Source: Vibrio splendidus (GTDB lineage Bacteria; Pseudomonadota; Gammaproteobacteria; Enterobacterales; Vibrionaceae). From it: DNA of 64,000 bases. This document shows, piece after piece, positions 1 to 64,000 of the stretch. Location of the stretch: assembly GCF_024347615.1 (NCBI RefSeq), contig NZ_AP025509.1:434001-498000 (forward strand), written 5' to 3'. A program made the position numbers and the translations under genes. Under the pieces are notes generated by a model, which ran no database searches, had not been told where the DNA came from, and saw nothing but the letters and a program-made list of their open reading frames with translations. Position 1 is the stretch's first letter; each line of letters begins with the position of its first letter.

Positions 1-1529
1 TCTTCGTAACAGTAAGCGCAACAACGGTTGATTATGGAGATGAGCCTGAAGCGTTTGAAGATGGCATCGATTCAGGTGACTTCGAAACTGTGGCGGGTGA
101 TTCCATCATCCTAACTGCTGATGACCTAATCGGTTTAGCTGAGAATGTGGATGCTGACAGCGACGATGAAGTGAAACTGGTTCATCTTGCCGACCGCAGC
201 CAAGGTGAGATTGTCGATAATGGCGATGGCACTTGGACGTTCACACCAGCACCAGGTTTCACGGGCGAAGCAGACATTGCTTACGTAGTTGATAAAGATG
301 GCGTGCTTCATGATGAGCAGACTGGCGTGGTCGTGAAAGAGGGCGATTCACAAGAGAATGCAGCACCAGAAGTTAACAGCATCACAACCACTGAAATCGC
401 AGCCGATGCAACCTTGTCGTTCACTGATGAAGACATGTTAGCGAACCTGACCGATGCAGAAGGCGATAGCTTGAGCATTGAGTCAGTGAGCTTGATGGAA
501 GGTCAGGGCGTAATTGAGAGCGATAACCAAGGTAACTATCAATTCACACCTGCTGAAGACTACACCGGCGATGTTCAAGTTGGGTTTATAGCGACTGATG
601 GCGAAAATCGCATCGAAAGCTTCTTCAATGTGGATATCCAAGGCGGAGATGAAGCAGCGGCGAGTGAAGGTTATGCCTTAGCTGATGATGGTTCACTAAC
701 TATCACGGATGCACAGCTGGTGGATGAGTTGGGCGTGAGTGATTCTGCACAAGTTGTTGATGTTGCAGACGTGAACGATGCTGGCTTCTTTGCCGAATCA
801 GGTGAAGGTGAGTGGACTTACTGGCCGAACGAAGACTTCGATGGCAATTTAGCGATGAATGTTGAAGTTAACGACGGCGGTGAAGTATCAAGTCACAGCG
901 TAAGCATCCAAGTGGCCGATGAATCAGTGCAAAGTGATGAACCACAAGTCCAAGCTGCTCAAGAAACAGAAGAGCAACAAGTGGAAGTGGCTCAACAAGC
1001 TGATGACCAAGCTCAAGATGCTGAAACTGAAGACAGTACAGCAGATGTAACCGCGGCACCGGGCGATACTATTTCTATCTCGATTCCAGATGAGGTGAGT
1101 GGTAACGAATCGGTTGATTACGCTGAAATGTCTGGCTTACCTGAGGGTTCCACTGTGAGCAACGCACTGGATAACGGTGATGGTAGCTTCACTATCAGTG
1201 GCAACTTAGAGCAACCGGTATCCGTTGAACTTCCAGAAGGTTACGAAGGGACTAGCGAAATCCAATTCCAAGGTTACGACGAGTTGGGTAGCTCAATAGA
1301 CGGAGCAAGCGGTTCTGTTGAAGTTGAGGTCGATGATCAATACACCATGCAAGGTTCTACTCAAGAGCAGCAACCGGATATGGCAGGTATGGAATCTGGA
1401 GGCAGCGACTGGACAAGTTCAGGTGGTCAAGATCAAGGTGTTGACTTCACGGATGACTCTGGAAGCTTCGATTCAGATTCTCAAACTGGAACCGATCAAG
1501 GCAACGACTTCGACCAAAGCTCGATTTAA
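1..1529 (+). CDS. C-terminal part of a large cadherin-like repeat surface protein (5' end outside window)
   Basis: The reading frame is open from base 3, so this is the 3' end of a longer gene; the first in-window GTG (90) is not a real start. The roughly 500 visible residues are very acidic and contain at least three repeats with the pattern Asp-Gly-x-W/Y-x-F-x-P-x-x-x-F/Y-x-G (for example NGDGTWTFTP, then DNQGNYQFTP), typical of tandem-95 / cadherin-like beta-sandwich repeats of secreted adhesins. The last ~200 residues change to a Gln/Glu/Asp/Ser-rich low-complexity tail ending in FDQSSI. I see no RTX nonapeptides, LPXTG or membrane anchor in this part. Probable role is surface adhesion or biofilm matrix; this is inferred from repeat type only. 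A hairpin terminator follows. Confidence 0.75.
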   Translation, partial: FVTVSATTVDYGDEPEAFEDGIDSGDFETVAGDSIILTADDLIGLAENVDADSDDEVKLVHLADRSQGEIVDNGDGTWTFTPAPGFTGEADIAYVVDKDGVLHDEQTGVVVKEGDSQENAAPEVNSITTTEIAADATLSFTDEDMLANLTDAEGDSLSIESVSLMEGQGVIESDNQGNYQFTPAEDYTGDVQVGFIATDGENRIESFFNVDIQGGDEAAASEGYALADDGSLTITDAQLVDELGVSDSAQVVDVADVNDAGFFAESGEGEWTYWPNEDFDGNLAMNVEVNDGGEVSSHSVSIQVADESVQSDEPQVQAAQETEEQQVEVAQQADDQAQDAETEDSTADVTAAPGDTISISIPDEVSGNESVDYAEMSGLPEGSTVSNALDNGDGSFTISGNLEQPVSVELPEGYEGTSEIQFQGYDELGSSIDGASGSVEVEVDDQYTMQGSTQEQQPDMAGMESGGSDWTSSGGQDQGVDFTDDSGSFDSDSQTGTDQGNDFDQSSI

Positions 1530-1610
1530 TCGAGAGGGCTTAGTTTTAGTCTGAACCGACATTTAGTCTAAACCAACAAGTAGATAGGGCAGCGTAAAGT
1601 TGCCCTGAGC

Positions 1611-1650
1611 AAAGCCATGTAGAGTGACCTTTGCATGGCTTTCTTGTTTG
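1611..1650 (+). terminator. Rho-independent terminator after the surface protein
   Basis: AAAGCCATG (1611-1619) pairs with CATGGCTTT (1634-1642), followed by the T-rich stretch TCTTGTTTG. A smaller hairpin (GGGCA/TGCCC) lies just upstream, near 1587-1604. Confidence 0.7.
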
Positions 1651-1741
1651 TCGCTGAGATTCATTCTTTGGCTTCAAAAAACTTGAGAATCCACAAGAAT
1701 GTTCTTAGTTACTATAGAGAGAGTTAAAAAGGAGTGAGGGC

Positions 1742-2095
1742 ATGTATCGTTATGTCAGTTCACCGCAAGCGTCGAAGTACATAGTGCCACCGCCTCAACA
1801 TCGTGAGTTGTCGAGTGTGGATGTGCCTGAGTCCGAATTAGAGATGCGAGAAATATTGAACAATTGGTTTGCTGATGGTTTAGCGCCCATTATTGAAAGT
1901 GAAGATGACTACATCTCTGCGAGCGAACACGTTCGATTTGAAAAGCTTAGCCGCACCGTTGGGATGCTGTTGAGAAACAAAGATTATTATTTTGCGGCTA
2001 AGCGGATTTTATCTGTGTGGGAACAAGATTGCCTTGAAACCACTTACATCAATTATCTCATTTTACGCAGTGAGCGAGTCACTTCTTTAAGGTAA
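1742..2095 (+). CDS. conserved hypothetical protein, 117 aa
   Basis: The ORF starts with ATG behind a strong ribosome binding site (AAGGAGTGAGGGC). The product has no signal peptide or membrane segment and looks like a small soluble, mainly helical protein. I do not recognise a domain. It stands alone between the terminator of the surface protein and the convergent sigma-factor gene. The good RBS and normal composition support a real gene; its function is unknown. Confidence 0.6.
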   Translation: MYRYVSSPQASKYIVPPPQHRELSSVDVPESELEMREILNNWFADGLAPIIESEDDYISASEHVRFEKLSRTVGMLLRNKDYYFAAKRILSVWEQDCLETTYINYLILRSERVTSLR

Positions 2096-2196
2096 ATGAA
2101 TGCTGTGGCATTTGCCAATAGCGATTAGCCATTTAGGGTTCGTGTTCTTACGATCTTTTTGTTTTTCTACCGAATTAGGTAAACAAAACAGGCAAA

Positions 2197-2224
2197 CAAA
2201 AAGGGCAAGCTTTGAGGCTCACCC
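2197..2224 (-). terminator. terminator downstream of the sigma-factor gene
   Basis: On the minus strand GGGTGAGC pairs (with two wobble pairs) with GCTTGCCC around a six-base loop and is followed by TTTTTG. It lies about 100 bp past the stop of the sigma-factor gene. Confidence 0.5.
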
Positions 2225-2327
2225 TTAAGGTTCTTTCTTTAATTAACGTTGTTGCTCTCAATTAACGATGCTTTTGTCTAACGTTATTGTTTTACCTGTC
2301 GTTATTACTTCTCAGTAGGGTTGAGAC

Positions 2328-3224
2328 TTACACCCAACCATCAAATTTGAGTCGTTTTTGAATTCTCTCGACTGCTTCTTTCTGCATTTGTCTAACACGC
2401 TCATTAGAAACATTCACATCTTGCATTTGTCCCACCTCAGACAGTGTTTTCACCTTGTTATCAAAGAAACCAAAACGGTGAATGAGAACCTTCTGTAATT
2501 TGGGTGGCAGTGTGTTTATGATTTGCTCTAGAGCTTGGGTAAAAGACTGATCTTCACAATCTTTTTGCGGGTCAGGGATATACTCACTTTCACACTGTTC
2601 AAGTACTATCGATGCGTGGCTGATACCAACCGTTGTTGTCACGTCAATAAACCCGCTAAGCGCTACGAGTTGGTCGACACGTTTTGCCTTAACGCCAGAG
2701 CTGTCTGACAACTCTGAAATAGAAATCTCTTTACTCATTTTTTTACTTACATCGAGCTTCTTGGACGCGAGGCTATTTATTTCTTTGCATACGTGGGCGG
2801 GCAATCGGACAGTACGACCTTTGTTCATCAATGCCGCTTCAATATTCTCTCGAATCCACCATACGGCGTAAGTCGAAAAGCGATAACCGGGTTCGGGGTC
2901 GTATTTATCGATTGCTTTGATTAAGCCGATGTTACCTTCCTTGATCAGGTCGAGCAGCGTGAAGTTGTTGCCTTTACGTTTTAGGTAACTCTTTGCGATT
3001 TTTACAACAAGTCGCAGGTTTGATTCGATCATGATGTCACGTGCTTGCTTGTCACCAGCGCGATTCAATTTTGCGTAATACACCTCATCTTCACGCGACA
3101 GCAGATCAATCCCCACAATATCCTTTAGATAGTGAGCATAAGGTTCTGCAGTGGTAGAAAATGATTCGGTAATGGGTGTTTCATCCGTGAGCCCCTGAAA
3201 CGCAGCAAAACTGTCATTGTTCAT
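2328..3224 (-). CDS. RpoS-like alternative sigma-70 factor (RpoQ/RpoX-like), 298 aa
   Basis: Group 2 sigma-70 factor. Region 2 is intact (residues ~50-120: [16 protein letters not shown], then [19 protein letters not shown]), region 3 follows (VRLPAHV...), and the C-terminal region 4 helix-turn-helix is present but divergent ([22 protein letters not shown]). At 298 residues it is shorter than typical RpoS (~330), lacking much of the N-terminal part. Vibrios carry RpoS paralogues called RpoQ (V. fischeri, quorum-sensing linked) and RpoX (V. alginolyticus); this fits that group, but I cannot say which. The start ATG has a very strong RBS (AAGGACAAGGAA). A perfect inverted repeat lies about 60-80 bp upstream, and a histidine phosphotransfer/response regulator pair is the next upstream locus. 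Confidence 0.85.
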
Positions 3225-3643
3225 TTCCTTGTCCTTTTTTAGCCGACTGAACGTTTTATTTATTTATTTTATTATTATGCTACCAAGTGATTAACACTTG
3301 GTTTCATTAGAGTGTAGATAACAGTTTTTTCTTTACCAATAAATAAAATGCAATTTCGTATGTTTGTGTCACAAAAAGATATACAAATATTTAACTATTT
3401 TGCATCTCATCAAGTCTGTTGGTTTTTCATTTAAAACATCAATATAGCGGGTTTATAAAACGCGCGTTATGCATCAGTTCATCTAGATAAATAGGATGAA
3501 TTTATAGGTATGGGCTGGCTGTATAATTGATAGGGGAAATGAGGCGAAAATTGCAAGAGTAGAGGTTCAATGTTTCCAAGTACCTCAACTCTTTTAGTTG
3601 TTTAGATTATAAAGTATCGCCACGTAAGTCTTAATTCTATCGG
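3225..3643. other. AT-rich intergenic region, 419 bp
   Basis: This holds the promoter region of the sigma-factor gene and the downstream end of the Hpt gene. It contains the perfect inverted repeat at 3282-3302. I see no small ORF with a good RBS and no convincing terminator for the Hpt gene. Confidence 0.6.
3282..3302. promoter_or_regulatory. perfect inverted repeat upstream of the sigma-factor gene, probable operator
   Basis: ACCAAGTG and CACTTGGT are separated by five bases (ATTAA), a 21-bp perfect dyad 58-78 bp upstream of the sigma-factor start codon. The length and position suit a dimeric regulator. It does not match the LuxR/HapR-type consensus. The binding protein is unknown. Confidence 0.5.
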
Positions 3644-3976
3644 CTAATAAGTGCTAAGAACCTCATCGATTTGCTGATTGATGATCTTCATTTCGCTGTA
3701 GATAACGGAAAGATCATCATCTTGTGGTGCAAGCTTGTTGAATGTGTTTTGTTCAACTCTTTCTAATGCAACAGTCGCCGTTTCTTCCCCAAAACTGGCT
3801 AGGATGCCTTTTAAGGTGTGCACGGTAAAATGAAGCTTGCCCCAATCCTGTTGTTGAACCAACTCTTCGATCTCTTGTAGCGAATTGCCATGGTCTTCTT
3901 GATATGTAGACAAAACGGCGTAAATGACTTCTCTGTCGTTGTCTAAGTAGGCGTTTAAAGCATCAAAGTCTAGCAT
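3644..3976 (-). CDS. histidine phosphotransfer (Hpt) domain protein, 110 aa
   Basis: Single Hpt domain with the phosphoacceptor motif HTLKG; the His is residue 53 from the chosen start. I chose the ATG at 3976 because AGGAG lies 5-6 bases ahead of it; the ORF could extend 7 codons further upstream, where no RBS is seen. The start overlaps the end of the response-regulator gene by 7 bases, so the two are translationally coupled. It probably passes phosphate to or from the adjacent receiver protein or a hybrid kinase elsewhere. No kinase gene is nearby. Confidence 0.85.
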   Translation of the reverse strand: MLDFDALNAYLDNDREVIYAVLSTYQEDHGNSLQEIEELVQQQDWGKLHFTVHTLKGILASFGEETATVALERVEQNTFNKLAPQDDDLSVIYSEMKIINQQIDEVLSTY

Positions 3977-5559
3977 GTGGACTCCTGTCGGCTGCATGTT
4001 GAAAATGGGCTGGGCGGCTTAGTAGAAAAACCAGATCTTAATGAATCACTGAGCCATTGGCTCCATCTTGGTGGAAGCTCTAGCTGCGCGAGCTGTTTCA
4101 AGTATTCGTGTCTAAGGTTTTCTTCTATATGAGCTTTATGGACGGCATATATATAGTCAAGTTTCGCCGCAATTGAATATGGGTAATTGTGAATGTAGTC
4201 CTTTAGTTCTTGGATGGAATCGGAATTTTCGATATTTACACAAGTAGAAGGGTCTACATCTTGTGATTCGAGTTGATGGTTTATTGTTTCCCCTCGAGCT
4301 TTTAAGCACTCTGCAACTAAGTGGTACAGGGAGTACTCGCCAAAGTGAGTTAAAAGAGGCAGCAATTGAAGCAATAAGTGAGTGGGTTGGTTATAAAAGT
4401 TATTTGCTAACAGTGTCGAGGCTCGAATCACTTTCTTGTGAGCAACTTGAGGGCTGTTCTCAATGAGTAAAATATTACTTTGAAATAGGGCAAGGCTGGC
4501 CAGAACTTGTTGCTGTTGTTTTACCGGAAGTTTGAGATTTACCAACTCTGTGAATTGATTAGCATGTTCCAGCAGAATACGTTTGTACTTTAATTGAGTC
4601 TCACGTTGGTAGGTCGCCTTTAGTGAACTGAAGTGAGCGCTAATGGAATGAATAATATCAATATCGGCAGACGATATATGCGTCGCGTACATGTCACCAA
4701 GCTTGATAAGCATCAGGGTGTTGTCGACGTTTTCTGCCAAGTCGATTGCTCTTATCGCACGGTGACTGATGCTAGGTGTCATTTCAAACGCTCTTATGGC
4801 CAGTTTAAGTGCGGGCAGTAACATATTATGTTTTTCATAAATGCAGCTTAAACAATCAATAACGTTTAATGACAACGGCTGAGCAATCAGGTAATTGTGG
4901 AGCTTTTCTATGGCTAGGTTCGGTTTACCCAAGCTGTCTAGAATTAATGCCTCTGCGACTAATTTGGTCGGGTGCATTTTCGTGTTCGAGTTGTTGATTG
5001 TGCTTGAAAGCAAATCCCATTCTTTGCCTCCAATTAAGTGTTCAATCAACGTCGCTTCAAACTGAACGCTATTGCCATTAGGGGAGATCGCTAACGCTTG
5101 TGTCAATCGTTCCAGATTAGTGATCGGATATAAGTCATTCAGTTGGGTGAGTTTCTTCGAAACGGACACAGCACTTTGAATCTTCTTGCCTAAAGATTGA
5201 GTATTGATCGGTTTAGAAACAAAGTGATGTGCTTCGCCAGAAAGGGCTGTCAATACGGTTTCCTGACGCATATCCCCAGAAACAAGAATTGTGGCGACTG
5301 TATGATCGATGAGCCTGTTTCGATAGAGGATCCCCAAAAGCTCAAACCCCGTGAAGGATTGCTCTAAGTGGTAATCGATGAGGAGTACATGAAATGAGTG
5401 CGTCTCGACCGCCTTGATGGCTTGTCGATAATCGGTCGCAATAAAGATGCAATCATGTGAAATGCCCAAGCTCGAGAGTTGCTGCTTAATAAGTATTGTT
5501 GCGCTCTTAGAGTCGTCGACAATCAAAACCCGCAGGTCTGTTGGTAAGGTCAAATCCAT
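3970..5559 (-). CDS. response regulator with TPR-like output region, ~529 aa
   Basis: The N-terminal CheY-like receiver domain (residues ~10-130) has the acidic pair Asp15-Asp16, phosphoacceptor Asp62 (LLIDYHLE) and conserved Lys116 (VSKP). The remaining ~390 residues are helical, with repeated pattern suggestive of degenerate tetratricopeptide repeats; there is no DNA-binding, GGDEF or EAL domain. I prefer the ATG at 5559 (GAGG three bases ahead) to the upstream TTG at 5574. It forms an operon with the overlapping Hpt gene. The output is therefore likely protein-protein interaction; partner unknown. Confidence 0.8.
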   Translation of the reverse strand: MDLTLPTDLRVLIVDDSKSATILIKQQLSSLGISHDCIFIATDYRQAIKAVETHSFHVLLIDYHLEQSFTGFELLGILYRNRLIDHTVATILVSGDMRQETVLTALSGEAHHFVSKPINTQSLGKKIQSAVSVSKKLTQLNDLYPITNLERLTQALAISPNGNSVQFEATLIEHLIGGKEWDLLSSTINNSNTKMHPTKLVAEALILDSLGKPNLAIEKLHNYLIAQPLSLNVIDCLSCIYEKHNMLLPALKLAIRAFEMTPSISHRAIRAIDLAENVDNTLMLIKLGDMYATHISSADIDIIHSISAHFSSLKATYQRETQLKYKRILLEHANQFTELVNLKLPVKQQQQVLASLALFQSNILLIENSPQVAHKKVIRASTLLANNFYNQPTHLLLQLLPLLTHFGEYSLYHLVAECLKARGETINHQLESQDVDPSTCVNIENSDSIQELKDYIHNYPYSIAAKLDYIYAVHKAHIEENLRHEYLKQLAQLELPPRWSQWLSDSLRSGFSTKPPSPFSTCSRQESTC

Positions 5560-5747
5560 TTTCCTCAATACCAAATGTTATGTTTAATTTAGGTGTCAGG
5601 TTGCACATTGTCAAGGTGCCTATATCACATACAAACACTCAATAAACTATTGGTAATTAAAGAGTATTCGATAACATTTATGAAAGCCTTCAAACGTAGG
5701 CTACGTTTACCTTATTTTTGTGGGGTTATCCGTGTTTTAGAAATAAA

Positions 5748-5777
5748 AAAGAGGTAAGCCGATAAGCTTACCTCTTT
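5748..5777 (-). terminator. terminator after the EmrB-like gene
   Basis: AAAGAGGTAAGC pairs perfectly with GCTTACCTCTTT around a six-base loop. On the minus strand it is followed by a T-run (TTTTTTATTT), so it ends the efflux operon; it may also work in the other direction. Confidence 0.8.
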
Positions 5778-5844
5778 GTTTTCTTACTCGATTGTTTATT
5801 CGAAATGTTGCCTTTTTTGAAGATTTACTTACTAAAAACCAGCG

Positions 5845-7395
5845 CTAATCACGCATGTTCAAAATCAATACTGCCGCTAGAGCCAAGAACGCCGTCATCA
5901 TTAAGAACACATCGTTGTAAGCCATAATGGCAGCGTCACGTTGCATTGTACCAAGTAAGCTTGCTTGCGCTTGTTGCATCGCCGTTGCGGCATCACTTCC
6001 TGACTGAATGAAAAATGCTTGTTGTTGCTGAAGCGTCTGCCAACCAAGTTGACTCACGGAAGGTAACGACTCCTTGATGTGAGCCAGATGCTCACGGGTT
6101 TTGTTGTCGAGTAGCGTAGCGATAATCGCGATGCTGAAAGCGCCACCTAAGTTTCTCATTACGTTGGTTAACGTTGATGCATCTGGTGTATCCATTTTAC
6201 TGATGTTTTTCATGGCAACCAAAGACAGCGGAACCATAATAAATGGGCTACCGATAGCACGCAGAACCATAGACAAAATCAGCTGTTGCCCACCAAAATC
6301 GATTGTCATGTGCGTATTCACGTAACAACTGAAACCGAACATTGCGAAGCCAAAGGTCACCAAGTACTTAGGCTTAATTATCTGTGTTAGCTTGGGCACA
6401 ATTGGGAATATCAGAAGCTGTGGGAAACCCATCCACATTAGCACTTCACCAATTTCCATCGCGTTATATTGCTGAATTTGAGTGAGATACATCGGCAGCA
6501 CATAGATAGAGCCAAGCAACGCCATCCCCAAAATCAAATAGGCGATACAGGACATAGCAAACTGCCCATCCCGCAATAGCCGCAGGTTAACCAATGGCTT
6601 TTTGTGTTGGAGTTCGTTTATAACGAAATAAACCAAACTCACCGCCGACACGATACTCAAGCCAATAATAAAGCTCGAACTGAACCACTCTTCACGGTTA
6701 CCTTCTTCTAGTACCACTTCCAAACAACCTAGCCCTAACGCCATGGTGGCAATACCAAACCAGTCCGCTTTTTTCAGGGTGCCAAGGTCGAGCTTTTCAT
6801 CATCCAAGCCATATCGGATCATGGTGATCACAAGCAAAGCGGGCGGAATATTGATGTAGAAAATATAGTGCCATGAAAAGTTCTCCGTCAGCCAACCACC
6901 AAATGTTGGGCCGATCGATGGAGCAAAGGTCGCGGTTACGCCAAACAGTGCCATACCCACGGCACGTTTGTTAACAGGCAATAACTGAATCACTAACGAG
7001 AAAGCAAGCGGGATTAAAGCGCCACCACTGAAGCCTTGCATCGCCCGGAACACGATCATCGAGGTCATGTTCCAAGAAAACGAACACAACAAAGATGAAA
7101 TGGTGAAAATGGCCGTCGTCCACGTGATATAACGGCGTTTACCGAGTGCTTTGGAAAGCCAACCACTGAGTGGAATAGCAATCATCTCTGCGACTAGATA
7201 AGACGTAGAGATCCACGAACTTTCATCTAAGGTGGCAGACAGCGCGCCTTGAATATCTTTGAGAGACGAGTTGGTGATCTGAATATCCAAAATCGCCATA
7301 AACGCGCCAATCAAACCGCCAAATAGGGCGATCCAATGACGTCTTGAAACCTCGCCATCATCATTAGTGTGGGTGACAACACCAGCGTTACTCAT
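5845..7395 (-). CDS. EmrB/QacA-type (DHA2) MFS drug efflux transporter, 516 aa
   Basis: Inner-membrane proton antiporter of the 14-helix DHA2 family. Visible features are an early Asp-containing membrane helix (AFMAILDIQITNSSL), the family sequence RAMQGFSGGALIPLAFS near residue 120, and a last helix near the C-terminus (LALAAVLIL). Length is typical of EmrB (~510). It begins 3 bp after the HlyD-type adaptor gene, making an EmrAB-type pair that would span the envelope with a TolC-like outer-membrane channel, not encoded here. Substrate is unknown. The divergent LysR gene is the likely regulator. Confidence 0.9.
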   Translation of the reverse strand: MSNAGVVTHTNDDGEVSRRHWIALFGGLIGAFMAILDIQITNSSLKDIQGALSATLDESSWISTSYLVAEMIAIPLSGWLSKALGKRRYITWTTAIFTISSLLCSFSWNMTSMIVFRAMQGFSGGALIPLAFSLVIQLLPVNKRAVGMALFGVTATFAPSIGPTFGGWLTENFSWHYIFYINIPPALLVITMIRYGLDDEKLDLGTLKKADWFGIATMALGLGCLEVVLEEGNREEWFSSSFIIGLSIVSAVSLVYFVINELQHKKPLVNLRLLRDGQFAMSCIAYLILGMALLGSIYVLPMYLTQIQQYNAMEIGEVLMWMGFPQLLIFPIVPKLTQIIKPKYLVTFGFAMFGFSCYVNTHMTIDFGGQQLILSMVLRAIGSPFIMVPLSLVAMKNISKMDTPDASTLTNVMRNLGGAFSIAIIATLLDNKTREHLAHIKESLPSVSQLGWQTLQQQQAFFIQSGSDAATAMQQAQASLLGTMQRDAAIMAYNDVFLMMTAFLALAAVLILNMRD

Positions 7396-7398
7396 GGT

Positions 7399-8463
7399 CT
7401 AGCCTCGTTTATCGATGGTCGCTACCACAGACAAACCAGGAAGCAGTCGACCTTTCAATTCTTGCTGATCTGGAATGATGATTTTCACCGGTACACGTTG
7501 AACGATTTTAGTGAAGTTACCTGTCGCGTTTTCTGGCGGCAGTAGCGCAAACTTTGCACCAGTGGCAGGGGAGAAGCTGTCGACAACGCCTTCGAGTGGT
7601 TGTCCCGGAAAGGCATCTAGTTCGACTTCTACCGTTTGGCCTTTGTGAATGCCGCTTAGCTGTGTTTCTTTGAAGTTAGCTTCAATCCACACTTGGTTGT
7701 TTGGTACCAAGCTCATCAATGGAGCGCCGGCTTGAATCAACAGACCTTCTCGCACGCTGCGTTTGCCAATTACACCATCTGCTGGCGCGTAAACTTTGGT
7801 GTAATCAAGGTTAAGTTGTGCTTGATCTCTTTGTGCTTGAGCTTCAGTCACGGATGCGTTTGCTTGTTCGATTTCACTCGCAATCACGATTAGCTGATCA
7901 TTACTTGCGACGAGGTTTGCTTTTGCTTCTTCAAGTTCTGCTTGGGTGACTTTTTGTTGTGCGACCATGCTGTCTACTTCATCTTGCGAAGCATAGTTAC
8001 GCTTTAATAAGCTACGAGAACGCACGACTTGTTGGATTGCACGCTCGTATTCAGCTTGTGCGGAATCAACACGGCTCTCGGCTTGATTTATTTGGCTACG
8101 TTGTAACGTTTGTTGAGCGATAAGGTTGTGTACGCTTGATTGAACGACGCTTAAATGCGCATTCGCCTGAGCAAGTGCAGATTGGTAATCACGATCATCA
8201 ATTTGAACCAACAAGTCACCTTGTTTAACCGATTGGTTATCACTCACGTAAGACTTAACAATATAACCCGACACCTTCGGGCTAATATTAGTGATGTCGC
8301 CTTGTAGGTAGGCATTGTCGGTAGATTCAAAGTATTGGCCATAGCCGTACCAATATCCGGCGCCAGCTAGACCTAATGACAGCATGATCGCAGTAGCAAT
8401 AAGCGGAGCTTTTTTACGTTTTTTTGTGCTTACTGATTGCGAAGCGTTGTTGTTCTCTGTCAT
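7399..8463 (-). CDS. EmrA/HlyD-type membrane fusion protein, 354 aa
   Basis: Periplasmic adaptor of a tripartite efflux pump. It has a basic N-terminus, one membrane anchor (residues ~20-40), the lipoyl-like half motif (VSGYIVKSYVSDNQSVKQGDLLVQID), a long alpha-helical coiled-coil hairpin rich in Gln/Ala (residues ~80-200), and the second lipoyl/beta-barrel half (YAPADGVIGKRSVREG). Length and order match EmrA. First gene of a two-gene operon with the DHA2 transporter and divergent from a LysR regulator. Confidence 0.9.
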   Translation of the reverse strand: MTENNNASQSVSTKKRKKAPLIATAIMLSLGLAGAGYWYGYGQYFESTDNAYLQGDITNISPKVSGYIVKSYVSDNQSVKQGDLLVQIDDRDYQSALAQANAHLSVVQSSVHNLIAQQTLQRSQINQAESRVDSAQAEYERAIQQVVRSRSLLKRNYASQDEVDSMVAQQKVTQAELEEAKANLVASNDQLIVIASEIEQANASVTEAQAQRDQAQLNLDYTKVYAPADGVIGKRSVREGLLIQAGAPLMSLVPNNQVWIEANFKETQLSGIHKGQTVEVELDAFPGQPLEGVVDSFSPATGAKFALLPPENATGNFTKIVQRVPVKIIIPDQQELKGRLLPGLSVVATIDKRG

Positions 8464-8591
8464 TTTTTATTTCTCATTTTGTTTTTATTTAGATGTAACG
8501 AATTGTAAATGAATTCGATTGATTGATAAGATAGGAAAAAAAGGAAACACTGTTGCAGTAATCTTACCAATAGGGCTTTTGGAGAAGTACG

Positions 8592-9494
8592 ATGGACTTA
8601 AATGCTGTGACTGTTTTTACACAAGTTGTTGATTGTGGGAGTTTCACGCACGCAGCTGAAGCATTGAACATGACCAAGTCGACCGTCAGCCGAAAGCTTG
8701 ACGAGCTCGAGCAGCACCTAGGTGTGAGGTTGATCACTCGTTCGACACGAAGTTTAGTTTTAACGCCAGAGGGTGAGCGCTTTTATCAGTCGAGCATGCA
8801 GATGCAAGAGATCATGAACCAAGCTGAGTTAGAGGTTTCTGCCAATCAGGATTTGATCCGAGGGCAGTTGAAAGTTGTGTTGCCTGTCGAATTGGGACAT
8901 CAAGTATTAGCCACATACATCCACAGTTTCCTAAAAGAGCACCCAAACGTGACTTTGAACTTAGAACTGTCGAATCGAGAAGTTGACATCATTGCAGAGG
9001 GGATCGATCTTTACGCGCAAATTGGTGAGTTGGTGGATTCGAGCTTGGTTTCTCGCTACCTCACAACATCGAAGCGTGTATTGGTAGCCAGCCCTGAGTA
9101 TTTAGAGCAGTTCGATGAAATCTCTTCGCCCAATGATCTTGAACCGCCATTCAGAATGATTGAGGTGGTGAACAAGGCGGCACGTCTACCTAAGTGGCAT
9201 TTGCAATTAGAAGGCGGAGAGTCGATTTTGATCGATCTGCCGTGTCAGTTACGGGTGAATACCATCACGGCATGCCTAACAGCTTGTGTGGATGGGCTCG
9301 GCTTGGCGGTGCTTCCTGAATTCATTTGTCGGGAACACTTCAAGACAGGTAAGCTGATTCGTTTGTTACCTGAATATGAGATGCCAGAAGTTTCAGTAAG
9401 CCTAGTGTATGCAGACAGGCAGTTGATGCCGAAACGTAAAAAGGTCTTTATCGACTATCTACTGACTGCCTTTCAAAATAGGAAGCAAAAGTAA
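8592..9494 (+). CDS. LysR-family transcriptional regulator, 300 aa
   Basis: N-terminal winged helix-turn-helix (residues ~1-60: FTHAAEALNMTKSTVSRKLDELEQHLGVRL) followed by a LysR substrate-binding domain. The RST-R-S-LTPEG context is typical of the CrgA/AaeR-like subgroup. It is transcribed away from the EmrAB-type operon with a 128-bp shared promoter region, the classical arrangement for a LysR regulator and its target. Inducer unknown. A TTAGGC/GCCTAA inverted repeat without a T-run follows the gene. Confidence 0.9.
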   Translation: MDLNAVTVFTQVVDCGSFTHAAEALNMTKSTVSRKLDELEQHLGVRLITRSTRSLVLTPEGERFYQSSMQMQEIMNQAELEVSANQDLIRGQLKVVLPVELGHQVLATYIHSFLKEHPNVTLNLELSNREVDIIAEGIDLYAQIGELVDSSLVSRYLTTSKRVLVASPEYLEQFDEISSPNDLEPPFRMIEVVNKAARLPKWHLQLEGGESILIDLPCQLRVNTITACLTACVDGLGLAVLPEFICREHFKTGKLIRLLPEYEMPEVSVSLVYADRQLMPKRKKVFIDYLLTAFQNRKQK

Positions 9495-9566
9495 CGGGGA
9501 AAACCTTAGCGGGTAAATAAGTGCTTAGGCTTCCTATTAATCGCTTTTGCCTAAACCGTATTGAAG

Positions 9567-11993
9567 CTAACTATGATTGGGCTGCCAGTTGACGACTTGT
9601 CCATTCGCCAATATAGCTTTGACCGACAGGGCTGCAATATCAATGTTATCGTGACGAAAGGTCTTGTTGGAGAAGTTGGCAATGATCTTACTCCCGTCAC
9701 TGAACTCGGTTTGTTGAACTTCGCCGCTTTTGTCTAACCAGTCGAAATCGACCAACTGTTTATCCCATAACTGTTCGTGCATCGGTTCAAAGCCATCTTG
9801 ATAGTGTTTGAGTGCTTTGATCCTTGGACTTGAACTTGATAAAGCTTCATCTCTGGTCAAGTGAACCATCGGTGGTGTGTTGTACAACATGGCGGTTAAG
9901 TCTCGTTCTGCTTGTACATTAGTGAACTTAAGGCTGTCTGAGTGCCAATGGTGCGTATTGATTACTTCATCATGGAAAACGGCTTGGTATAACGGAATTC
10001 GGTATTGAGGCGAAAACAGTAGCGACTTGTAGGGCTCTTTAACCTCGGCGGGTTTAAAGAAGAAGTCAGGCTTGTGGTCTGGATACCAACGACCCAAGTA
10101 ATAGGGAGATCGGCGATTCTCTTTCATGTCTTTATCTGTCCAGCCAAAACCAACCGTTTCTATGCCGTGCGCAAACGCGATGCCTTTTGTTGTTAGGCTG
10201 TTGCCGTCTTCAGATCCTAATACTAACGATGGTTGCTCGCTTAGCCACTGCATTCGGTTGTTGAAGGCAGAAAGCATATCCGATTCGTTTGTATCGCCAT
10301 TGCTGTTGCTATGACTCTTGTTATGACTATCTGTAGAGCCGCTGTAATCCTCACGTGCCATAGCGGTTGCATCAACATCTAAGAACAAGCTGTTGAAGTT
10401 GCCGAATTTCATAATGTCTTGAGCGCGCTGCTTTACGTAATCTAAATGGCAATTCGGATTGAGGTAGAATCCGTTACCTCGAAACCCTTTTTTTAGGCTG
10501 CCATCCGCTAGTTCAATGGCACAACTCTCACGCATCAGCTCTGGTAATTGAGCGGTTAGCCAGTTGTCGTTCAACTTCGCAGGAATGGCTGTGTTGTAGG
10601 AGTCATAGGTGCCGACCAGATATCCTGACTGTTTTGCCAGACCCACAGCGTTAGGTTGATAGAATGCTGGCATCCAATTATCGAATCCGAGCCAAAGTTT
10701 GCTTAAGCCTGCCTTATTTAGATTGGCGACCATATCTGAAGACAACGCTTGTCCCCAAGTGTCTGACGAGTTTAGGTAGGGGGAGGCGTGTTCAACCAAC
10801 CAATTTTTCTTATTCTGAGCTGCCACGTATTGAGCTTTGATCGTGTTGTTTTCGAGTGTCGCAGTACCGACTGGAAATAACACCTGCAACGACTGGCTAA
10901 TAGAGTCCAACAATAACTGTTTGTGGTACTGACTGAACCAATCTTTGCCCTTGGAGAGTGATGAAAGCTCTCTTTTTGCTTCCTTGGAAACGTTGAGTTT
11001 AGAGCCCTTTAGATACCAAGCTTTCAATCCCCACCAGTTACTCACATCTTGGACGCTTAATGGATCTTTACCAAACAAATAAACGTGGCTCGCGCCGATC
11101 AACTTACTCACATCTGGATTGCGCTTTTGCTTTGCTACAAGTGTTTCAGACTGGTCATTATCGATGCGCGAATCTCGGTATTGTTTGGCACCATCTAACC
11201 ACGAGTCTCCGAGGGTGATACGAACAATAAAAGGCTGTGACTGATTGAGCATCGTAAATTGGTGTGATGCCTTCATATCAATTTTTGTCTTTGTATTTGA
11301 GGAAGCATTAGAGGATGCATTTGAAAAGAGCAGTTGATTGTTGGTTGCATTGATCATCTGATAGCTAATGAAGTGGTTGTTCTGTTGTGCTGTCCAAAAA
11401 GGCATCTTTAGGTCTTGAGTGGTGTTGCTTCTAGAATGGTTGTCGACTAGATAACTACCCCAAAGCTTGTTATTTGTAGGTACACGCATGCCTTCGCTAA
11501 AAGGAAGAAATAGGGTCTGAGTTTGTTTTTCTGCAAGATCAAACCACGCCAACTCTACGAGCTGGTTACGTTTCACCTGTATATTTGAAGGGAAGCTGAA
11601 TTGAAAAGTGAGTTGATCTTGATTTAGTTCCGCCTCAACGTTTATCCCACTAGGTACTAAGGTCCAAGTTGCGGTCTTTGCCGAGTTAGATTTATCGGCA
11701 AGACCAATGACTAGATTCGTCACTTTCTGTGATTGGCTATCAACGGAGAGAGCGCCGCTGTTAACGCTTAAGCCGTTCCAATCTATCTCTAAAGTATTCG
11801 ATGAAATAGAGACGGTATTGTTGTTAGCACTGTTAGCACTGTTAGCGTTGTCGCGAATACTGCTGCCGCTAACGCTGCTATTACTGGTTAGCGTTATTTG
11901 GCTCGCTTGTGCATTGGATGAAAACAGACAAGCTGTTGTTAAAGCTACAATGGCACAAGTAGAAAGATTGAGTGGGTGACGTACGCTGAGCAT
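9567..11993 (-). CDS. putative secreted glycoside hydrolase-like protein, 808 aa
   Basis: Signal peptide at residues 1-30 (cleavage after SSNAQA), so periplasmic or secreted. A beta-rich N-terminal third (to ~residue 280) precedes a region that looks like a TIM-barrel hydrolase, with NSLFLDVDAT (Asp539/Asp541) and LVLGSEDGN (Glu595), which could serve as nucleophile and acid/base. The arrangement recalls GH101/GH129-type endo-alpha-N-acetylgalactosaminidases, but this rests on motif pattern only. Three Ser/Asn-rich low-complexity stretches are present. It lies 116 bp past vxrC in the same direction and could belong to the Vxr locus or have its own promoter. Alternative: a non-catalytic relative. 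Confidence 0.5.
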   Translation of the reverse strand: MLSVRHPLNLSTCAIVALTTACLFSSNAQASQITLTSNSSVSGSSIRDNANSANSANNNTVSISSNTLEIDWNGLSVNSGALSVDSQSQKVTNLVIGLADKSNSAKTATWTLVPSGINVEAELNQDQLTFQFSFPSNIQVKRNQLVELAWFDLAEKQTQTLFLPFSEGMRVPTNNKLWGSYLVDNHSRSNTTQDLKMPFWTAQQNNHFISYQMINATNNQLLFSNASSNASSNTKTKIDMKASHQFTMLNQSQPFIVRITLGDSWLDGAKQYRDSRIDNDQSETLVAKQKRNPDVSKLIGASHVYLFGKDPLSVQDVSNWWGLKAWYLKGSKLNVSKEAKRELSSLSKGKDWFSQYHKQLLLDSISQSLQVLFPVGTATLENNTIKAQYVAAQNKKNWLVEHASPYLNSSDTWGQALSSDMVANLNKAGLSKLWLGFDNWMPAFYQPNAVGLAKQSGYLVGTYDSYNTAIPAKLNDNWLTAQLPELMRESCAIELADGSLKKGFRGNGFYLNPNCHLDYVKQRAQDIMKFGNFNSLFLDVDATAMAREDYSGSTDSHNKSHSNSNGDTNESDMLSAFNNRMQWLSEQPSLVLGSEDGNSLTTKGIAFAHGIETVGFGWTDKDMKENRRSPYYLGRWYPDHKPDFFFKPAEVKEPYKSLLFSPQYRIPLYQAVFHDEVINTHHWHSDSLKFTNVQAERDLTAMLYNTPPMVHLTRDEALSSSSPRIKALKHYQDGFEPMHEQLWDKQLVDFDWLDKSGEVQQTEFSDGSKIIANFSNKTFRHDNIDIAALSVKAILANGQVVNWQPNHS

Positions 11994-12109
11994 ATCTAGA
12001 TTCCTTAAAGGGTAAGTACGGTCATTACACCCAAGTAGCGTTAGTGCTTTGTCACCTATATGTCTCTATTTTCTGCATTACCTAGTTTTTAATCTTCTTC
12101 TGAAAGCAT

Positions 12110-12934
12110 TCAATTAGAAAGGCACCGCGACACACGCTGCACATATTGGACTTCAATCGCGCCTTGGTATTCAAACATTTCAACCGAAGCACTCAAGTGT
12201 TTGGCATTAGTCCCTAGTGGGCTTTCTGTGGGAACGGGTGCTTGCGCTGTCTTGATTGGCACTTTGTAGCCTAACAGGTTGTAGTTCTCATCAAACCATT
12301 GCCAACTCACATTGGCGTTAGGGCAGTTGTCGATCACCTTCGGTGGCGTGATCACGATATGTGGTTCGCTGAGTTTACTTTCGAGTGTTAACCATCGCTT
12401 GCTGTTGTCTAAAGCGACAACAATAGGATAGTGGTTCGAACCTATCCTTAGTTGATAAACACCAGATTCGGGTTTGATAAACATTTCACTAGTCTCAATC
12501 TCTTGATACTCATTGTTAGAAGCGAGTTGTCCATCGAGAAGGATTTTACCTCTTGGGGAAGCCAGAGAGATAGGTTGTGTTTGGATTTTCGTGTCTTCAC
12601 TGAGTTGCTCTGCAGCGACTTTGATTTGATAACCTTGCGATGACAGGCCGTAGCGTCGAATGAAGCTAACTTGAATGTGATGTTTCGTCTCGGTGTCTTG
12701 TCTTAGTGAAGTTCCGCATTGAGTTTGACTCAGTATCTCTTGTTTAACTGGCAACCAAAGCTCGCTATCAAGTGTTTGTTGATTGAGTGCGATTTGAAGC
12801 TCTTGCCACGCGACTTGAGGTTGTTCATCAAGCAGAGATTGATACGTATGTTGCAATGGTGTGTTGGTAAACCAAGCGGCGTGACACGCAAACGGCAAAG
12901 CGCAGATCAACGCGATTAACGAAGTGACTCTCAT
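12110..12934 (-). CDS. vxrC: VxrC-like DUF2861 periplasmic protein, 274 aa
   Basis: Signal peptide (first 19 residues, ending CHAA), four mature-region cysteines, no catalytic motif. Sequence type and position match the DUF2861 family gene that follows vxrB in vibrios. The start codon overlaps the vxrB stop by one base (TAATG), so translation is coupled. The function of VxrC is not well defined; it is expected to be a periplasmic partner or output of the VxrAB system. Family assignment is from memory of the locus rather than a search. Confidence 0.75.
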   Translation of the reverse strand: MRVTSLIALICALPFACHAAWFTNTPLQHTYQSLLDEQPQVAWQELQIALNQQTLDSELWLPVKQEILSQTQCGTSLRQDTETKHHIQVSFIRRYGLSSQGYQIKVAAEQLSEDTKIQTQPISLASPRGKILLDGQLASNNEYQEIETSEMFIKPESGVYQLRIGSNHYPIVVALDNSKRWLTLESKLSEPHIVITPPKVIDNCPNANVSWQWFDENYNLLGYKVPIKTAQAPVPTESPLGTNAKHLSASVEMFEYQGAIEVQYVQRVSRCLSN

Positions 12935-13581
12935 TATGATTCCCCAGCTAAGCGGTAACCAACGCCGCGATGTGTTTCGATCTTTAGGGTTGGCAGCTTC
13001 TGGCGCAAGCGCAGTATGTGATTATCCACGGTTCGGGTACTTGGAAAGGCTTGATAACCCCAAATCTTATTGAGTAATTCATCACGATGAAACACACGAC
13101 TTTGGTTCTGAACAAACAAGACCAATAACTGGAACTCTTTAGGTTTTAACGTGATCGGGCTTTCATCCAAATAAGCGATTCGTTCAGACAAGCGGACTTC
13201 AATGTTGGCGTAATTTAGTTGGCTCACCCCTAACGGACGAAGTTGGGTAATGACTCGAGCAAGCAACTCCTCGTTTGAGAAAGGTTTAGTGACGTAATCT
13301 TTGGCACCTGCCATTAAGCCTTCTACGCGTTGCTGGACTTCCACTTTAGCGGTTAACACAATCACAGGAAGCGCTTTGAGGAGTAGCCAATTCGGCAGGT
13401 GTCGCAAGCTGTCACCGTCTTCGAGTTGTCGATCCAGTATCACTAGATCGGCGCGGAACCATTGCTTACTGGCACTCTCTGAATCCTTCGCCCAAAGGCA
13501 TGGGTAACCATTGGACTCAAAGAAGCTGACGAGGCCTTGTCCAAGCAGATGGTCGTCTTCAATCAGCAGTAGGGTGTTCAT
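12934..13581 (-). CDS. vxrB: VxrB-type OmpR-family response regulator, 215 aa
   Basis: Receiver domain (residues 1-115) with acidic pair Asp9/Asp10, phosphoacceptor Asp50 (VILDRQLEDG) and the VTKPF lysine loop; C-terminal winged-helix DNA-binding domain (residues ~120-213: LKPKEFQLLVLF, TRTVDNHILRLRQKL, THRGVGYRL). Its 5' end overlaps vxrA by 23 bases. In V. cholerae VxrB (also WigR) controls type VI secretion, biofilm and cell-wall genes; the context here is the same. Confidence 0.88.
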   Translation of the reverse strand: MNTLLLIEDDHLLGQGLVSFFESNGYPCLWAKDSESASKQWFRADLVILDRQLEDGDSLRHLPNWLLLKALPVIVLTAKVEVQQRVEGLMAGAKDYVTKPFSNEELLARVITQLRPLGVSQLNYANIEVRLSERIAYLDESPITLKPKEFQLLVLFVQNQSRVFHRDELLNKIWGYQAFPSTRTVDNHILRLRQKLPTLKIETHRGVGYRLAGES

Positions 13582-14968
13582 AAGCTATTTCCAAAATACA
13601 TCGGGTTGGGTTACGAAGAATAATGAGACGGCCATTCGCTTGTTTCATCAAGTGTTCGACAATAGTCAGGCCAATGCCCATGTTGTCTTGTCTGTGATTG
13701 ATATTCGGTGTTGCTCGAGATACAAACCGTTGCAGAAAAGAAGGGAAGTGACCTTCGTCTTGCACCTCAATCCTGAGCTTATCAGCGAGTTCTACCATGA
13801 CCAAAACCTCACCTATACCGTGCTGTTTAGCGTTCTTAATCAAGTTATCTAAGCAGATGGTTAGCCAGTAATACGGTAGGTTAAGTTCAGCATCACTTGA
13901 ATCACATTTATACTCGATATTGTGCTTTTCACATACATGATCGAGCCACTCTTCTAAGGAAGCGTTTTGCTTCAACAAAGGTTCTGACTGATCCGAACTT
14001 AGGTACACTTTACTGTTTTCGGTGAGCTGAGAGAGCCTTTGATAGTCGGATATTAAACGCCAAACCGCATTTTGAGTTTCATCAGAAAAGTCATCGTAGC
14101 GATTTCTAAACATCTCGACGGTTAGACCTAGGCTAGTAATTGGCGTGCGCAGTTCATGAGTAAGAAGCTGTAAAACGAACTGCCTCTCTTTTCGTTGCTT
14201 TGTTCTTAGGTATAAGACTCTACCGAGTCCGGAAATCAACGTTAACAGCAATGTAAAGATCAAGGTTTTCATGATCAGATTGTCATTGCTAGGCTCGCTT
14301 AAGCACACGTTGCTGTAACGAAAAGTACAGGTTTCACCCGTCAAAGATACCTCTTGTCGCTCTGCAATAGGTTGCCAAACATTTAAGGGAATGGCTTTCC
14401 AGCCTTGTTCGCCACTTAACCAAAGCACATCATCTTGTTGCCAAGCACGGTATCCACTGAGCAGTGCTTCTCTGCCTTGTGCGCTTAGGTTTTCTAGCTT
14501 GTTATATAAAGGGTGCTGAGGGTTGGTAAGACTCAAAAATGGGCGTATCTGCTCGGTCACATCTGGGTAAGCGGCTAAATAACGATCAGCAAAGCTGCCG
14601 CCGGCAGGGTGACGTTTGGAGTGTGCTGCGAACCAAATGGAATCCAATGCTTGTTGCTGACACAGAGCGAGCTCGAACTCGATGGCGTCATGTAATGAAG
14701 GGTTTTTGTTTTCAATTGCTCGGCAGTGATCGTGTATTGACGCTAACGCTGCGATGTCGTCCCAACTGAATTGGTTGAAATCAGGATAGCGGCTACGTTC
14801 ATGAAGCAGAACTTTCGGATACTGAGCCAACTCTTGTTGAGATACTAGGATTGGGGATGATTGCCAGCTCAGTTGATACAGGGTTTGCCACTTGTCTTGC
14901 AAACTTTGGGCATTGGCTAGAGTTGGGAGCCAAAAGATCAAGCAAAGGGCTAATGTAAACCTGCGCAT
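13559..14968 (-). CDS. vxrA: VxrA-type sensor histidine kinase with DUF3404 sensor domain, 469 aa
   Basis: Signal/anchor helix (residues 1-20), a periplasmic DUF3404 domain (to ~235), a second membrane helix (LIMKTLIFTLLLTLISGLGRV), HisKA with phosphorylated His271 (LLTHELRTPITSL), and an ATPase domain with N box (LDNLIKNAKQHG), a degenerate G1 box (VQDEGHFPSF) and GIGLTIVEH. DUF3404 is the hallmark of VxrA/WigK of vibrios. It is the first gene of vxrABC and is divergent from the PEBP gene. In V. cholerae the system senses envelope stress and affects virulence. Confidence 0.9.
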   Translation of the reverse strand: MRRFTLALCLIFWLPTLANAQSLQDKWQTLYQLSWQSSPILVSQQELAQYPKVLLHERSRYPDFNQFSWDDIAALASIHDHCRAIENKNPSLHDAIEFELALCQQQALDSIWFAAHSKRHPAGGSFADRYLAAYPDVTEQIRPFLSLTNPQHPLYNKLENLSAQGREALLSGYRAWQQDDVLWLSGEQGWKAIPLNVWQPIAERQEVSLTGETCTFRYSNVCLSEPSNDNLIMKTLIFTLLLTLISGLGRVLYLRTKQRKERQFVLQLLTHELRTPITSLGLTVEMFRNRYDDFSDETQNAVWRLISDYQRLSQLTENSKVYLSSDQSEPLLKQNASLEEWLDHVCEKHNIEYKCDSSDAELNLPYYWLTICLDNLIKNAKQHGIGEVLVMVELADKLRIEVQDEGHFPSFLQRFVSRATPNINHRQDNMGIGLTIVEHLMKQANGRLIILRNPTRCILEIAYEHPTAD

Positions 14969-15211
14969 CCAATCATTCTCGTTAAAAGTCGTGGGGCGAG
15001 TCTAAAGAGTTTTGGACGTGATTTGTAACCTGAATGTCAACAAGTGTTCCTTTAACAACAAATTGTCGAGTGGGTCATGTTTTATAAGAATAAGTTAAAA
15101 ATACAGTAAGTATCATTTTAATGGATTAAACTAGATAATTGTGTACTTATTGTCATTATTAAGCGGATGGAGGGGACTATACTGGGCTCATACCTAATCA
15201 GAGGAACCACC

Positions 15212-15745
15212 ATGAAAACACTCATTAAATCAGTATTGGCACTTAGTATCTTAACAGCTGGCTCGGCTCAGGCATTCGAATTAACGAGTAATGATATTCA
15301 AGAAGGTCACCCAATGGCGAAGACGTTTGAATATTCAAGTTGGGGTTGTGACGGCGAGAACTTGTCACCGCAGTTGATGTGGAAAGATGCTCCAACAGGA
15401 ACCAAAAGCTTTGCAATCACGGCTTATGATCCAGATGCACCAACTGAAAGTGGTTTCTGGCACTGGGTCGCGTTTGATATTCCAGCAACAGTGAGTGCGC
15501 TACCTCGTGGTGTCGACATCTCTAAAGTGGGTGGCAAAGAAGGCCGCATAGATTATGGAACGGTAGGTTTCGGTGGCGCTTGTCCTCCTGAAAAAGATGG
15601 CATGCACCGCTACCAGTTCACGGTTTGGGCATTGCCAACGGATAAGCTCAACCTAGACGAAAACACGCCGTCGGCTGTGGTTGGATTCACGTTAAACAGC
15701 ATGGCTTTAGGCAAAGCGAAACTGACTACAACTTACACACGTTAA
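15212..15745 (+). CDS. YbhB/YbcL-type PEBP-family protein, secreted, 177 aa
   Basis: Bacterial Raf-kinase-inhibitor-like/phosphatidylethanolamine-binding protein fold: WGCDGENLSPQLMWKDAP near the N-terminus, AYDPDAPT and FWHWVAFDIP in the core, and the GRIDYGTVGFGGACPP ligand loop. I chose the ATG at 15212 (AGAGGA seven bases ahead), which gives a clean signal peptide ending SAQA; the ORF opens 15 codons earlier without an RBS. Function of bacterial members is unclear. Monocistronic, divergent from vxrA. Confidence 0.88.
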   Translation: MKTLIKSVLALSILTAGSAQAFELTSNDIQEGHPMAKTFEYSSWGCDGENLSPQLMWKDAPTGTKSFAITAYDPDAPTESGFWHWVAFDIPATVSALPRGVDISKVGGKEGRIDYGTVGFGGACPPEKDGMHRYQFTVWALPTDKLNLDENTPSAVVGFTLNSMALGKAKLTTTYTR

Positions 15746-15784
15746 TAGCTTTATACACGTTAGTAATTGACACAAGCTAATAAA

Positions 15785-15815
15785 GCGACCAGTTATTGGT
15801 GCGAAAGCTGGTCGT
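15785..15815 (+). terminator. hairpin after the PEBP gene, weak terminator
   Basis: GCGACCAG pairs with CTGGTCGT around a GC-poor loop. Only a short T-stretch follows, so termination strength is uncertain. Confidence 0.45.
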
Positions 15816-15842
15816 TGATAATAAGTAAACAAGGGGGATGAG

Positions 15843-16655
15843 ATGAATCATCAATATCAAGTGACGATCTTTCGTGCAGAGCAGTTACAAAAACTGCGTA
15901 ATGTGAGGATTCTATCTCCTAGTATCATTCAGATCATTACAGGCAGTAAGCGCCTGTTTTGGAAAGACTCAGCGGCCGAACTCTCACATTCTGAGCTGTT
16001 ATTGTGTGAGGCATCAGCGTCATTAAGCTTTGAGAATATGCCCCACAAAGGGCGCTTCTTATCACGAGTGTTCAGCTTTCAATTCCAACCTTCTCAGGCG
16101 ATGCTTGATTTAAGTGAGGAACGCTCGAATGATCTGGGGCTGCCTAAAGTACAAGCGGATCGTAGCTTACAAGATTCACTCAATGCTCTGTTTTCCTTTG
16201 ATAGACAAAGCATGAGTAAAGAGACCCAGCAGTTTTGGTTGCAGGGCTTATACCAGCAATTAGCCGAAAAAGGGGTGTTGCATCGATTGTTTGTCAGTGC
16301 CAACGTCTCTTTTAGCCAAAAGCTCAGCCATTACCTTTCACATTCACCGGACGAGAAACATCCGTTAGAGTCGGTAGCAGAGCGCTTTGCGATGAGCCGC
16401 GCCACGCTTATCCGAAAATTGAAACTTGAAGGCATGCAATATCGAGAGGTTTTGGCTGAAGTTCGGTTGAGTCATGCGCTTTATCTGATGCAAAACGGAC
16501 AGCAGAATGTGGCGATGTTGGCTCAGTCTTGCGGTTATCAATCGGAAGGGCGTTTTAGTCAGCGCTTTAAAGGGAAGTTTGGTTTGTCGCCAAGTGAATA
16601 CATCAAAACCGTCGTCAGCAATACAGTCGCGAGCAATAAAGTCGCGACACCATAA
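15843..16655 (+). CDS. AraC-family transcriptional regulator, 270 aa
   Basis: The C-terminal 100 residues form the double helix-turn-helix of AraC proteins (PLESVAERFAMSRATLIRKLK, then NVAMLAQSCGYQSEGRFSQRFKGKFGLSPSEY). The N-terminal part (1-160) is a ligand/oligomerisation domain I cannot assign. RBS AAGGGGGATGAG precedes the ATG. Its target is unknown; it is convergent with the MFS transporter gene, with no room for a promoter between them. Confidence 0.9.
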   Translation: MNHQYQVTIFRAEQLQKLRNVRILSPSIIQIITGSKRLFWKDSAAELSHSELLLCEASASLSFENMPHKGRFLSRVFSFQFQPSQAMLDLSEERSNDLGLPKVQADRSLQDSLNALFSFDRQSMSKETQQFWLQGLYQQLAEKGVLHRLFVSANVSFSQKLSHYLSHSPDEKHPLESVAERFAMSRATLIRKLKLEGMQYREVLAEVRLSHALYLMQNGQQNVAMLAQSCGYQSEGRFSQRFKGKFGLSPSEYIKTVVSNTVASNKVATP

Positions 16656-16669
16656 CCATTCTGTTTGTC

Positions 16670-17863
16670 CTAAACGCTCACTTTTTTGTCTCGTGCTGCC
16701 AATGCAGCGAAAATCGTGCACGCAAATGCAACAGATGCGATCAGCAGAATGGGAACGCTCCAAGAATCGGTTTGAGCATGAAGCTTACCCACCAGCGTTG
16801 GACCTGTTGCCGCTAAAGCATAACCAATTCCTTGCGCCATACCCGACAGCGATGCGGCTTGGCTGCTATTCGATGTACGTAAGCCGACAAAAGAGAGCGC
16901 AATAATAAACGTAGAGCAGTTGGCTAATCCAAACAGTCCCACCCAAAAGATCGCAAACTCAGGCAAGTACAGCAGCCCAATCAATCCAATAAATACACTC
17001 GAAGTACAAAGCGTAATGAGCCATTGTTGGTTATCGCTTTTACCTAAGAACGGCAGTAACAGCAATCCCGGAACCATAGTCGAAAATTGTAGAAATCCGT
17101 AGATATAACCCGCATCGATTTCGCTGTAGCCAAGGTCGTTCAAGATCTGTGGAAGCCAGCCTGCCAAAGAATAGAAGGTAAATGAGTTCAGCCCAAGAGC
17201 TAGTGTCACTTGCCATGCAACGCCACTCTTGATCATCTTTTTCATCGGAATCGGCTTTTCTTGATGCTTGTTATTGGTCGATGAAGAAGAGCGTTTTCTG
17301 ATTTTAGGCAACCAGATCATCAGAGCTAATATTGGGAATATTAGGTTCATTAACAGCGCTAATTGCCAACCCGTTATCTTAAATAAGGTTAGATTTGAAA
17401 ACGGCACCATCAAACTTGAGCCTAACGTCGAACCGATGCCCATCGTAAAAATGTACAAAGAAGTGACTGTCGCAATACGAGTAGGGAAGCTAATTTTCAC
17501 TACAACGGGCAACAACACGTTACCAATCGCGATACCAAGTCCAATCATTACTGTGCCGATGTATAACGTCGGAATTGCTCCAAAAGAGCGCAGTGTAATA
17601 CCCGTAGTGATCAAAACTAAGCCTAAGAGCAGGCTAGGTTCTAGACCAATTCGTTGAGATATCTTGGTGACTAATGGTGAAAATAAGGCAAAAGTTAACA
17701 GTGGCAAAGCTGTTAAGAATCCAGCAGCCGACGACGTAAGGTTGAGGCCTTCCATAACCTGAGAAAGCACAGGAGCCAAGCTCGTAAAAGGCCCACGAAG
17801 GTTAAGTGCTAGGAATAGAATCCCTAACATGACGAAAATGCTATTACGAAGAGAGGCGCTCAT
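16670..17863 (-). CDS. CynX/NimT-type MFS transporter, 397 aa
   Basis: Twelve-helix major facilitator of the cyanate/nitroimidazole transporter (CynX/NimT) group: N-terminus with FLALNLRGPFTSLAPVLSQ and FLTALPLLTFALFSPLV, both typical for this family, and a charged central loop of ~25 residues (LPKIRKRSSSSTNNKHQEK). Substrate is unknown. It is divergent from the D-serine dehydratase gene (133 bp between starts), which raises the possibility of an amino-acid or detoxification link, but this is only positional. Confidence 0.85.
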   Translation of the reverse strand: MSASLRNSIFVMLGILFLALNLRGPFTSLAPVLSQVMEGLNLTSSAAGFLTALPLLTFALFSPLVTKISQRIGLEPSLLLGLVLITTGITLRSFGAIPTLYIGTVMIGLGIAIGNVLLPVVVKISFPTRIATVTSLYIFTMGIGSTLGSSLMVPFSNLTLFKITGWQLALLMNLIFPILALMIWLPKIRKRSSSSTNNKHQEKPIPMKKMIKSGVAWQVTLALGLNSFTFYSLAGWLPQILNDLGYSEIDAGYIYGFLQFSTMVPGLLLLPFLGKSDNQQWLITLCTSSVFIGLIGLLYLPEFAIFWVGLFGLANCSTFIIALSFVGLRTSNSSQAASLSGMAQGIGYALAATGPTLVGKLHAQTDSWSVPILLIASVAFACTIFAALAARDKKVSV

Positions 17864-17996
17864 AGGTTGTTCTACTGTTTGCTTATGAGAAGACGGGCTA
17901 GCCTACAGATCATTGAATGATTACACAAATACCGTTTAAATAGGTTTACTAATGACTGAACCAGCGTCGCGCGCGCTTTACCAAAAAAGGTAATCC

Positions 17997-19327
17997 ATGA
18001 CCATATTGAATATCCATAAACTCATCTCAGATTTCCCGTTACTTCAACAATTGATTGCATTGGAAGAAGTGGTTTGGTTTAACCCAAATGTGACGACTCT
18101 GGAGCGCGGTTTGCCTTATGTGGGTTTAGGCGAACAAGATATCCATGATGCGAGTTTGAGGTTACAAAGGTTTGCCCCTTATCTGGCGAAGGCATTTCCT
18201 GAAACTCATGTGACGAATGGCATCATCGAATCTGAGCTTATCGATATCCCTGCAATGAAGTTAGCATTAGAAGCTCATTATCAGCAGCCAATAAAAGGGC
18301 GCTTGATGATGAAGAAAGACAGCCATTTACCGATTTCAGGTTCAATCAAAGCGCGCGGTGGTATCTATGAAGTACTAACGCATGCCGAAAAGCTTGCCAT
18401 TGAAGCGGGGTTACTGTGTGAGAGCGATGACTACAGCAAGTTGCTTGAACCTGAGTTTCGTGACTTCTTCCAACAATACAGCATTGCGGTAGGTTCAACG
18501 GGTAATCTAGGCATGTCGATCGGTATCATGAGTGAAAATTGGGCTTTACTGTCTCTGTTCATATGTCGGCAGACGCGAGAGCTTGGAAGAAAAGTAAACT
18601 GCGAGAGCACGGTGTTAACGTGGTCGAGTATCAACAAGATTATGGCGTTGCAGTAGAACAAGGACGGAAAGAAGCGGAGCAAGACCCGCGTTGTTTCTTC
18701 ATTGATGATGAAAACTCACAAACACTGTTCCTTGGTTACTCTGTGGCTGGAGAAAGGCTCAAGAAGCAATTCGAGCAACAGGGGATTGTGGTTAATGAAC
18801 AGCATCCTTTGTTTGTTTACTTGCCTTGTGGTGTGGGTGGCGGCCCCGGTGGTGTTGCATTTGGATTGAAGATGGCTTTTGGTGATCACGTGCACTGTAT
18901 TTTTGCTGAGCCAACCCATTCGCCTTGTATGTTGCTCGGTGTTCATACCGGTTTGCATGATGAGATTGCGGTGCAAGATCTGGGTATCGATAACCTCACC
19001 GCCGCAGACGGTTTGGCGGTGGGTCGGGCTTCAGGTTTCGTGGGTCGCGCGATGGAGCGCTTGCTTGATGGTTATTACACATTAACCGATGAACGCATGT
19101 ATCAATTGCTAGGCGAACTGAACCAAGCAGAGGGTATTCAACTTGAACCTTCAGCGTTAGCGGGTATGCCAGGTGCGGTTTATGTTGAGCGAAATAGCGA
19201 ATACCTTGCTCGTCTACAAATTGATGAATCGACGCTAGCGAATGCAACGCATCTTGTGTGGGCGACTGGTGGAGGCATGGTGCCAGAAGAAGAAATGGCC
19301 GCTTACTTGGCGAAGTCATCGGTTTAA
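17997..19327 (+). pseudogene. dsdA: D-serine ammonia-lyase (dehydratase), disrupted by a one-base deletion
   Basis: D-serine to pyruvate and ammonia, PLP dependent. The first part (17997 to about 18534) and second part (from about 18535 in another frame, to 19327) together match the full family: PLP lysine Lys118 in [23 protein letters not shown], then [21 protein letters not shown], and the glycine loop [14 protein letters not shown]. The frame breaks in the bases encoding MS-(A-K-L)-GF: the sequence reads agtgaaaattgggc, where agtg-c-aaaattgggc would restore the frame and a ~443-residue protein, the normal length. Either a recent inactivating deletion or a sequencing error. If real, only a ~219-residue fragment is made. 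Confidence 0.88.
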
Positions 19328-19392
19328 CCCTAAAGATTTTATAGGCTAAGATTTTTTAAAATATCAGCGGTTAAAAAGATAAGTCATGATAG

Positions 19393-19428
19393 AAGAGTGT
19401 TGTTTATCGGTTGAACGCACTCTTTTTT
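19393..19428 (+). terminator. terminator after dsdA
   Basis: AAGAGTG (19393-19399) pairs with CACTCTT (19418-19424), followed by further T residues. Confidence 0.6.
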
Positions 19429-19565
19429 ACTCCTAAATCCAGTCGTTATTCAAACAATAACTTGCGCAGATCGTTATCCGAAACACACATTTTATAAATT
19501 AAGCTTCTTAGATGTTCTAACTATCAGTTAGGTTGAGTGGCATTCAACTTGATGGGGATTTAGCA

Positions 19566-20366
19566 ATGCAAACGGATAAAGTGATGCAGACAAGACACAT
19601 AAACACACCAGAAAAATTACTCCAGCGTTTAGATGCGATTGGGGAGTCTTTGGAAGCATCGGGTAAGGCTCATGCTTTACTGGGATTGGGCTCGGTAGGT
19701 ATTGAAACAGAACGACTTGATCAGTATTCAGATGTCGATTTTTTCGCGATAGTACAAACGGGGCATAAGCAGTATTTCTTAGACAGCTTGCATTGGCTAT
19801 CTGATATTCACCCAATCGACTACGCGGTGAGAAACACCGTCGATGGCTATAAAGTCTTATACGCTGACGGAATCTTTTGCGAGTTTGCGGTGTTTGAATC
19901 CCACGAGTTAGCGCATATTCCATTTGCTGAAGGGCGCATTGTTTGGCAGCAACCTGAATTTGATACTCAGTGCTGTATCCCACCACAAAAAGGGGCGGCA
20001 GAAGCTAATTCGCAAGAGTGGATCATAGGCGAAGCATTAACCAATCTTTATGTGGGTATGTCTCGTCATAACCGAGGCGAAAAGCTGTCGGGCAGTCGGT
20101 TCGTTCAATCTTACGCACTTGATCGTTTGATCGATCTTGTGGATCAAACTGAGCATTCTGAGCCTGAATTCGTCGATGAATTTATGTCGGATAGAAGGCT
20201 AGAAGCACGCTTTCCTAAGTTTGCTCAATCGCTACCAACCTTTACCCAAGGTTACGAGCGCACGGCTGAATCGGCACTTGCCCAACTAGCGTTCCTCAAC
20301 ACCCACTTCACAGTTAACCAAGCCATGTGTGACCGAATCACTGAACTGTGTTCCAGTAAAGATTAA
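19566..20366 (+). CDS. nucleotidyltransferase-fold protein, ~266 aa
   Basis: The N-terminal region contains GLGSVGIETERLDQYSDVDFFAI, a Gly-Ser ... Asp-x-Asp pattern of the DNA polymerase beta-like nucleotidyltransferase superfamily (as in aminoglycoside adenylyltransferases). The C-terminal half is helical, with SGSRFVQSYALDRLIDL. I chose the ATG at 19566 (GGGGA nine bases ahead) over a TTG at 19533. The natural substrate is unknown; I have no basis for calling resistance. Stands alone between dsdA and the trpS leader. Confidence 0.65.
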   Translation: MQTDKVMQTRHINTPEKLLQRLDAIGESLEASGKAHALLGLGSVGIETERLDQYSDVDFFAIVQTGHKQYFLDSLHWLSDIHPIDYAVRNTVDGYKVLYADGIFCEFAVFESHELAHIPFAEGRIVWQQPEFDTQCCIPPQKGAAEANSQEWIIGEALTNLYVGMSRHNRGEKLSGSRFVQSYALDRLIDLVDQTEHSEPEFVDEFMSDRRLEARFPKFAQSLPTFTQGYERTAESALAQLAFLNTHFTVNQAMCDRITELCSSKD

Positions 20367-20454
20367 GCCTATAACCTGTTAATCTTAAGACCTATTTTCT
20401 TGGTGCGCGTAAATAACAGTTGTCGCTCGTCTGTATTGTTGATAGGTTTTAACC

Positions 20455-20514
20455 ATGAAATTTAATTCTGCTTCAACTTCAACTTCAATTTTCTTTTGGT
20501 GGTGCTCTCAATAG
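20455..20514 (+). CDS. Trp-rich leader peptide of trpS, 19 aa
   Basis: Short ORF MKFNSASTSTSIFFWWCSQ with tandem tryptophan codons (TGG TGG, residues 15-16, bases 20497-20502), ending 109 bases before the tryptophanyl-tRNA synthetase start. AGG lies eight bases before the ATG. The position of the Trp codons relative to the downstream stems is that of a classical attenuator leader, like the trp operon leader: ribosomes short of charged tRNA-Trp would stall on them. Not previously known to me for this gene; the inference comes from sequence alone. Confidence 0.75.
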   Translation: MKFNSASTSTSIFFWWCSQ

Positions 20515-20618
20515 AGCAGCACGGAATACTTACATTCTTTAGCTGCTGGACGGTAGCTAAGAATGTCATCAAAAATGTCGCCTCTTTTTATCTCCAGTAG
20601 CCTTTCTAACTTGGAGAT
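20502..20618 (+). promoter_or_regulatory. attenuator-like structured leader of trpS
   Basis: Four mutually related stems can be drawn. 1:2, GTGCTCT (20502-20508) with AGAGCA(g)CAC (20513-20522), spanning the end of the leader ORF. 2:3, AGCAGC (20515-20520) with GCTGCT (20542-20547). 3:4, ACATTCTT-AGCT (20532-20544, one bulged T) with AGCTAAGAATGT (20555-20566). 1:2 excludes 2:3, and 2:3 excludes 3:4. A fifth element, ATCTCCA (20590-20596) with TGGAGAT (20612-20618), hides the GGAG Shine-Dalgarno of trpS. The 3:4 stem is not followed directly by a U-run (TCTTTTTA comes about 15 bases later), so control may be transcriptional, Rho-linked or translational. Confidence 0.65.
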
Positions 20619-20623
20619 ACACC

Positions 20624-21685
20624 ATGAATACCAACTCAAACAGCCATACCGACAGCAATAATATTGGCAGTAAGAACAATACCAACAAGCCTGAAATCAT
20701 TCTGACTGGCGATAGAGCTACTGGGCCTTTGCATTTGGGTCATTACGTCGGTTCACTTAAACAAAGAGTCTCTTTGCAGCATATTCACGACCAAACGATA
20801 TTGGTCGCTGACATGCAAGGGCTTACCGACAACGCCCATAATCCTTCGAAGGTTTCTTCCAACATTCTCAATGTAGTCGCTGACTATCTTGCGGTGGGTA
20901 TCGACCCGACCAAGACCACGATTTGTCTGCAATCACAGCTGCCGGTGTTAGCTGAGCTCACCATGTTCTACAGCAATCTTGTTTCTATCGCTCGCTTGGA
21001 ACGCAATCCAACGGTCAAAAGCGAGATTCAGAACAAGGAGTTTGGTCGCTCTATTCCAGCAGGCTTCCTCACTTATCCAATCTCACAGGCGGCAGACATC
21101 ACTGCTTTTAACGCGACTTTAGTGCCTGTTGGCGATGATCAATTGCCGATGTTAGAACAAACCAATGAGATAGTAAGGAAAGTGAATTCGCTCGCTGGCA
21201 AATCAATCTTGAATGAATGCAGACCGCTTCTCAGCAATGCATCTCGCCTCCCTAGTACCGATGGTAAAAGTAAGATGTCTAAATCGATGGGCAACGCCAT
21301 TAATTTGGGTGCAACAGAAAAAGAGATCAGAGCTGCAGTCAAATCCATGTATACCGACCCAAATCATCTACGAATTGAAGACCCAGGCAAGGTAGAAGGG
21401 AATATCGTGTTCACTTATCTTGATGCTTTTCACACAGACGATAACTATGTCAGTCAACTAAAAGAGCATTACCAAAGAGGTGGGCTAGGCGATGGACAAA
21501 CTAAGAAAGTGTTGGAAGAGTGCTTACAGGAGATGCTTCGTCCTATTCGTGAAAGAAGATCAGAGTTACTGGATGATAAAGCGCAACTCATCGATATTTT
21601 GCGCCAAGGCACACAAGTATCGAGAGAAAGAACAGAAACCGTGTTGTTTGATGTTAAAGAACTATTTGGCCTGAACATCTTGTAG
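20624..21685 (+). CDS. trpS: tryptophanyl-tRNA synthetase, 353 aa
   Basis: Class I aminoacyl-tRNA synthetase charging tRNA-Trp. HIGH signature as GPLHLGHYVGS (HLGH at residues 37-40) and KMSKS at 217-221 (GKSKMSKSMGNAI). There is a ~22-residue Asn/Ser-rich N-terminal extension before the conserved core (PEIILTGDRATG), unusual for TrpS, which normally begins close to the first strand. RBS GGAG lies inside a hairpin. The leader peptide and stems upstream suggest induction by tryptophan starvation. Vibrios normally have a housekeeping trpS near dam/rpe on the main chromosome; no such neighbours are here, so this may be a second copy, which I cannot test. Confidence 0.92.
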   Translation: MNTNSNSHTDSNNIGSKNNTNKPEIILTGDRATGPLHLGHYVGSLKQRVSLQHIHDQTILVADMQGLTDNAHNPSKVSSNILNVVADYLAVGIDPTKTTICLQSQLPVLAELTMFYSNLVSIARLERNPTVKSEIQNKEFGRSIPAGFLTYPISQAADITAFNATLVPVGDDQLPMLEQTNEIVRKVNSLAGKSILNECRPLLSNASRLPSTDGKSKMSKSMGNAINLGATEKEIRAAVKSMYTDPNHLRIEDPGKVEGNIVFTYLDAFHTDDNYVSQLKEHYQRGGLGDGQTKKVLEECLQEMLRPIRERRSELLDDKAQLIDILRQGTQVSRERTETVLFDVKELFGLNIL

Positions 21686-22082
21686 GTCTCTTCAGCGATT
21701 ATTATTCATCTTTCCCCCTTTCATGCTCACCTATTCATCGGTCGAGTGCCCGATAGCGATCTGATTTCGCCATCGGATACTCGACCTGTGTGAAACCACC
21801 AAAGAGGTTATCGTTTACGTGACTTCTTTGGATTGGTTTTAATGCTTGTTACTGTGCGATTTATCACTCCCTATTTATAGAAATAACACTTCAATATTTA
21901 GCTAACTATAAGATTTTAAATAAATTTTGGCTGTATATCTCAGTTCGAAATACATCATTAATTATGTTTTGAATTAATCTCACATATGCAACTTAGTTGG
22001 TTTCTTTATGTGTAATATCTATCGTTAAGATGTGCGCTCATCGAGTTGATGAATTTATAAAACATAATTATAAAGGTGATGT
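21686..22082. other. intergenic region between trpS and the M4 protease, 397 bp
   Basis: Contains the large imperfect hairpin at 21740-21786 and then about 250 bp of AT-rich sequence forming the promoter region of the protease. No small ORF with a convincing RBS seen. Confidence 0.6.
21740..21786. repeat. long imperfect inverted repeat after trpS
   Basis: Outer arms GGTCGAGT and ACTCGACC (8 bp) continue inward through CCGAT/ATCGG and GCGA/TCGC, with single-base bulges and a ~7-base loop. No T-run follows on either strand. May be an mRNA 3'-end stabilising hairpin, a Rho-type end or a protein-binding site. Confidence 0.6.
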
Positions 22083-24119
22083 ATGCGTAGTACACATTTA
22101 CTAATGCTATTTCCGATAGCTTTCACGTCTCAAGCAGCCAACGTTGTCCACTATTCAAAAGTTGATTTGTCTAAAGTGCTTAATAATACAAAACAAGGGT
22201 TTACAGCCGTAAGTGAGCCGCTTTCTTATCAAGATATTACCCAAGTCAACATAGACACAACAACGCTGTTACGTAAGAAGCAATTCCATTATGGAGTACC
22301 TGTCTACGGACAATCTGTGGTCGTGGATCTTTCTAAGCAAGGTATTGCAACAGCCGTTGATGGCCAAGTCTTAACAGGCATCGAGTCTGATATTGGTTCA
22401 ACACTACCGCTGATTAACGCTAAACAAGCCGTTGAAATTGCGAAATCAAAGCACAAAGGAATTGCAGCAGCGACCATTCGTGACCCTAATACCGAGCTTG
22501 TTATCTGGCTTGATCAACAGGAACAAGCACGCCTCATCTACAAGATTGATTTCTTACAAACCAAAGGAATGGGGCCTTCAAGACCAATTACGCTTGTTGA
22601 TGCGAAATCGGGAGAGTTACTCGATCAGTGGGAAGGCATTGCTTTCATTGAAGCTGAGGGACCTGGTGGAAACGAGAAAAGCGGTCGTTACTACTTTGGT
22701 TCAAATACGGGATTTGGAGGATTTCAAGTTAACTCGAATTGCCAAATGGACAGCCAGAATGTTGTCACTCTGAACATGAACAATCAGCAGAGTTCAGGAC
22801 AAATACATCGGTTTAGTTGTAACGGTAACAATGGCGTGAACGTTAACAATTATCGCGCAGTGAATGGTGCTTATGCGCCTATGAATGACGCTCATTATTT
22901 TGGACAACGTGTATTCGACATGTACCAAGATTGGCTAAATACACGTCCGATTAAGCAAAAACTTACGATGCGTGTTCACTATGGTTCAAACTATGGGAAC
23001 GCATTTTGGGATGGTCGCCAAATGACATTTGGTGATGGCGACCAATCTATGTACCCGTTAGCGACATGGGATGTAATTGCCCATGAGGTGAGCCACGGTT
23101 TTACTGAACAAAACTCCGGACTTGAGTACCGTGGAATGTCAGGCGGTATGAATGAATCTTTCTCAGATGTGGCCGCTGCCGCATTAAGTGAATTTGTGCA
23201 CGGTAGCTTCAATTGGAAGATGGGCGAGCATGTAATGAAAAATAGTGATGCAATGCGTTACTTCATTCAACCAAGCCAAGATGGTATATCTATTGACCAC
23301 GTCAACCAATACTATAGCGGCATTGATGTACACCACAGTTCAGGAGTCTTTAATAAAGCGTTCTACCATTTGTCGACAAGTAATAACTGGGGTATTAAAA
23401 AAGCGTTTAAGGCCTACGCGACGGCTAACCAGCTTTACTGGACACCTAACTCGGATTTTCAACAAGGTGCTGACGGTGTCTGCAAAGCCGCTAAAGATCT
23501 TGGTTATGAAACCTCAGCTGTAAGTTCAGCGTTTAGTCAGGTAGGTATTGATGTTCAAAACTGTGGTGCGGGCCAACCAAATCCAAATCCTAACCCGCCA
23601 ACTCCAACTCCGGGTGTTGTAGAGCTAGAGATCAATACACCAACGCCTATACAAGGCGAAAGTGAGAATCAACAACAATTTGTGCTTAAGAACGCGCCGG
23701 CTGATGAAGTGTGGATTCAGACTTATAATGGCTACGGCGATGTCGATATGTACGTTGCAATCGGTCGACCAGCAACGATCAATGACTATGATTGTTCTTC
23801 GACCAATCAGGGTAACCGCGAATACTGTGGTTTTAGTGGGATACAGGGAAGTGACGTATACGTGATGGCTGCTGGGACTCAAGGTTCGATGGATGCGTAT
23901 GTTGCTGTGAGTGCTGACTTAGAAGCTCCTCAGCCTGAGCCAGAACCAGAACCACAAGGCTTGTGTGACAACCTTCAAGAGTGGAATCCTAACTACTACT
24001 ATCCTACTGGTGCGGCTGTTCAATATTATGGCCACCGATTCACCGCATCGGTGGACAATTGGGGTGCAGATCCGTTCGATAATTATTGGTATTGGGCATT
24101 TGAAGGTGCTTGTTACTAG
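22083..24119 (+). CDS. secreted M4 metalloprotease (vibriolysin/thermolysin family) with chitin-binding tail, 678 aa
   Basis: Signal peptide (ending SQAA), FTP/PepSY propeptide (residues ~40-195), M4 catalytic domain with zinc motif HEVSH (His334, Glu335, His338) and GGMNESFSD supplying the third zinc ligand Glu, the C-terminal M4 subdomain with the HHSSGVFNKAFY active-site His, a Pro/Asn linker (PNPNPNPPTPTP), a PPC-type beta-sandwich domain (~520-625), a PEPEPEP linker, and a C-terminal chitin-binding type 5/12 module (LQEWNPNYYYPTGAAVQYYG). Probably exported by type II secretion. The chitin-binding module suggests activity on chitin-bound protein. RBS AAGGTGATGT precedes ATG; followed by a terminator. 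Confidence 0.92.
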   Translation: MRSTHLLMLFPIAFTSQAANVVHYSKVDLSKVLNNTKQGFTAVSEPLSYQDITQVNIDTTTLLRKKQFHYGVPVYGQSVVVDLSKQGIATAVDGQVLTGIESDIGSTLPLINAKQAVEIAKSKHKGIAAATIRDPNTELVIWLDQQEQARLIYKIDFLQTKGMGPSRPITLVDAKSGELLDQWEGIAFIEAEGPGGNEKSGRYYFGSNTGFGGFQVNSNCQMDSQNVVTLNMNNQQSSGQIHRFSCNGNNGVNVNNYRAVNGAYAPMNDAHYFGQRVFDMYQDWLNTRPIKQKLTMRVHYGSNYGNAFWDGRQMTFGDGDQSMYPLATWDVIAHEVSHGFTEQNSGLEYRGMSGGMNESFSDVAAAALSEFVHGSFNWKMGEHVMKNSDAMRYFIQPSQDGISIDHVNQYYSGIDVHHSSGVFNKAFYHLSTSNNWGIKKAFKAYATANQLYWTPNSDFQQGADGVCKAAKDLGYETSAVSSAFSQVGIDVQNCGAGQPNPNPNPPTPTPGVVELEINTPTPIQGESENQQQFVLKNAPADEVWIQTYNGYGDVDMYVAIGRPATINDYDCSSTNQGNREYCGFSGIQGSDVYVMAAGTQGSMDAYVAVSADLEAPQPEPEPEPQGLCDNLQEWNPNYYYPTGAAVQYYGHRFTASVDNWGADPFDNYWYWAFEGACY

Positions 24120-24153
24120 TTAAAACGGTTTAAAGTGACGTAATACCTATGAT

Positions 24154-24186
24154 AAGGGAGCGCAGTCAGTGCTCCCTTTATTCGTT
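24154..24186 (+). terminator. terminator after the M4 protease
   Basis: AAGGGAGC pairs with GCTCCCTT around a nine-base loop, then TTATTCG. Confidence 0.75.
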
Positions 24187-24310
24187 CAAAGTGAGAAGTG
24201 AAGATGTACGCTTATCTTGTGTTAGTAAATCTAACATTAGAGTATGTAACTTAGCGTTATTCAGCATTTAATATTCAACATTTAGTAACGACGAGACAAG
24301 GACGATTAAA

Positions 24311-24696
<386 letters not shown>

Positions 24697-24832
24697 TTTT
24701 AGACCTACAATCGTACGCTTTTCTTTACTCTTCAAGTACATGACATTTCACTTTTACGCTGCTCGGTGCTGGATGTAGTTAACCAAATAAATTACAATCG
24801 AACGATGTTTTATTAATTCGTGCTTTATCACT

Positions 24833-25312
24833 ATGATGAGAAACTTACTCATATTCATCGTTAGCCTGTTTTTCTTAACAGCTTGCTCTTCAACGAGTCA
24901 TCATCAGCTAGACGAGAATACATTGAGCAACGAAGACGCAATGTCGAAAAGCTTGGAAGAAGAGAGCAATATCGATGTTGCAACTGATACAAGTGCTGAG
25001 ACCAACGTTGAATCTTCCCATGAATCGTTCGTTAATCATCAACCAATAACTGATCATGAATCAAACTCAAACCTTGATTCAAATAATGACACGATAACTC
25101 ACGCCAATGCAGAGCCAGAATCAGTGGAACCTTCTCAAGTAGCAGCGACAGATACAACTCAAAGCGATGCTAAGAGTGGCGGTGAAAAAGGTATCGGAAG
25201 CTATTTTATTCGTCATAACCAACCGACTAAGACCGTGATTAAATCACTAGAGGGCGTGACAGATGCATTAAACGTCATGACGTTTGGGATATTTGCCACC
25301 GGTAATGGTTAA
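24833..25312 (+). CDS. acidic lipoprotein of unknown function, 159 aa
   Basis: Type II signal peptide with lipobox LTAC (cysteine ~18), then a Ser/Asn/Asp/Glu-rich, probably disordered stretch of ~95 residues, and a short ordered C-terminus (GSYFIRHNQPTKTVIKSLEG). Two ATGs in tandem (24833, 24836) could be the start; no good RBS is visible. I do not recognise a family. Followed by a terminator, so monocistronic. Confidence 0.6.
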   Translation: MMRNLLIFIVSLFFLTACSSTSHHQLDENTLSNEDAMSKSLEEESNIDVATDTSAETNVESSHESFVNHQPITDHESNSNLDSNNDTITHANAEPESVEPSQVAATDTTQSDAKSGGEKGIGSYFIRHNQPTKTVIKSLEGVTDALNVMTFGIFATGNG

Positions 25313-25669
25313 ACCGTTAACCAAGAATACCAACCTAATAGATAGAATTAAACGTGAAGGCGAGCCCAGTGGTTCGCCTTTTTTGATCCTAAATCTGGCC
25401 ATCACTGTGCTTAATAATCGAGTTCACCTATCTGAGCGTTTGAGTCAAGTGACGGTTAACGAAAATAGGAAATTATTAGTTCTGGAAGGGACTCGCCGAA
25501 TTTAACGTGTTTGACTTGTTATATGCATCAGAGGTTCTAATACTCATCCGAAAGTAAGCAATGAAATCTAATCTTACAAAGACAACTCTTATATTCATAT
25601 GTGAGCATAGTAAGATGTTTGCTGTTAGGTTCGGTTTAGGTTTAGTTATCAATATTCTAGGGAAGAAAA
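25313..25669. other. intergenic region before the carbonic anhydrase gene, 357 bp
   Basis: Holds the terminator at 25354-25383, then AT-rich promoter sequence leading to the RBS GGGAAGAAAA of the next gene. I see no additional gene. Confidence 0.5.
25354..25385 (+). terminator. terminator of the AGGCGA/TTCGCC type
   Basis: AAGGCGAGCC pairs with GGTTCGCCTT (one wobble pair), then TTTTGA. The same terminator design recurs near 26564 and 27475 in this window. Confidence 0.75.
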
Positions 25670-26530
25670 ATGAACAACAAGAGTGTGTTTTTAAGTGTCG
25701 CGATGGTGATGTTGTCAGCTCATGCAAATGCATCAGACGCGAGCCATGAGTCTGTATCAGATGGTGTTATCGCAGAACAAAGAGCGAAGCTTTCTGAAAA
25801 TACCCAAGGACAAGGTTTTGGACCGCAAGCCCCACGAGATTTGGGTTCATTGAAAGGAACAAATACCAGACTGTTTTCGGATGCCCCTGATTCGACAGCG
25901 ATGAACTTATGTAATATTCACTTCCATAAAAATGCTGAGCATAAAGGCGGCGAGTTTACTCAATATGCTGGCAACGGTGATGGTAAGGGATTCCAGAGTG
26001 GCTTTAAATACACAGGCAAGTTGAGTTCTGCTGAGCTGAAACCATTTGAGGGCAAGGTTTGTCCGAGCGATCATGGTTCTTTGCATTCGGGCGACACCAT
26101 TGAAGTTCACTATGTTTATTCAACGGCGCAAGTTGAACCGGGTGAAACACTGGGTGCTTGTTTTAACGACGCGATTACCAACCCGCAACTGCGTGTTGAA
26201 ACTCAAGTCTATGTATTAGTTAATGACGACAAAGCTCTCGACTTTGAAGCATTAGCGAAACACTCTAAAGTCAACGGTTTAAACCAAGCACCAAATATTC
26301 CTCAAAATACGGGTTCAGCGATTCAATACGCAGGCTCTACAACGGGTCCTGGTTACAATGAGCAAGGTTCACCTTTCCAAGTAACATGGAGCGTTAGACC
26401 ACAAGTCGCGAAAGTAAATATCGCGACAGTGGGTAGCTGGTGTGAAGGTAATGACTTTAACGAAGATCACGCCCACGGTGTAAGAAATATAGTCGTAAAC
26501 CCAGAGTTACTGTCTCCAATCGCTAACTAA
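25670..26530 (+). CDS. delta-class-like carbonic anhydrase, secreted/periplasmic, 286 aa
   Basis: Signal peptide (ending ANAS) followed by a mature protein with NLCNIHFHKNAEHKGGEF, an HxH pattern characteristic of zinc binding in carbonic anhydrases, plus SDHGSLHSGDTIEVHYVYS downstream, which could supply the third ligand. Pairs of cysteines (NLC ... KVC; GACFND ... GSWCEG) suggest disulphides. The layout agrees with bacterial proteins annotated as delta-class carbonic anhydrase; CO2 hydration in the periplasm is the likely activity. Assignment is by motif recall. RBS GGGAAG; single gene with its own terminator. Confidence 0.7.
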   Translation: MNNKSVFLSVAMVMLSAHANASDASHESVSDGVIAEQRAKLSENTQGQGFGPQAPRDLGSLKGTNTRLFSDAPDSTAMNLCNIHFHKNAEHKGGEFTQYAGNGDGKGFQSGFKYTGKLSSAELKPFEGKVCPSDHGSLHSGDTIEVHYVYSTAQVEPGETLGACFNDAITNPQLRVETQVYVLVNDDKALDFEALAKHSKVNGLNQAPNIPQNTGSAIQYAGSTTGPGYNEQGSPFQVTWSVRPQVAKVNIATVGSWCEGNDFNEDHAHGVRNIVVNPELLSPIAN

Positions 26531-26561
26531 TCTTGTCACGTTGATTTTCTATCATTGTTTT

Positions 26562-26592
26562 CGAAGGCGAGCCTCTAGGTTCGCCTTTTTTG
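26562..26592 (+). terminator. terminator after the carbonic anhydrase gene
   Basis: AAGGCGAGCCT pairs with AGGTTCGCCTT (one wobble), followed by TTTTGTG. Confidence 0.78.
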
Positions 26593-26610
26593 TGTCTTAA
26601 CGAAAAACAC

Positions 26611-26652
26611 TTTGGTGACTGGTGACTGGTGACTGGTTTAAGTTTAAGTTTA
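26611..26652. repeat. short tandem repeats, GGTGACT x3 and TTTAAG x2
   Basis: Three consecutive copies of the heptamer GGTGACT, then two copies of TTTAAG followed by a third partial one. Lies between the carbonic anhydrase terminator and the lysE-type gene; no coding role seen. Confidence 0.7.
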
Positions 26653-26829
26653 TGTTTGGGGCTGGTGGGGCTGAGGCTAGGTTTAAGCTTAGTGGGGAAA
26701 TTACGTGTCACACTTATTCAAAACATGAGTTGTGTTAAACGTGCTTAGTCAAAAACGTTCTTTACCCGAATCGAAGCTCCATGATACGTTCATGATCAAT
26801 TATGTTGGGTTATAGATAAGGACAGTCCA

Positions 26830-27456
26830 ATGTCATTAGAAGGTGCGATTACATTCTTTATTGCTATGTTTATATTTGGTATTACTCCGGGACCTGGCGT
26901 ATTTGCCATTTTAGCTCGAGGCATGGTTAATGGTTGGCGAAAGTGCATCACTCTCTCGTTAGGGATGATATGCAGTGATCTTATTTACCTTGCGCTTGCC
27001 TGTTTTGGTCTAGCAACGATCGCCGAGAATTGGTCGATTGCGTTTGAGGTGATTCGCTACGTCGGTGCAGCTTATTTGATTTACTTGGGCTATAAGATGT
27101 TTAAGAGCTTACCTGAAGTGCAAGGCTCTGCGGAACTTGCGGCCAAACAGAGTCAGAAATCCGAACTCGCAAGTTTCGCGCAAGGCTTTTTGATTTCAGC
27201 TTCAAACCCTAAAGTGATTCTGTTTTATATTTCGTTCTTGCCGACTTTCATTGATCTGACAGTTCTGCGCTCACAAGATATTGTCTTGGTTTCTGGTTTA
27301 GCATCTGTTGCTCTAATGTCCGGTTTAATGCTTATCGCTGTAGGAGCGGGCAGAATGGCAGGTTTGCTGAAAACGCCACGCGCGCATAGAAGATTAAATC
27401 AAAGTGCTGGTGGAATAATGATTGCTGCGGGCTCATATTTGGCGATAAATCGATAA
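26830..27456 (+). CDS. LysE/RhtB-family amino-acid exporter, 208 aa
   Basis: Inner-membrane exporter with about six hydrophobic helices. Family signatures: FIFGITPGPGVFAILARG near the N-terminus and GFLISASNPKVILFYISFLPTFI in the second half; length typical (~205). Substrate unknown (homoserine, threonine, lysine and others in the family). AAGGACAGTCC precedes the ATG; a terminator follows the stop. Confidence 0.9.
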   Translation: MSLEGAITFFIAMFIFGITPGPGVFAILARGMVNGWRKCITLSLGMICSDLIYLALACFGLATIAENWSIAFEVIRYVGAAYLIYLGYKMFKSLPEVQGSAELAAKQSQKSELASFAQGFLISASNPKVILFYISFLPTFIDLTVLRSQDIVLVSGLASVALMSGLMLIAVGAGRMAGLLKTPRAHRRLNQSAGGIMIAAGSYLAINR

Positions 27457-27474
27457 ACAAGACTCCTTAAGCAG

Positions 27475-27505
27475 AAAGGCGAACCGATTGGTTCGCCTTT
27501 TTAGT
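27475..27505 (+). terminator. terminator after the LysE-type gene
   Basis: AAAGGCGAACC pairs with GGTTCGCCTTT around a short loop, followed by TTTAG. Confidence 0.78.
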
Positions 27506-27532
27506 TGCAGGAAAGTATCTAATGTTCGTGCA

Positions 27533-28138
27533 TTACGCGTCTACAAAAATCACTTCACCAGTAAGAAAACCATCGACCGAGCGCTCAAATGCTTTGCCAA
27601 CAAGCTTGCTCGGTACAGGTTCAAAACCGGGCATCATTTCACCGTAAACATCCCATGCTTCAGCAAGAACGGTCGGGTTAATGACATTGATACGTGTGTT
27701 TCTTGGCATTTCATAAGCGACAGTCTTAACGAAGGTATCAATTGCTCCGCTAGTGGTTGCATCAGCAATCGCAAAAGGAATGGGTTTAACATTCAAGATA
27801 CCGCTAATTAGAGTAAATGAACCGCCATCTGCAATGTACTTTTGGCCGATGCGAACAAGGTTGATTTGCCCCATCATTTTGCTCATTACCGTGGTCATCC
27901 ATTGACCTTCAGTCATATCCACAAAGGTATTGTATTCGCAGAGGCCAACGGTGTTCACAACCGCATCAAAGTGTCCCACGTTCTTGTACAGCGCTTCAAT
28001 TGATTGCGGGTCAGTGATATCGACGATGTGGTCGACATCGCCAGAGCGACCCGCTGTGATTACGTTGTGATTGCCTAACCCCATTAGTGCTGCTTGACCC
28101 ATCTTGCCACGTGCGCCAATTAGAATGATTGTTTTCAT
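27533..28138 (-). CDS. short-chain dehydrogenase/reductase, 201 aa
   Basis: NAD(P)-binding Rossmann protein: GARGKMGQAAL glycine motif at residues ~8-18 and NTVG in the core. The region SGAIDTFVKTVAYEM replaces the usual YxxSK active site, so catalysis is uncertain. Small for an SDR (usual ~250). I chose the ATG at 28138 (GGAGAACAAC ahead) rather than the longer ORF from 28201. Divergent from a LysR gene with ~120 bp between, which probably regulates it. Confidence 0.8.
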   Translation of the reverse strand: MKTIILIGARGKMGQAALMGLGNHNVITAGRSGDVDHIVDITDPQSIEALYKNVGHFDAVVNTVGLCEYNTFVDMTEGQWMTTVMSKMMGQINLVRIGQKYIADGGSFTLISGILNVKPIPFAIADATTSGAIDTFVKTVAYEMPRNTRINVINPTVLAEAWDVYGEMMPGFEPVPSKLVGKAFERSVDGFLTGEVIFVDA

Positions 28139-28260
28139 GTTGTTCTCCGATCTGTATGTGTTTCGTTTCGATGGAAGAACTTTAATCAAATAGCTAAACA
28201 AGTAGAAACAAAGCTTAATTGTGAGTGTTACTGGTTTTTCTTGTTGAGTGTTACACTGAC

Positions 28261-29178
28261 ATGGAATCCAACTTCACCGAGCGAGTGCGTGTGAGCAAAC
28301 TAGACCGATTAGACATAAAGCAACTTAGAGTTTTCCAAGCTTTAATCCGTGAAGAGAACGCCTCCAAAGCCGCGAATCAATTGGGGATGACCCAGCAAGC
28401 TGTTAGTGAGCATTTGAAGAAACTGCGAGAAGTGTTTGATGATAGGTTGTTTGTGAGAAAAACCAACGGCTTTGTTCCGACCACCTTTGCACAAGAGTTA
28501 TCTGTCGGTGTCGATCGTTTACTGATCGACTTCAATTTATTGTTATCTAAAACAAACTTCGTACCAGAGAAAGCAAAAGGGACATTTGTTATTGCAGCGA
28601 CAGATTACGCACAGCAGATCATTTTGCCGAGCTTAATCGCGCAATTAAGGGAAAAAGCACCGAACTTAAAGCTGATTGTGCGTGATTTTGAAATCGATAA
28701 TCTGCATGAGCTAATGGAAAGCGGAAAGGTCAATTTAGCGATCGCGTTTCCGGACTACATTCCAAGCAGCTACAAAGTAATCAAGCTGTTTGAAGAGCAC
28801 CATGTGTGTGTTGCATCTCCTCATGCTTCAATAGCACAAGCCACACCTTCATTGGAGGAGGTGGCTACTTATCCCACCATTATTGCTTCACCATCGCGTC
28901 CAAATTTCAAAGGATCGATTGATGAATGGTTTGGTCAGTTTGGGTTAAAGCGCAACGTGGTGGTCTCCGCACCGTGTTTCTCCATCGTGCCCATGTATTT
29001 AAACACCACAGATTCTATTGCGTTCTTGCCATCCAGAGCTATTGAAGGGCTCAATTTGGTGACGATCCCAATGGAGCATTCCCCAGAGAGCTTTTCTGTG
29101 GTGGCTGCTTGGCACCCGAGGTATAACGAAGATCCACTACAAAAATGGGTGACATCATTGCTCAAGGCTGAGAAATAA
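28261..29178 (+). CDS. LysR-family regulator divergent from the SDR gene, ~305 aa
   Basis: HTH at residues ~15-75 (VFQALIREENASKAANQLGMTQQAVSEHLKKLREVF) with NodD-like features (FDDRLFVRKTNGFVPT), then the substrate-binding domain. The ORF is open from a GTG at 28225, but the ATG at 28261 gives the usual family length; neither has a strong RBS. The divergent layout suggests that it controls the SDR gene. Confidence 0.85.
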   Translation: MESNFTERVRVSKLDRLDIKQLRVFQALIREENASKAANQLGMTQQAVSEHLKKLREVFDDRLFVRKTNGFVPTTFAQELSVGVDRLLIDFNLLLSKTNFVPEKAKGTFVIAATDYAQQIILPSLIAQLREKAPNLKLIVRDFEIDNLHELMESGKVNLAIAFPDYIPSSYKVIKLFEEHHVCVASPHASIAQATPSLEEVATYPTIIASPSRPNFKGSIDEWFGQFGLKRNVVVSAPCFSIVPMYLNTTDSIAFLPSRAIEGLNLVTIPMEHSPESFSVVAAWHPRYNEDPLQKWVTSLLKAEK

Positions 29179-29376
29179 TTGCTAAAAATAACAGGTCGTA
29201 TTGACGCCTTTACTGCGACAGAAAACGGGTATTGATAGATGACAGTAAAGTAGGGCACATCTACTGAATCACTCGCATTGTTAAACGAAAGGTTCAACCG
29301 ATGATTATCCACTACTTGTTTGTTAGTCACATAGGTGCAATTATTTAACGAGTGATATTACTCGGATGCATGTCTT

Positions 29377-30327
29377 ATGATGACTATCGAACAACAGCTT
29401 TCTCGGTTGGACCTAAACTTATTAGTGTCGTTGAGTGTTTTAATCAAAGAGAGGAACGTAACGCGCGCAGCCAATACCTTGTATCTGTCTCAGCCTGCGA
29501 TGAGTCGTACCTTAAGTCGCTTGCGAGAGTTATTTGATGACCCACTGTTTTATCGAGAGTCTAATGGCTTAGTGCCCACGCAAAAAGCGCTAGAACTGCA
29601 AGCACCTTTAGAAGAGTTGCTATTGGCGATGCGCAGCCTAGTAACGAAATCTGCGTTTGATCCTGCTGAATGTGTTCAAACCTTTGTTGTCTCTGTACCG
29701 CCATTAATGAGTCGGATGCTTTCTGTTCCCCTTGCTGAACGCTTCATGCACGATGCTCCAAACGCCAGTCTTATCGAATATCCCATTGCGAAAACGCCCA
29801 CCAGTCAGCTGCTGTCACGAGATGTAGATTTTACTATTCACATCGAAGCCCCGAGCAATCCAATCGAATTCCCATACGTGAGTCTTGGACAGATCTATCC
29901 GGTATTTTATGTTTCTGAACATCACCCTTTAGCGAAAGCGAAAAATGTCACGCTTGAGCAGTGCCTCGAATCTCGTTTTGTCGACCTCACGCTCGATATT
30001 CGCTCGAATTATGGGCTGCAACACCCTGTAGACACTTACTTAGTTAAGAATGGAATGCAGAGAGATATTGCCTTTAAAAGCGGGCAGCTTCTTACGTTGG
30101 TGGAAGTGATGCAGAGTTCGAATACAATTTTGGTTGCGACCCACAAATTGACGGAACTAGAGGGAATAGGCGACAAAATAGTGCCAATATTCTCTCTAGA
30201 TAATGTTCCCGAGTTAATGTTCGAGCTGTTTTTGATTGAGCATAAAAGAACCGTTACCAGCCCTGCCCATCAATGGTTTAAGAACTTAGTGGTGTCTGTG
30301 ATTGAAGACGTTGTTTGTGAAAGCTGA
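29377..30327 (+). CDS. LysR-family regulator, 316 aa
   Basis: Second LysR gene in tandem. N-terminal winged HTH (VLIKERNVTRAANTLYLSQPAMSRTLSRLRELFDDPLFYRES), then a periplasmic-binding-protein-like effector domain. It starts at an ATG-ATG pair. It differs clearly from its neighbour except in the HTH, so a recent duplication is unlikely. It has no adjacent divergent target; its 3' end faces the Bat operon. Effector unknown. Confidence 0.87.
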   Translation: MMTIEQQLSRLDLNLLVSLSVLIKERNVTRAANTLYLSQPAMSRTLSRLRELFDDPLFYRESNGLVPTQKALELQAPLEELLLAMRSLVTKSAFDPAECVQTFVVSVPPLMSRMLSVPLAERFMHDAPNASLIEYPIAKTPTSQLLSRDVDFTIHIEAPSNPIEFPYVSLGQIYPVFYVSEHHPLAKAKNVTLEQCLESRFVDLTLDIRSNYGLQHPVDTYLVKNGMQRDIAFKSGQLLTLVEVMQSSNTILVATHKLTELEGIGDKIVPIFSLDNVPELMFELFLIEHKRTVTSPAHQWFKNLVVSVIEDVVCES

Positions 30328-30372
30328 CCTCAACGTCTTTGCTAACACCGCAGCCTAAGTTAAGTTCACCGC

Positions 30373-31749
30373 TTAGTTCAGATTCCAATTAAACCTAAAC
30401 GGTGTTCTTTGGGTTTTGGGCGAGTCATTGATGGCTTTTAACAGTGTTTTGGCTTCTGTTAGTGAAACTGAGAGGGAGAAAGAAACTGAGCCTTCAGTAT
30501 TTTTTGCGTAGCCAAGCTTCAATAACTTCTTCCAAATGTCGTTTGAGTCAGAATCTAGAGGCAGTTGAAGCGTGCCTTTCGACAAGGTTTTTCGCCCCGT
30601 AATCTCATAGATAGTTTGCACCGCTTTGCTGTACTGCTTTTCTTCAACGTGTCGACAAAATTGAATATTCAACTTTTTGGTATTCAATTGCTGGCGTGCG
30701 ACAAAATAACGCTTTAAATCAATAAAATGCTTTCCGATTAGGCGAGCAATCGCAGCAAGGAATATTCCCGCAATGACCAAGTAATACCAATATTGGCTTA
30801 GCCAATTCGATAAGGTTTGAGACCCGTCGTTCGATCCTAAAGTGTTGCTTAGTGAGTCTAATAACTTTGCGTCACCGACTTGAAGCGTTTGCTGCTCTAC
30901 AGTCAACGATTGCAGCTGTTTGGTCTTGGTGTTCCACCATGTCATGGTCTGTTTTGGTAAGACGACTTTCCCTTGTTCTTGCAGGATTAACGTTACCTGT
31001 TGTTTGAGTGTCGCGGTATTGGTTTTATTCAGGCGATTAAATACGTTTTCTTTGACTGCTGGTTTGCGATACAACTCAACGCCGGAAATGTCTGGGATGT
31101 TGATCTCCGGTAGCAGCATCATGTGTGAGTTTGCCACGCTCAATGTATACGTTGCAGTGACAGCGTGGCCAACTTCGAACTCGTCGGTTAACGGACGATC
31201 AGTTGATATTGAAAGCTCAGCATTTGGGCTAACAATCAACGCGTCTGCATCAATGTTGCTCACGGGCATTTTGGATGTAAAGTTAATGGGTTGCGATTGA
31301 ATCGCACCTTCAACAACGTTGTTGTTGGTAAGCTCTACACTAACGGGAATCTTCAATTCAGGGACGGTAAACTCGCCAGCTTGCATTGGGTATAAGTAGT
31401 AACGTGCTTTTTGTGTAAACCACTTAATGCCTTCAATTGTGCGTGCTGAACGAGCGACTTTCTGCTCATCTTTCTTTACGACGGTGTTGGGCATATCTAA
31501 GTAAGGTAATGCCAACTCTTCTTGAAAGGGGCGGGTACTCAATACTTCAACGTCGAGTGCGGCTTGTTGTTTCACAGCGACATCTTGAGCTTTAATTTCA
31601 ACATTCAGCTTCAACTCACCGTCACTGACGAGCTGGTCTAGGTTAGTAGCATTGGCAGGCATTGAAATTAAAAGCATCATCGCTGATAAGACCGCAAACC
31701 AACATTTCAGAAGGGCGAATGCTCGGGCTGTCGATTTAGTTTTGTTCAT
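30373..31749 (-). CDS. BatD-like membrane protein, 458 aa
   Basis: Signal peptide (ending NA, ~residue 35), periplasmic beta-sandwich repeats (residues ~36-300) and one membrane helix near residue 325 (YWYYLVIAGIFLAAIARLIG), then a ~130-residue cytoplasmic tail. This is the BatD (oxygen-tolerance) layout. Its 5' end overlaps the upstream TPR gene by 14 bases. Last gene of the moxR-bat operon. The family belongs to the MoxR-VWA systems proposed to help metal or protein maturation and envelope stress resistance. Confidence 0.85.
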   Translation of the reverse strand: MNKTKSTARAFALLKCWFAVLSAMMLLISMPANATNLDQLVSDGELKLNVEIKAQDVAVKQQAALDVEVLSTRPFQEELALPYLDMPNTVVKKDEQKVARSARTIEGIKWFTQKARYYLYPMQAGEFTVPELKIPVSVELTNNNVVEGAIQSQPINFTSKMPVSNIDADALIVSPNAELSISTDRPLTDEFEVGHAVTATYTLSVANSHMMLLPEINIPDISGVELYRKPAVKENVFNRLNKTNTATLKQQVTLILQEQGKVVLPKQTMTWWNTKTKQLQSLTVEQQTLQVGDAKLLDSLSNTLGSNDGSQTLSNWLSQYWYYLVIAGIFLAAIARLIGKHFIDLKRYFVARQQLNTKKLNIQFCRHVEEKQYSKAVQTIYEITGRKTLSKGTLQLPLDSDSNDIWKKLLKLGYAKNTEGSVSFSLSVSLTEAKTLLKAINDSPKTQRTPFRFNWNLN

Positions 31750-32482
31750 TGCTGTATTCCTGCTGAAATTTTTGTCTTAGAAACTTAGATGGATTCTGTC
31801 TGACCTGTTTTAGCCAAACTTGGTCAGAGATCACGAGCTCCTTCTGACTCCCTTCTTTTGGTTCGTCGTCGACCAATTTCCTATCATCAATGACTTTTTC
31901 TGAATCTTGTTTTGTCGGTGGTGTGTTCTTGATCTTCTCTATCGCAGCTTCCACAACGGCTAGGTTGTTGGCCGCTTGTTCTGAATACGTTTCGTTGTTC
32001 AACAGTTCGTTGTAAAGCGCAGTTGCTTTATCAAATTGAGCTGTATGAGCGTAGCTGTTCGCGACGATTAACTTAGCGAAATCAGTCAACGTTGTCGGTT
32101 CGCCACCTTGTTCACCTTTTTGTGGGCTTAATAGGTCAATCGCGCCAAGGAAATCACCTGACAAATAACGACTGTAAGCTTTCCATGTTGGATCATTGAA
32201 CAGAGCGGCACTTTGCGCGTAGTTGCCTTGCTTGAACTCGACATAAGCGTGTTGATCGCTAGATAGCCAAAAATCAAAAAATGAGTGCTTATCGGAAATT
32301 CCCCAAATCAGATTTCCTGCAGTAAGCATAAGCAACAAGTGCATTGGCTTAAGTTTGGATAACCAAGCTAAACGACTGGATTGGTTCGGAGTCGAAGAGG
32401 TTGGCTTCGTCAGATTATCAATATTTTGATTGATTACCTTTGGGTTCACTATCTTTTTATTATTTACCACTGTAGCGTCCAC
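31736..32482 (-). CDS. TPR protein of the Bat operon (BatC/BatE-like), 248 aa
   Basis: One membrane helix (residues ~48-65, MHLLLMLTAGNLIWGI), then a periplasmic tetratricopeptide region (AYVEFKQGNYAQSAALF, LIVANSYAHTAQFDKATALYNELL, EQAANNLAVVEAAIEKI) and a charged tail. Starts at GTG; overlaps both neighbours (19 bases with BatB-like, 14 with BatD-like). Likely a scaffold for the VWA proteins. Confidence 0.82.
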   Translation of the reverse strand: MDATVVNNKKIVNPKVINQNIDNLTKPTSSTPNQSSRLAWLSKLKPMHLLLMLTAGNLIWGISDKHSFFDFWLSSDQHAYVEFKQGNYAQSAALFNDPTWKAYSRYLSGDFLGAIDLLSPQKGEQGGEPTTLTDFAKLIVANSYAHTAQFDKATALYNELLNNETYSEQAANNLAVVEAAIEKIKNTPPTKQDSEKVIDDRKLVDDEPKEGSQKELVISDQVWLKQVRQNPSKFLRQKFQQEYSNEQN

Positions 32483-33444
32483 CCTTTTCTAAACCACATC
32501 AATTGGATAGGCAGCAACAAGAACAGCAACCAATAGCCCGCGTCTAACCAAGGTAGGGCGTTATCGCTGACCGCAAACAGGTTGTTTTGAATGCTTTGAT
32601 AAACCGCTTCTACATCGCTAGCGTCGTGGGTGAATGAAACCATGTTTCCATGACCTGCTTGCGCCAGTTGTGACAGTGAAGCGAGTTGAGTTTCTGTTAA
32701 ACCTGCCGTGCCATTTCCGCCACTTTGTGGGTTTTCACCCATCGCCCAAACGATCACTTGGTGTTGCTGTTGTTCAAACGCTTTAGTGAATTCTTCTATC
32801 GCTTCGTCATTGGTCTTGTCCGTCAGTATAAAAACCGTTGATGGTGCTTTTGCTTGTGAGATTAGCTCGAGCGTTGGCTTTAACACCGAAGCCGGCTTAC
32901 TCTCGTTATCTGGCAGCAAGCTTCCATCCAATACATCGAGGAAGTATCGCGTTAACTCTTTGTCTTTGGTGACAGGCATAGCGACATGCGCACTGCCGCC
33001 GTATATTACTAAACCAGTTTTTGCGTCGCCTCGCAGTTCAACGAGCTGATTGATCTTCTGTTTAGCACGCTCTAATCGTGACGGCTGAATATCGGTTTTA
33101 TTCATTGAATCCGAGACATCCAAGGCGATCACCAGCTCGGAATTGTCTTCAAAAAATGGTGAAGGTTGTTGCTGCCACGTTGGGCCCGCCATAATGAGCG
33201 TGGCTAGAACCGCAAACACCAAAAACAATCGATTAGGAGAAACTATACGCGCTCGATTTTGGTTGAGAGACAGATGTTCCACCATGTTTTTAGACATCAC
33301 AGGTTGCCACTGCGCGACTAAATCGTCTTGTTGAACGAGTGCACGATAAAACAACACGAACGGGACCAGTGCAAACAACCATAATGGGCGCATGAAATGA
33401 AACTGGGTGATATCGCCACCAAACAATGTATTGAAATCAGTCAT
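32464..33444 (-). CDS. BatB-like von Willebrand A domain protein, 326 aa
   Basis: Two N-terminal hydrophobic segments, a VWA domain with a metal-ion-dependent adhesion site Asp-x-Ser-x-Ser (IALDVSDSMNKTD) and VFILTDKTND, and a C-terminal membrane helix (LDAGYWLLFLLLPIQLMW). Overlaps the BatA-like gene by 8 bases. It would sit in the inner membrane with the VWA domain exposed, probably to the periplasm. Confidence 0.87.
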   Translation of the reverse strand: MTDFNTLFGGDITQFHFMRPLWLFALVPFVLFYRALVQQDDLVAQWQPVMSKNMVEHLSLNQNRARIVSPNRLFLVFAVLATLIMAGPTWQQQPSPFFEDNSELVIALDVSDSMNKTDIQPSRLERAKQKINQLVELRGDAKTGLVIYGGSAHVAMPVTKDKELTRYFLDVLDGSLLPDNESKPASVLKPTLELISQAKAPSTVFILTDKTNDEAIEEFTKAFEQQQHQVIVWAMGENPQSGGNGTAGLTETQLASLSQLAQAGHGNMVSFTHDASDVEAVYQSIQNNLFAVSDNALPWLDAGYWLLFLLLPIQLMWFRKGWTLQW

Positions 33445-34462
33445 TAGTGAGCTCCTCTCTACGGCGAATAACGCGCTTTATTTCTTTTCTACGACGCAGA
33501 TTTGCACCAAATACGATTAAGGCGGCGAGTAGGTTGCTCACCAGACATACGCCAAATGCATAGTGGTGCAAGCTGTGTTTAGGACGGTGAGAAAAAAGCT
33601 CGAACTCTTGCTGTTCTAGTTCATCTATCGTTGCGTAAGCTTGATCGAGTTGCTTTCGGTCCATGGCATGAAACATCTGCCCGCCAGTTGCTGCTGATAC
33701 CTTCTCCAATGTTGGAAGATCCATCTTGTAGCGACCTTTGGTACTCGGATCACCAATTGCAATGGTGTAAATCTTCACGCCATATTTGGCGGCGATTTCC
33801 GCGGCTTTGACAGGAGGCATTTTCGAACTAGTGTCATCACCATCGGTTAGCAGAATCATCACTCGTTGGCGGCTCTGTTCTTGTTCGAATACGGCAATTG
33901 ATAAGCCAATCGCATCGCCAAAAGCGGTTTGAAATCCAGCGTAGCCAAGCTCAACGTCTTCGAGTAGCGATTGCCACACGTTAATATCTTCAGTAAATGG
34001 CGCTTGAACATAAGCGGAGTCGGCAAACAAGATTAACCCTAAGCGGTCATGTTCTCGCTGGGCTGCGAACTCTCGCAACACCTGCTTTGCAATCGTTAAA
34101 CGGTCGTGTTTGTTACCTTGTTTATCGGCAAAATCCTCTTCTGACATCGAACCTGACAGATCAAGTGCGACCATAATTTCACGAGCGGATTTCTTTTGTT
34201 CTATTGGTTCGCCCACCCACATCGGTTTGGCAATCGCGACGATAAGAGCAAGATAGCTGATAATGACCAATAGCCATTGCACTTTACGACGGTTCATCTT
34301 GACCGCGGTTTCAGAGGGCTCTTGTGAAGACACGGCAATAAGGCGATCAAAAAAGGGCACTTGAATCGCGCTTTTTGACTCTTTGTAAACAGGCAATAAC
34401 CAATACACGGCAAACGGTAAACAAAGTAATGTAAACGCTATCGGGTATTCAAATTCAATCAT
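33437..34462 (-). CDS. BatA-like von Willebrand A domain protein, 341 aa
   Basis: N-terminal membrane helices (FTLLCLPFAVYWLLP; WLLVIISYLALIVAI), VWA domain with full MIDAS (VALDLSGSMSEED, then ILLTDGDDTSS), and a C-terminal helix (YAFGVCLVSNLLAALIVFG). Overlaps its neighbours by 8 bases on each side. Paralogous to the next gene; BatA/BatB pairs are expected to interact. Confidence 0.88.
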   Translation of the reverse strand: MIEFEYPIAFTLLCLPFAVYWLLPVYKESKSAIQVPFFDRLIAVSSQEPSETAVKMNRRKVQWLLVIISYLALIVAIAKPMWVGEPIEQKKSAREIMVALDLSGSMSEEDFADKQGNKHDRLTIAKQVLREFAAQREHDRLGLILFADSAYVQAPFTEDINVWQSLLEDVELGYAGFQTAFGDAIGLSIAVFEQEQSRQRVMILLTDGDDTSSKMPPVKAAEIAAKYGVKIYTIAIGDPSTKGRYKMDLPTLEKVSAATGGQMFHAMDRKQLDQAYATIDELEQQEFELFSHRPKHSLHHYAFGVCLVSNLLAALIVFGANLRRRKEIKRVIRRREELTND

Positions 34463-35003
34463 GTGACACCTCGTGATGTTTTATCCAAAGTGCAACGTTC
34501 TCCATGATGGCGTTTCGTTTTTCTTCCGTTAATGTCGCTGCTGAAGAGTAGGCGAGTTGAGCAAGTACGCCTGAGAGTTCTGATGTAGAGAACTCGGTTG
34601 AAAATTGGCGATTAGTGCAATGGTCATCTAACCATTTTTCCCAATCTGTGCCGGTTAAAGGGGCGACCTCTGTACGAGGGAAGGCGTACAATGCGGTTCT
34701 TCGTAGCAGTTGTGGTAGCTTTTGAAATGATGAAATGTCACCAGACTGAGCCTCCAAAGAGAGTTGCTCGAGTTCTACCAAGGCAGCGCGTCGGTATGTG
34801 TTTGCTAGGTACTTTTGAATAACTAAATAGACACGATATAAAGTGAAGCACAACAGCAACAAGAGTAGCCAGTACCAGCCTGGGGCATTCGGTAGCCACG
34901 AGATACTTTCTGGCAAAGAAGGCTCAGACAAAGAGGCCATTAATGGATTCACGTTGTCTGGCTGTAAAGGTTCAAGCCCAGTGTTAGTCGTCATAGTCTG
35001 CAT
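34455..35003 (-). CDS. DUF4381 family protein of the Bat operon, 182 aa
   Basis: One membrane helix (residues ~45-62, GWYWLLLLLLCFTLYRVYL) flanked by a Pro-rich N-terminus and a helical C-terminal domain (RRTALYAFPRTEVAPLTGTDWEKWLDDHC). DUF4381 proteins occur between DUF58 and VWA genes in MoxR operons. Overlaps the BatA-like gene by 8 bases. An alternative start three codons in (MTTNTG) is possible. Confidence 0.8.
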   Translation of the reverse strand: MQTMTTNTGLEPLQPDNVNPLMASLSEPSLPESISWLPNAPGWYWLLLLLLCFTLYRVYLVIQKYLANTYRRAALVELEQLSLEAQSGDISSFQKLPQLLRRTALYAFPRTEVAPLTGTDWEKWLDDHCTNRQFSTEFSTSELSGVLAQLAYSSAATLTEEKRNAIMENVALWIKHHEVSHD

Positions 35004-35013
35004 TCTCAGTTAT

Positions 35014-35946
35014 TTAACTCGCGCCGAGTGCTTTTCTAAGCTGAACATCGGTTGGGTCGACTGTGTTGAAAGGCAATACAGGGATTCGATATTTCTTCGC
35101 CACTGCCGTGAAATTATCAATGGCTTGAACCACGTCTTTGGCGAATGCATCGCGTAACTGTGCTTCTTGGCCTGATACGGATAATTGCAATTGCCCGTCG
35201 CTAAGTACCATCTTGTTAAGCGTGGCTAAATCATGCTCTAGTGGGTCGGTAACATGACACAACACCACATCGTTGTGCTGACAGAGCGCCTTGATTTGCT
35301 CTTCGCTACGCTCGTTATAGCCGTAGCCATCGGTAATCAAGATCACTAACCCATCATGCTTAACCAACCTCTGCGCTTGATGAAACAATTTAGCGAAGGA
35401 ATTGGATTGGGTGTCTTGAGCCTTTCCCGCTTTGAGCTGCTGATTCTTACTCGCAATCTCATTGAGTATTTTGAGTACATGATTTGCGCTGCGTTGTGGT
35501 GAAATAGGCAGAGCAGTGCTGTCGTTATAGATAATGGCGCCCACACGATCGGTACTGTCTATGACTTTCCAAGCAATCAAAGCTGCGATTTCTGCAGCAA
35601 CTACAGATTTCATTCGACCTGTGCTGCCAAAGAACATGCTCGTGCGCTGATCGACCATGACATAAACGTTACGCTCGCGTTCTTCAGAGAATATTTTGAC
35701 GTGTGGCTTGCCCGTTCTATTCGTCACTTTCCAATCCATGGTGCGAATATCGTCACCAATCTGATAGTGACGCATCTCTTCAAAGTTCAATCCTCGCCCA
35801 CGTAGCTTCGAAACATGGCGACCTGTTAACGCACTGTTGATTGGCTGATTAGGTAGAAAGTCAAAGCCATGCGCCTTGTATTTCAACAATCGCAATGCCT
35901 TTAGATTGGTATAGATATCGGGATCAAGTGTTGGTTTCGTATCCAT
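35014..35946 (-). CDS. DUF58 domain protein of the MoxR-Bat operon, 310 aa
   Basis: Contains the DUF58 core GRHVSKLRGRGLNFEEMRHYQIGDDIRTMDWKVTNR (residues ~43-78), then a VWA-like region (VYVMVDQRTSM, LVILITDGYGYN). No membrane segment; cytoplasmic. GAGAGGTCACC precedes the ATG. It follows moxR by 14 bp; DUF58 proteins act with MoxR AAA+ ATPases. Confidence 0.88.
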   Translation of the reverse strand: MDTKPTLDPDIYTNLKALRLLKYKAHGFDFLPNQPINSALTGRHVSKLRGRGLNFEEMRHYQIGDDIRTMDWKVTNRTGKPHVKIFSEERERNVYVMVDQRTSMFFGSTGRMKSVVAAEIAALIAWKVIDSTDRVGAIIYNDSTALPISPQRSANHVLKILNEIASKNQQLKAGKAQDTQSNSFAKLFHQAQRLVKHDGLVILITDGYGYNERSEEQIKALCQHNDVVLCHVTDPLEHDLATLNKMVLSDGQLQLSVSGQEAQLRDAFAKDVVQAIDNFTAVAKKYRIPVLPFNTVDPTDVQLRKALGAS

Positions 35947-35960
35947 GGTGACCTCTCGCG

Positions 35961-36929
35961 TTACGCTACTGCAACTTGAGACAAAATCTCATCGATGACT
36001 CTGTCTGAACTGACGCCTTCAGCCAGTGCATCGTACGATAGAATAAGGCGGTGGCGCAGAACCCCATGAACCACGTTACGAACATCATCAGGGTCGACAA
36101 AGTCCTTACCGTTTAGCCATGCCATCGCTCGTGAACACTTGTCTAACGCGATGGTTGCACGCGGGCTTGAACCAACACCAATCCATTGTGAAAGGGGTGA
36201 CTCTGGGTACAACTCTGGTTGTCTTGTTGCCACCACAATCGCGACAATGTATTTAAGAACCGCGTCGCTACAATGAATGTCGCGTAGCTGATCACGAGCA
36301 TCAAAAATACACTGCGGATCAATGGGGGCGGGCTTCTCAGTGCTTGGTTTTTCCTCACTGCGAACCATCTTAATGATCTGCTCTTCGGCATCCGCATCTG
36401 GATAATCGAGATTTATTTTCATGATAAATCTGTCCATTTGCGCTTCTGGCAGCGGATAAGTACCTTCTTGTTCAACCGGGTTTTGTGTCGCTAAAACCAT
36501 GAATAGATCAGGCAGTTTGTAAGTCTTGCCAGCTACAGTGATTTGACGCTCTTCCATTGCTTCCAACAATGCAGCTTGTACCTTTGCTGGGGAACGGTTG
36601 ATCTCATCCGCCAGCAATAGATTGTTGAAAACTGGGCCCGGTTGGAAGGTGAGCGTTGGTTTGCCATCTACGTCTTGATATACCTCTGTGCCTGTTACGT
36701 CCGAAGGCAACAAATCTGGAGTGAATTGAACACGACCAAGGTCAACTTGTAGGGCAGAAGCCAATGATTTGATAGAACGAGTTTTTGCTGTTCCTGGTAA
36801 TCCTTCAAGCAATACATTGCCGTTTGTAAGGAGCGCAACCAGTAATGTGTCGACCATATGTTGCTGGCCGATTACTGCGGATTCCATCTGCTGCTTTAGT
36901 TGGTTTATAGCGTCTAAAGTTGGGTTCAT
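35961..36929 (-). CDS. MoxR-family AAA+ ATPase, 322 aa
   Basis: Walker A GLPGTAKTR near residues 39-47, Walker B LLADEINRSPAK, sensor motif LATQNPVEQEGTYPLPEAQMDRF, and a C-terminal lid domain (SPRATIALDKCSRAMAW). Length is typical. First gene of a seven-gene operon with DUF58, DUF4381, two VWA proteins, a TPR protein and BatD; in characterised relatives such ATPases act as chaperones on VWA proteins. A near-consensus LuxR/HapR-like palindrome lies just upstream of the start. Confidence 0.92.
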   Translation of the reverse strand: MNPTLDAINQLKQQMESAVIGQQHMVDTLLVALLTNGNVLLEGLPGTAKTRSIKSLASALQVDLGRVQFTPDLLPSDVTGTEVYQDVDGKPTLTFQPGPVFNNLLLADEINRSPAKVQAALLEAMEERQITVAGKTYKLPDLFMVLATQNPVEQEGTYPLPEAQMDRFIMKINLDYPDADAEEQIIKMVRSEEKPSTEKPAPIDPQCIFDARDQLRDIHCSDAVLKYIVAIVVATRQPELYPESPLSQWIGVGSSPRATIALDKCSRAMAWLNGKDFVDPDDVRNVVHGVLRHRLILSYDALAEGVSSDRVIDEILSQVAVA

Positions 36930-37331
36930 TTGCTTACCTATTGATTAATTAATCAAGTGAGATTTAGGTCACCAGATGGCGAAAATATAAATATTGTCAG
37001 TTAAAGCAATTGTTTAAATCACCTTTGCTAAGGGTAGTCGAAAATAATTTCGTCACACGCGATCAACCTATCCTTATTTACCACTACTTTGGAAATACCA
37101 AATATCATGGTCTATAAATAGGCTACTGTATTGTTAGTATTTCAATCAAGAATAATGCTTGATAAGTAACATTACTTCGCTGCATATCTATTATACGGCG
37201 ATGTCATTTGTGAATTTGTGCTGTCTTGATAACATTGTTCACAAGTTGAGCGGTTAACGAACTAACTGTTCGAACAAAAACAAATGGACTATGTATTGAT
37301 TTAGCGTTATCGATTTTATTAAAGGTCAACA
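36930..37331. other. divergent promoter region between the MoxR-Bat operon and the DUF1254 gene, 402 bp
   Basis: AT-rich; contains the 16-bp palindrome at 36941-36956. Otherwise no ORF or RNA element that I recognise. Confidence 0.6.
36941..36956. promoter_or_regulatory. candidate LuxR/HapR/LitR-type binding site upstream of moxR
   Basis: TTGATTAATTAATCAA is a perfect palindrome 12 bp upstream of the moxR start. It matches 14 of 16 bases of the core of the vibrio quorum-sensing master-regulator site (TTGATAAATTTATCAA). The position overlaps the likely 5' UTR/promoter. By-eye match only. Confidence 0.4.
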
Positions 37332-38387
37332 ATGAAAAAATTAGCATTAGTAGTTTTAGGTTTAAGCGCAGTTTCTCTTTCTTCTTACGCAGCTGAAGAG
37401 GTTTCAACTCTGACAGAGTTCTTCAATGCCGATGGTGAAGTAACTACCGTCGACAATTACGCGGTGTACGAAACGTCACGCCAATATTTGAAAAACCAAG
37501 AGCTTGTTGGCGTTAATAAATTCCTACACAAACGCGAGCTAACGCCAACTGATAAACAGCCTGTGGTTCGAATGAACCGAGACACATACTACTCAATGGC
37601 TGTGATTAACGTTTCGCAAGGCGCGACGATTACGCTACCTGAGATTCCTGAAGGTAAATACATGTCGATGGAGGTGATTACAGAAGACCACCGCATTCAG
37701 CCAATGCAATACGGTTCTGGTACGTTTGATCTTTCTACACATAGTGGTGACCACGTGTATGTCATCGTTCGTACCGACGCGACGTTCACCAAAGATGAAG
37801 TTCACAAAATCCAAGATCAGATGAGCATTGATGCAAAAGCAGACGCTGAATTCATGGCAATGCAAGTGGATGAGAAATCATTCGAGAAGGTCGAGAAAAA
37901 CCTTAAGATGGAAATGCCAAAGCTACTGAAACGCGATGGTGCTCAGGCGACGTTTGGTATGTTTACCAGCCCTGAAGATGCTTCAAAAGAGATGTTTACC
38001 AAAGAGAAGTACGCGGTGGGTGCAGCTATCGGTTGGGGCGGCGCGCAGTTAGATGACAATATCTACGAAGTCTCTGGTAACTTCCCGGCAGACACTTGTC
38101 ATCAAGCGACCTTTGATGATCCTAAGAACCAAGCGTTTTGGTCGGTAACTGTCTACAACAAACAAGGTTTCATGTTTGGTGAAGTGGCGAACGTAAGCTC
38201 AAACACGGCTGAGAAAAATGCAGATGGCACTTACACAGTAAGCTTTGGTTGTGGTGATGATGCGGTAAACAACATCAAAACAGAGAACGATTCTGGTGTG
38301 TTTAACTTGGCTTTCCGCCATTACATTCCGAGCCAAAAAGTACGTGATGGATTCCGAGTGCTTCCTTATGTGAAAGTGATTAATTAA
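37332..38387 (+). CDS. DUF1254/DUF1214-domain secreted protein, 351 aa
   Basis: Signal peptide (ending SYAA). The mature part shows the DUF1254-type N-terminal region (VDNYAVYETSRQYLK, VRMNRDTYYSMAVINVSQGATITLPEIPEGKYMSMEVI) and the DUF1214-type end (PKNQAFWSVTVYNKQGFM, FRHYIPSQKVRDGFRVLPYVKV). Periplasmic. Biochemical function of the family is unknown. ATG preceded by AAAGGTCAAC. Followed by short A/T repeats and a terminator. Confidence 0.85.
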   Translation: MKKLALVVLGLSAVSLSSYAAEEVSTLTEFFNADGEVTTVDNYAVYETSRQYLKNQELVGVNKFLHKRELTPTDKQPVVRMNRDTYYSMAVINVSQGATITLPEIPEGKYMSMEVITEDHRIQPMQYGSGTFDLSTHSGDHVYVIVRTDATFTKDEVHKIQDQMSIDAKADAEFMAMQVDEKSFEKVEKNLKMEMPKLLKRDGAQATFGMFTSPEDASKEMFTKEKYAVGAAIGWGGAQLDDNIYEVSGNFPADTCHQATFDDPKNQAFWSVTVYNKQGFMFGEVANVSSNTAEKNADGTYTVSFGCGDDAVNNIKTENDSGVFNLAFRHYIPSQKVRDGFRVLPYVKVIN

Positions 38388-38772
38388 AACGATATAGCTT
38401 AAACGGAATAGCTTAAAACGATATCGCAAGATATCGATTCAAGAAGCGCGTTATTGCCACTGGCAGTAACGCGCTTTTTTATTTGTTCGATAGCAGTGTC
38501 TCTGGCCTATTGCTGTGTATTCGCGCATGTTTTTCTAAACGACTTTATTAATTGTTAATCGGATTTCCCAGTGTAGATTCCGCGTTAGATACGCCATATG
38601 TTATGCAAGTGTGACTAACATATGCTTTTCATATAATTTAGCTAAAGTTATCGAGATTTTGACAGATAAAGGATTAGTGGGAGCTCTAACACGAGACAGA
38701 ACGTGCGAGCTTTGGTTTCAGTTATTGAAACCTTCAGAGAATTTTTAACAAACTTGCGTCGAGACAACCTAA
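38388..38772. other. intergenic region before the chemoreceptor gene, 385 bp
   Basis: Contains the terminator at 38444-38481, a near-repeat AGCTTAAA..AGCTTAAA just before it, and an inverted repeat CATATGTTA-N12-TAACATATG at 38595-38624 that may be an operator for the chemoreceptor. No additional ORF supported. Confidence 0.55.
38444..38481 (+). terminator. terminator after the DUF1254 gene
   Basis: AAGCGCGTTA-TTGCCA pairs with TGGCAGTAACGCGCTT, then TTTTATTT. The same stem sequence recurs in the terminator at 41291. Confidence 0.82.
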
Positions 38773-40332
38773 ATGAAGAAAACAATCCTATTTGCCGTTT
38801 TTATTATGTTTGGCATTGCAGTCGCTGCGAGTATGGCGTCAACCTATTTCATTTCAAGTGAAAAAATCGATGAGATAATATTGAACAAATCTCAAGTTCA
38901 AGCTGAATTCTTGGCTGGAAATGCTGGGTATATCTTAGAGAATTCGGATAATCCAGTTCAAGACTTACAAAAGCTGGTGGGTGAGCTGAAACAGCGATCT
39001 GATGTCACTTATGCAATTGTTATTGATAGTAACGTAAGCGCTGTTGCACACAGCGATAAAAATAAACTTAATAAGGTTTACGAAGATAGCTATACCGTTA
39101 AAGGTGCAACCCAAGGCGTACAATAGTATTCAAAATGGTACGCTGATGTTCAACAAGTGTGGGTGTTTGACATTATGGCACCTATCTACGTCAACGGTCA
39201 GCTGTACGGTACCTTTGATATCGGTATTCCGATCACGGAAGTGAGCCAAGCAACGAATGGTATTATTAGCTACCAGCTCGCTTCAATGGTTTTCATTTTT
39301 GTTGTTTGTCTCGTTGTTCTATCGCTTCTTCTTAGCAAACTGATGCAGCCTCTCTTGGTATTGAAAAACACATTACACGATATTTCTGAAGGTGATGGTG
39401 ACCTATCGGTACGTTTGCCCATCAAAGGGAATGACGAAGTTGCTCAAATCTCATCGGCTTTCAATGTGTTCGTTGGCAAGGTGCACGAGATAATTACGCA
39501 AACAGTGAATACGGGTGTTGAATTAAATAGCACTGCTATTGGGCTTCGTGAACAGTCACAGCAAGCATTGCAAAGAGGACAAGAGCAGAACGAACAAACC
39601 ATGTTGGTCGTGACATCTATGAATGAAATGATCGCCACGGTTAATGAAATTGCGTCTAGCGCGGCTGGTGCTGCAAGCGCGGCAAACATGGCGGCGAGTG
39701 AAACTCAAGAAGGTCATAAGACGATCGAGAAGACCACAAATTCGATTGCAAACCTTGAAGCCGAAATGAATAGTGCTTCTAACATCATCGTGAGCCTTGC
39801 TGATAATACTCAGTCGATCGGTACTATTCTTGACGTTATTCGAGGTATTTCTGAGCAAACAAACTTGCTTGCACTGAACGCTGCGATTGAAGCTGCACGT
39901 GCCGGTGAAGCTGGTCGAGGCTTTGCGGTTGTTGCTGATGAAGTTCGTAACCTTGCGACAAAAACAGCACAGTCGACCGATGAAATTGACACTATGATCA
40001 ACCAACTTCAAACCGAAGCTAAGAACGCTGTTAGCTCGATGAGTAATAGTAAGAACCTAATTGAAGAGGGTACGACTGAAACTGAAATGGCTCGCCAAGC
40101 TTTGGAAAAGATTTCAACGCAAGTTTTGGCTATTCTCGATATTAATACGCAAGTCGCAACGGCAACGGAGCAGCAGTCAGCGGTAGCGAATGAAATTAAT
40201 ATGAACATGGATACGGTTAATAGCTCAGTCAAAAACGGTTTGAGCGCAAGTGAGAAATTAGAGCAATCAAGCCAGCACCTGGCAGAGCTATCACAAGTTC
40301 TCGATCGTTATGTCGGTTCATTTAAAATCTAG
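38773..40332 (+). pseudogene. methyl-accepting chemotaxis protein interrupted by an in-frame TAG
   Basis: One frame runs from ATG 38773 to 40332 (520 codons) with a single TAG at 39124-39126 (codon 118), inside the periplasmic sensor domain. Layout: membrane helix ~7-25, single Cache-like sensor, second helix ([19 protein letters not shown]), HAMP ([21 protein letters not shown]), and the MCP signalling hairpin with the conserved tip [32 protein letters not shown]. All parts after the stop are intact and uninterrupted. A CAG-to-TAG change is the simplest origin (…GVQ-TAG-YSKWY…). Could be a recent pseudogene, a sequencing error or, less likely, read-through. Ligand unknown. Confidence 0.87.
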
Positions 40333-40690
40333 AATTCCCAACATATCTCTTTAAGAGAGGTGTGGGTCTCCAGTTATTTAATAGCGCTTATGTCATACAT
40401 GAGCGCTATTTTTTTGCGATATGCAGACGCAGATCTCCGATAGAGCGCGACAGAAATGAAGAATGTACCTGCAGTGTAATATCGAAAATTTGACCTATTT
40501 AGAAACAACGCGATCAAATAAGACAGTGACAGCAGGCACTTGCTTTTATTTCCGCATGCGTAAGGTCAAAAAATCGACTAAACAACAGCTCTGACGCGAC
40601 ACATAAGGTGTTCCGCCTCTCATCACGATGTATAGTTATTGATAGTTCATTCAGTAATTGTATCTTTAGTTGTCAGTTGATGTGGGTGTT
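40333..40690. other. intergenic region between chemoreceptor and pilin-like gene, 358 bp
   Basis: Holds the terminator at 40380 and then unassigned sequence leading to the pilin-like gene. No ORF, RNA or repeat recognised. Confidence 0.5.
40380..40417 (+). terminator. terminator after the chemoreceptor gene
   Basis: AATAGCGCT(t)ATG pairs with CATGAGCGCTATT, then TTTTTG. Confidence 0.8.
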
Positions 40691-41254
40691 ATGAAGAAAA
40701 ACGGATTTACTTTAATGGAATTAATCATTGTCATCGTGATACTTGGAGTCTTGGCCGTTACAGCAGCTCCGAGGTTTCTTAATATCCAAGAGTCAGCGAG
40801 AGAAGCGGTACTTGAAGGTGTTGCGGGTGCAATGGAAGGGGTTATCAAGCAGGTGACTTCTAAAGCCATTATTGTTGGGCTTAACCCGGACGCAACAAAC
40901 CCAGGTGATCAGAGCAACTATGTAATCGATTTTGGCATTGGTAGCGTTGAAGTAGATTGGGGAACACTTTGCCCTGAAAGTGAAGGCGAATCAGGAGATG
41001 CGTTAAATATGCTCGATTTCCTAACTTTGTCGGATGATGACAGCATCATCTCTGAATTAGGTAACAGACACACGGTTGTGGGATATACTCAGCCATTTAG
41101 TCAAGCTGACCTTAACAGCAATAACATAACTGATGATGCCTTACCTTCAGGTTGTTATGTTCTTTATGATTCTTTTGGCGGCAGGACAAGTGGAGACACA
41201 TGTCCAGTAGATGGTTGTGAGTGTACAGTTCGTGTTATGAACGATGAGTGTTAA
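40691..41254 (+). CDS. type IV pilin-like (MSHA-type) prepilin, 187 aa
   Basis: Class III prepilin signal MKKNGFTLMELIIVIVILG with cleavage expected between Gly5 and Phe6 and the invariant Glu at mature position 5, then the hydrophobic assembly helix. The C-terminal half is globular with six cysteines (CPESEGE ... GCYVLYD ... TCPVDGCEC ... DEC). I chose ATG 40691, which puts the prepilin signal at the N-terminus; the ORF opens 7 codons earlier. Resembles MSHA-type pilins in the N-terminus. It stands alone with no pilus assembly genes, so it would depend on assembly machinery elsewhere. Confidence 0.85.
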   Translation: MKKNGFTLMELIIVIVILGVLAVTAAPRFLNIQESAREAVLEGVAGAMEGVIKQVTSKAIIVGLNPDATNPGDQSNYVIDFGIGSVEVDWGTLCPESEGESGDALNMLDFLTLSDDDSIISELGNRHTVVGYTQPFSQADLNSNNITDDALPSGCYVLYDSFGGRTSGDTCPVDGCECTVRVMNDEC

Positions 41255-41290
41255 ACCAACCACATCATCTGGTTTATAGAAATTCAATAA

Positions 41291-41330
41291 AAAAGCGCGT
41301 TATTGCCGAGTAGCAATAACGCGCTTTTTT
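41291..41330. terminator. bidirectional terminator between pilin-like and MATE genes
   Basis: AAAAGCGCGTTATTGC pairs perfectly with GCAATAACGCGCTTTT around a six-base loop, with T-runs on both strands. Serves the two convergent genes. Confidence 0.88.
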
Positions 41331-41369
41331 GTCTTAGCTTAATGATTTGTCTTAGCTTAATGTTCGGTC

Positions 41370-42752
41370 TTAGTTTACCAATGGAGCACTTGCTGGTGGC
41401 AAGTCACGCTTCTTAATCACGTATCGCAAGCGAATTAACATCAGCGTCGCTGAAACGCTCAAGCCCGTTAGGATACCAATCCAAAAGCCTTCTTCACCCA
41501 TTGCTGGAACAATGTGGTCTGTTAAGCCCAACACCATGCCGAGTGGTAGTGCTAAGCCCCAGTATGAAGCGATAGCTAAGATCATTGGGATCTTAGTATC
41601 TTTATAGCCACGCAATGCTCCATTAGCAGACGTTTGCAATGCATCGCTGAATTGGTACATAGCTGTAAAGGTCAACAATACCGCTGCCGTTGCACTTATC
41701 GCAGGGTCGGTGGTGTAAAGCCTAATGATCCACTCAGGGAATAGAAGGAACATCGCAACCGAAAGTAGCGATATTAATGCTGCAACCAAGATACCGACTT
41801 TGCTGCGTTCAATTGCGCCTAGTTCGTCTTTCTCGCCTAGTGCATGTCCAACACGAATCGTAATGCCAAACGAAATACTCATTGGAATCACGTAAGTTAG
41901 GCTCGAGATGTTAAGTGCAATTTGTGCGGCTGCTACGTTCTCTGCACCAATACGACCAATCATCAGTGCGATTACCGCAAAGATACTGCCACATACAGCG
42001 ATGTTCATCCCGATAGGTAAACCTAATCTTAGAAGGTGAAGCATCTCTTTTGCTTTTGGTTTAGCGTCTGCAAAACTAATAATGGTTTTGTAGTGGTGAT
42101 GACCTTTAATGTAGGAATACAGCATTCCCGACATCAACCAATACACCAAGCTTGTCGCCCAACCACAACCCACAGCGCCCATTTCAGGGAAGCCGAACTT
42201 ACCGTAGATAAGCACGTAGTTGACCGGAATATTCACCAACAAGCCAACCACAGAAATGATCATTGGCACTTTGGTGTTGTTCATACCTTCACAGAAACCG
42301 TTCAAGGTGTAGAACAGGGCAATACCCGGCACACCGAAGGCTAGGGCAAACGCATAGTCACTGCCGATAGGGATGATCTCAGCGGCTACCCCAATCCATT
42401 CTAAGATTGGTTTCGCACTCACCAAGTAAGCAATGAGTAATACGCTAGCAATTAATGCCAACCAAACCATCTGGAAGAACTCAACAGAGATACTTTGAAA
42501 GTCACGTGAGCCGCGGTGGTAAGCGACAACAGGCGTTAACGCCATAATAACGCCACGCAGTAACAGCAACACAGGAATCCAAAGGCTAGTGCCAAGTGCA
42601 ATAGCAGCAAGATCGGCAGGGCTTACTTGGCCAGCCATTGTCGTATCGACAAATCCCATCGCTTGGGTCGCTATTTGAGTCAAAATGATTGGAATCGAAA
42701 GATGCATAAGCGCACCCGATTCACGAGTAAAAGGACGAAGTTTCGTTAGCAT
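41370..42752 (-). CDS. MATE-family multidrug efflux transporter, 460 aa
   Basis: Twelve-helix MATE exporter: IPIILTQIATQAMGFVDTTMAGQVSPADLAAIALG in helix 1-2 (with the conserved Asp) and repeated in the second half by LPIGMNIAVCGSIFAVIALMIGRIGAENVAAAQI; RVGHALGEKD between helices. Likely Na+- or H+-coupled. It is a NorM-clade relative, but its N-terminus differs from V. parahaemolyticus NorM as I recall it, so I give no symbol. Single gene. Confidence 0.9.
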   Translation of the reverse strand: MLTKLRPFTRESGALMHLSIPIILTQIATQAMGFVDTTMAGQVSPADLAAIALGTSLWIPVLLLLRGVIMALTPVVAYHRGSRDFQSISVEFFQMVWLALIASVLLIAYLVSAKPILEWIGVAAEIIPIGSDYAFALAFGVPGIALFYTLNGFCEGMNNTKVPMIISVVGLLVNIPVNYVLIYGKFGFPEMGAVGCGWATSLVYWLMSGMLYSYIKGHHHYKTIISFADAKPKAKEMLHLLRLGLPIGMNIAVCGSIFAVIALMIGRIGAENVAAAQIALNISSLTYVIPMSISFGITIRVGHALGEKDELGAIERSKVGILVAALISLLSVAMFLLFPEWIIRLYTTDPAISATAAVLLTFTAMYQFSDALQTSANGALRGYKDTKIPMILAIASYWGLALPLGMVLGLTDHIVPAMGEEGFWIGILTGLSVSATLMLIRLRYVIKKRDLPPASAPLVN

Positions 42753-43098
42753 GGAAGTTCACAACACCAATATAAATACACGAATGATGGCAGGATGGCC
42801 GGTGTGTATTTTAGGATGTGCCCCGTTGGGCGGGCGACAATATAAACACCTTACCGTATAGGGTCAAGCATTGGATTTATTGAGTTTCACTAGCTTTGAG
42901 GTAGGGGCCGATTCTGATGGTCAAAACACAACACTAACTCTCGTAAGTTATTGATTTATTGTAAATCATGCTAGTTGGATAATTTCTATATTTGCCACGC
43001 TAATCACTAAGGTTGTGGTATAAGTGATTGTTATGGAAAGACAAAGGCTAGTACAATTGGTGACTAATGAACTAGGCAGAATTTTCTGTAGCACAGCT
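42753..43098. other. intergenic region upstream of the MATE gene and cassette-like segment
   Basis: Contains the minus-strand promoter/leader of the MATE gene (a GC-rich piece near 42790-42840) and AT-rich sequence running to the core-like site at 43099. A 28-codon ORF at 43033 is not supported by an RBS. Confidence 0.45.
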
Positions 43099-43105
43099 GT
43101 TATAC
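43099..43105 (+). mobile_element. integron core-like site GTTATAC at the left edge of a cassette-like segment
   Basis: GTTATAC fits GTTRRRY apart from one base and is the exact reverse complement of GTATAAC at 43437-43443. In an integrated integron cassette the left core and the inverse core of the cassette's own attC have this relationship. Confidence 0.5.
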
Positions 43106-43121
43106 AAATACAGGGATGAAA

Positions 43122-43430
43122 ATGGAAATTACAGTTAAGAAAATATCGAAAAGGTCTCTTTTCAAAATGCTCTTTATCGGCTTTAGCCTGAGCTTCTTTG
43201 TCTTCTTTTTAGTATGTGGTATCGCATCTATATTTGGTGCGGAGACTGTAAAGTGGGATGAAACACCAGTAACGGGCATATCAGGCCTGCTGCTCGCCTT
43301 GGCTATGTGGCCAATATTTAGTTTGTTTCTAACATTATTTATGTGGTGCTTTGTAGCATTTGGCTTGTGGATTTACTCTTTGGTTAAACCTCTGAACCTG
43401 CTCTTTAAAGAAACTGCAGAGCACAATTAA
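43122..43430 (+). CDS. small membrane protein, ~102 aa, integron-cassette-like
   Basis: Two hydrophobic segments (LFIGFSLSFFVFFLVCGIASIF and LALAMWPIFSLFLTLFMWCFVAF) with a short periplasmic loop. I prefer the ATG at 43122 (AGGGA six bases ahead) to the one at 43116, which would leave no spacing. It lies between a GTTATAC core-like site and an attC-like element, so it looks like the gene of a single integron cassette. No family recognised. Confidence 0.6.
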   Translation: MEITVKKISKRSLFKMLFIGFSLSFFVFFLVCGIASIFGAETVKWDETPVTGISGLLLALAMWPIFSLFLTLFMWCFVAFGLWIYSLVKPLNLLFKETAEHN

Positions 43431-43436
43431 CCACTT

Positions 43437-43554
43437 GTATAACAAGAAGGTTAAGTTTGATTCACAACGTTTGGCACTTTCAATTCAAGCCGATTTTGAG
43501 TTTATGGCAAAATGGATTAGCCAAGGTGTTAGCATTCAATTGAGGTCGTAATGT
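43437..43554 (+). mobile_element. degenerate integron attC site (Vibrio repeat type), ~118 bp
   Basis: Starts with the inverse core GTATAAC and continues AAG..GTTAAGTTTGATTCACAACG-TTGGCA, then TTTATGGCA and GCCAAGGTGTTAGCATTCAATTGAGGTCGTA. The pattern follows Vibrio attC repeats (TAACAA...CAACG.TTGGC...GGCGTTA). The two ends form an imperfect dyad (TTGATTCACAACG-TTGGC against GCCAAGG-TGTTAGCATTCAA). The right core is degenerate (CGTAATG for GCGTTATG), so it is probably inactive. The ATG of the next gene begins right at this junction, as is usual in cassettes. Confidence 0.6.
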
Positions 43555-44054
43555 ACGAAGTTGTTTATAATATAAAGTTTGAAGGGTTGTGGTCACTTTA
43601 TTTCGCTCTTCCCGGTTTGTTATTTATATATATATCGGCTGAAGGTTATAAAAATAGAAAGAAATTATCCAGTTGGGATGTGCAAGTTGTTGGTAAGCCA
43701 GCGACTGAACAAAGCATAGGTATGGTTTTCAAAATACTCCTTATTTTTTCAGTGCTTTGGACTGCTTTAAGTGGGGGCAGCTTAATAATTCAATTATATT
43801 CCCTTTTATCTGATTACGGTCAGGGTGAATATGATGTTGTTGAAGGAAGTGTTGAGAACTTTAACCCGATACCTTATGGAGGGCATCAACAGGAAAGTTT
43901 TACTGTTGAGGGTGTTAAATTTAGTTATTCAGACTTTAGTATCTCCCCTGGTTTTAATAATACTAAGTCGCATGGCGGGCCTATAAGAAAAGGGTTAAGG
44001 GTGAAGGTATCACATATAGATAATGTAATCCTGAAGCTTGAAGTGATGCGCTAA
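43551..44054 (+). CDS. hypothetical membrane protein, DUF3592-like, 167 aa
   Basis: Two membrane helices (LYFALPGLLFIYISA and MVFKILLIFSVLWTALSG) followed by an extracytoplasmic domain of beta pattern (YDVVEGSVENFNPIPYGGHQQESFTVEGVKFSYSDF). The last part recalls DUF3592-type proteins; not certain. Its ATG directly follows the attC-like right end, so it may derive from a second cassette, but no attC is seen after its stop. Confidence 0.6.
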   Translation: MYEVVYNIKFEGLWSLYFALPGLLFIYISAEGYKNRKKLSSWDVQVVGKPATEQSIGMVFKILLIFSVLWTALSGGSLIIQLYSLLSDYGQGEYDVVEGSVENFNPIPYGGHQQESFTVEGVKFSYSDFSISPGFNNTKSHGGPIRKGLRVKVSHIDNVILKLEVMR

Positions 44055-44162
44055 ACACCGTGGTTTTTTATGCTACTTAGGTCTCTACTTAAACAGCATA
44101 GTTTTCCTATTCTGTTTGATTGTATAAAAGCGACCCTACGGAAATTATTGGAGGATGTGTCG

Positions 44163-44753
44163 ATGACTTGTCTTAAGTGCCAAGAAAAAAGTGTTACTGA
44201 TTTTTGTGTTAAAGTGCCTAAAAAATTTCTTTGGTTTTCATGGTATGGATATCAAAGACAGACCTTATGTCGAGAACATTTATTATCGGAATATCGCAAG
44301 TCATTTACTACGTCACAAGCACGATTGGTTGTCTTCTCCCCCGACTTTGAATACAAAAGAAAAGGTCTCTATCAATACCTTCCAACTCCATTGCGTGAAT
44401 TTGAAGAGTTTGCCCTTCACGATAATAAACAAGGGGAAAGAAAAGAAGATTTAATTGCTCTGAAAGAGACCTTTCGAAAATTACGTGGGTTTTGCGAGAA
44501 ATGCGGCAAACCGGCACAGGTTGCTTTTTTTTGCACTGGTTCTTTTGCATGGGAACAAAAACCTTTTTCACCATGCACGACAAGTGATCAGGTCATCATT
44601 TCTTCTATCTGTGCGCAGCCTGAAATTCTGTGTATGCAGTGCTGTTATTCGCAGGTTGAACCCTCATTATCCGCATGCGATTTAAAGCGAATTGGTGGGA
44701 TTCACGCTCTTCCTCAACATGGAGAGCATTGTATAATTGGGGTTGAAGAATGA
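44163..44753 (+). CDS. Cys-rich protein with paired CxxC motifs, ~196 aa, unknown function
   Basis: Start chosen at ATG 44163 with GGAGG eight bases ahead; the ORF extends to 44070 upstream without an RBS. Paired cysteines (MTCLKCQ; GFCEKCGKPA; ILCMQCCYSQ) suggest zinc-ribbon-like folding. No membrane segment. I do not recognise a family. Lies in the accessory stretch, 108 bp after the DUF3592-like gene. Confidence 0.6.
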   Translation: MTCLKCQEKSVTDFCVKVPKKFLWFSWYGYQRQTLCREHLLSEYRKSFTTSQARLVVFSPDFEYKRKGLYQYLPTPLREFEEFALHDNKQGERKEDLIALKETFRKLRGFCEKCGKPAQVAFFCTGSFAWEQKPFSPCTTSDQVIISSICAQPEILCMQCCYSQVEPSLSACDLKRIGGIHALPQHGEHCIIGVEE

Positions 44754-44873
44754 AACATGATTATATTTTGCAGACCCGGTTAAAGATGGGGCACACAAAT
44801 ATTACATACTAGTTCTGTTTTTGGTTGTCTCTAAGGCACTGTTGAAAGCGTCCCTTAAGGGCTCAGCTCAAAT

Positions 44874-44981
44874 TTATTGCCACAAAGCTAGTAGAAAAAC
44901 AAAAAGACCAATCCCAAGCGTTACTTTTAGAAGCAAGCCAAGAGGGGCTCCACCTTTTGGCGCTTTATTGCAACATACCAT
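44874..44981 (-). CDS. 35-residue single-helix membrane protein behind a MerR-type promoter
   Basis: ORF begins MVCCNKAPKGGAPLG and ends ...LLALWQ: a short N-terminal part with vicinal cysteines (CC), two lysines and a GG, then one ~19-residue hydrophobic helix with few charges. AGGA lies seven bases before the ATG. No known family that I recall. The case for a real gene is the RBS, the good membrane helix and, above all, a MerR-family promoter about 30 bases upstream. Function is unknown; metal or redox response is suggested by the promoter and the cysteines. Confidence 0.6.
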   Translation of the reverse strand: MVCCNKAPKGGAPLGLLLKVTLGIGLFVFLLALWQ

Positions 44982-45014
44982 AATCAGTTCCTAATTCATC
45001 GTTGGTTTCACTCA

Positions 45015-45045
45015 ACCTTAAACCTTTCCCTTACGGTAAGGTCAA
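45015..45045 (-). promoter_or_regulatory. MerR/CueR-type promoter with operator
   Basis: Reading the minus strand: -35 TTGACC (45045-45040), a 19-bp spacer, -10 TAAGGT (45020-45015). The overlong 19-bp spacer and the TAAGGT -10 are those of mer-type promoters. The spacer region contains the dyad ACCTT-N11-AAGGT (45042-45022), the same spacing and half-sites as CueR operators of copA. It lies between the gcvP terminator and the 35-residue protein. No merR-family gene is in the window. Confidence 0.7.
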
Positions 45046-45076
45046 TGCTTTCTTAGTCATATAATCTGAAAAACAA

Positions 45077-45104
45077 AAAAGCGAACCAAGTGGTTCGCTT
45101 TTGT
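45077..45104. terminator. bidirectional terminator after gcvP
   Basis: AAAAGCGAACCA pairs perfectly with TGGTTCGCTTTT around a two-base loop, with A/T runs on both sides. Confidence 0.85.
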
Positions 45105-45124
45105 TTATCTAAAATCTACAAAAA

Positions 45125-48004
45125 TTAGTCTTCGTAGTTGTCGATGCTTGGGCAAGAACAGATTAGGTTACGGTCGCCGTATACGTTGTCTACACGGTTA
45201 ACTGTTGGCCAGTACTTCGAGTTCTTCGTTGCTTTCGATGGGAAGCAAGCCAGTTCGCGAGAGTAAGGGCGATCCCATTCTGCGCCTGAAAGGTCAACTT
45301 GAGTGTGCGGTGCGTTCACTAGAGGGTTGTTGTCTAGTGGCCATTCACCGGCTTTCACTGCTGCCATTTCGTGACGGATTGCGATCATCGCTTCACAGAA
45401 ACGGTCTAGCTCTTCTAAATCTTCAGATTCAGTTGGCTCAACCATTAGCGTGCCTGCTACTGGGAAAGACATCGTAGGTGCGTGGAAACCGAAGTCCATT
45501 AGACGCTTAGCAATATCTTCTTCGCTGATGCCTGTGTCTTCTTTAAGCGGACGAATATCGATAATACATTCGTGCGCTACGCGGCCGTTAGTGCCACGGT
45601 AAAGAACAGGGTAGTGAGGACGTAGTTTCTCCATCACGTAGTTCGCGTTCAGAATCGCTACTTTCGTTGCGTCTGTTAGGCCAGGTTCGCCCATCATTGC
45701 GATGTAAGCCCAAGAGATCGGTAGGATTGAAGCACTACCTAGATCTGCAGCTGATACCGCGTAGTCAGAACCTTGTACACCGTTTTCGATGTGACCTGGT
45801 AGGAAAGGTGCTAGGTGCGATTTAACGCCGATAGGACCCATACCCGGACCGCCACCACCGTGTGGGATACAGAATGTTTTGTGTAGGTTCAAGTGAGATA
45901 CGTCTGAACCGATGAAGCCAGGTGAAGTTAGACCTACTTGAGCGTTCATGTTCGCGCCGTCTAGGTAAACCTGACCGCCCGCTGCGTGTACTTGTTCACA
46001 CACTTCTTTCACTTGCTCTTCGTATACGCCGTGCGTAGAAGGGTAAGTGATCATGATGCTTGATAGGTTTTCTTTGTGCTTCTCGATTTTCGCTGCTAGG
46101 TCTGTCATGTCGATGTTGCCATCTTCATCACACTTAACAACCACTACCTTCATTGAAACCATTGATGCTGTTGCAGGGTTAGTACCGTGCGCAGAGCTTG
46201 GAATCAGACAAACGTTACGGTGAGCTTCACCGCGGCTTGCGTGGTAACGTTGAATCGCGATTAGACCTGCGTATTCACCAGATGCACCAGAGTTAGGCTG
46301 TAGTGAGAAATCGTCGTAACCAGTGATTTCACATAGCTTCTCTTTTAGATCTTTCGCTAGCGCTGTGTAGCCTGCTGCTTGATCAAGAGGTGCGAATGGG
46401 TGAATTGAACCAAACTCAGGCCATGTTACTGGAATCATCTCAGCAGCAGCGTTCAGCTTCATCGTACAGCTGCCCAGTGGGATCATGCCGTGCGTTAGTG
46501 AGAAGTCTTTGTTCTCAAGCTGTTTTAGGTAACGCATCATTTGCGTTTCGCTGTGGTGCGTGTTGAATACTGGGTGAGTTAGGAACTCTGATTCACGACG
46601 GCAGTTTTCTGGAATTGCTGCAAACTCGTTTGATGCAATGTCAGAAGATAGTGCTTGAACGTCTTCTTTAACGTCGAAGATTGCGAACAGTGCGTTCACG
46701 TCGTCGATCGTTGTTGTTTCATCTAAGCTGATACCGATCTTGCCAACAAGTCGACGAAGGTTGATGTCTGCTGCTTGTGCTTTCGCGTACAGTGCATCTG
46801 TCTTCTCTTCAGAGTTGATTGTGATGGTATCAAAGAAGCTGTTGTTTGTTAGCTCGTAACCCGCTTTAGTCAAGCCAGCAGCTAGGATAGCTGTCATGTG
46901 GTGTGTACGACGAGCAATAGTACGTAGGCCTTCTGCACCGTGGTAAACCGCGTAGAAAGACGCCATGTTTGCTAGAAGTGCTTGAGCTGTACAGATGTTC
47001 GATGTCGCTTTCTCGCGGCGGATGTGTTGCTCACGAGTTTGCATTGCCATACGTAGTGCTTGGTTACCGTGCGTATCGATAGATACACCAATTACACGAC
47101 CTGGCATTGTACGCTTATGCTTTTCACGAGTACCCATGAATGCAGCGTGTGGACCGCCGTAACCCATAGGAACGCCGAAACGTTGCGCTGAACCGATGAC
47201 TACGTCTGCGCCCATTTCGCCAGCAGGCTTAAGTAGAGCAGAAGCAAGTAGGTCAGTAGCCACTGTAACCAGTGTTTTGTTAGCTTGAGCTTTCGCAATG
47301 ATGTCTGTTAGGTCACGCACTTCACCCGTTGTACTCGGGTATTGAAGAAGCGCACCAAATACGTCTTGCTCTGGAAGTGTTTCAAGAGCACCAACCATTA
47401 CTTCAAAACCGATGTACTCAGCACGAGTTTTAACAACTTCTAGTGTTTGAGGGTGAACATCGTCAGCAACGAAGAATACTTTGCTCTTGCTTTTGCCAGC
47501 ACGCTTACACAGTGTCATTGCTTCGCCAGCCGCTGTCGCTTCATCAAGAAGGGATGCGTTCGCGATTTCCATACCGGTTAGGTCCATTACCATTTGTTGG
47601 TAATTGAGTAGAGCTTCAAGGCGACCTTGAGAAATCTCTGGTTGGTATGGTGTGTAAGCTGTGTACCAGCCTGGGTTCTCTAAAACGTTACGTAGAATAA
47701 CGTTTGGAGTGAATGTGTTGTAGTAGCCTTGGCCAATGAAAGTACGTTTCACTTGGTTTAGGTTAGCGATCTCTTTAAGAGAGGTCAGCATGTCCATTTC
47801 GCTCAGTGGCGCAGCAAGTGTCATTGGTTTTTCAAGACGGATTTGTGCAGGAACCGTTTCGTCGATCAGAGCGTCTAAGCTAGTCGCGTTGATCGCATCA
47901 AGCATTTTTTGCTGGTCTGCTTTATTAGGGCCGTTATGACGAGCAACAAACTCGTTTTGAGTACCCAAGTCTTTTAGTAATTGGCTTTGAAGTAATTCAG
48001 TCAT
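45125..48004 (-). CDS. gcvP: glycine dehydrogenase (decarboxylating), P-protein of glycine cleavage, 959 aa
   Basis: PLP enzyme that decarboxylates glycine and passes the aminomethyl group to lipoyl-GcvH. Starts ...[11 protein letters not shown] lysine is Lys709 in [18 protein letters not shown]; glycine-rich loop after it is complete. Length equals the family (~957). It follows gcvH with an 88-bp gap holding a stable hairpin. Ends in a strong terminator. Confidence 0.97.
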
Positions 48005-48051
48005 GATATGTTCTACTTTCTCTTTGGAGCCGTGAGCTAGCCCCTAAAATT

Positions 48052-48073
48052 AAGCTGCTCCAAAGAGCAGCTT
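48052..48073 (-). promoter_or_regulatory. intercistronic hairpin between gcvH and gcvP
   Basis: AAGCTGCTC and GAGCAGCTT form a perfect 9-bp stem with a 4-base loop, in the 88-bp gap. On the minus strand it is followed by AATTTTAG. It may act as a partial terminator, a processing site or a stabiliser, and set the GcvH to GcvP ratio. Confidence 0.6.
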
Positions 48074-48092
48074 TATCGTAATGAGGAACCTA

Positions 48093-48473
48093 TTAGTCTT
48101 CTTCGATAGAGCTTAGGTATTCTTCCGCATCTTTAAGGTTGTTTAGTTCAGACGCATCAGACATCTTCACTTTAACAATCCAACCACCTTCATAAGATTC
48201 TTCGTTAATTAACTCTGGGCTATCTTCTAATTCTTCGTTGATTTCTACGATTTCGCCAGAGATTGGTGCGTAGATATCAGAAGCTGCTTTCACTGATTCA
48301 ACTAGAGAGAAGCTTTCGCCAGCTTCGATTTCGTCTCCAGTGTCAGGCAGGTCAACAAACACAACGTCACCTAGCATCTCTTGAGCATGCTCAGAAATAC
48401 CGATTGTTACAGTACCGTCACCGTTGTCTTTTACCCACTCGTGGCTGTCTGCAAACTTTAGTGTATTGTCCAT
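48093..48473 (-). CDS. gcvH: glycine cleavage system H protein, 126 aa
   Basis: Lipoyl carrier protein of the glycine cleavage system. Lipoylated lysine is Lys62 in [22 protein letters not shown] near the N-terminus. Length typical (~129). The start has GGAGAATAAGC ahead. Sits between glyA and gcvP in the same direction. Confidence 0.97.
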
Positions 48474-48524
48474 TGCTTATTCTCCAAAAATTTATGAGGT
48501 TTTAATTTAAATCTTAAAAACGGT

Positions 48525-49817
48525 TTAACGATAAAGAGGGAAGCGTTTGCAAAGCTCTTTAACTTGCTTGCGAACACGTTGCTCAACTTCAGCGTTGCCT
48601 TCAGGGCTCTCAACTAAGCCATCAAGTACATCGCCGATCCATTCACCGATAAGTTTGAATTCTTCAGTGCCAAAACCACGACTGGTTCCAGCTGGCGTAC
48701 CTAAACGAATACCCGAAGTAATCATAGGCTTCTCTGTGTCGAATGGTATGCCATTTTTGTTACATGTGATCCCTGCACGCTCTAATGCTTCTTCAGTTAC
48801 GTTACCTTTCAAGCCCTTAGGACGAAGGTCAACCAGCATTAGGTGTGTGTCAGTACCGCCAGTCACAATGTCACAACCGCGAGTTTGCAACACTTCAGCA
48901 AGAACTTTTGCGTTATCGATCACTGAATCAATATAAGTATTAAATTCTGGGCCAAGTGCTTCGCCAAACGCCACTGCTTTAGCCGCGATAACGTGCATTA
49001 GTGGGCCGCCTTGAAGGCCAGGGAACACTGCAGAGTTGATCTTTTTGTTGATGTCTTCGTGATTCGTAAGAATCATACCGCCGCGTGGGCCACGAAGTGT
49101 TTTGTGCGTTGTTGTAGTAACAACGTGTGCGTGTGGTAGTGGGCTAGGGTGAGCACCTGTCGCGATAAGACCCGCGATGTGTGCCATATCGACCATTAGG
49201 ATAGCGCCAACTTCGTCAGCGATTTCACGGAACTTAGCGAAATCAATAACACGTGGGATAGCACTACCACCAGCAATAATCATTTTAGGTTGGCTTTCGA
49301 TTGCTAAAGCGCGAACCGCTTCGTAATCAATTTCAAGTGTGTCGCGGTCTACGCCATATTGAACGGCGTTGAACCATTTACCAGACATTGCAGGGCGTGC
49401 ACCGTGTGTAAGGTGGCCACCAGCGTCAAGAGACATACCTAGGATAGTGTCGCCAGGTTGAAGTAGCGCAAGTTTAACTGCACCGTTTGCTTGAGCGCCA
49501 GAGTGAGGCTGTACGTTTACGTATTCACATTTGAACAGCTGTTTAGCGCGTTCAATCGCGATAGCTTCAACGGTATCTACGTGCTCACAACCACCGTAGT
49601 AACGACGGCCTGGGTAGCCTTCTGCGTATTTGTTGGTTAGGCAAGTGCCTTGAGCTTGCATTACTGCTTTAGAAACGATGTTCTCAGAAGCAATAAGTTC
49701 GATTTGTTCGTTTTGACGAGTGTTCTCTGCTTGGATGCCAGCAAATACTGCGTCGTCAGTACCAGATAGGTTCGTAGTGAAAAAACTGTCTAAGCTATGG
49801 TTTTGGTAAGCGTTCAT
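48525..49817 (-). CDS. glyA: serine hydroxymethyltransferase, 430 aa
   Basis: PLP enzyme interconverting serine and glycine with methylene-THF. PLP lysine Lys239 in [23 protein letters not shown] and [16 protein letters not shown] in the N-terminal half. First gene of glyA-gcvH-gcvP. A degenerate PurR-like box lies ~70-85 bp upstream. Being clustered with gcv genes rather than standing alone, this is probably the second glyA of a vibrio. Confidence 0.95.
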
Positions 49818-50258
49818 TGTCGAGACCTTTCATTAAGCTAATGGTGATTATTTTTATAGTCCATTAGGTCTTACGTTGATTTCTGCATCGGTATCGTTTG
49901 CGCTATATAGGTATAGATAAACGTGAATTGCGTTATAAATATACTCTTACAGCGTCTAAGCGATCGTTGTAGGGTCAATGCAGCACGAATTGTTTCCCAA
50001 AAAGTTCGGGTAAAAAACAGCTCTTACAAATGTTAAATCTATCATTTGCTGCAAGCCGAAGTAGCATCTCTTCATCTAACAAGTCGATAACATAGCTCCG
50101 ATAAAATCAATTTTCAACAAAAATTTCCAATAGGAAACAACTTTTCTTGTTTTGCTACGGGGAGCACGCTTTATTTCTCTGTGTGCTCTTTAATCAACAA
50201 AGCGCTTCATGCAACAATGAAATTAATAGACAGGAAGCAAGAATTTAATGAGGGACCT
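49818..50258. other. divergent control region between glyA and the XRE/cupin regulator, 441 bp
   Basis: Includes the probable promoter of the glyA-gcvHP operon, a degenerate PurR-like box at 49888-49903 (TCGGTATCGTTTGCGC, clear right half CGTTTGCG), and the promoter of the regulator. I looked for a glycine riboswitch (paired glycine aptamer core) and did not see one. Confidence 0.45.
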
Positions 50259-50882
50259 ATGTCAGAAGACATTTATGATGAGTACCCATCTTTAACGTTG
50301 GCGAAGGAAACGTTAGACCAGAATATCGAACCACTTAGGCTTGGCCAGCGTATTAAAGATATCCGCGGCAAGCTTGGGATTACGTTAGAAGAAGCGAGCC
50401 AACGTACTGGTTTAGCTCGCTCTACGCTCAGCAAAATTGAGAACGAGCAAATCTCGCCAACTTTCCAAGCGATGCAAAAACTAGCGATGGGCTTACAAAT
50501 AAATATGCCCCAACTGTTTGAGCCACCAAGGAAAAAGGTCGCAACAGGGCGTCGTGATTTAACAAAGGCCGGTCAAGGTAAACCTCACCCAACCCCAACG
50601 TACGAGCATGAACTGCTTGCAACAGAGCTGTCTAATAAGAAGATGATGCCCTTTAAGAGTCGCGTGAGAGCGCGTACTTTTGAAGAGTATAACGATTGGG
50701 TACGTCACGACGGTGAAGAGTTTTTGATGATCATCTCTGGTGATGTGATGTTCTACTCAGAATTCTACGAACCTGTGCCAATGAGTGAAGGTGATAGCAT
50801 GTATTATGATGCCAATATGGGTCACATGCTTATCTCGACCAGCGCAGAAGACGCGCTCATTTTGTGGGTGACAGCAAAATAA
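50259..50882 (+). CDS. XRE-family regulator with C-terminal cupin domain, 207 aa
   Basis: HTH of the lambda-repressor type (residues ~30-85: LGITLEEASQRTGLARSTLSKIENEQISPTFQAMQKLA) and a C-terminal cupin fold (~130-205: GEEFLMIISGDVMFYSEFYEPVPMSEGDSMYYDANMGHMLIS). I chose the ATG at 50259 with GAGGGACCT directly before it; the ORF starts 26 codons earlier. It sits between the divergent glyA-gcvHP operon and gcvT, so it is the likely regulator of glycine cleavage here, perhaps sensing glycine or serine with its cupin domain. A terminator follows. Confidence 0.85.
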   Translation: MSEDIYDEYPSLTLAKETLDQNIEPLRLGQRIKDIRGKLGITLEEASQRTGLARSTLSKIENEQISPTFQAMQKLAMGLQINMPQLFEPPRKKVATGRRDLTKAGQGKPHPTPTYEHELLATELSNKKMMPFKSRVRARTFEEYNDWVRHDGEEFLMIISGDVMFYSEFYEPVPMSEGDSMYYDANMGHMLISTSAEDALILWVTAK

Positions 50883-50951
50883 ATTAACAAAGTTGGAATT
50901 TCTTATAGTGAATGCAACCGTTTGCTATTGTTTCTAACGTTAGCCAACAGA

Positions 50952-50989
50952 CGCGATATTGATGTGATAATCATCAATATCGCGTTTTT
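50952..50989 (+). terminator. terminator after the XRE/cupin gene
   Basis: CGCGATATTGATG pairs perfectly with CATCAATATCGCG around a seven-base loop, then TTTTTG. Confidence 0.88.
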
Positions 50990-51284
50990 GTATGCATCGA
51001 AAAATTGTTTTTAAATTGTTAAATGTCACATTTTGAACTGTTTTACTATTGTTAAGGGTGTAAAACTGACTCAGGCTTGTTTATTATAGTGAACACGGTT
51101 TACTCATGTTGATTGAAGTTTACTGAAGTGAATTCTTAGAAAGTGACTTGTAGAGCTTTTGTACAGCTAACCTGATTTATCAAGCTAACGATATAAGCCT
51201 ATATAAAAGACATCACTTTTTACTATCTACTGTTTCTAAGGTTAAGACGTCAAGGTGACTAACGCGAATACGCTGAGGTGACTA

Positions 51285-51320
51285 ATGATGAGACTTATCG
51301 TTAGAGGCGACTCTAAATAG
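51285..51320 (+). CDS. possible 11-codon upstream ORF in the gcvT leader
   Basis: MMRLIVRGDSK followed by TAG, with GAGGTG five bases ahead of the first ATG. It ends 56 bases before gcvT. The same AGGTGACTAA context occurs 23 bp upstream. A leader peptide role is possible but not shown; it could be chance. Confidence 0.3.
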   Translation: MMRLIVRGDSK

Positions 51321-51376
51321 AGATATAAGCGGCAGACTCGACTTTGGACAGCCTGCAACGCTTCATGGAGAAGAAA

Positions 51377-52510
51377 ATGACTCAAGAACACGCTAATCAA
51401 GACCTACTAACAACACCACTGCATGCACTTCATGTTGAAGAGGGTGCAAAAATGGTTCCTTTCGCTGGCTACGATATGCCAGTTCAGTATCCACTAGGTG
51501 TAAAGAAAGAGCACTTACACACTCGTGATGCTGCCGGTCTTTTTGATGTTTCTCACATGGGGCAACTTCGTCTTCATGGCGCAAACGCAGCAGCTGTCTT
51601 AGAATCTTTGGTTCCTGTAGATATTATTGACCTTCCTTCTGGTAAGCAGCGCTATGCGTTCTTTACCAACGAGCAGGGCGGCATTATGGATGACCTGATG
51701 GTGGCTAACCTAGGCGATCACTTGTTTGTTGTTGTTAACGCGGCTTGTAAAACACAAGATATCGACCACCTAACTGCGCACCTTCCAGCTGACGTAGAAA
51801 TGGAAGTGATTGATGATCGCGCTCTGTTAGCACTTCAAGGCCCTAAAGCGTCTGAAGTTCTTGCTCGTTTCCAACCAAGTGTTGCAGACATGCTGTTCAT
51901 GGACGTTCAAAAAGTCGATATCGACGGCGTAGAGTGCATCGTAAGCCGCAGTGGTTATACCGGTGAAGACGGCTACGAAATCTCAGTACCGAACGATCAC
52001 GCTGAAGCACTTGCTCGTAAACTAACATCAGAAGCAGAAGTAGAGTGGATTGGCCTTGGCGCTCGTGACTCACTTCGTCTTGAGTGTGGTCTATGTTTAT
52101 ACGGTCACGACCTAGACACAACGACAACACCAGTAGAAGCTAGCCTTCTATGGGGTATTCAAAAAGTTCGTCGTACTGACGGTGAGCGTGCTGGCGGTTT
52201 CCCAGGCGCTGATATCATCCTTGAGCAAATCGCAACGAAAGATGTTCAACGTAAGCGTGTTGGTCTAGTGGGTCAAACTAAAGCACCAGTACGTGAAGGT
52301 GCTGAATTGTTCGATGCTGAAGACAACAAGATTGGCGTTGTAACGAGCGGTACTGCTGGCCCTAACGCTGGCAAGCCTGTTTCTATGGCGTACGTTCGTA
52401 CAGACCTAGCAGCAATTGGCACTGAAGTATTCGCTGACGTTCGTGGCAAGAAGCTACCAATGACAGTAGAAAAAATGCCTTTCGTACCTCAGCGTTACTA
52501 CCGTGGCTAA
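51377..52510 (+). CDS. gcvT: aminomethyltransferase, T-protein of glycine cleavage, 377 aa
   Basis: Transfers the methylene group from aminomethyl-GcvH to tetrahydrofolate, releasing ammonia. Family features: FDVSHMGQLRLHG, SRSGYTGEDGYEISVP, LGARDSLRLECGLCLYGHD. I chose the ATG at 51377 (GGAGAAGAAA ahead) over the longer ORF from 51344. It is on the opposite strand from glyA-gcvH-gcvP, separated by the XRE/cupin regulator, so the system is split between two divergent units. Confidence 0.95.
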   Translation: MTQEHANQDLLTTPLHALHVEEGAKMVPFAGYDMPVQYPLGVKKEHLHTRDAAGLFDVSHMGQLRLHGANAAAVLESLVPVDIIDLPSGKQRYAFFTNEQGGIMDDLMVANLGDHLFVVVNAACKTQDIDHLTAHLPADVEMEVIDDRALLALQGPKASEVLARFQPSVADMLFMDVQKVDIDGVECIVSRSGYTGEDGYEISVPNDHAEALARKLTSEAEVEWIGLGARDSLRLECGLCLYGHDLDTTTTPVEASLLWGIQKVRRTDGERAGGFPGADIILEQIATKDVQRKRVGLVGQTKAPVREGAELFDAEDNKIGVVTSGTAGPNAGKPVSMAYVRTDLAAIGTEVFADVRGKKLPMTVEKMPFVPQRYYRG

Positions 52511-52541
52511 TCTCTTTTAAGAGAAACCACTAAGCTAAATC

Positions 52542-52598
52542 AAAGCCTATTGTTTGCTTCTCTGTATTTGAGGGTGTTAACGGTAGGCTTTTTTGTTT
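52542..52598 (+). terminator. terminator after gcvT
   Basis: AAAGCCTA (52542-52549) pairs with TAGGCTTT (52584-52591) across a long loop, followed by TTTTG. Confidence 0.6.
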
Positions 52599-52774
52599 TT
52601 CGCAACGTATAAACTTAGGATGATTGGCTGAGATAAGTTGTCGATAAATCCGTTTATAAAATGAGAGATGTGGCCATATCGTTACAAATACTTACTATAC
52701 TCAGGGTCACGCCGTGTTATGGTGTCCACATATCATTTTTATAAATAAGTCGTAGCGGTTACAAGGAGTTAACT

Positions 52775-53836
52775 ATGAATGTGAACTATGCAGTGAGTCC
52801 GGTTCGTAAAGCCGTTTTAGGGCTTTTAGCGCCATTGATTTACACATCAAGTGTTATGGCGACAGAAAACTCGGTCGAAAGTACTCCTAATACGGGTGTT
52901 ACGCCTTATATCGTGAATGGTAGCAATGCTTCGGTCACTGAGTTTCCTTCGATGGCGAGCTTGTTCATTGATCGTATTGATTATGACGGTGTTTACTCTA
53001 CAGGCCCTTACTGTGGAGCAACAATTTTAGATCCAACGCATATTCTGACGGCAGCACACTGTATTTACGGCAATGAAGAAGGGTAGTTATTTACGGTTGT
53101 CGTTCCTCAAATTGAAGATACTTCTCAGTTTCCTAATGGGAACATCCAAAAAGCGCGAGTCTCAGAAGTTTACTATCGCAGTGACTATTCAAATGCGTTG
53201 AGTGATCTATTACGCAATGATGTTGCTATTCTTAAGCTAGAAAGCGCACTTAATATCGATTCAGTTAACGATGTGGTTAAGCGTCCTTCCGATGAGAGTT
53301 ACCGTGTTGGTGTTAATGACTTTGTTGCTGTTGGGCATGGTGATACACGTTCAGGCTTTGACGGGACAACTTTGTTGCAGAAGGCTGACCTGAATTACGT
53401 AGACAACGCTACTTGTACTTCAGCCTTTACTGACGGCTCAGCGTTAACTGATAATCAAATCTGTTTTAACGGCGATTACAGCGCATTTACCGGGCTATTT
53501 AATGGTACGTGTCAAGGCGATTCAGGCGGCCCAGTGTATTGGAAAGATGGTGCTGACTACAGACAAGTTGGTATTACCAGCTTTGGACCAGATACTTGTG
53601 GTGGTAGTGCTACTGTGACATCGGTATTCACTGAAATCCATGATTATGAAGCTTGGATAGACAGTGTGATTGCAGGAACTGAAACCGCTAAGTTTGTTTC
53701 TACTGATGCTAAGCGAACAGCTTATGTGAATGCACGTACATCGACTGGCTCTGGTAGCAGTGGCGGTAGTGTTTCATTTGGTTTGCTAGGTATGCTGATG
53801 TTGTTCGCGGGTCTTAGAAAAGCCGTGTTACGTTAG
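52775..53836 (+). pseudogene. secreted trypsin-like serine protease with GlyGly-CTERM, interrupted by an in-frame TAG
   Basis: A single frame runs from 52775 to 53836 (354 codons) with one TAG at 53084-53086 (codon 104). Signal peptide (ending VMA), propeptide and YIVNGSNAS activation region, then the catalytic triad: His95 (LTAAHC), Asp149 (RNDVAIL), Ser250 (CQGDSGGP). C-terminal glycine-serine linker, membrane helix and basic end (GLLGMLMLFAGLRKAVLR), the GlyGly-CTERM sorting signal processed by rhombosortase. Resembles the type-II-secreted Ves proteases of V. cholerae. The stop falls nine codons after the catalytic His; CAG to TAG is the simplest origin. As written no active enzyme is made. 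Confidence 0.88.
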
Positions 53837-53854
53837 AACTTCAATGTTTTGAAC

Positions 53855-53893
53855 AAGTCGACGCTGTATCTAACGATAGCGTCGACTTTTTTA
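53855..53893 (+). terminator. terminator after the serine protease
   Basis: AAGTCGACGCT pairs perfectly with AGCGTCGACTT around a 12-base loop, then TTTTATG. Confidence 0.85.
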
Positions 53894-53928
53894 TGTCTGC
53901 AGGTTTAGCTGTTTAGTCATTTACCCGC

Positions 53929-54255
53929 TTAGTTGCTTAGTTCTACAACTGCTTTACGGCTGTACCTTTCTAGAATCTCGTCCATCTCTTTTATTGCATC
54001 GTTGATGCTTTTAATACCGCCTTGCGCGACATCTTTTTCATCTTGGTTCAACGCAGAAAAAGCCTGTCTTAATTCCTTGTCTTCCAACATGTTCCCGTGC
54101 AACAACACTTCTTTGTAAGTGAGTAGCCTATGCTGTACCGCGATAATTTGATTGCGGGTATTTTCTGATTCTAATGCGTGCTTGATACAAGGAAATGCCA
54201 ATGTATAGCGATTCGCAATTTCCAATTTGACGCCTTCATTATTCGCAATTTGCAA
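53929..54255 (-). CDS. small hypothetical protein, ~108 aa
   Basis: Soluble, helical-looking, charged protein; no recognised domain. The first codon in frame is a TTG with only a weak RBS, so the N-terminus is uncertain. An AATTGCGAAT direct repeat lies at the 5' end. Divergent from the small XRE gene that follows; the two could be a pair, but there is no positive evidence of a toxin-antitoxin function. Confidence 0.45.
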   Translation of the reverse strand: MQIANNEGVKLEIANRYTLAFPCIKHALESENTRNQIIAVQHRLLTYKEVLLHGNMLEDKELRQAFSALNQDEKDVAQGGIKSINDAIKEMDEILERYSRKAVVELSN

Positions 54256-54456
54256 TTTTTCTTATTTCCCAACACTTGAATATTCAAGTTTACTAGCCTG
54301 TACGCTCGCGACCGATCTAAGTGTCAAAGTTTATGAAACGTAACGTTTTTTAATAATCGAATAATATGCCTTTAATGGCGTATGTAAACCGTTGCGAGTC
54401 AATATGGTCTGCTTCTTGCTGAAATTAGGTCATAACTGTCTATTGAGGATAAGCTT

Positions 54457-54774
54457 ATGTCACAAGAACCCATAATCATGGCGCTGATTGATCGCAGGAA
54501 GCTCGCCAATTTGTCCCAGGAAAAATTAGCCTCAAGTGCGGGAATGAGTTTAAAAACCTATCAACGAATCGAGCGTGGTGAAGCTGATATCAAAATGTCT
54601 CAGTATCGTTCGCTCACGAGGACGTTGAAAGTTACCGATTTGGATGTGGTACTGGATGTCGTTGGCGCATCACAAGCGACAGCGGAAGACGTAGCGGCGG
54701 TAAGTCGTTTACTGACTAGCGAAGAGCGCATGCTGTTAATCAAGCTGATTTTGTCGGTCAAAAAACAGCAGTAG
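54457..54774 (+). CDS. small XRE-family HTH regulator, 105 aa
   Basis: HTH at residues ~10-65 (IDRRKLANLSQEKLASSAGMSLKTYQRIERGEADIKMSQYRSL), then a short helical C-terminus. GAGGATAAGCTT precedes the ATG. No partner toxin gene is obvious; the divergent 108-aa ORF is the nearest neighbour. Confidence 0.8.
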   Translation: MSQEPIIMALIDRRKLANLSQEKLASSAGMSLKTYQRIERGEADIKMSQYRSLTRTLKVTDLDVVLDVVGASQATAEDVAAVSRLLTSEERMLLIKLILSVKKQQ

Positions 54775-54868
54775 AGTTTTGTTCTAATAGGTATCGTCTT
54801 TTCTCTAAATAAATAGAGTTAGAGCGGTTGTTTCATGGGTGACGTGTTCACTGGGTGACATGAAACAA

Positions 54869-55279
54869 TTATTCTACTCTTCCACGCAGTTGCTTGGTGG
54901 TGCTTCTTTGTTTCTTTCCTTCTAAACGTCTTTTCTGAGAGCCACGTGTCGGCTTAGTTGCTCGTCTTACTTTTTGAACTTTTGTTGCTTCCAAGATAAG
55001 TTCTTTCAAACGCACCAAAGCATCATCACGGTTTTGTTCTTGAGTTCTATACTGCTGCGCCTTAATGATAATCACGCCATCTTTAGTGATGCGGCTATCT
55101 TTGTGTGCAAGCAGTTTCTCTTTATAGAAATCTGGTAGGGTGGAGTGCTTGATGTCAAAACGCAAATGTATCGCACTTGATACTTTATTGACGTTTTGGC
55201 CGCCTGCTCCCTGTGCTCTGATCGCAGTTAACTGGAGTTCCCAGTCTTGAATCGAAACAGAGTTAGATATTTGTAACAT
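54869..55279 (-). CDS. arfB: ArfB (YaeJ)-type peptidyl-tRNA hydrolase for ribosome rescue, ~136 aa
   Basis: Carries the catalytic GGQ motif in RAQGAGGQNVNKVSSAIHLRFD and the very basic C-terminal tail (KPTRGSQKRRLEGKKQRS) that enters the empty mRNA channel of stalled ribosomes. It lacks the codon-recognition domains of release factors, and the length matches ArfB (~140). I chose the ATG at 55279 (MLQISNS); upstream in-frame ATGs exist. Divergent from the HAD gene. Confidence 0.92.
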   Translation of the reverse strand: MLQISNSVSIQDWELQLTAIRAQGAGGQNVNKVSSAIHLRFDIKHSTLPDFYKEKLLAHKDSRITKDGVIIIKAQQYRTQEQNRDDALVRLKELILEATKVQKVRRATKPTRGSQKRRLEGKKQRSTTKQLRGRVE

Positions 55280-55366
55280 AAACATCCATTTTGAACGGTA
55301 ATATGGGGTCATGATACTGAATATTGGTTATGGTATCAGTAACTTTCTCAAAGAGTGGTAGTAGTG

Positions 55367-55972
55367 ATGAAAATAGATTTAACGGCATATGAAGGATTAA
55401 TCTTTGATATGGACGGTACGTTGATCGATACAATGCCAGCACATGTAAAGGCGTGGCAGCAAACGGCTGAAGAATTCGGTTTTCATTTTGAAGCGTCTTG
55501 GCTGCATAGCTTAGGTGGCATGCCGAGTTATAAGATCGCGGGTGAGGTGAACAGTAAATACGGTTTATCGCTCGACCCACAAGCGGTTTCTACGTTTAAG
55601 ATGGCGTCGTTTGCTGCGATTGAAGACAAAGGAGATATCATCCCTTGTACGCATTCTCTGTTATTAGAAAATTTAGGTAGCAAGAAGATTGCCGTCGGGA
55701 CGGGTAGCCAACGTAACAGTGCAGAACAGTTGTTGGACAAAACAGATATCTTGAGCAAGCTCGATATCCTAGTGACAGCAACAGACGTTAAGAATCACAA
55801 ACCCAACCCAGATACCTTCTTAGATGCGTGTTTTGGTATGGGATTACAGCCAAAGCAGTGTGTTGTGTTTGAAGATACGAACTTAGGTAAACAAGCCGCT
55901 CATGCTGCGAAGATGGATTGTATTCTGGTGGTAGAAGGGAACAAGTTAGAGTTTTACCCGGCTCCAAGTTGA
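55367..55972 (+). CDS. HAD-superfamily sugar-phosphatase (YqaB/beta-phosphoglucomutase-like), 201 aa
   Basis: HAD motif I with nucleophile and general acid in FDMDGTLIDTMP, motif II GTGSQRNSAE, motif III Lys (NHKPNPDTFL) and motif IV VVFEDTNLG. A four-helix cap follows motif I. Close in form to YqaB fructose-1-phosphate phosphatase; the real substrate is not determinable. The start is ATG 55367; a GTG at 55355 is also possible. Confidence 0.85.
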   Translation: MKIDLTAYEGLIFDMDGTLIDTMPAHVKAWQQTAEEFGFHFEASWLHSLGGMPSYKIAGEVNSKYGLSLDPQAVSTFKMASFAAIEDKGDIIPCTHSLLLENLGSKKIAVGTGSQRNSAEQLLDKTDILSKLDILVTATDVKNHKPNPDTFLDACFGMGLQPKQCVVFEDTNLGKQAAHAAKMDCILVVEGNKLEFYPAPS

Positions 55973-55977
55973 TCGAG

Positions 55978-56015
55978 AGCCTAACAAGAGTGCTTGTACT
56001 ATCTATTGTTAGGCT
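55978..56015. terminator. bidirectional terminator between the HAD and diguanylate cyclase genes
   Basis: AGCCTAACAA pairs perfectly with TTGTTAGGCT; the minus-strand arm overlaps the stop codon of the diguanylate cyclase gene. Confidence 0.65.
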
Positions 56016-57913
56016 ATTTCACTCATTTCTTTGTCTAGGAATAAGCATACATTGTTTCTACCTGCTGCTTTAGCTTCGTATAACGCTAAATCAGCGCACT
56101 TGTAGTTCAGCGCTGGATCATTGGTGATGTTAGTAATGCCGCCACTCACAGTGACTACGTTATCGAGTTCAAGGCTCACAGCAATTCTCAGCCTGTTGAG
56201 AACGTATTCAGCTCCTTCTGTTGTGGTGTGAGGCAGAATAACACCAAACTCTTCGCCACCAATGCGAGCAACAAAATCTGTTTCACGGCATTCACGCTGA
56301 AGTACTTGAGCGACTGTTTGAATGACTCGATCACCGTAATCGTGCCCAAATCTGTCGTTAATGCGTTTGAAGTAGTCAATATCCAAGATAGCTAAGCAAG
56401 ATTGTTCGCGAGTAGGGTAACGATTAACACGAGAACATTCGTCACGAAGTTCAAGGTCAAACTTTCTTCGATTCCAGCAACCAGCTAATGCGTCTTTTTC
56501 ACTTAGATTTCTGAGCTTTTTTTCGAGTTCTTTATGTTTACTAATATCGACAAAAGAAGCGACGTAAAACTGAATCACATCTTTCGAATCTTTGATGGTT
56601 TGGATTCGTAGTATTTCAGTGATCAAAGACCCGTCTTTACGGCGATTGACCACTTCACCTTCCCAAACTCCCGTCTTAGTGATAATGCTCCACATCTTGA
56701 TGTAGAACTCTTGATTGTAGCGACCAGAGGCAAACATCGAAGGCTGACGTCCTTTTACATCTTCCAAATCGTAACCACTCACGCGAGTAAACTCTTGGTT
56801 TACTTTGATGATTCGGTTATTTCGGTCAGTAATTACCAAGGCTGACATGCCATTCATCGCGGCTTTAGCCAGTTGGCTATCGATGCTGTTCTTTTTATGG
56901 TTACTGTTCCAAAGCACAAAACCTGCTGAGATCATCGAAATTAAGAAAGATAAGGTGATGATCTGTACGAATATGGCTTGTTTTTCTTGTCGGTATTGGC
57001 TGCTAAATTGTTGGTTTTCAACATGAAGAACCAAATAAATTGGTCCTTTAAATTGCTTTATTTTAGGGCTGATATCTGAGTGAAAATACCAGTTTTTACC
57101 ATCAAAGTAGCTAGAAGAGGTATTTTCTTGAATGGCTTTCCAAAGCTCTGGGTAAAGCTTCGCATAGGTTTTATCTGAACGAGATTCAATAAGATGCCCA
57201 AACGATTCTTCGATATCAGGGCCCATGATGACATGTCCGGTTCTGTTAAGAATGACAGGGACGGCTGATGATGTACCGATTTGATAAAGAAGGCGGTCGT
57301 AGACCTCGAGCATATTAAGGTTAGCAATAAAGTAGCCAATAATACGATCTTCTGAGGCGACGGGTGTCATTATCCTTAGGGCTGGCATCAAAGGGTGGAC
57401 GACTTCACCATTCTCAATCTCTAAATCGATACCGTTGGAGCTTACTTCTCCAATCTTCAGTCGGTGGAGGTCTTTAAAGTAGCTACGAGCTGATTTGTTC
57501 TGCAGTTTATTCTCAGGAACTATTGTCGCTTTATTGTTGTTGTAGTTGATACGGTAAACCTCGTTACCTTCTAGGTCGAGGTAGCGGAGTTGAGAATAGT
57601 ATTGTTGTCCGCGAGCTAACATCACCCACAGATCTTGCAGAGCTTGTTTATGAACAATTGATGGTTCTTCAATTGCGCGAAGTAACGTTTGAGAGTCTGC
57701 GATAGAAGGAACAGAATTAGATATTTGCTCAACAATAACGGCCAGTTCGTGAAAACTGTATTCGATTTGGTTTTGGCTAGACTGCTTAATATTTAGAGTA
57801 TGCTGAGCATCAATTCTGTCAAGTTCAGAATTGATGTAGAGGGCAGGGACTAATCCTAGGGCAAATATGGTGCATAGAAATTGGCTGACTAGTTTTTTTA
57901 TACTCGTATTCAT
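56009..57913 (-). CDS. membrane diguanylate cyclase with Cache and PAS domains, ~634 aa
   Basis: Makes cyclic di-GMP. N-terminal membrane helix (~8-28), periplasmic double-Cache sensor (~35-310), second helix (IFVQIITLSFLISMISAGFVL), PAS (~350-470, VITDRNNRIIKVNQEFTRVSGYD), and GGDEF domain with an active-site GGEEF (FVARIGGEEFGVIL). No EAL domain. I chose the ATG at 57913 (GAGGACAGTG ahead), four codons inside the ORF. Ligand unknown. Confidence 0.9.
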   Translation of the reverse strand: MNTSIKKLVSQFLCTIFALGLVPALYINSELDRIDAQHTLNIKQSSQNQIEYSFHELAVIVEQISNSVPSIADSQTLLRAIEEPSIVHKQALQDLWVMLARGQQYYSQLRYLDLEGNEVYRINYNNNKATIVPENKLQNKSARSYFKDLHRLKIGEVSSNGIDLEIENGEVVHPLMPALRIMTPVASEDRIIGYFIANLNMLEVYDRLLYQIGTSSAVPVILNRTGHVIMGPDIEESFGHLIESRSDKTYAKLYPELWKAIQENTSSSYFDGKNWYFHSDISPKIKQFKGPIYLVLHVENQQFSSQYRQEKQAIFVQIITLSFLISMISAGFVLWNSNHKKNSIDSQLAKAAMNGMSALVITDRNNRIIKVNQEFTRVSGYDLEDVKGRQPSMFASGRYNQEFYIKMWSIITKTGVWEGEVVNRRKDGSLITEILRIQTIKDSKDVIQFYVASFVDISKHKELEKKLRNLSEKDALAGCWNRRKFDLELRDECSRVNRYPTREQSCLAILDIDYFKRINDRFGHDYGDRVIQTVAQVLQRECRETDFVARIGGEEFGVILPHTTTEGAEYVLNRLRIAVSLELDNVVTVSGGITNITNDPALNYKCADLALYEAKAAGRNNVCLFLDKEMSEIA

Positions 57914-58150
57914 CACTGTCCTCAAAGAATCAGCGCAATACTATATATTTTATGGGGTTTTTAATGTGATCTTAACCCAGAACTTAAAACAAGATTTGCA
58001 TATAACTACGATTTTAGTGCAACTTTTTGCATTCAAGCTTGATTGTTGAGCAATCACTTCGTTAGGAAATGATTGCTTAATATAGAACGCTGGTCTGAAA
58101 TTTGAGCCAAACTAATCGCGATTAATTGCCGTTTATCTAGCTAAGGACAC

Positions 58151-59899
58151 CTAGTTTAGGCCGATAATATTTCCATTACTATCAATGTCTAATGACATGA
58201 AAGCCGGTTTGTCAGGTAAGCCTGGCATGGTCATTACGTTGCCGCACAAAGCGTAGATGAAGCCGGCACCAGCACACAGTTTTAACTCTCTAACGGGTAC
58301 GTTAAACTGAGTGGGTGCACCCTTTATTTGAGCTTCTGTTGAAATCGATAATGGCGTTTTTGCCAAACAAACCGATAGGTCGCCATAGCCGTGTTGGTTG
58401 AACTCAGTCAGTTGTTTTCTTGCCAGTGGTGATAGCGAAATACTTGCTGCGCCGTATCCGACTTCAGCGACTGCCATCAGTTTCTCTTCTAAGCTTTGCT
58501 CAGAGTAGTACAAAGGCTTAAATTTACTCTCTGTTTGGCATGCTTTTACCACGGCGTGAGCCAACTGAATTGCACCTTCACCACCTTGACCAAAGGCTTC
58601 ACTTACTTCAACGCTGACACTTGGGTCAAAGTCGGTGATCATTTGTTTCAAAGTATCGAGCTCTTGAGCTGAATCTTGTGGGAATCGGTTGATCGCAACG
58701 ACAGTAGGTACTTGGTATTGTTTAACGTTGTTGATGTGCCATTTAAGGTTCTCAAAGCCTGCTGTGAGCGCGTCTTGATCGTCATTAAAGATTGAATCAG
58801 GTAATGGAGTACCCGGTCTCAAATCGTATAAACCAGAGTTGGCCTTTAATCCGCGTAATGTTGCGACAACTACGGCGCAATCGGGTTTCTTGTTCGATGC
58901 TTTCACTTTTATGTTACACGCTTTCTCAAAGCCCATGTCTGAGCCGAAACCACCTTCTGTCACGACGAAGTCACTCAGTTTTAACGCTATCTTATCAGCA
59001 ATAATAGATGAGTTACCGTGTGCGATGTTAGCGAAAGGTCCCGCGTGTATTAGAGTAGGAACGCCTTCAAGGGTTTGCATCAATGTTGGTTCAATAGAGT
59101 CCTTCATCGTTACTGTCATAGCGCCCGCGACGTTGAAGTCTTCTGCGGTTAATGGCGAACCTTGATTGTTGTATGCGAGTACCACACGGCCGATACGCTT
59201 GCGTAGGTCTTGCAGATCATCGGCAAGAGCGAGAATAGCCATCAGCTCTGAAGCGGCTGAGATATCAAAACCATCTTCCCGTTCAAGGCCATTAATTGTT
59301 TTGTCTGCTTCGTTTTTGCCTACTGTGATCATGCGTAATGCACGGTCATTATGGTCCAGTACACGTCGCCAAACGATTCTACTAGGATCAATGTTGAGCG
59401 CTTTTAAGCCTGAACGTGCTTCAAAGGCTTCTAACCCTTCACGGTGTTCATGATATAAGCGTGCATCAATGGCTGCAGAGGCGAGGTTATGAGCGGCTGT
59501 CACGGCATGAATGTCACCAGTGAGGTGAAGGTTTAATTGCTCCATAGGGGCGACTTGAGAGTAACCACCGCCCGCTGCGCCGCCTTTTACACCAAATACT
59601 GGGCCCATTGAAGGCTGGCGAATGCAGGCCATCGCAGATTGGTTAATCTTTGCGAGGCCTTGTGCTAATCCAATAGTAGTGACTGTTTTGCCTTCGCCAA
59701 GAGGCGTTGGTGTGATAGCGGTCACCACGACCAATTTACCATCTTGTTGGTTGGCGAGGCGTTCAAGTGATGTCAGAGACACTTTAGATTTGTATTGCCC
59801 TAATGGCTGATGTTCGTTGTGTTGCAGGCCAACTTGTTTGGCAACTTCACTGATGTTTTTAAGGGGAGTAGAGCGACAAATATCAATATCAGATAGCAT
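58151..59899 (-). CDS. fhs: formate-tetrahydrofolate ligase, 582 aa
   Basis: ATP-dependent formation of 10-formyl-THF from formate and THF. P-loop-like [15 protein letters not shown] (~residue 61) and [23 protein letters not shown] are family signatures. Length slightly over the usual ~557. Consensus PurR box 33 bp upstream. It complements gcvT/glyA in one-carbon supply. Single gene, preceded by gsk on the same strand but separated by a terminator. Confidence 0.95.
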
Positions 59900-59931
59900 A
59901 TTTGATCCTTATATCAGAACCGAAAGGTGGT

Positions 59932-59947
59932 ACGTAAACGTTTGCGT
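59932..59947. promoter_or_regulatory. PurR box upstream of fhs
   Basis: On the fhs strand it reads ACGCAAACGTTTACGT, which agrees with the PurR consensus ACGCAAACGTTTNCGT at every defined base. It is 33 bp before the fhs start, so purine repression of fhs is expected. Confidence 0.82.
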
Positions 59948-60104
59948 GGCGATAGTACTGTATAAATTTGCCAAGTAAAGGCAAACCACACGAATTATGT
60001 GCTGGAAGATAACAGATCTAAAGAGTCATTGCGCGAGATCAAATCTTAAACGAGCAAAATATTCGTTCTGACTGCCTTCATCTGCAGTTATATTAGTGCT
60101 GAAT

Positions 60105-60132
60105 ACAAAAAGGGCTGCATATAGCAGCCCTT
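60105..60132 (-). terminator. terminator after gsk
   Basis: AAGGGCTGC pairs perfectly with GCAGCCCTT around a five-base loop, followed on the minus strand by TTTGTATTC. Confidence 0.82.
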
Positions 60133-60192
60133 CAGGAATGGATAGTCTAGCTGGTCATCAACCTCAATGAGTTAACAACCTGGCATGGTTGA

Positions 60193-61497
60193 TTAACGAT
60201 CCCAGTATGTTTCTTCTAAGCTATCTTCGCGTTCAGGTAGCGCACGAGAAAGGCGAGGAGAGTGCTGAGTCAACACCTCATAGCTTACACGGTTTGCGTA
60301 CTTACAAATTTGAGACAGTGAAGAGTAAGTTAGACAAGCGTGTTCGTGCTTCTCAGAGTTCGGTACGTTAACGTGATGGTAGCTGTTTGCTGCCATGTCA
60401 TGTAGCAGTGCTGAAAGTGCACCATCACCAGCGCCGTTGGTGTTCTTAATCTCAAGTGGGCCGCCTAAGTAAGGGCCAATGTGAGAGTACACTTTTACTG
60501 GGTCTTTACAGTCTTGCTTACGCATCGCACGGCTGAATTCGTATTTGTTAAATTCAGGAATGTTACCCGGCAGTAACGGAAGCGTTGTTTCGCGTTTCGC
60601 TGGTTCGTCAGTGTAGCCTGCCATGTATAAGCCGACAGGGCCTGCCGTGCAGAGAACTAGGTCAACCCACTCAAGAGCTTTGTTCGCAGCCAATAGCGGA
60701 TCTTTTTCACCCGTTAATGCTTCACCTTCATCTTCATTCATTGCGACGATGGTTACGTTTTCTTTCAGGTATTCTTGCCACCATTCAGCGTTACCTTCGA
60801 TCACGTACTTCGTGCCAAGTGTCAGTACAACTGGCACATTGTACGCTTTCGCGTATTCAATCGCTTTTTGTACCGCTTTTGGCATCGGATCTTCAGGCTT
60901 ACCGCGCATTAAGTATGAAGACACAACTAATGCAGACGCTTTTTCAAAAATCTGTTCAGGAATACTTTCAGGAAGCAGCTGGTTCATGTGTCCTTCGTTG
61001 ATCGCAAACGTACGTTCGCCATCTTCGGTAATGAGCGTGTAACAACGACCAATGGGACCATCAACGGTTTGTAAGTGGTTTAAGTTCATACGAGAAGAAG
61101 TGCGGCAAAGGTAGCGGTAACCAAATGAGCCAACTTCAATCTTCTTAGACATTACGCCAAGTAGGACAGATTTGCTGTCTGCAAGAACAGAATAGTTGTG
61201 CAGTGTGTTGCCGATAGTATCGCCAGGGTATTGGTGCGTGATCAAACCGCGCTCAACTAACTCTTCATACAGCGCATCTGCTTTACTTTCTTCCAAAACC
61301 AGTGAGTGGCCTTTACTCAGCTCGTATTTTTCTAGGAACTCGTTGTCAACACGGGCTTCGATATCAACAATCGTTTGACCTATACCGACAACTGTTGCGC
61401 GGTGTAGCTTAGGTGTTTGTTGAATTTGGTTGACCAACGGATCACGGGCGTGAGTTGGAAAGTAGTGTTTAGATTTACGCTGTCCAGGAAATTTCAT
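60193..61497 (-). CDS. gsk: inosine-guanosine kinase, 434 aa
   Basis: Purine nucleoside salvage: phosphorylates inosine and guanosine. PfkB/ribokinase fold with catalytic Asp in NTNGAGDGALSALLHD, and the substrate region GDTIGNTLHNYSVLAD. Near-identical in layout and ends (MKFPGQRKSKHYF... to ...EETYWDR) to E. coli Gsk as I know it. Length matches (434). Single gene. Confidence 0.96.
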   Translation of the reverse strand: MKFPGQRKSKHYFPTHARDPLVNQIQQTPKLHRATVVGIGQTIVDIEARVDNEFLEKYELSKGHSLVLEESKADALYEELVERGLITHQYPGDTIGNTLHNYSVLADSKSVLLGVMSKKIEVGSFGYRYLCRTSSRMNLNHLQTVDGPIGRCYTLITEDGERTFAINEGHMNQLLPESIPEQIFEKASALVVSSYLMRGKPEDPMPKAVQKAIEYAKAYNVPVVLTLGTKYVIEGNAEWWQEYLKENVTIVAMNEDEGEALTGEKDPLLAANKALEWVDLVLCTAGPVGLYMAGYTDEPAKRETTLPLLPGNIPEFNKYEFSRAMRKQDCKDPVKVYSHIGPYLGGPLEIKNTNGAGDGALSALLHDMAANSYHHVNVPNSEKHEHACLTYSSLSQICKYANRVSYEVLTQHSPRLSRALPEREDSLEETYWDR

Positions 61498-61573
61498 ATG
61501 ACAAATACAGTGAAAAAATTTTGCCGCATGATATCACATTTTGTTTCTGTTTCTTTCATTTTTATTACATTTT

Positions 61574-61606
61574 GAATCACCTGCACAATGTCTGTACAGG
61601 TGATTC
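61574..61606. repeat. inverted repeat between gsk and creA
   Basis: GAATCACCTG and CAGGTGATTC (10-bp perfect arms) with a 13-base loop. Downstream of creA on its strand and upstream of gsk; lacks a clear T-run. Could be a weak terminator or an operator. Confidence 0.6.
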
Positions 61607-61639
61607 AGCTTACTTTTGCTTCAGACCATTCGCGTGAGA

Positions 61640-62116
61640 CTATTCGGCTGGTACGAGTGTTGCTGGATCTACGTAAGCCTTTGTACCCCATAGCGGAACG
61701 GTTGAAAGGCTATGTTTGAAGCTGCCTTCTGTTTCTTTGGTTGTGTAAGATAAGTAAAGCAGCGATTGATTCTCAGCATCGTAGATACGACGAACCTTCA
61801 TCGTTTTGAAGAAGATACTTTTCGACTGCTTGAATACCACTTCACCTGATTTACTTTTGTCTATTTTAGCAATCATTTCTGGAGTGATTTCGCCTGTTTG
61901 ACGACAAGAGATAGAACTATCGCTTGGATCGGAAAGACTCAGGTTTGCTTCGATTGATGCAATGTGACAAGTCACACCTTCGATCTTATCGTCATCTAAC
62001 GATGACATTTTGATATCCTTCATTGTGAAGAATCCCAGAGATACGTCGCCAACCTCGTTGTCCGAACAGCCTGCCAACATTGTGATGATACCTGCTGCTA
62101 TTAAGGCTTTTTTCAT
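61640..62116 (-). CDS. creA: CreA-family lipoprotein, 158 aa
   Basis: Type II signal peptide with lipobox LAGC (cysteine at 17). The body matches the CreA family: GDVSLGFFTMKDIKM, VTCHIA, SISCRQTGEI, GEVVFKQSKSIFFKTMKVRRIYD, LLYLSYTTK. E. coli CreA has an ordinary signal peptide, whereas this one is predicted to be lipidated. Function of the family is unknown. Two conserved cysteines could form a disulphide. Confidence 0.88.
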   Translation of the reverse strand: MKKALIAAGIITMLAGCSDNEVGDVSLGFFTMKDIKMSSLDDDKIEGVTCHIASIEANLSLSDPSDSSISCRQTGEITPEMIAKIDKSKSGEVVFKQSKSIFFKTMKVRRIYDAENQSLLYLSYTTKETEGSFKHSLSTVPLWGTKAYVDPATLVPAE

Positions 62117-62221
62117 AAGAAGTCCTTTTTATTTATATAGTTCTGTTTACTATAAGGATATTGAAAGCTTGAATACGAGTGTAGAGCTTTTCACCGAGTT
62201 CTTAAAGGATGTTATGAGAGA

Positions 62222-62347
62222 ATGAAAAATATGAAGCATTTAAAGTACTTGTTGGCGTTAGTCATGCTCTGTATCCTTTCTGCATGTAGCTCGGCTCCTA
62301 CGCCGACCATATGTCTCCCAAATAACTGTGATATTTGGGGTTACTAA
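62222..62347 (+). CDS. small lipoprotein, 41 aa
   Basis: MKNMKHLKYLLALVMLCIL then LSAC lipobox and a short mature part (CSSAPTPTICLPNNCDIWGY) of ~20 residues with three cysteines. It is the kind of tiny lipoprotein often left unannotated. No strong RBS is seen. It ends 17 bases before the next gene's start, suggesting an operon. Function unknown. Confidence 0.65.
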   Translation: MKNMKHLKYLLALVMLCILSACSSAPTPTICLPNNCDIWGY

Positions 62348-62364
62348 TCTTAGGTACTAAAAGA

Positions 62365-62859
62365 ATGAATAACGAAATACCTGAAAGCGCACATAAGAAA
62401 AACCAATGGCTGTTTAGCCAACTCGACATTGCTTATCCCGCAAAGGAGAGCTTGCTAGGTCGAGAACTTTATCAAAGCAGACTCCCATCCAAGAATTACC
62501 AACTCCTCGCTCAAGATCAAATTCCTTCCCAAATTGATGAACTGCATAAAGTCGATTTCCATAAACTGACGGTACTTTTTTCACTTAACCAAGCCAGTGT
62601 TTATCACGATGAAACCGAAAGGGCACATATGCTTGAGTTCTTGAGTCAGATTATGTTGTCTGATGAGCATGTTTTATACATTGGAACTCAAAATGGTGAT
62701 GTTGTGGCGAGTGCTATTGTCACAGAAGCGGAAGACTCTCTGTTGATCTCCGACGTGATTATTGAAAACGGTCAAGATATCAACGGCTTTGCTAAGCAGT
62801 TACATGATTTTTGGGCACAAGATCATGCTTCTCACGATAAAGTGTGGGTCGAGAACTAA
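62365..62859 (+). CDS. hypothetical protein, 164 aa
   Basis: Soluble, Gln/Asp/Glu-rich protein with an HKVDFHKLTVLFSLNQASVYHDE stretch and a C-terminal VVASAIVTEAEDSLLISDVIIENGQDINGFAKQLHDFW, the latter looking like an alpha/beta GNAT-like half, but this is weak. Start at ATG 62365 preferred over 62335, because it leaves the upstream lipoprotein stop intact. Probably cotranscribed with the small lipoprotein. Confidence 0.6.
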   Translation: MNNEIPESAHKKNQWLFSQLDIAYPAKESLLGRELYQSRLPSKNYQLLAQDQIPSQIDELHKVDFHKLTVLFSLNQASVYHDETERAHMLEFLSQIMLSDEHVLYIGTQNGDVVASAIVTEAEDSLLISDVIIENGQDINGFAKQLHDFWAQDHASHDKVWVEN

Positions 62860-62919
62860 AGATTCTTTGAGAAAGCGTTAATCTAAGTACAATACCCCAT
62901 CTTTTATAAAGGGTTTTGT

Positions 62920-64000
62920 ATGTACAAGCTATTGATATCAATCGCTGTATTGTGTGTTAGCGCTTTTTCTACAGTCAGTTTTGCTACCGACTGGGATATC
63001 AAACGCATCCTAGTTTTACACTCATACGAACCTTCTTACCAATGGACTGCTGACTTTCAGAAAGGGATAGACAGTGCGTTCAGCCAATCTCAAACCGAAG
63101 TTAAACTCTCAATCGAGTATTTGGATACAAAGCGCGTCCATAGCTCTGAGTACTACGACTATCTCGCCGATTACTTACAAGCCAAATACGCAGGTTATAA
63201 ATTTGATGGGGTTATTGCGACTGACGATAACGCGGCTAATTTCCTTGAATCACTGAGTGCGTTGATTGATCGTGCGACACCTATTGTTGCAGCGGGTATC
63301 AACGACATAAGCACCGATATGTATGCAGTGTCTGATAGAGCGACTGTGCTTTATGAGAACGATCAGATAGACGTCAATATCAAGCTGATCTCTAAACTAA
63401 GACCTAATCTAAAGAACCTCTATTTCATCAATGATTACAGTGTCACTTCTGAGCTAATCCGTAAAGATATAAGCCGTATTATGGCAGACTTTCCATCGAT
63501 TAATTTGGCCGAAATACGCGATTTGTCACTCAAGCAAACAAGTGAGTTCTTGAAAGGAGTTTCTGCTGACGATGCGGTCTTACTGAGCCACTACAATACT
63601 GAGTTAGATCAAGGTGTATATCATACCTATCAAGAGGTCGCGGAAACCTTATCTGCATCGAGCGCCGCACCAGTGTTTGCGTTATGGCAGTTTAATATAG
63701 TCGGTGATGTACTCGGAGGTTATGTAAACCACTCGCGTAGCATGGGTGAAGAGGCCGTTAGTGCGTTGGATAAGTATGTGCCTCTTAATTTTTCTACACC
63801 TTTAGTTCCTGGTGACAACAAGCGTTTTGTTTTCAATTATCCGGCGCTTAAAAAGTTTGGTATTGGTGATAATGTACTGCCGACAGGATCTGTGATTGTT
63901 AACGAGCCTTCCTCCTTTTTACAAAAGAACTTTCAATTGTTGTTGGGCTTAATCATGGTCATTACAGGGCTGAGCGTGATTATCGTGATGCAATTTATTA
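62920..64000 (+). CDS. sensor protein with periplasmic ABC-type substrate-binding domain, 5' part (runs off window)
   Basis: Signal peptide (ending VSFA), then an ABC-transporter-like periplasmic binding domain (KRILVLHSYEPSYQWTADFQKGI, GVIATDDNAANFL, LLSHYNTELDQG, GGYVNHSRSMGEEAV) to about residue 330, and a membrane helix (LLLGLIMVITGLSVIIVM) at the window edge. The frame is open to the last base (360 codons). This N-terminal layout is usual for membrane sensor proteins whose cytoplasmic part is a histidine kinase or GGDEF/EAL domain, which lies outside. Confidence 0.82.
   Translation, partial: MYKLLISIAVLCVSAFSTVSFATDWDIKRILVLHSYEPSYQWTADFQKGIDSAFSQSQTEVKLSIEYLDTKRVHSSEYYDYLADYLQAKYAGYKFDGVIATDDNAANFLESLSALIDRATPIVAAGINDISTDMYAVSDRATVLYENDQIDVNIKLISKLRPNLKNLYFINDYSVTSELIRKDISRIMADFPSINLAEIRDLSLKQTSEFLKGVSADDAVLLSHYNTELDQGVYHTYQEVAETLSASSAAPVFALWQFNIVGDVLGGYVNHSRSMGEEAVSALDKYVPLNFSTPLVPGDNKRFVFNYPALKKFGIGDNVLPTGSVIVNEPSSFLQKNFQLLLGLIMVITGLSVIIVMQFI

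What the first reader, a model, noticed from the sequence alone, without database searches (positions are those of the whole stretch)
44874..45045. MerR/CueR-type promoter driving an unannotated 35-residue membrane protein
The promoter has every mark of the MerR family: -35 TTGACC, 19-bp spacer, -10 TAAGGT, and a dyad ACCTT-N11-AAGGT identical in spacing to CueR operators. About 30 bp after it begins MVCCNKAPKGG..., a single-helix protein with vicinal cysteines and a proper RBS. Nothing larger follows, so the microprotein is the obvious target. It could be a metal-stress microprotein, for example acting on a copper exporter or membrane protein.
Basis: partly seen in the sequence, partly recalled or inferred. 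Interest (0 to 1): 0.82.

Follow-up and report, generated by a model that had tools for sequence, protein, structure and literature searches.

The report
Copper-regulon vicinal-cysteine membrane microprotein
Vibrios and their relatives carry an overlooked membrane protein of about 35-39 residues with a fixed pair of cysteines, usually placed under a copper-sensor type promoter or inside a copper-pump operon, so it is probably a missing small part of the cell's copper defence.

Summary
The 35-aa ORF (44874-44981, minus strand) is a real gene: 35 distinct related sequences give uncorrected pN/pS 0.115. It belongs to a family found in no library searched, M-x-C-C-N-x-x-P-x-G-G plus one membrane helix, present in 121 of 196 Vibrio genomes at a loose E<=10, elsewhere in Vibrionaceae, rarely outside. 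Its promoter is one of three CueR-type promoters (0-2 mismatches) in the 5.9-Mb host genome; the others precede copA and a CusB/CusF-type efflux operon. Of 135 members fetched, 124 have a MerR-type promoter start, 122 with a dyad of at least 5 of 10 pairs, against 17 of 635 control upstreams; of the 11 without, 10 lie in or beside CopA, Cus or DUF411 genes. The 17 promoter-bearing copies heading a MerR-copA operon, and 10 of 10 copies in 8 genomes without CueR, have a different, 20-bp-spacer operator: the operator follows the regulator. Proposed mechanism, inferred and untested: a membrane-tethered cytosolic Cu(I) ligand or adaptor serving CopA. No copper response was measured.

The parts
45040..45045 (-). 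-35 element TTGACC
   Evidence: sequence; whole-genome pattern search
45022..45042 (-). CueR-type operator dyad ACCTT-N11-AAGGT
   Evidence: same outer half-sites as the host's copA promoter
45015..45020 (-). -10 element TAAGGT after a 19-bp spacer
   Evidence: 19-bp class base counts
44989..44992 (-). ribosome-binding site AGGA, 7 nt before ATG
   Evidence: sequence; GAGGA at a like place in orthologue L012
44874..44981 (-). 35-aa CCN-family membrane microprotein: MVCCNKAPKGG tail plus one membrane helix (model: residues 14-34)
45077..45102 (-). terminator-like hairpin after gcvP: likely upstream boundary of the unit
   Evidence: 3 found, 2.0 expected in shuffles; 11 pairs followed by T-rich tail

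Best explanation
This is the third member of the host's CueR regulon, beside copA and the cus-type efflux operon. When cytosolic Cu(I) (or Ag(I), Au(I)) rises, CueR bound at the 19-bp-spacer promoter switches on a one-gene transcript for a 35-aa protein (regulation inferred from sequence; about 0.93 likely). The protein sits in the inner membrane by one helix with its short N-terminus in the cytosol (inferred from charge bias and a model). The invariant C3-C4-N5-x-x-P8-x-G10-G11 tail binds Cu(I) through its vicinal cysteines. By lateral contact it hands the metal to, or keeps it near, the membrane-level entry of the CopA ATPase, and so acts as a membrane-tethered metallochaperone or adaptor of copper export (inferred; about 0.4 likely). 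Shown: gene reality, family, promoter association, operon association with CopA and Cus, operator-regulator covariation. Inferred: copper response, metal binding, topology, partner.
For: Three CueR-type promoters (0-2 mismatches) in the host, at this gene, copA, and an operon with OEP and CusB/CusF domains. CueR present above its curated cut-off. Of 135 members 124 have a MerR-type promoter start, 122 with dyad >=5 of 10; 118 of the 124 have the -35 at -75 to -52; controls 17 of 635. The gene heads MerR-CopA operons in 17 promoter-bearing loci and cus-type operons in L178, L224, L225 (CusC also seen after L103, L105), and sits beside CopA in L226 and L223. 10 of 10 copies in 8 genomes lacking CueR have the 20-bp-spacer operator: 7 next to their own MerR, 3 lone copies. 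pN/pS 0.115. CC kept in all 103 distinct proteins counted (one of 104 without a start residue was left out, and the search profile itself favours CC). N-flank charges 164 K/R against 27 D/E, 6 charged residues after the helix. Model: helix 14-34, mean pLDDT 82, tail about 63.
Against: No expression, copper response, metal binding or partner was measured. 107 of 135 copies have no copA, cus or DUF411 gene within about 1.6 kb upstream and 4.5 kb downstream; many loci hold only 1.5 kb each side, and CopA as direct partner is guilt by regulon. The CopA homologues looked at (3 of 3) already carry three N-terminal CxxC motifs, so a further chaperone is not obviously needed. 75 of 196 Vibrio genomes have no hit even at E<=10, while CueR passes its cut-off in 176 of 196, so the gene is dispensable to the regulon. 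One member (L217) has neither promoter nor copper neighbour. Single-chain models cannot test docking.
Confidence: 0.5

Rival explanations
1. Regulatory subunit of the CopA pump: the helix docks on the P1B ATPase and tunes its stability or rate, as MgtR-type small proteins are thought to act on larger membrane proteins (recalled); the CC tail senses Cu(I) rather than delivering it.
For: Operon with CopA in 17 promoter-bearing loci, and CopA beside the gene in L223 and L226. Weak helix-only similarity to MgtR (5 of 33 members, best E 0.0015).
Against: The MgtR score is 14.8 bits against a cut-off of 35 for the window protein and covers 12 residues of the helix; other helix families score as weakly. 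Conservation is in the tail, not the helix.
Confidence: 0.22
2. Membrane-surface Cu(I) buffer (thiol sponge): abundant CC tails bind Cu(I) at the inner membrane and protect lipids and exposed Fe-S enzymes, with no specific partner.
For: Lone copies outside other copper loci in most members fetched (107 of 135); tail highly conserved, helix poorly.
Against: The invariant N5, P8, G10, G11 around the cysteines suggest more than two thiols. The family also heads pump operons.
Confidence: 0.17
3. The protein acts on something other than export: it blocks or re-tunes a copper importer, a cuproenzyme (cbb3 oxidase) assembly step, or a membrane protease during copper stress.
For: Single-helix microproteins often act on larger membrane proteins (CydX, MgtR and others; recalled). 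DUF411 neighbours (recalled as periplasmic CopG-type copper proteins) show that the linked genes are broader than export.
Against: No oxidase or importer gene was noticed beside it, but neighbourhoods were read by eye (the latter cut) or against a 9-protein copper reference set, so this was not a real search.
Confidence: 0.09
4. The conserved unit is the RNA or merely a decoy operator, and the ORF is incidental.
For: The transcript would be short and alone. The stretch after the gene shows no special fold (z 0.53), which does not help this reading.
Against: pN/pS 0.115 and variable columns 31, 16, 9 at codon positions 3, 1, 2; CC-N-P-GG kept among members at about 34-60% identity.
Confidence: 0.02

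Closest known systems
CueR regulon (copA and others) of Gammaproteobacteria
   Same: Operator half-sites, 19-bp spacer, CueR gene present, operator shared with copA in the same genome.
   Different: The target is a 35-aa membrane protein, not an ATPase, oxidase, periplasmic protein or HMA chaperone (usual targets recalled).
CopZ / HMA metallochaperones
   Same: Proposed job: cytosolic Cu(I) ligand feeding CopA.
   Different: Vicinal CC instead of CxxC, membrane-anchored, about half the length of the CopZ models (62-68 positions); no CopZ or HMA match.
MgtR and similar single-helix stress microproteins
   Same: Size, single helix, stress-type promoter (inferred here).
   Different: NCBIfam MgtR score below cut-off; CC tail not known in MgtR and other control (both recalled).
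Mercury transport proteins MerF/MerT
   Same: MerR-type control and vicinal cysteines with membrane helices (recalled).
   Different: One helix, CC outside the membrane in the tail, no Pfam match.
Cox17 (eukaryotic copper chaperone)
   Same: Cu(I) bound by adjacent cysteines (recalled precedent).
   Different: No sequence relation found; soluble; different compartment.

Membership tests
CueR regulon | CueR-type promoter: long (19-bp) spacer with ACCTT-N11-AAGGT dyad between -35 and -10 | tested here: met
CueR regulon | a CueR orthologue in the same genome | tested here: met
   TIGR02044 169.2 bits and 171.5 bits, cut-off 147.4
CueR regulon | same operator type shared with copA in the genome | tested here: met
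   copA promoter TTGACCTTACCCTTACGGTAAGGTTTATGTT
CueR regulon | operator changes where the regulator is absent or replaced | tested here: met
   10 of 10 copies in 8 CueR-less genomes are 20-bp class; the class call is a heuristic and weak for L043 and L206
CueR regulon | CueR binding and Cu/Ag/Au-dependent transcription | not testable with these tools
   needs bench work
CopZ/HMA metallochaperone | HMA domain with MxCxxC | tested here: not met
   no Pfam match for the window protein, no HMA match among 33 members; CC instead of CxxC
MgtR | score over the curated NCBIfam cut-off | tested here: not met
   14.8 bits against 35
MerF/MerT | Pfam membership and two or more helices | tested here: not met
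   no match; one helix in the model
Cox17 | sequence relation to Cox17 | tested here: not met
   no match in Pfam or in solved structures (only photosystem PsbI helices at E 5.1-6.8)

The most novel reading that the evidence does not exclude
The Vibrionaceae possess an undescribed kind of copper metallochaperone: a 35-39-residue, single-helix protein that presents a vicinal-cysteine Cu(I) site at the cytoplasmic membrane face and passes copper laterally to P1B ATPases. It is mobile enough to be wired to two different copper-linked MerR regulators with two different operators.
Probability: 0.35. Interest if true: 0.8.

Novelty: new variant of a known kind. Interest (0 to 1): 0.62.

Why it matters
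CueR regulons are known for pumps, oxidases, periplasmic proteins and HMA chaperones (recalled). Here one of three CueR-type promoters in the genome serves a protein absent from the family libraries searched, yet nearly constant in its tail from Vibrio to Photobacterium, Aliivibrio and a Psychromonas. If it binds Cu(I) at the membrane it would bear directly on how copper reaches membrane pumps, and it would be a minimal model for studying copper transfer. The 19-bp/20-bp operator switch is also a clean natural example of a gene following its regulator.

Tried and rejected
Rejected: noncoding or chance ORF. MgtR membership. HMA, Mer and Cox17 membership. An RNA element just after the gene (z 0.53). 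A larger downstream target.

Led nowhere: the search for homologous proteins (too short, database off), so no protein-database census was made. Search of solved structures gave only membrane-helix noise. tblastn of the window protein in plasmids gave no match; a diverged member gave 4 partial matches. The distant member in G474 was not found in the other 11 genomes of its family searched.

Literature: searches timed out. Some searches answered, listing 10, 15, 15, 12 and 12 of 561, 55, 167, 311 and 226 papers; no listed title or abstract start describes this protein. Only passages of PMC8456105 were read. This is weak evidence of absence; subscription papers and small-protein databases were not searched.

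Dropped rows: 202 hits were collapsed to 136 by identical protein plus 90 bp upstream; hits with under 90 bp upstream were dropped; one hit without the CC motif (L134, from G333, E 8.2e-4) was dropped as spurious, giving 135. Not every hit was fetched, so the 135 are a sample. The 105-member tally is superseded. One search left out 1 of 104 proteins. The output was cut.

Full report
What is there. The minus strand between gcvP (45125-48004) and a run of plus-strand ORFs holds a complete MerR-type promoter, a ribosome-binding site and a 35-codon ORF. The promoter is TTGACC, 19 bp, TAAGGT, with a 21-bp dyad ACCTTACCGTAAGGGAAAGGT between the boxes. A terminator-like hairpin after gcvP lies upstream (3 such sites found in the region, 2.0 expected), so the unit probably stands alone.

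Is it a gene. The protein was sought in 196 Vibrio genomes. 121 have a match at E<=10; 32 of these are close orthologues (E<=3.5e-13, 74-100% identity), many more are more distant, and the weakest are doubtful. Thirty-five distinct coding sequences of close members (some from Aliivibrio) give mean uncorrected pS 0.386 and pN 0.044, with 31, 16 and 9 variable columns at codon positions 3, 1 and 2. Alignments of 22 and 33 diverse members share invariant M1, C3, C4, N5, P8, G10 and G11 and a nearly invariant K19, while the helix drifts. No Pfam family matches the window protein and no NCBIfam family passes its cut-off; scans of 33 members gave only weak, mostly helix-type matches.

How far it spreads. 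A profile search found matches in 112 of 197 Vibrionaceae genomes and 5 of 13 genera at E<=0.1, a few of them weak and probably false. The next (G333, E 8.2e-4) lacks the CC motif and the rest look like chance. In the class, 1 of 369 matched at E<=0.001, the host itself. The 58 named loci are Vibrio, Aliivibrio, Photobacterium, one Vibrionales bacterium and one Psychromonas.

The host's CueR regulon. The pattern TTKACCTT-N11-AAGGTNTAANNT occurs with 0, 1 and 2 mismatches once each in 5.88 Mb; up to 3 mismatches there are 46 matches against 42 for the backwards control. The three sites stand before this gene, before a CopA-type ATPase followed by a DUF411 gene, and before a small Met/Cys-rich ORF followed by an outer-membrane efflux protein and a CusB-CusF fusion. 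A CueR over its curated cut-off and a separate ZntR are present. In the 32 genomes with the close orthologues, the exact pattern TTGACCTT-N11-AASSTNTA finds 2-5 sites each, 95 in all by hand sum, with 1 control hit; one of the sites in each of the 32 is this gene's (positions compared). What the other sites precede was checked in the host only.

The association over the family. Across the 135 members fetched (104 distinct proteins), 124 have a TT(G/T)AC promoter start in the 160 bp upstream, 122 of them with at least 5 of 10 dyad pairs, and 118 of the 124 with the -35 at -75 to -52. Upstreams of other long ORFs in the same loci gave 17 of 635, 9 of them in that position; some of those may be true MerR sites. 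Of the 11 members without the pattern, 5 are at cus-type operons, 4 at CopA operons, 1 beside DUF411, and 1 (L217) has neither. By eye, cus-heading copies have a degenerate dyad.

A natural regulator swap. Seventeen promoter-bearing copies head an operon [CC protein]-[MerR]-[CopA]. All 17 were classed as having a 20-bp spacer, with half-sites such as ACCTATGT or ACCTGTGA. Of 106 lone copies with a promoter, 103 are 19-bp class and 3 are 20-bp class. CueR passes its cut-off in 176 of 196 Vibrio genomes. Of the 20 others, 10 have the CC gene at E<0.01. Two of these (G148, G181) have a CueR-like protein 1-2 bits under the cut-off, and their lone copies are 19-bp class. The other eight have no CueR-like protein above 112.4 bits, and all eight have the other MerR. 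Ten of ten copies in these eight are 20-bp class: 7 next to their own MerR and 3 lone (L043, L048, L206). Three of the ten (L182, L179, L189) were tied to these genomes by equal contig length. The 19/20 call is a heuristic on the -10 match and is weak for L043 and L206. In the 5 local MerRs aligned, a Cys stands where the host CueR has Ser in the sensor loop, and a CC stands near the C-terminus, so their metal is inferred from the CopA beside them, not shown.

Mobility. The cassette lies on a conjugative V. crassostreae plasmid, on a V. alginolyticus plasmid next to Tn3 transposase genes, and beside TnsD/TnsE genes in L041. No listed feature lies under the match in 4 of 4 plasmid hits; those tables are incomplete by their own description.

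How it probably works. Charges are biased to the N-terminal side of the helix (164 K/R and 27 D/E before, 6 charged after, over 103 proteins). With the model (helix 14-34, loose tail) this suggests N-in topology with the CC tail in the cytosol. Cytosolic Cu(I) induction plus an invariant vicinal dithiol plus repeated operonic linkage to CopA make a Cu(I)-binding adaptor of export the best reading, ahead of a CopA regulator, a thiol buffer, or another membrane target. Metal binding, orientation and partner are inferred; only sequence facts are shown. Cox17 as precedent for adjacent-cysteine Cu(I) binding is recalled, not tested. Against a tight need for it: 75 of 196 Vibrio genomes show no match at all, and most members are lone genes.

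Verdict. The family appears undescribed in the resources reached (Pfam, NCBIfam, and the listings of literature searches); subscription literature and small-protein databases were not searched.

Noticed in passing
window 42753-44873: The interval between this gene and the MATE-like transporter gene looks like a variable insertion site: other genomes hold different genes there (transposase-like, toxin-antitoxin-like by eye, unknowns, output cut). Here it holds three ORFs (104, 167, 227 aa) without Pfam match.
   Followed up: partly
window 44070-44753: 227-aa plus-strand ORF with several cysteine pairs (such as FCEKCGKP) and no Pfam match.
   Followed up: no
L040:3756-4220, L049:3659-4072, L047, L044, L036: A MerR subgroup with a C-terminal CCLIE motif and 20-bp-class operators stands beside CopA. 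The two scanned (L040, L049) fall under every NCBIfam cut-off shown; in 8 genomes it occurs without CueR.
   Followed up: partly
L041:505-3660; L203: The CC gene-MerR-CopA cassette sits next to Tn7-like TnsD/TnsE genes and, on a plasmid, Tn3 transposase genes.
   Followed up: partly
L087:4549-5013: First ORF of the host's cus-type operon: 154 aa, rich in Met, Cys and His by eye, no family over a cut-off.
   Followed up: no
L039:3313-3429 and L202: A second, diverged CC copy lies between the DUF411 gene and the first CC copy in a copper cluster: tandem paralogues.
   Followed up: partly
L231 (G474): Distant member MGCCSRPPSGSG... after a DUF411 gene in another family of the order; not found in the other 11 genomes searched there, so possibly acquired.
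   Followed up: partly
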